DNA from: Chloroflexota bacterium
GTDB lineage: Bacteria > Chloroflexota > Anaerolineae > CG2-30-64-16
Length of the DNA: 16,409 nucleotides
Assembly: GCA_029555885.1 (NCBI GenBank)
Contig: JAKPQT010000031.1
Span: 1 to 16,409 of the forward strand
Reading direction: 5' to 3'
The translations under genes were made by a program, and so were the position numbers. Shown piece by piece: positions 1-16,409 of the stretch. The notes below the pieces were generated by a model. It ran no database searches and was not told where the DNA came from. It was given only the letters and a program-made list of their open reading frames with translations. How positions within the stretch are numbered: position 1 is the first letter of the stretch; every line of letters begins with the position of its first letter.

Positions 1-40
1 GCCCGCGCTGCGGTCGGCATTGCCTGAGGCATGAGGACGA

Positions 41-99
41 CCTCACCCCCGGCCTCCTCTCCTGAGCAACAGAAGTGTTGCTCAGGAGAGGAGGTGAGG
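41..99. repeat. Palindromic REP-like element
   Basis: A perfect 18-bp stem (53-70 with 77-94, loop AGAAGT) is flanked by an outer CCTCA/TGAGG pair (41-45 with 95-99). The words CCTCACCCCC and CTCTCCTGA recur in the palindrome at the lysX/lysY junction (9362-9425), so this is a dispersed family, not a one-off hairpin. It lies just upstream of the GH95-like gene and has no T-run, so it is a poor intrinsic terminator. Bases 1-40 show nothing I can assign. Confidence 0.8.
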
Positions 100-131
100 C
101 CCCCACGGTCCTCCACCGAAAGAAGAGCATC

Positions 132-2294
132 ATGCACACCATCGAATACACCAATCCTGCCCTGACCTGGGATGAGGCGCTGCCGCTGGGCAACGGCATC
201 CTGGGCGCGCTCGTGTGGGGCGACGGCACGCCGCTCAACATCTCGCTCGACCGGACAGACCTCTGGGACCTGCGCGTGCCGCCGGAATTCGAGGGCGCCA
301 ACTTCTCCTGCGCGCAGCTGAGGCGGTGGCGCAGCGAGGGCAATATGGGAGCCATCAGTCGCGTCTATGATGGCGCATACGCCCGGCCTTACCCGACCAA
401 GATCCCGGCCGGCCGCCTCGAGCTGACGGTCCGCGGCAGCCGCTTCGAGCAGGCCACGCTGCGCGTCGCGGATGCCGCGGCGACCGTCCATCTGGGCGAG
501 ACCACCGCCCAAGTGTTCGTGGACGCGGGCCGTCCGGTCGGCATGATCGCGCTCCACGGTGCGCCGCGCGTCGAGCTCAAGCTCATCGCGCCGGCATTCG
601 GCGGGGGCCAGGAGCAGGAGAACAACTCGCTCGAAGGCGGGCTGCTCTCGCAGCTCGGCTATCCCCCGCCTGAGGAGAGCGGGGGGGAGACTTGGCGTGC
701 GTTCGTGCAGCAGGGCAGCCAGGGGTTCCGCTTTGCCGTGTACGTGGCGTGGCGTGCTGCCAGCCACGGCGCAATGCTGCCGTGGCTGGCAGCCTGGACC
801 GTCGCGTCCTCCTACGAGGGCGAGGACGTGCTGGCCTTGGCGAAGGAGCGCGTCGACGCGGCGCTGGCAGCGGGCTGGGACGCGCTCTACGCGGAGCACG
901 CCGCCTGGTGGGATGCCTTCTGGGCGCAGTCGGGTGTGAAGCTGCCCAATGCCACGCTCGAACGGCAGTGGTACCTCGAACAATACAAGTTCGGCTCGGC
1001 CAGCCGCCGGGGTTCGCCGCCCATCACGCTGCAGGGGCCATGGACGGCCGATACGGGCCGCTTGCCGCCGTGGAAGGGCGACTACCACCATGATCTCAAC
1101 ACCCAGCTCTCTTACTGGTCTTGCTACAGCGGCAACCACCTGGAGGAAGGGCTGAGCTATCTCGACTGGCTGTGGGAGACGCGGCCCAACTGCCAGGCTT
1201 GGACGCGGCGCTGGTACGACCTGCCCGGCCTGAGCGTGCCCGGCGTGGCCGACCTGAACAACGCGCCGATGGGCGGATGGGTGCAGTATTCCTTCTCATC
1301 CACGACGGCCGCGTGGCTCGCGCACCACTTCTACCTCCACTGGCGGTACAGCGGGGACCGCGAATTCCTGCGTGAGCGCGCCTATCCGTATTTGAGGGAC
1401 GTCGCGACGTTCATCGAGGCCGTCTCTCAAGAGCGCGACCGCGGCGGCAAGCGCACGCTGCCCCTGTCCTCGACACCCGAGATCAACGACAACCGATTCG
1501 AGGCGTGGTTCAGCACGCTCACGAACTACGATCTGGCACTCATCCGCTGGCTGCTGGCCGCGAGCGCGGAGCTGGCCGATGAGCTGGCGCTGGACACAGA
1601 GGCCGCGGGCTGGCGTAGCGTGCTGGCTGAGTTCCCAGAGCTGGCAACCGGTGAAGACGGGCGCCTCCTCGTGGCTGCGGACTACCCGCTCCCCGAATCG
1701 CACCGCCACTTCTCGCACCTGATGGCGATTCACCCCCTCGGCCTGATAAAGTGGGAGGATGGCGAGGCTGCACAGCGCACGATTCGCGCGGCGCTGGCCG
1801 AGCTGGACCGCCTCGGCCCGGACCTATGGTGCGGGTACAGCTACGCCTGGCTGGGCAGCCTGGCCGCACGGGCACGCGAGGGTGAGCGCGCCGAACGCGC
1901 GCTGGAGATTTTCAGCACGGCCTTCTGCCTGCGCAACAGCTTCCACTGCAACGGCGACCAGACCGGCAAGGGCTACTCGAAGTTCACCTACCGGCCCTTC
2001 ACGCTCGAAGGCAACTTCGCGGCTGCGGCCGCCATCCAAGAGATGCTGCTGCAGAGCTACAGCGGCAGCCTGCACATTTTCCCGGCCGTCCCCGCTGCGT
2101 GGCAGGATGTCGCGTTCGACACCCTGCGGGCAGAGGGCGCGTTCCTGGTCTCGGCCCGCCGCGAGGGCGGCCGAACGACCTGGGTGCGCATCACGGCCGA
2201 GCGCGGCGGCACCTGCCGCCTCGTCTACCCCTTCGACGGCACGGAACGGGTGCTGGAGCTGGTCGCGGGCGAGACCGTCGAACTCACATCCTGA
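132..2294 (+). CDS. GH95-like glycoside hydrolase (alpha-L-fucosidase-type fold)
   Basis: 720 aa if started at ATG 132. The upstream in-frame GTG at 75 lies inside the palindromic repeat and would add a repeat-derived tail, so I prefer 132; the ribosome-binding site is weak. Family signs run in order: N-terminal ALPLGNGILGALVWGDG (Glyco_hyd_65N_2 type), DLNTQLSYW near residue 321, a (beta)/alpha6-barrel-like stretch with HWRYSGDREFL, STPEIND with E450, HRHFSHLMAIHP, and a C-terminal beta domain with FPAVPAAWQDV. GH95 enzymes hydrolyse alpha-L-fucosyl or alpha-L-galactosyl linkages by inversion, using a Glu acid plus an Asn/Asp-assisted base. Here the usual IDGNFG motif reads LEGNFA (E626), so substrate and even activity are uncertain. 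No signal peptide or membrane segment is visible, suggesting a cytoplasmic enzyme acting on imported oligosaccharides. The family is fairly sure; the specificity is not. Confidence 0.8.
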   Translation: MHTIEYTNPALTWDEALPLGNGILGALVWGDGTPLNISLDRTDLWDLRVPPEFEGANFSCAQLRRWRSEGNMGAISRVYDGAYARPYPTKIPAGRLELTVRGSRFEQATLRVADAAATVHLGETTAQVFVDAGRPVGMIALHGAPRVELKLIAPAFGGGQEQENNSLEGGLLSQLGYPPPEESGGETWRAFVQQGSQGFRFAVYVAWRAASHGAMLPWLAAWTVASSYEGEDVLALAKERVDAALAAGWDALYAEHAAWWDAFWAQSGVKLPNATLERQWYLEQYKFGSASRRGSPPITLQGPWTADTGRLPPWKGDYHHDLNTQLSYWSCYSGNHLEEGLSYLDWLWETRPNCQAWTRRWYDLPGLSVPGVADLNNAPMGGWVQYSFSSTTAAWLAHHFYLHWRYSGDREFLRERAYPYLRDVATFIEAVSQERDRGGKRTLPLSSTPEINDNRFEAWFSTLTNYDLALIRWLLAASAELADELALDTEAAGWRSVLAEFPELATGEDGRLLVAADYPLPESHRHFSHLMAIHPLGLIKWEDGEAAQRTIRAALAELDRLGPDLWCGYSYAWLGSLAARAREGERAERALEIFSTAFCLRNSFHCNGDQTGKGYSKFTYRPFTLEGNFAAAAAIQEMLLQSYSGSLHIFPAVPAAWQDVAFDTLRAEGAFLVSARREGGRTTWVRITAERGGTCRLVYPFDGTERVLELVAGETVELTS

Positions 2295-2305
2295 CAGCCC
2301 CACCC

Positions 2306-2337
2306 GAGGAGTTCACATCCTCATATGTGAACTCCTC
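2306..2337. repeat. 13-bp perfect hairpin downstream of the GH95-like gene
   Basis: GAGGAGTTCACAT (2306-2318) pairs with ATGTGAACTCCTC (2325-2337) over a 6-nt loop, beginning 11 bases after the stop codon. No T-run follows, so it is more likely a repeat element or 3'-end stabilising hairpin than a canonical intrinsic terminator. Confidence 0.7.
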
Positions 2338-2348
2338 ACCTCTTCTCC

Positions 2349-2380
2349 TGTTCATCTGTTCATCTGTTCACCTCTTCACC
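2349..2380. repeat. Four tandem 8-mers (TGTTCATC-type)
   Basis: TGTTCATC, TGTTCATC, TGTTCACC and TCTTCACC lie head to tail. This resembles one arm of the tandem-armed inverted repeats seen elsewhere in the window, but no matching second arm is present. The rest of the 208-nt gap before the next gene (2381-2502) holds only a weak inverted repeat, GCGACC/GGTCGC (2415-2420, 2438-2443), around a possible TATGAT -10 at 2425. I see no convincing promoter. Confidence 0.6.
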
Positions 2381-2502
2381 CTGTCATCGTATCCCCGCTC
2401 ACAGTCCCGCGCGTGCGACCGGCATATGATCATTTCTGGTCGCGATGGGTGGCCGCGCGGCGGCGCGCCCTTCCCGTTGCCTGACTGGAGATCGGAGTCC
2501 TT

Positions 2503-5500
2503 ATGCCGCGTCCCCTGCGTGATTCGCTCTACATCTACGGCTTTCATGACCCCGGCGGTGAGCAGCATATGCTCGATCTTGGTGTGCCGGGCTGGGTGCT
2601 GGTCACTGAAGCCATCGGGTTCAACCCGACCGACCAAAGCGGCGCCGACTATCGCCGCTTCTCCGACCGTGACCTCGGCGTGATCGTCAGGCTGAACGCG
2701 GGCTACAATCCGACAGGCACGCTGCCGCCCAGCCAGTTCTACGCCGACTTTGCCCGCCGCTGCGCCAACTTCGTCCGCGCATCGAGCGGCGCCCATATCT
2801 GGATCATCGGCAACGAGCCCAACCATCCCATCGAATGGCCCGGCTCGGACTGGAACTGGAACCTGCCCTGGCCGCAGCCCAAGAGTCCCGACCGCCGCGG
2901 GGAGGAGATCACCCCTGCGCGCTACGCCGATGCTTACCGGCGGGCACGGGCCGCGATCAAGGCCGTGCCTGGGCACGAGAACGACCAGGTGCTGGTGGCC
3001 GGCCCCGCGCCCTGGAACATCCTGCTCACCTACCCCGGCAACCCGAACGGCGACTGGGTGTTCTACCTGCGCGATACCCTTGCTGCCATCGGCGGCTCAG
3101 AGGGCGCCCGCAACCTCGACGGCATCAGCCTGCACGCCTACACCCACGGCAGCGCGGCCGACCTGATCCGGTCCGAAGAAAAGATGGGTGACGCGCGCTT
3201 CGCCAACCGCCGCTTCCACTTCCGCGTGTACCAGGACTTCATGGCGGTCATCCCGGAATCTATGCGCCACCTACCCATCTATATCACCGAGTCCAACCAG
3301 GGCGACCAGGCATGGGAGAACCGCAACACCGGCTGGGTCCGCGCGGCCTATGGCGAAATCGATGCCTGGAACCGAGCAAACAGGGAGAAGATTCGCGCGC
3401 TGCTGCTCTACCGCTGGCCCCAGGTGGCAGGCGACCGGTGGGGCATTGACGGCAAGGCAGCGGTCATCGAGGATTTCCGGCAAGCGCTCGCCGCGCGCTA
3501 CCAGTGGGCAGTCGAGGAGGACGCCAGCGCGATCCTGGAGCGCAAGGTCAGCGAACTGGAGCAGGTTGCGGCAGCCCTGCAGCCCGCTATCGCGGCGCTG
3601 GCAGCACCTGTGGCCGCGGCCGCCCGGCTCCGCCAGGAGGCGGCGACGCTTGCGACGGAGGCATCAGGATTGCAGCCCACCGCGCTCCGTGCGCAGTATG
3701 ACGCGTTGGCCGCCCAGGTCAAGCAGTTGGAGGACGCACTCGGCGGCCTGCCGGAGGAACCAGGCGGACGGGTTCCCGAACCAAACATGATCGACAAGGT
3801 CGGCCAGCTGCCCACCGGCACGGCACCGCCCTATGGTCAGCGCAGCCTCGGTGCGATCCGCCGCATTGTCGTCCACCACACGGCCACACGCGACGATATC
3901 ACACCGGAGCGGCTGGCCGAAGCGCAGGTGGGCCAGGGCCGGCCCGGCATCACCTACCACTATCTCATCACCGGCGACGGGGCCATCTACGCAACGCAGG
4001 CTCTGGATGTCGTCCCGGCGCAGACGGGCAAGACCGGCATCAACCAGGAGAGCATCGGCATCGCGCTAGCAGGAAACTTCACCACGGCAGCGCCGCAGGC
4101 AGCGCAGCTTGCTGCGGCCGCCAACCTCATCGCCTGGCTGCTCAGCCGGTTCAGCCTCACAACGACTGAGGTCGTGGGCCGTCGCGAGCTGGAAAATGTC
4201 GCTTCGCCGGGCGCGCAGTGGCAGCAGGGGGCGGCCTTCAAGACGACGCTGCTGGTTCAGGTGCAGGCCATTCTCGATGCGTACCGGGATCCTGACGTAG
4301 TCATCGCGCAATTGCAGGCGCGCGTGCGCGAGCTGGAGGCGCAGAACGCCGGTCTCGCCGCGCAGGTCGGGCAGATCCCCGGTCTGGAGGCGCGCATCCG
4401 CCATTTGGAGGCTGCGAACGCGGAGCAGGCGGCAGAGATCAAGCGGCTGCGCGACCAATTGGCTGCGGGAACGCCGGGCCGCGTGGCGAAACCGGCCATC
4501 GTGGACCTGGTGGACAAGCTGCCCAAACATCCGACATTGCCGCCCTACGAGCCTCGCAGCCGCCCGATCTCCATGATCGTCATCCACCACACCGACACAA
4601 CCAAGACGACGACGGTGCAGAGCATCGCGCAATATCACGTCTACGGTGAGCGCCGTGACGCCAACGGCAACCTCATCAAGGCGCAATGGCCGGGCGTCGG
4701 CTATCACTTCCTGGTTGGAGCGGACGGCGTCATCTACCAGGGGCAGCGCGAATCGACCCGCTCCTACCACGTCGGGGGCGACCCCAACGACTACAGCGTC
4801 GCCATCAGCCTCATCGGCCGGATGATGACGAAGGACTACGACGGAACCACCCGCGCGCCCGAGGACCAGGTCCCGACGCCTGCGCAGCTTCGCAGCGCGG
4901 CGCACCTCGCCGCGTGGCTGATGCAGGAGTACAAGGTTCCGCTGGAGCGTGTGATGGGGCACCGTGACGTCTGGCCCAAGTCCACCGTCTGCCCCGGCGA
5001 ACACTGGAAGACCGGACGGCAGTGGTACGCCGACCTTGTCGAGGAGATCCAGGCCGTCCAGCAGGGGCGACCGGCCGCGGGCAGCATGGAGCACTACCTC
5101 CTGTTCTGGGACCGTGGCGGCAGCAACTGGGCACAGGCCGACTGGCGGAACGCGCAGGCCTACCTGGAGCACTTCCGCACGACCGCCGGCTTCTCCGTGG
5201 ACGATGCGCTTCTCGCCCGCCACGTGACCATCGTCGGCGGCGACGCAGGCGTGACGGGCGAAGACGAGGCGCGGTTGGCCGCGGCGGGGGTGGATGTGCA
5301 CCGGCTGGCAGGCACGGACGAGGCGGACACGCGGCGCCTGCTCAACCAGCTCGTCGCGCAGAACACGCCCTGGCCGGGCGCGCCTGCGCAGCCGCGCAGC
5401 GCGGTGGCCGGGCTCAGTCCGCGCATGGCGGCCGTGCAGGTCTTCATGGACGAGTTCCCCTTCCCCGATGAATGGACCATGCCGGATGACTGGCAGCCCC

Positions 5501-5649
5501 CGGCGCATGTGCCGGAGCCGGATCATGCACCGGGTCCCGAAAAGGTGATCGTCCCGCTGCCCGCTGCGCAGCCACCCGCGTCAGCCGAAGAGAACACCCC
5601 GACGCCGGACGGAGCTTCTGGCGCCGATGAGGCCGGGAAGGAGGCATAG
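2503..5649 (+). CDS. Modular protein: GH-A-like barrel, coiled coils, two PGRP/amidase_2 domains, CWB2-like C-terminal segment
   Basis: 1048 aa; GGAG at 2494-2497 supports ATG 2503. Residues 1 to about 340 look like a clan GH-A (beta/alpha)8 barrel, with candidate acid/base E105 in IIGNEPN and nucleophile E263 in YITESNQG. About 345-415 is coiled coil. About 425-595 is a PGRP/amidase_2 domain (HH at 458-459, then YHYLITGDGAIY). About 600-655 is a second, heptad-rich coil. About 665-855 is a second PGRP domain. Residues 862 to about 955 include VTIVGGDAGVTG and VDVHRLAG, reminiscent of a single CWB2-type wall-binding repeat, followed by a Pro-rich tail. The second PGRP has the zinc set expected of N-acetylmuramoyl-L-alanine amidases (H695, H820, C830). 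The first has R560/R561 and S568 at the last two positions and may only bind. A peptidoglycan-directed role is inferred. No signal peptide is visible, so its location is unclear. The next gene begins 4 nt later. Confidence 0.75.
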   Translation: MPRPLRDSLYIYGFHDPGGEQHMLDLGVPGWVLVTEAIGFNPTDQSGADYRRFSDRDLGVIVRLNAGYNPTGTLPPSQFYADFARRCANFVRASSGAHIWIIGNEPNHPIEWPGSDWNWNLPWPQPKSPDRRGEEITPARYADAYRRARAAIKAVPGHENDQVLVAGPAPWNILLTYPGNPNGDWVFYLRDTLAAIGGSEGARNLDGISLHAYTHGSAADLIRSEEKMGDARFANRRFHFRVYQDFMAVIPESMRHLPIYITESNQGDQAWENRNTGWVRAAYGEIDAWNRANREKIRALLLYRWPQVAGDRWGIDGKAAVIEDFRQALAARYQWAVEEDASAILERKVSELEQVAAALQPAIAALAAPVAAAARLRQEAATLATEASGLQPTALRAQYDALAAQVKQLEDALGGLPEEPGGRVPEPNMIDKVGQLPTGTAPPYGQRSLGAIRRIVVHHTATRDDITPERLAEAQVGQGRPGITYHYLITGDGAIYATQALDVVPAQTGKTGINQESIGIALAGNFTTAAPQAAQLAAAANLIAWLLSRFSLTTTEVVGRRELENVASPGAQWQQGAAFKTTLLVQVQAILDAYRDPDVVIAQLQARVRELEAQNAGLAAQVGQIPGLEARIRHLEAANAEQAAEIKRLRDQLAAGTPGRVAKPAIVDLVDKLPKHPTLPPYEPRSRPISMIVIHHTDTTKTTTVQSIAQYHVYGERRDANGNLIKAQWPGVGYHFLVGADGVIYQGQRESTRSYHVGGDPNDYSVAISLIGRMMTKDYDGTTRAPEDQVPTPAQLRSAAHLAAWLMQEYKVPLERVMGHRDVWPKSTVCPGEHWKTGRQWYADLVEEIQAVQQGRPAAGSMEHYLLFWDRGGSNWAQADWRNAQAYLEHFRTTAGFSVDDALLARHVTIVGGDAGVTGEDEARLAAAGVDVHRLAGTDEADTRRLLNQLVAQNTPWPGAPAQPRSAVAGLSPRMAAVQVFMDEFPFPDEWTMPDDWQPPAHVPEPDHAPGPEKVIVPLPAAQPPASAEENTPTPDGASGADEAGKEA

Positions 5650-5653
5650 CCGC

Positions 5654-7639
5654 ATGAACAAGCTCGGTTTCTATGTCGAAAACACGACGGTCCCCTTCCT
5701 GCGCGACGCGCTGCGCCAGGTCAAGCCGCCGGTCATGCTCATCCATGCGGGCGACCGCACGCTGCTCCAGCAGATACGGTCGGAGCTGTCGCCCGACACC
5801 TTCGTGATCGGCCGACTCTTCGTCAGCCTGGCCGAGCAGACCGCCTGGCTGACCGGCAGTGATCCCGATGGCGCCGGTACAGCGTTCGCCGACCGCATCA
5901 TCAACTATGACTTCCAGCTTGCCCAGCAGCGAGGGAGCAACAACCGGCTGCTCATCGATGCCTGGATGAGCCTGAATGAGCCGGTGCGCGGGCCCGCCTC
6001 CTTCTTCGACCGGCAGCCCAATGCCGAGACGCAGGCCCGCTACGCGGCGCTAGACCGGTTCCAGGTGGCGTTTTTGAAGCGGATGCGGAATGCGGGACTG
6101 GAGGCGGTTGCGCTCAACTTTGCGGCAGGCAACTTCACTGCGCGCGAGGATATCGTCCGGTGGTTCCCGCGCACGCTGGAGGCCTACACATACCTGGCCC
6201 TGCACGAGTACGGCTGGCCGACGATGATGCCGCGGGCGGGCACCGAAACCGCCTGCCTCTACTACCGCCCAGTGATGGACGGCATACGTGCTCAGCACGG
6301 CGACCGGCACAAGCTCATCATCACCGAGGCCGGGCTGGCGCGTATGTACAAGCACGCGACCGACCCGGCCGGCGACGTCGGCTGGCTCTATCGCGGGGAA
6401 ACGATCTCCGAGCAGCAGTACTGGGAGTCGCTGCAGTGGTACAACGCGGAGATGGTGCGCGATGATTATGTCATGGGCTGCTGCCTGTACCAGGTGGGGC
6501 ACGCCGGCCTGTGGGAAACCTTCCGTCATCTCGGGGTGGACAACGAACAGCGACCCATCCTGCTTATGAATAAGATCGAGACCCTGCGCACCACGCCGGC
6601 GCCTACACCTACACCGACACCTACACCGACGCCAACCCCAACGCCGGATAAGCGCGCCGAGCTGGTGGCGCGCGTCGCCGCGGTCCGGCAGGCGATGGCC
6701 GCGGCCGCAGGCCAGGTGGATGCCTTTACCGTTGCGCTGGCCGAGGCACATGCCGCACTGGACGGTCTAGCGGGCGCGACATTCGCCGCGCCGGGAGAGC
6801 AGGAGGTCCAGTCCCTCCTGGCGCAGCTGCAGCAGGTCTCGGCCACGCTGGACCGGCTGCCGGGCGACACGCCGCTCGACGTGCCCGCACTGCGCACGCA
6901 GGTGACCGAGCTGCGCACCGCGACCGAGCAACTCCTGGGCAGGGTCAAGGCACTGAGCGCATTCGACGCCCGGCGGCAGGAAGCGAGCCGGCAGACCCTC
7001 GCGTTGGACGGACAGGCCGCTGGCATCCGCAACGTCGGCCAGCAGGCCGGCGCGCTGGCGGCCCAAGCCGCCGCGCTCGCAGCAGAGCTGGGGCCGCAGA
7101 CGCCGCCTATCACGCCCGCGGGCCAGCCGCCGCTGCGCGACGTACGCACGACGCTGCCGGTCGCGACGGGCAGCGTCGTGCCGCAGCGCACATTGTCGGC
7201 CATCCGCCGCATCATCGTGCACCACACAGTCACGAGCAACGACGTGACGCCTGAGCGCCTCGCGACCGCGCAGATCGCGCGGGGGCAAGCGGGCATCACC
7301 TACCACTTCCTCGTGACCGGCAACGGCACGATCTACTGGACCCAACCGCTGGAGGCGGCCATCGAGCAGACCCTCGTCAACCAGGTCAACGCGGACGGCA
7401 TCGGGATTGCGCTGGCGGGCAACTTCCAGACAGCCGCACCGACGGCGCAGCAGCTCGATGCGGCAGCCGCGCTAATCGCCTGGCTGCTAGGCTGGCTGGG
7501 GTTGCCGGTCAACGCCATCTTCGGCCGCAACGAAGTGGACGCGCGGGTCGCTTCGCCCGGTGCGCAGTGGTCGCAGGGCGTCCGCTACCGCGACACGCTC
7601 ATCGCGGCCGTGTCCGCGTTCATGGCAGGCGCACAGTAA
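5654..7639 (+). CDS. Modular protein: GH-A-like barrel, Thr-Pro linker, coiled coil, degenerate PGRP domain
   Basis: 661 aa from ATG 5654, preceded by AAGGAGG (5638-5644). It is a shorter paralogue of the upstream gene and almost certainly co-transcribed with it (4-nt gap). Residues 1 to about 312 resemble a GH-A-type barrel with E109 in SLNEP and E225 in IITEAG. Residues 315-331 are an alternating Thr-Pro linker typical of extracellular modular enzymes. About 333-475 is Ala/Gln-rich coiled coil. About 485-661 is a PGRP/amidase_2 domain with HH at 523-524, YHFLVTGNGTIYW and GIGIALAGNF. The motif where a second His and a Cys ligand are expected reads GRNEVDARVASPGAQW (R625, N626, S634), matching the degenerate first PGRP of the upstream protein rather than its intact second one. 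Peptidoglycan or muropeptide binding is more likely than amidase activity. No signal peptide is seen, which sits oddly with the linker type. Confidence 0.72.
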   Translation: MNKLGFYVENTTVPFLRDALRQVKPPVMLIHAGDRTLLQQIRSELSPDTFVIGRLFVSLAEQTAWLTGSDPDGAGTAFADRIINYDFQLAQQRGSNNRLLIDAWMSLNEPVRGPASFFDRQPNAETQARYAALDRFQVAFLKRMRNAGLEAVALNFAAGNFTAREDIVRWFPRTLEAYTYLALHEYGWPTMMPRAGTETACLYYRPVMDGIRAQHGDRHKLIITEAGLARMYKHATDPAGDVGWLYRGETISEQQYWESLQWYNAEMVRDDYVMGCCLYQVGHAGLWETFRHLGVDNEQRPILLMNKIETLRTTPAPTPTPTPTPTPTPTPDKRAELVARVAAVRQAMAAAAGQVDAFTVALAEAHAALDGLAGATFAAPGEQEVQSLLAQLQQVSATLDRLPGDTPLDVPALRTQVTELRTATEQLLGRVKALSAFDARRQEASRQTLALDGQAAGIRNVGQQAGALAAQAAALAAELGPQTPPITPAGQPPLRDVRTTLPVATGSVVPQRTLSAIRRIIVHHTVTSNDVTPERLATAQIARGQAGITYHFLVTGNGTIYWTQPLEAAIEQTLVNQVNADGIGIALAGNFQTAAPTAQQLDAAAALIAWLLGWLGLPVNAIFGRNEVDARVASPGAQWSQGVRYRDTLIAAVSAFMAGAQ

Positions 7640-7654
7640 GGGCAGGAGAAATGG

Positions 7655-7776
7655 AACGCTGATAAACGCTGATCAAACTGATTTTTATGATTTTTCTTAT
7701 CATGTTCGATCAGTTCAATCAGGGCCAACCTTGTGTCAACCTCCGGTTGACACAAGGTTGGCCCATCATCAGCGTT
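7655..7776. repeat. Compound inverted repeat between amidase gene and lys promoter
   Basis: AACGCTGAT occurs twice (7655-7663, 7665-7673) and faces ATCAGCGTT at 7768-7776. Nested inside are AACTGAT/ATCAGTT arms around an AT-rich stretch (about 7676-7714) and the perfect hairpin at 7722-7764. Arms made of short tandem words are the pattern of the other intergenic repeats in this window. No gene is apparent between 7640 and 7868. Confidence 0.7.
7722..7764. repeat. Perfect 19-bp hairpin
   Basis: GGGCCAACCTTGTGTCAAC (7722-7740) is exactly complementary to 7746-7764 over the 5-nt loop CTCCG. No T-run follows on either strand, so it does not fit the intrinsic terminator model. It may still act as a transcription or mRNA-end boundary between the amidase genes and the lysine operon. 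Confidence 0.8.
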
Positions 7777-7810
7777 CTATTCCACCGTGTCCTTTCCCGA
7801 TTCCTGCGAT

Positions 7811-7838
7811 TTGACACATCGTCGCAACCGTGTATAAT
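7811..7838 (+). promoter_or_regulatory. Consensus sigma70-type promoter of the lysine operon
   Basis: Both hexamers are perfect, TTGACA (7811-7816) and TATAAT (7833-7838), with a 16-bp spacer. Transcription should start near 7845, giving a leader of about 397 nt before lysW. A strong constitutive-type promoter fits a design in which control is exerted later, by attenuation. Confidence 0.85.
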
Positions 7839-7868
7839 GCCGCCAACGTAACGGAGAGTACACGAAAT

Positions 7869-7952
7869 ATGCATCACCAAATGCTGTCCAAGTGCACCAA
7901 GTCCAAGAAGCCTTCCCTGGCCTGCAGGGACGGCCGCTTGTGCATGCGCTAG
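7869..7952 (+). CDS. Lysine leader peptide 1
   Basis: 27 aa from ATG 7869 to TAG 7950-7952. GGAGAG (7853-7858) lies 10 nt upstream of the ATG. Four Lys residues (8, 11, 13, 14; all AAG) fall in the seven-residue stretch KCTKSKK, ending in a Lys-Lys pair at 7905-7910. A 6-bp hairpin starts 4 nt after that pair, and a segment of the ORF (7919-7929) is complementary to the terminator downstream. This is the organisation of amino-acid leader peptides such as trpL or hisL, and the adjacent operon makes lysine. The inferred role is cis sensing of Lys-tRNA charging by ribosome stalling, with no function of the peptide itself. The reading frame, ribosome-binding site and pairings are directly visible; the mechanism is inferred. 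Confidence 0.85.
   Translation: MHHQMLSKCTKSKKPSLACRDGRLCMR
7893..7944 (+). promoter_or_regulatory. Attenuator 1: enclosing helix and protector hairpin
   Basis: TGCAC(C)AAG at 7893-7901, which includes a Lys codon, can pair with CTTGTGCA at 7937-7944 (8 bp, one bulged C). It encloses a local hairpin, TCCCTG (7914-7919) with CAGGGA (7925-7930). When no ribosome sits on the Lys codons these pairings occupy the antiterminator segment, so the terminator is free to form. A stalled ribosome would cover the 5' strands. Confidence 0.65.
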
Positions 7953-7990
7953 ACAGCTAACGCGAACCAGCACAGCAGCCCTGTCAGGCC
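7919..7990 (+). promoter_or_regulatory. Attenuator 1: antiterminator pairing
   Basis: GGCCTGCAGGG (7919-7929, inside leader ORF 1) pairs with CCCTGTCAGGCC (7979-7990): 11 base pairs with T7984 bulged. The downstream strand is essentially the whole 5' arm of terminator 1, so the two structures are mutually exclusive, as in classical attenuators. Confidence 0.78.
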
Positions 7991-8017
7991 CCAAGCGCCT
8001 GGCAGGGCATTTTCGTT
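7978..8017 (+). terminator. Attenuator 1: intrinsic terminator
   Basis: GCCCTGTCAGG (7978-7988) pairs with CCTGGCAGGGC (7998-8008) through 11 bp including one G-U. One more C-G closes a 7-nt loop. ATTTTCGTT follows (8009-8017). The T-run is short, so partial readthrough to the second attenuator is plausible. Confidence 0.75.
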
Positions 8018-8029
8018 AACGCATCATGC

Positions 8030-8055
8030 GCCGGCTGGTCTCCGACCGAGCCGGC
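8030..8055 (+). other. Spacer hairpin between the two attenuators
   Basis: GCCGGCTGGTC (8030-8040) pairs with GACC and AGCCGGC (8044-8047, 8049-8055): 11 bp, 3-nt loop, one bulged G. No T-run follows. It may insulate the two switches or position the ribosome-binding site of leader 2 at 8071-8076. Confidence 0.6.
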
Positions 8056-8080
8056 CCAAAGGTAAATCACGAGGGATCGC

Positions 8081-8146
8081 ATGTTCCACAACTTGAAGCG
8101 CGCTAAGAAGCAGTTGACCAGCTTGCCAGACTGGAGGTCTGGATAG
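8081..8146 (+). CDS. Lysine leader peptide 2
   Basis: 21 aa from ATG 8081 to TAG 8144-8146, with GAGGGA at 8071-8076 just upstream. Three Lys residues (6, 9, 10; all AAG) form KRAKK, again with a Lys-Lys pair (8105-8110). A 6-bp, 5-nt-loop hairpin (8126-8142) lies inside the 3' part of the ORF, the same stem and loop size as in leader 1. The peptide sequences themselves are not alignable beyond the Lys cluster, so conservation appears to be of layout rather than protein. The inferred role is a second, independent stall-sensing ORF for the same operon. It is less certain than leader 1 because the antiterminator reaches only the upper part of its terminator. Confidence 0.8.
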   Translation: MFHNLKRAKKQLTSLPDWRSG

Positions 8147-8159
8147 GCCGCTAGCGCGC
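8098..8159 (+). promoter_or_regulatory. Attenuator 2: enclosing helix and protector hairpin
   Basis: GCGCGCTA (8098-8105), spanning the last base of one Lys codon to the first base of the next, is perfectly complementary to TAGCGCGC (8152-8159). It encloses the hairpin CCAGAC (8126-8131) with GTCTGG (8137-8142). This repeats the nested layout of attenuator 1 with unrelated sequence. Confidence 0.7.
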
Positions 8160-8197
8160 ACCCTATGCCCGCAAAGCCCCTTCCGAGCCAGTCTGGC
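8125..8197 (+). promoter_or_regulatory. Attenuator 2: antiterminator pairing
   Basis: GCCAGACTGG (8125-8134, inside leader ORF 2) is perfectly complementary over 10 bp to CCAGTCTGGC (8188-8197). The latter forms the upper stem and loop of terminator 2. The pairing therefore excludes the upper terminator stem but leaves the lower nine base pairs able to form a pseudoknot-like alternative. Confidence 0.68.
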
Positions 8198-8212
8198 CGG
8201 AGGGGCTTTTTT
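8173..8212 (+). terminator. Attenuator 2: intrinsic terminator before lysW
   Basis: AAAGCCCCT (8173-8181) pairs with AGGGGCTTT (8201-8209). The stem continues through CCG/CGG and GCCA/TGGC with two single-base bulges (T8182, A8186), about 16 bp with a 3-nt loop. Six Ts follow (8207-8212). It sits 29 nt before the lysW ATG and is a strong intrinsic terminator by form. Confidence 0.85.
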
Positions 8213-8241
8213 ATGTCCAAACACTTATTGGAGGAAACACC

Positions 8242-8412
8242 ATGACGCTCGAAGTACTCTGCCCGGAATGTGAAGGCCCCGTTGAGCTGCGCGACCCGCT
8301 GCAAGGCGAGATCGTGCCCTGCCCGTCGTGCGGCGCGGACCTGGAGGTCGTCAGCCTGGACCCGCTGCGGCTCGAGCTGGCGCCGGAGGAAGAGGAGGAC
8401 TGGGGCGAATGA
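8242..8412 (+). CDS. lysW: Amino-group carrier protein LysW
   Basis: 56 aa, below most ORF-length cutoffs. GGAGGA (8230-8235) lies 6 nt before ATG 8242. It has the family's two Cys pairs (CPEC at residues 7-10 and CPSC at 27-30) that bind zinc, an acidic middle and tail, and the diagnostic C-terminal EDWGE. The last Glu is the attachment point: LysX joins the alpha-amino group of alpha-aminoadipate to its gamma-carboxyl, and LysZ, LysY and LysJ act on the carried molecule through the acidic surface of LysW. The codons for the acidic tail (GAG GAA GAG GAG) also supply the AGGAGG (8393-8398) that serves lysX, whose ATG overlaps the lysW stop (ATGA). It is the first gene after the tandem attenuators. 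Confidence 0.96.
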
Positions 8413-9431
8413 ACGCAACGTCTCCTTCGAATGGCAATGGCTCGTCTGGGGATGGCTCATCCACCGTGTTGAGCCGTACACCCGCTCAGGATGCCCACGG
8501 CTCCCGGCCGCGCGTGGCCGTCATCGTCTCCCGCATCCGCGTGGAAGAGAAGCTGCTGCTGCAGGCCCTTGAAATGACCGGCGCGCACGTCGAGGTCGTG
8601 AACGACGACAGCCTGGTGCTCCCCCTGCCCGCCGACGCCACCGTGCCCTTCCCCATCCGCGCCGATGTAGTGCTCGAACGTTCGGTCAGTGCGGCGCGCG
8701 GGCTCTATGCGCTGCGCCTGCTCGAACTGGCAGGCATTCCGACGGTCAACCGCTATGCCACCGCCGCGACCTGTTGGGACAAGCTGCTGACCACCGCCGC
8801 GCTCGCCGCGGCCGGTGTACCGCAACCCCGCACCCGCGTGGCCTTCACCCCGGAATCTGCGCTCGCAGCCATCGAGGAGCTGGGCTATCCCGCGGTCCTC
8901 AAGCCCATCGTCGGCTCATGGGGCCGCCTGCTCGCGCGCGTCAATGATCGGGACGCAGCCGAAGCCATCCTGGAGCACAAGGACGTCCTCGGCTCATACC
9001 TGCACAGCATCTACTACATCCAGGAATACATTGCCAAGCCCGGCCGCGATATCCGCGCCTTCGTCATCGGTGACGAGACCATCTGCGCTATCTACCGGGA
9101 CTCGGCCCACTGGATCACCAACACGGCGCGCGGGGGCGCGGCGAGCAACTGCCCGGTCACCCCGGAGCTGGACAGCTTATGCCGGATGGCTGCCCAAGCG
9201 GTCGGCGGCGGGGTGCTGGCGATCGACGTGCTCGAGGACCCGGATCGCGGCCTGCTGGTCAACGAGGTCAATCACACGATGGAATTCCGCAACAGCATCG
9301 CCACGACCGGGGTGGACATCCCCGGCCGCGTGGCGGAGTACGTTCTGCAGGTCGCGCGGGGCCTCACCCCCCGGCTCCCTCTCCTGATGGCGCATCAGGA
9401 GAGGGGGAGTTCACAGGGGGTGAGGTTATGA
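8409..9431 (+). CDS. lysX: LysW-alpha-aminoadipate ligase LysX
   Basis: 340 aa, ATP-grasp family. It joins alpha-aminoadipate to the C-terminal Glu of LysW with ATP. Visible motifs are [39 protein letters not shown] (K165), [27 protein letters not shown] and NEVNHTMEF (N285 region, metal and ATP binding), all nearly identical in form to Thermus LysX. Start 8409 overlaps lysW by ATGA. It gives an N-terminal Ser/Gly/Asn-rich extension of about 37 residues that Thermus LysX lacks; the core begins near residue 38. The C-terminus after VARG is encoded by the palindromic repeat at 9362-9425, so the last 20 or so residues are repeat-derived. It overlaps lysY by ATGA. LysX is preferred over ArgX because of the homocitrate branch in the same operon. 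Confidence 0.95.
9362..9425. repeat. REP-like palindrome spanning lysX end and lysY ribosome-binding site
   Basis: CTCCCTCTCCTGAT (9375-9388) pairs with 9394-9409 over loop GGCGC with a two-G bulge. An outer CCTCACCCCC/GGGGGTGAGG arm (9362-9371, 9416-9425) is also complementary. It shares words with the repeat at 41-99. It encodes the LysX tail, and its right arm supplies AGGGGG for lysY, so it has been built into both genes. Confidence 0.82.
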
Positions 9432-10477
9432 CAGCTGTCACCGTCTCCATCGCCGGCGGCTCCGGCTACGGCGGCGGGGAGCTGCTCCGCCTGCTGACTG
9501 GTCATCCCTGCATGACGGTCGGCCAGGTGACCTCCGAGTCGCACGCTGGAGATTATGTCCACAGCCTCCACCCGAACCTGCGACCGGTGGGTCGGCGGCA
9601 GGCCATCCGCTTCACATCGCTCAGCGAGCTGGCCCCCTGCGACGTCCTCTTCCTGGCCCTGCCGCACGGCGAGGCGCAGCGCCGCATCGACCACTTCGCC
9701 TCACTGGCCCCAGCCATCGTTGACCTGTCCGCCGACTTCCGCCTCCCCGACCCTGACGACTATGAGCGCACCTACGGCCATCCGCACGCTGCAGCACGCT
9801 GGCTGCCGCGCTTCGCCTACGGGCTGCCGGAGGCCAACCGCCAGGCCATCCGGGCGAGCCGCCACGTCAGCGGCGTAGGGTGCAACGCGACCGCGGCCAA
9901 CCTGGCACTGCTGCCGCTCGTGCGCGCGGGGCTGCTGCGGACCGACCGGCCCATCGTCGTAGACGTAAAGGCCGGGTCATCCGAGGGCGGCGCTTCGGCC
10001 AGCGCGGCCTCGCATCACCCGGAGCGTGCAGGCGCGGTGCGCTCGTTTGCGCCGACCGGCCACCGCCATGAGGCGGAGGTGCGCCGCGTGCTGGGCCGCG
10101 AGGATGTCTACCTATCGGTCACGTCCATCGAACTGGTGCGCGGGGTGCTGGCAACGGCCCACGCGTGGGTCGAACCGGGCGTGGCTGAGAAGGACCTGTG
10201 GCGTGCATACCGGGCGGCCTACAGCGCGGAGCCTTTTATTCGCATCGTACACGAGCGCGGGGGCATCTACCGCCACCCGGAACCGAAGCTACTGGCCGGC
10301 ACCAACCTGGCCGATGTCGGCTGGGAGTTGGACGCGGCGACTGGGCGGCTCGTCGCGCTGGCCGCGCTGGATAACCTGGGCAAGGGCGCGGCCGGCAGCG
10401 CCGTCCAGTGCATGAACCTCATGCTCGGCTGGGATGAGACCCTCGGCCTCGACGCATGCGGCCTGCACCCGGCCTGA
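9428..10477 (+). CDS. lysY: LysW-alpha-aminoadipyl-6-phosphate reductase LysY
   Basis: 349 aa, ArgC/LysY family, NADPH-dependent reduction of the acyl phosphate made by LysZ to LysW-aminoadipate semialdehyde. The N-terminus has the Rossmann motif [14 protein letters not shown]. The catalytic Cys is C152 in [16 protein letters not shown], and the conserved His is in [10 protein letters not shown] (H212). The substrate loop reads KAGSSEGGA, the LysY form rather than the SGAGR form of true ArgC. Start ATG 9428 overlaps the lysX stop. The upstream repeat provides the ribosome-binding site. The length is normal for the family and no defect is seen. A 119-nt repeat-filled gap follows before lysZ. 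Confidence 0.94.
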
Positions 10478-10483
10478 CGATTC

Positions 10484-10578
10484 GCCACGAATTACACGAA
10501 TGGGACGAATTGACACGAAATGCACAGAAATAACCCGAATCAATTCGATGAATTCGTCAGCTTCGTGCAATTCGTGGC
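10484..10578. repeat. Inverted repeat GCCACGAATTACACGAA, copy 1
   Basis: The left arm (10484-10500) and right arm (10562-10578) are complementary at 16 of 17 positions. Further GAATTGACACGAA-like words lie between them, so the arms are made of degenerate CACGAATT units. It fills the lysY-lysZ gap. A second copy lies between lysJ and hcs (12795-12882). The lysZ ribosome-binding site (10587-10591) is just beyond the right arm. Confidence 0.85.
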
Positions 10579-10596
10579 AGAAGCACAGGAGCAACT

Positions 10597-11499
10597 ATGG
10601 ACTCTATCGTAGTCAAAGTCGGCGGCGCAGCAGGCGTCGCAATCGAACCGGTTATCGAGGACCTGGCATCGCTCGTGCGCGAGGGCTGGCCCGTCGTGCT
10701 GGTGCACGGCACTTCCGCGGCAGCAGACGCGCTCGCGGCACGCATGGGCTTGCCCGTCCGCCACATCACCTCGCCATCGGGCCATGTCAGCCGCTACACC
10801 GACCCGGCCATGCTCGAGGTCTACGCGGCGGCTGCGGCGGGCGATGTCAACACCGCGCTCGTCGCGGACCTCCAGGGCGCGGGCTGCAACGCGCTGGGGC
10901 TGGCGGGCGTCGACGGCCGGCTGCTCGTCGCGCGGCGCAAGGACGCGGTACGGGCCATCGAAGCGGGCCGCCAGCGCATCATCCGCGACGACTTCACCGG
11001 CCAGCTCGAAAGCGCCAACGGCGAGCTGCTCCATCTGCTGCTCGTCGCGGGCTATACGCCGGTCATTGCGCCGCTGGCCCTGGGCCTGGGCGGTGAGCGG
11101 CTCAACGTGGACGGCGACCGCGCGGCCGCGCTGGTCGCCGGCGCGCTCGGCGCCTCCGCGCTGGTCATCCTGAGCAACGTGCCCGGCCTGCTGGCCGACT
11201 ATCCCGACGAAAACAGCCTGATCTCCCACATCGACCCAGCGCACCTGCCGATGGTGGAGGGTCTGGCGCAGGGCCGCATGAAGAAGAAGCTGCTGGCCGC
11301 ACGCGAGGCGCTCGCAACGGGCGTGCCCACGGTCATTCTCGCTGACTCGCGACGCTCCGAGCCTATCCGCGCCGCGCTCGCCGGCCGCGGGACGGTTATC
11401 GGCGACCAATTGAAGATTGAAGATTACAGATTGAAGATTGATAGTTTCGAATGGCAGGAGAGTCGGTTACAGGTCGAAAGTACGCAAGTTGCAGGTTAG
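10597..11499 (+). CDS. lysZ: LysW-alpha-aminoadipate 6-kinase LysZ
   Basis: 300 aa, amino acid kinase (ArgB-like) family. It phosphorylates the side-chain carboxyl of LysW-bound aminoadipate. AGGAG at 10587-10591 supports ATG 10597. Visible are IVVKVGGAAG (nucleotide/phosphate site), VLVHGTSAAADALA, GHVSRYTDPAMLEVY, NALGLAGVDGRLL, LNVDGDRAAALVAGALGA, LSNVPGLLADYPDE and AQGRMKKKLLAA, all in the LysZ pattern. The Thermus-like core ends at about GTVIGDQ. The remaining roughly 27 residues (LKIEDYRLKI onward) are translated from the left arm and interior of an inverted repeat, giving an unusual charged tail of no expected function. The next gene starts 74 nt after the stop. Confidence 0.94.
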   Translation: MDSIVVKVGGAAGVAIEPVIEDLASLVREGWPVVLVHGTSAAADALAARMGLPVRHITSPSGHVSRYTDPAMLEVYAAAAAGDVNTALVADLQGAGCNALGLAGVDGRLLVARRKDAVRAIEAGRQRIIRDDFTGQLESANGELLHLLLVAGYTPVIAPLALGLGGERLNVDGDRAAALVAGALGASALVILSNVPGLLADYPDENSLISHIDPAHLPMVEGLAQGRMKKKLLAAREALATGVPTVILADSRRSEPIRAALAGRGTVIGDQLKIEDYRLKIDSFEWQESRLQVESTQVAG

Positions 11500-11625
11500 C
11501 AATGACCCTCCTGCCTTGACCGGCCTCACCGAATGTGCTCGCCGGCTTTGCCAACCGTGAAAGGATAGAAGACATGTCCATCAACATAACTCAACTACAA
11601 TCTTCAATCTTCAATCTTCAATCTG
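11409..11625. repeat. Inverted repeat with ATTGAAG tandem arms across lysZ-lysJ
   Basis: The left arm 11409-11441 has four ATTGAAG-like 7-mers; the right arm 11598-11625 has four of the complementary CTTCAAT type. The arms lie inside the two genes: the left encodes the LysZ tail and the right encodes residues of the LysJ N-terminus. The stop of lysZ and the ribosome-binding site and start of lysJ are in the loop. Confidence 0.85.
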
Positions 11626-12791
11626 AAATGGTGCGTTCGGAGGTGGCCCACACTTCGGGCGTCTATCCGAAGCGACCGCTGGCGATCGTGCGCGGGGAAG
11701 GCGCGCGGGTGTGGGATGACGAGGGCCGCGAGTACATCGACTGCGTAGGCGGCCAGGGCGCGGCCAACCTCGGCCATGCGCACCCGGCGATCGTCGCCGC
11801 GCTGAGCGAGCAGGCCGCCCGCCTCATCTCCTGCCCGGAAATCTTCTACAACGATCGCCGCGCCGAGCTGCTGGCCAGGCTGACAGAGGTCGCGCCGGAG
11901 GGACTCGACCGCGCGTTCCTGTGCAACTCCGGCACGGAGGCCGTCGAGGCCGCGCTCAAGTTCGCACGGCTGGCAACGGGGCGCACAGGCGTCGTGGCTG
12001 CTATGCGCGGCTTCCACGGCCGCACGATGGGTGCGCTCTCCGCGACCTGGCACCGCGACTATCGAACGCCCTTCGAGCCGCTCATCCCCGGATTTTCCCA
12101 CGTCCCCTATAACGACCTGGGGGCGCTGGAGCAGGCAGTGACCGACGACACCGCGGCGGTCCTGCTGGAACCCGTGCAGGGCGAGGGCGGCGTCCACCCG
12201 GCCGCGCCGGGGTATCTCGCATCGGCGGCAGAGCTGTGCCGCGAGCGGGGCGCGCTGCTCATCCTGGATGAGGTGCAGACGGGCTTCGGGCGCACAGGGC
12301 GGCTCTTTGCGTGCGAGCACGACGGCGTTACCCCGGACCTGCTGGCCGTCGCGAAGTCGATGGCCGGGGGCGTGCCGATGGGCGCGTGTCTCATCGGGCC
12401 GCGCGTGGGCAGGCTGGCGCCGCTCAGCCACGGCAGCACGTTCGGCGGCAACCCGCTTGCCTGTGCGGCCGGCCTTGCCACGCTCGACATGCTGACCCGC
12501 GTCGATCCGCTCACCGGCGAGACCCTGCCCCAGCGCGCGGCGCGGCTCGGCGGGTGGCTGGTAGATGCCATCCGCAGCCTGGACGCACCGTCCGTACGTG
12601 AGGTACGCGGTCGCGGTCTCCTGGTCGGCGTGGAGCTGCGCAGCAAGGTGACGCCCGTGCTCCAGCAGCTTCAGGCGCTCGGCGTCCTGGCGCTGCCTGC
12701 CGGCATGACGGTGCTGCGCCTCCTGCCGCCGCTGCTCATCACCGAAGACGAGCTCGCACGCGTCGTCGACGCCCTGCGCGAGGTGTTATAG
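11574..12791 (+). CDS. lysJ: LysW-lysine aminotransferase LysJ
   Basis: 405 aa, class III (ArgD/acetylornithine-type) PLP aminotransferase. It converts LysW-aminoadipate semialdehyde to LysW-lysine with glutamate as donor. Motifs: GVYPKRPLAIVRGEGARVW at the family N-terminus, NSGTEAVEAALKFAR (PLP phosphate), ILDEVQTGFGRTG, and VAKSMAGGVPMGA with the Schiff-base K261. I chose ATG 11574 because GAAAGGA (11559-11565) precedes it. GTG 11535 is further upstream without better support. ATG 11628 gives the Thermus-like natural N-terminus but has no ribosome-binding site. The 18 residues between 11574 and 11628 include IFNLQS-type sequence from the repeat arm, so they are a repeat-derived extension. 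A 106-nt repeat follows before hcs. Confidence 0.93.
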   Translation: MSINITQLQSSIFNLQSEMVRSEVAHTSGVYPKRPLAIVRGEGARVWDDEGREYIDCVGGQGAANLGHAHPAIVAALSEQAARLISCPEIFYNDRRAELLARLTEVAPEGLDRAFLCNSGTEAVEAALKFARLATGRTGVVAAMRGFHGRTMGALSATWHRDYRTPFEPLIPGFSHVPYNDLGALEQAVTDDTAAVLLEPVQGEGGVHPAAPGYLASAAELCRERGALLILDEVQTGFGRTGRLFACEHDGVTPDLLAVAKSMAGGVPMGACLIGPRVGRLAPLSHGSTFGGNPLACAAGLATLDMLTRVDPLTGETLPQRAARLGGWLVDAIRSLDAPSVREVRGRGLLVGVELRSKVTPVLQQLQALGVLALPAGMTVLRLLPPLLITEDELARVVDALREVL

Positions 12792-12794
12792 GTC

Positions 12795-12882
12795 GCCACG
12801 AATGACACGAATTGGTCGAATGGACACGAATTGATCCCATTATTCAATTCGCCCAATTCGTCGCATTCGTGTAATTCGTGGC
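12795..12882. repeat. Inverted repeat GCCACGAATTACACGAAT, copy 2
   Basis: The left arm (12795-12812) and right arm (12865-12882) are complementary at 17 of 18 positions, matching the arms of copy 1 (10484-10578). It occupies nearly all of the lysJ-hcs gap. The right arm ends 2 nt before the AAAGG region (12885-12889) used by hcs, the same placement as copy 1 relative to lysZ. Confidence 0.85.
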
Positions 12883-12897
12883 AGAAAGGCAGTCTCC

Positions 12898-14058
12898 ATG
12901 TCCTTACAGGATTACTCGATCATCGACTCGACCCTTCGCGAGGGCGAGCAGTTCATCAACGCACAATTCACGACCGAACAGAAGATGCGGATCGCGGCCG
13001 CACTGGACGAATTCGGCGTGGAATACCTGGAACTCACCTCGCCCCAGGCCTCGCCGGGCAGCCTGGCCGACCTGCGCACGATCGCGGGCATGGGGTTGCG
13101 CGCCCGGATACTGACCCACATCCGCTGCCACCGGGACGATGCACAGGTCGCGCTGGAGGCCGGCGTGCAGGGCGTGGATGTGGTCATCGGCACGTCTTCC
13201 CGCCTCCGCCAGTTCAGCCACGGCAAGAGCATCGACGAGATCATCGAAACGGCAGCGGACGTGCTGCCGTGGATCCGCCGCCAGTGTCCCGATATCGAGC
13301 TGCGCTTCAGCACGGAGGACTCGTTCCGCAGCGAGGAAGCGGAGCTACTGCGCGTATACCTGGCCGTGGACCGGCTGGGCGTGGTCAACCGGCTGGGCAT
13401 CGCAGACACCGTCGGCATCGCGTCGCCATCGCAGGTGTCCCGGCTGGTCGGCACGCTGCGCCGGCTGACGCACTGCGACATCGAATTTCACGGGCACAAT
13501 GACTCCGGCTGCGCAATTGCCAACGCGTTCGCCGCGCTCGAAGCAGGCGCGACGCACATCGATACGACCGTCCTGGGCATCGGGGAGCGCAACGGCATCA
13601 CGCCGCTCGGCGGGTTCGTCGCGCGCATGTACACCCACGACCGGGCCACCACGCAGCGCAAATACCGACTGGACCACCTGCGCCGGCTCGACATGATGGT
13701 GGGCGAGATGGTGAACGTGGATATTCCCTTCAACAACTATGTCACGGGCTTCAGCGCGTTCACCCACAAGGCCGGCATCCATGCCAAGGCTATCCTCAAT
13801 GCGCCGGAGACCTACGAGGCCCTTGACCCGCATGACTTCGGCCTGACGCGCTACATCTCGATTGCGCACCGGCTCACCGGCTGGAATGCGGTCCGCGCGC
13901 GCGCGGACCAGTTGGGCCTGGCCCTCTCCGATGCGCACGTAAAGGCGCTGACCCAGCACATCAAGGTGCTGGCCGACGAGCACGCGCTGACGCTGGACGA
14001 CGTGGACAACCTGCTCCGCAACTGGGGCAACGGACGGCGTGAAGAGGTGACAAGGTGA
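12898..14058 (+). CDS. hcs: Homocitrate synthase
   Basis: 386 aa, DRE-TIM metallolyase family. It condenses 2-oxoglutarate and acetyl-CoA to homocitrate, the committed step of the AAA route. [12 protein letters not shown] near the N-terminus gives the catalytic Arg (R14) and metal/base region. [16 protein letters not shown] has the metal-binding His pair (H198, H200). [25 protein letters not shown] and [10 protein letters not shown] follow as in Thermus homocitrate synthase, which is 376 aa. These features and the lys operon setting separate it from 2-isopropylmalate synthase. AAAGG at 12885-12889 supports the start. The last residues (REEVTR) and the stop codon come from the left arm of the GGTGACAA repeat. 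Confidence 0.93.
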
Positions 14059-14186
14059 CCGGGTGACGAGGTGACAAGGTGAATCTGGACGGGCGTGGTC
14101 TTTCCCCATAGGGCTTGGCCCGCACCTGTGGCCAGAAGGCTCAACCCGCAACTACGCATCACCTTGTCACCATGTCACCTTGTCAC
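14044..14186. repeat. Inverted repeat with GGTGACAA tandem arms between hcs and homoaconitase
   Basis: The left arm 14044-14082 is a run of GGTGACAA/GGTGACG words; the right arm 14159-14186 is the complementary TCACCTTGTCACCATG type. The hcs stop lies inside the left arm. The homoaconitase ribosome-binding site (AAGGGGGG, 14188-14195) begins 2 nt after the right arm. Bases 14083-14158 between the arms show no feature I can assign. Confidence 0.85.
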
Positions 14187-14199
14187 GAAGGGGGGAACA

Positions 14200-16197
14200 A
14201 TGGGTGCAACATTCGTACAGAAATCTCTCGCCCGAGCGGCGGGGCTGGCGGCAGTCGAAATCGGCCAGATTGTCGACGTGCAGCCGGATATCATTCTGAG
14301 CCACGACAACACGGCGGCGATTGCCCGGCTGTTTGCAAGGCTGGGCCGCGGCCGCGTGAAGAACCCGGACCGCCTGGCGATCACACTGGATCATGCAGTG
14401 CCCGCGCCGACCGCGGAACATGCAGCCAACCACGCGGAGACGCGGCGGTTCGTGGCCGAACAGGGCGTCACGCATTTCTTCGAGGTGGGTCGCGGCATCT
14501 GTCACCAGGTCCTGAGCGAGGAGGCCCTGGTGCTGCCCGGCCAGCTCGTCCTGGGGGCAGACAGCCACACGACACATTTCGGCTGGCTCGGCGCCCTCGG
14601 TGCGGGCATCGGCCGGAGCGAAGTCGCCGCGCTCTGGGCGACCGGCGAGCTGTGGCTGCGCGTGCCGGAGACGATCCGCGTGGACCTGACCGGCGCGCTC
14701 CGGCCGGGCGTGACGGCCAAGGACCTGAGCCTATGGCTGCTCAAGCTGCTGGGGCCGGAGGCGGGCATCTATCGGGCGCTGGAGTTCGGCGGGCCGGGGC
14801 TACGCACCCTTAGCCTGGAGAGCCGCATGGTCATACCGAACATGATGGCAGAGGCCGGCGCGAAGAGCGCCTGGCTGGAGCCGGACGAGGCCGTGTTCGA
14901 CTGGCTGGCGGAGCGCCGCGCGGCACGGACGGGCATATCTCATGAGGCGTGCCGCGCCGACATCGCGGCGAGTGCGCTCTCTCCCGACGACGACGCGACC
15001 TATCTGGCGCGCTACACGCTGGACCTGTCCGCGCTGGAGCCTGCTATCTCCCGCCCGCACAACCCGGCGGATGTCGTGCCGCTATCGGAGGTCGCCGGGA
15101 CGCGCGTCGACCAGGCATTCATCGGCACTTGCACGAACGGCCGGCTGGAGGACCTCGCTGCAGCCGCCGCCGTGCTGCGCGGACCGAGCGGGCAGGTGCG
15201 CCGCGTCGCAGCAGGCACCCGCCTCCTGGTCATCCCCGCATCGAGCGAAGTGCTGCAGGCCGCGCTGAAAGCCGGTTACATCGCCACGTTCCTCGCCGCG
15301 GGCGCGATGCTCGGCACGCCCGGCTGCGGCCCGTGCATGGGCAACCACCTGGGCATTCCTGCGAACGGCGAGACGGTCATCAGCACGGCCAACCGCAACT
15401 TCCGCGGCCGGATGGGCAACCCCGAGGCAGCCATCTACCTCGCCAGCCCCGCGGTCGTTGCGGCGAGCGCGGTGCTGGGGCGGATCGGGACGATTGAAGC
15501 TGGAAGCTGGAAGCTGGAAGCTGGAAACCCGATAGGTGGAGCTGTGCTGCGCACGCAAGCCGAGGACTCGAACGTTAGCTGGCAAGCAGCTGCTCCTGCT
15601 CTAAGCCCCGATATCTCACGGGCTCCAGCCCAACATGCACGTCCCAACTTCCAGCGTCCAGTTTCCAGCGTCCAGAGTCCAGCTTCCAGCTTTCAGCTTC
15701 CAGCTTCCGTGATCGACGGCCGCGCCTGGTGCTACGGCGACGACGTCAACACCGACGTTATCTTCCCCGGCAAGTACACCTACACGGTCAAAGACGAGGC
15801 CGAGATGGCCCGGCACGCACTGGAGGACCTGGACCCGACGTTCGCGGCAAACGTACAGCCGGGCGACGTGATCGTGGCGGGCCGCAACTGGGGCTGCGGC
15901 TCCAGCCGCGAGCAGGCTGCGACGAGCTTGCGCGCGGCGGGCGTGCGTGTTATCATTGCGCAATCTTTCGCACGCATCTTCTTCCGTAACGCTGTCAACA
16001 ACGGCCTCCTCCCCGTCGTCTGCCCGGAGGCGGTTGCGGCTATCCAACCCGGAGAGCCTGTCACCGTCTTCCTTGATCGCTGCATCGTGCGCTGCGCAGC
16101 CGGCGAGTTCCCGTTCCCGCCCCTCTCGCCCTCGGTTGCGGCCATCCTGGATGCCGGCGGGCTGCTCCCCATGTTGCGTGGATCGGAGCTGCCATGA
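14200..16197 (+). CDS. hacAB: Homoaconitase, large and small subunits fused
   Basis: 665 aa from ATG 14200, preceded by AAGGGGGG. The in-frame start at 14095 would begin inside the repeat. It converts homocitrate to homoisocitrate through cis-homoaconitate with a [4Fe-4S] cluster. Residues 1 to about 430 are the large (LysT/HacA, LeuC-like) subunit: [24 protein letters not shown] (C311), [10 protein letters not shown] (C376, C379) and RNFRGRMG. From residue 504 the small (LysU/HacB, LeuD-like) subunit follows: [49 protein letters not shown]. In Thermus these are separate genes. Here a repeat-derived stretch (about 432-503) reads through and joins them. GTG 15709 (residue 504) is exactly where a separate small subunit would start but has no ribosome-binding site. 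Isopropylmalate isomerase activity is the alternative; context favours homoaconitase. It overlaps the next gene by ATGA. Confidence 0.9.
15496..15708. repeat. Inverted repeat with GGAAGCT tandem arms inside the homoaconitase ORF
   Basis: The left arm 15496-15527 has four GGAAGCT-type 7-mers. The right arm 15646-15708 has a longer series of complementary AGCTTCC and GCGTCCA/GAGTCCA words. The whole element is in frame and encodes the linker between the two homoaconitase subunits, ending exactly at GTG 15709. No clear target-site duplication is visible. Confidence 0.88.
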
Positions 16198-16409
16198 CGA
16201 CCGTCTGCCTTATCCCCGGCGATGGCGTCGGCCAGGAGGTCATCCCTGCCGCCGCGCAGGTCCTCGCGGCCGCGTGTCCCGGCCTGACCTTCGTCGATGC
16301 GGACGCGGGCTGGGCGTGCTTCGAGCGCCACGGCACCGCGCTGCCCGAGGCCACGCTGCAGGCCATCGCCGCCTCCGGCGCGGTGCTCTTCGGCGCCACG
16401 CAGTCGCCC
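16194..16409 (+). CDS. hicd: Homoisocitrate dehydrogenase (5' part only)
   Basis: The first 72 codons are present; the gene continues beyond the window. ATG 16194 overlaps the homoaconitase stop (ATGA). The N-terminus shows the isocitrate/isopropylmalate dehydrogenase motif [14 protein letters not shown]. It continues with [18 protein letters not shown] and LFGATQS, closer to Thermus homoisocitrate dehydrogenase (AGW-FER-GT-VPE pattern) than to LeuB. It would oxidatively decarboxylate homoisocitrate to 2-oxoadipate with NAD+, completing the first half of the AAA pathway. The catalytic Arg/Tyr/Lys region is outside the window. Confidence 0.88.

Follow-up and report, generated by a model that had tools for sequence, protein, structure and literature searches.

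The window, the whole 16,409-nt stretch of Chloroflexota DNA analyzed here, carries two putative attenuator units and, downstream of both, the gene row lysW-lysX-argC-lysZ-lysJ-homocitrate synthase-homoaconitase, which by its profile matches is an operon of the LysW-type lysine pathway:

8242..8412, + strand: lysW, amino-group carrier protein (TIGR01206, 71.1 bits, cut-off 53.2)
8409..9431, + strand: lysX (TIGR02144, 345.6 bits, cut-off 275.6)
9428..10477, + strand: argC/lysY-type reductase (TIGR01850, above cut-off)
10597..11499, + strand: lysZ, [LysW]-aminoadipate kinase (NF010659, above cut-off)
11535..12791, + strand: lysJ/argD-type aminotransferase (TIGR00707, above cut-off; the LysJ model NF042418 gives the top score, yet below its own cut-off)
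12898..14058, + strand: homocitrate synthase (TIGR02146, above cut-off)
14200..16197, + strand: homoaconitase-type protein, a single ORF for both the large and the small subunit (TIGR01343 and TIGR02087, both above cut-off; PF00330, PF00694)

The closest LysX match to the window in the genome collection, at 85%, is that of Chloroflexi bacterium ADurb.Bin325 (L001). Upstream of the operon, at 2503-7639, are two overlapping ORFs with Amidase_2 domains, the first of which contains two such stretches. Between the amidase gene and the promoter there is also an inverted repeat of 18 perfectly matched bp around a 7-nt loop (7722-7764), perhaps a terminator or a mobile repeat.

The features ahead of lysW, in order along the strand, are:

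7811..7838, + strand: sigma-70-type promoter, TTGACA-16-TATAAT, a 12/12 match
7869..7952, + strand: leader ORF 1, 27 aa, MHHQMLSKCTKSKKPSLACRDGRLCMR; AAG codons at 7890, 7899, 7905 and 7908, the Lys clusters being kept in relatives
7911..7933, + strand: unit 1 protector hairpin, 7911-7919 with 7925-7933, immediately 3' of the last Lys codon
7920..7929, + strand: unit 1 antiterminator strand, able to pair with 7979-7989, the 5' arm of terminator 1
7978..8013, + strand: predicted intrinsic terminator 1, hairpin 7978-8008 and then ATTTT; 12 bp, -24.2 kcal/mol
8081..8146, + strand: leader ORF 2, 21 aa, MFHNLKRAKKQLTSLPDWRSG; GAGG upstream, AAG codons at 8096, 8105 and 8108, a KRAKK-type motif in relatives
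8098..8159, + strand: unit 2 outer stem, 8098-8105 with 8152-8159, containing Lys codons
8126..8142, + strand: unit 2 inner hairpin, 8126-8131 with 8137-8142, mutually exclusive with the antiterminator
8125..8134, + strand: unit 2 antiterminator strand, GCCAGACTGG, able to pair with CCAGTCTGGC at 8188-8197 within terminator 2
8173..8212, + strand: predicted intrinsic terminator 2, hairpin at about 8173-8209, U-run 8207-8212; -25.5 kcal/mol

The earlier note on this DNA had placed a single consensus promoter ahead of both units, and this holds: apart from the 12/12 match at 7811-7838, nothing in 7500-8500 looks like a promoter (shuffles 0.4). Of 19 related leaders, the window included, 18 have a promoter scoring 9/12 or better directly upstream of unit 1, and in 14 of them it is a 12/12 match; in L094 the match before unit 1 is 6/12 only. 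A promoter between the units was considered as well and rejected, none of at least 9/12 being present in the 15 loci long enough for the scan (three inter-unit stretches were too short, and L009 is without unit 2). The same note had given each unit its own ribosome-binding site, which is true of leader 2, where the GAGG makes a good one, and less so of leader 1, where a GGAG lies 12 nt from the ATG, a poor spacing, and where several relatives have no clear ribosome site. In the minimum-energy fold, the stretch around the ribosome site of leader 1 (7847-7857) pairs with the U-tract past terminator 1 (8010-8021).

Lys makes up 4 of the 27 residues of leader 1 and 3 of the 21 of leader 2, an approximately ninefold enrichment, because the operon proteins hold 1.43% Lys and the upstream proteins 1.71%. 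The idea that the operon proteins are Lys-poor as an adaptation was rejected on the comparison of these last two values (p 0.49). The U-tract of terminator 1 is broken in the window (ATTTTCGTTA); L001 has seven T in a row. A simple terminator scan returned terminator 1 only, terminator 2 being absent from its output, and its count was no higher than in shuffles (mean 1.0); the case for the terminators therefore rests on sequence and energy analysis together with conservation.

The region 7811-8212 very probably acts as two ribosome-mediated attenuators of transcription in tandem, with lysine as their signal. Transcription would begin at the one promoter and would have two terminators to pass before lysW, and at each of them a ribosome would be reading a short Lys-rich leader. 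In a presumed shortage of Lys-tRNA, the ribosome would stall at the AAG codons, the antiterminator would form, and RNA polymerase would read on; with enough lysine, both terminators would presumably act. In unit 1, the stalled ribosome would mask the 5' arm of the protector, so that 7920-7929 would be free for the 5' arm of the terminator. In unit 2, a stalled ribosome would leave 8125-8134 free to pair with 8188-8197, and a ribosome at the stop codon would mask 8125-8134. Because the antiterminator of unit 2 takes up the loop and upper part of terminator 2 and leaves the base alone, it may hinder that terminator without excluding it. With two such tests in series, the read-through fractions would multiply, giving a tighter shut-off and a steeper response. 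This reading draws on the anatomy of the region, on its conservation, on compensatory changes in the alternative pairings, and on a folding model.

For the model folding, the nascent RNA was folded with the ribosome footprint masked, and a count was made of the base pairs that the emerging terminator forms with RNA upstream of it; the results are equilibrium estimates with assumed footprints. In unit 2 (17 sequences, L006 left out), a stall at the last Lys codon gives 19.5 pairs against 6.6 for a ribosome at the stop codon. The difference, +13.0, is positive in 17/17 and compares with 2.2 for shuffled spacers (0/30); it is 8.1 at an earlier transcript end (positive in 16/17) and 14.7 at a later one (17/17), with 0/20 for the shuffles at each. 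At the earliest transcript end, unit 2 of the window itself gives 9.3 pairs for stall and 10.5 for stop. In unit 1 (19 sequences), a stall gives 11.0 pairs against 5.5 for ribosome-free RNA; the mean gain of +5.5 compares with 0.5 in shuffles (0/30), individual gains exceeding 0.5 in 13 of the sequences and being absent from the other 6. Across three transcript ends, both this contrast and that of unit 2 keep their direction. Stall minus stop shows no difference beyond shuffles in this unit (+1.8 versus 1.7, 12/30), and at two later ends it is under 20/20 shuffle replicates (0.6 versus 2.3, and -0.1 versus 2.1), so that the stall-versus-stop test fails for unit 1 at all three transcript ends; the window's own unit 1 gives 9.8 for stall and 11.0 for stop. 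If unit 1 does respond to stalling as proposed, it would need ribosome release after the stop codon, or kinetics beyond the model. The switching by ribosome position that had been suggested for both units is thus reproduced in part: unit 2 tells stall from stop, and unit 1 tells stall from ribosome-free RNA, but not stall from stop. By these model estimates, unit 2 has the better support as a switch and unit 1 the weaker.

The ribosome-free default in the model leans toward a closed unit 1 and a unit 2 that is open once its terminator loop has emerged. At three transcript ends, untranslated unit 1 forms 5.5, 7.6, and 5.3 pairs, fewer than the shuffles at each (8.7, 9.3, and 8.4), and untranslated unit 2 forms 8.4, 16.7, and 16.5, more than the shuffles at the two later ends (9.9 and 7.7). 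One explanation, possible though doubtful, is that the leaders sense different states: unit 1 would open on translation plus a stall, unit 2 would close on completion of its leader, and the pair would separate lysine shortage from general translation failure. This has to contend with the earliest end of untranslated unit 2, which is not above the shuffles (8.4 versus 8.8), and with loci that break the pattern, namely L002, L005, and L089 for unit 2 and L002, L005, L007, L090, L094, and L099 for unit 1; the pattern itself comes from an equilibrium model only.

The proposal of a tandem attenuator for lysine, whatever each leader senses in detail, can also be evaluated by comparison with relatives, for which unit 1 was aligned in 19 rows (alignment A2) and unit 2 in 18 (A3). 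In the unit 1 antiterminator, 91.5% of cells are paired, 4 cells are changed on both sides (0/500 shuffles), and the covariation score is reached in 0/500; the number of changed pairs stands at 35/500 and that of pair types at 333/500, the latter not significant. In the unit 2 antiterminator, 90.8% of cells are paired, 8 are changed on both sides (1/500), and the covariation score is again 0/500, with neither changed pairs (294/500) nor further pair types (321/500) significant against shuffles. Of the measures used, these two counts, changed pairs and pair types, suffer least from kinship; the shuffles leave relatedness in. For terminator 1, with 88.4% of cells paired and 13 changed on both sides (0/500), the two counts stand at 10/500 and 96/500. 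Swapping partners between species weakens both antiterminator helices, the true pairing being reached in 0/2000 swaps for unit 1 and 3/2000 for unit 2. Covariation does not go beyond shuffles in the unit 1 protector (498/500; 92.3% of cells paired in 19 sequences), and the covariation score is not significant in the unit 2 inner hairpin (108/500; 81.1% of cells paired, 138/500) or in the unit 2 outer stem (136/500; 82.3% paired, 0/500). Slid registers sometimes outscore the protectors, the outer stem, and the unit 1 antiterminator (0.109 versus 0.075 at register +1 of the last), though far fewer cells pair there. Comparison with relatives had been named in advance as a check on the proposal, and its outcome was favorable: Lys codons and pairing are kept in both units, and compensatory changes are present in both antiterminators.

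Units were also counted mechanically, a unit being defined as a Lys-dense ORF of 9-45 aa followed by a hairpin terminator within 110 nt. Leaving out 8 loci without recognizable lysW and 12 duplicates, 110 loci (L001-L110) and the window yielded 91 distinct leaders, of which 89 passed a minimum of 250 nt of upstream sequence, excluding L012 and L096, and were scored: 46 had no unit, 16 one, 25 two, and 2 three. In the 19 nearest leaders (the window and its 19 best LysX matches minus the truncated L096, a group defined after the units were noticed), the detector found two Lys units in 15 and one in 4, and two Lys units in 0/19 reverse complements and 0/95 shuffles. Two complete Lys-leader units in series before lysW, the central observation of the earlier note, are thereby confirmed (15/19 leaders versus 0/114 controls). 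Among the remaining 70 leaders, 12 had two or more units, against 0/70 reverse complements and 1/350 shuffles. With the detector run over all 20 amino acids, two or more units were counted in 15 of the 19 leaders for Lys, 5 for Arg, 4 for Leu, and at most 2 for any other. Arg as a co-signal (cf. KRAKK) was left aside (two or more Arg units in 5/19 versus 15/19 for Lys).

By visual inspection, both units are present in 18 of the 19 nearest leaders. In L003, the detector had assigned terminator 2 to a spurious overlapping ORF, and the true leader 2 is MTTNFKRAKKQADYPPDCVWIGR. The four leaders with a detector score of one were also inspected by eye. L006 has both units, its 51-codon leader 2 exceeding the detector's length limit; L007 has both, with two Lys codons only kept in leader 2; in L008, unit 1 is displaced upstream by about 770 nt and is followed by a LysE-family gene; and L009 has unit 1 only. 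The next LysX match past the 19, L100 (71%), has no unit.

Several of these leaders are natural variants of the arrangement. Leader 2 of L006 (L006:496-651) is 81 nt longer than that of L002 between KRAK and KKQ, with the frame open throughout (51 aa); the gain contains a 78-nt palindromic repeat, for which, counting itself, the same genome has 42 matches and a relative 21. The open frame through this insertion argues for translation of the leader. In L008 (L008:969-1923), the units, each still complete, are separated by a gene for a LysE-family exporter (PF01810); because the units precede different genes of an apparent single operon, transcription would be tested once before the exporter gene and twice before the lysine genes. 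In L009 (L009:4596-4797), an orphan second terminator is found at -65 to -28 from lysW with no Lys leader, possibly a stage of decay.

Covariance models of unit 1 (R1) and unit 2 (R2) were run on 20 genomes, with up to 150 candidates scored in each. Matches at E up to 0.01 were obtained for R1 in 19 genomes and for R2 in 18, G009 having no unit 2 match. Strong matches to R1 and R2 were confined to one site each per genome among the up to 150 scored candidates, and in the genomes that supplied training loci they sit ahead of lysW. G013 and G015 were the only two genomes contributing no sequence to the models. In G013, the promoter, both Lys leaders, and both terminators were recovered, the contig ending before the gene; in G015 there was neither an R1 or R2 match nor a LysX match at E up to 1e-80. 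Five weak matches elsewhere (E 0.0005-0.006) had no Lys ORF among the scored candidates, and two further matches were on the opposite strand at known sites; weaker sites may have escaped the 150 candidates per genome. R1 also weakly finds unit 2 in four genomes, and R2 finds unit 1 in five (E 2e-7 to 0.008), suggesting an origin of the pair by duplication; shared constraints are another possible reason for these cross-matches.

If the units arose in this way, only one of them might still regulate, the other being a decayed or constitutive relic of the duplication. The single unit and orphan terminator of L009, the single-unit leaders of other relatives, the interrupted U-tract of terminator 1 in the window, and the lack of a stall-versus-stop difference for unit 1 in the model are all consistent with this. 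A relic would be expected to decay, however, and both units are seen by eye in 18/19 loci, with Lys codons and matched antiterminator partners kept in each (19 and 18 sequences), so that this reading appears improbable. Elements such as lysine riboswitches, T-boxes, and protein-bound leaders frequently precede amino-acid operons; that the leader is one of these is nevertheless very improbable, as it is ORFs bearing Lys codons that are conserved and no Rfam family matches at gathering score. T-box, lysine riboswitch, and other Rfam families were rejected on the absence of any gathering-score match in the window. With the limit relaxed to E up to 10, the stretch 7640-8260 has 9 matches, none of them to a T-box or a lysine riboswitch. 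Finally, although DNA of every kind commonly contains short ORFs and 1/95 shuffles of the 19 leaders did give single units, a chance collection of ORFs and hairpins in GC-rich intergenic DNA can be dismissed, given the conservation, the compensatory changes, the recovery in G013, and the absence of paired Lys units from all reverse complements and shuffles of those leaders. By these comparisons, the region holds a real, conserved tandem of predicted lysine leader-peptide attenuator units.

On a LysX tree of 91 rows (midpoint-rooted for drawing only), one Chloroflexota branch comprises 33 rows with support 100/94. Two or more units are present in 26 members of this branch, one in 5, and none in 1, with 1 unscored; among the other 58 rows, 45 lack units, 9 have a single one, 3 have two or more, and 1 is unscored. 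As a label on the tree, "two or more units" requires 8 changes, against 24.6 when shuffled (0/500). Labels were assigned by hand for L006, L007, L008, and L031; in the last, the first counted unit resembled a piece of coding sequence, and the leader was reset to one unit before the tree was made. In the next 40 places of the LysX match list, 24 leaders had no unit, 4 had a single unit, and 1 had two, besides 10 duplicates and 1 without lysW, and the tandem is thus mostly confined to one branch. Within that Chloroflexota branch, as far as leader sequences can tell, the arrangement is common to the whole, and conservation of the pair in so many relatives suggests a conserved double lock on lysine production.

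A more specific version of this proposal can be put forward tentatively: a lineage-wide serial attenuator composed of two related but mechanistically different leader-peptide switches reading the same charged tRNA, unit 1 closed unless there is a Lys stall and unit 2 open unless its leader has been finished. These would form an AND gate for lysine shortage with a multiplied dynamic range, and would have come about by duplication and divergence of one unit.

How do these leaders compare with known systems? The lysine genes of Thermus, which belong to a LysW-type pathway, are reportedly controlled by attenuation at a single Lys leader peptide; pathway and kind of leader would then be alike, with a single unit there and two here.

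Classical attenuators of the trp/his type, according to the excerpts of PMC3641672 and PMC9413887, have one leader ORF per operon. The window shares with them end-product codons in a short ORF, alternative hairpins, and a terminator ahead of a biosynthetic operon; unlike the systems in those excerpts, it has two leaders for the same amino acid, the signal being, putatively, lysine. As for their distribution, the available part of a 2010 survey gives leader-peptide systems as known only in Proteobacteria and Actinobacteria, apart from ermC, and then adds Firmicutes (PMC2965389), and Chloroflexi are named, in the excerpted portion of PMC4833913, only as too thinly sampled to judge. Among the matches listed for the open-licence literature, no lysine attenuator, nor any leader-peptide attenuator, in Chloroflexota was found, nor was any tandem of leader peptides for the same amino acid, which is weak evidence of absence.

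Leaders with more than one element do have precedents. The Salmonella mgtCBR leader, as described in the excerpted text of PMC3641672, contains two short ORFs with ATP and proline (charged tRNA) as signals, and its stem-loops are unlike intrinsic terminators; two different signals of that kind were not found in the window, where both leaders are Lys-rich, judged by codon content only. The double T-boxes of Firmicutes, in the available portion of PMC9413887, likewise stand in tandem ahead of amino-acid genes, and a sharper response has been proposed for them; they bind uncharged tRNA directly and have no leader ORF, whereas the window units have leader ORFs. ErmB has two leader peptides (PMC8274638, in the part available).

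A further likeness is to the mefA/msrD macrolide operon, in which, as excerpted from PMC10314930, two leader-peptide attenuators follow one promoter and respond to the same compound, forming a "double-lock" for msrD. One promoter and two units, putatively for a single signal, recur in the anatomy of the window, and the intervening gene resembles the case of L008. That operon, in the same excerpt, senses erythromycin rather than charged tRNA, and mefA lies between its units, whereas those of the window are adjacent. The suggestion that a double version had not been described can accordingly be kept in narrower form: no tandem of leader peptides on one charged tRNA was found in the open-licence literature, but mefA/msrD and the double T-boxes, as far as those sources were available, are serial precedents with a shared signal. 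By analogy, the lysine tandem would work like mefA/msrD without being its relative. If this is true, evolution has turned one of the oldest known RNA switches into logic in series and has kept it across a bacterial branch, and the variants found in nature (with both units, with only one, with an exporter gene between the two, with a repeat-bearing leader) make the value of a second, identical test directly measurable: in the depth of shut-off, in the steepness of the response, and in noise.
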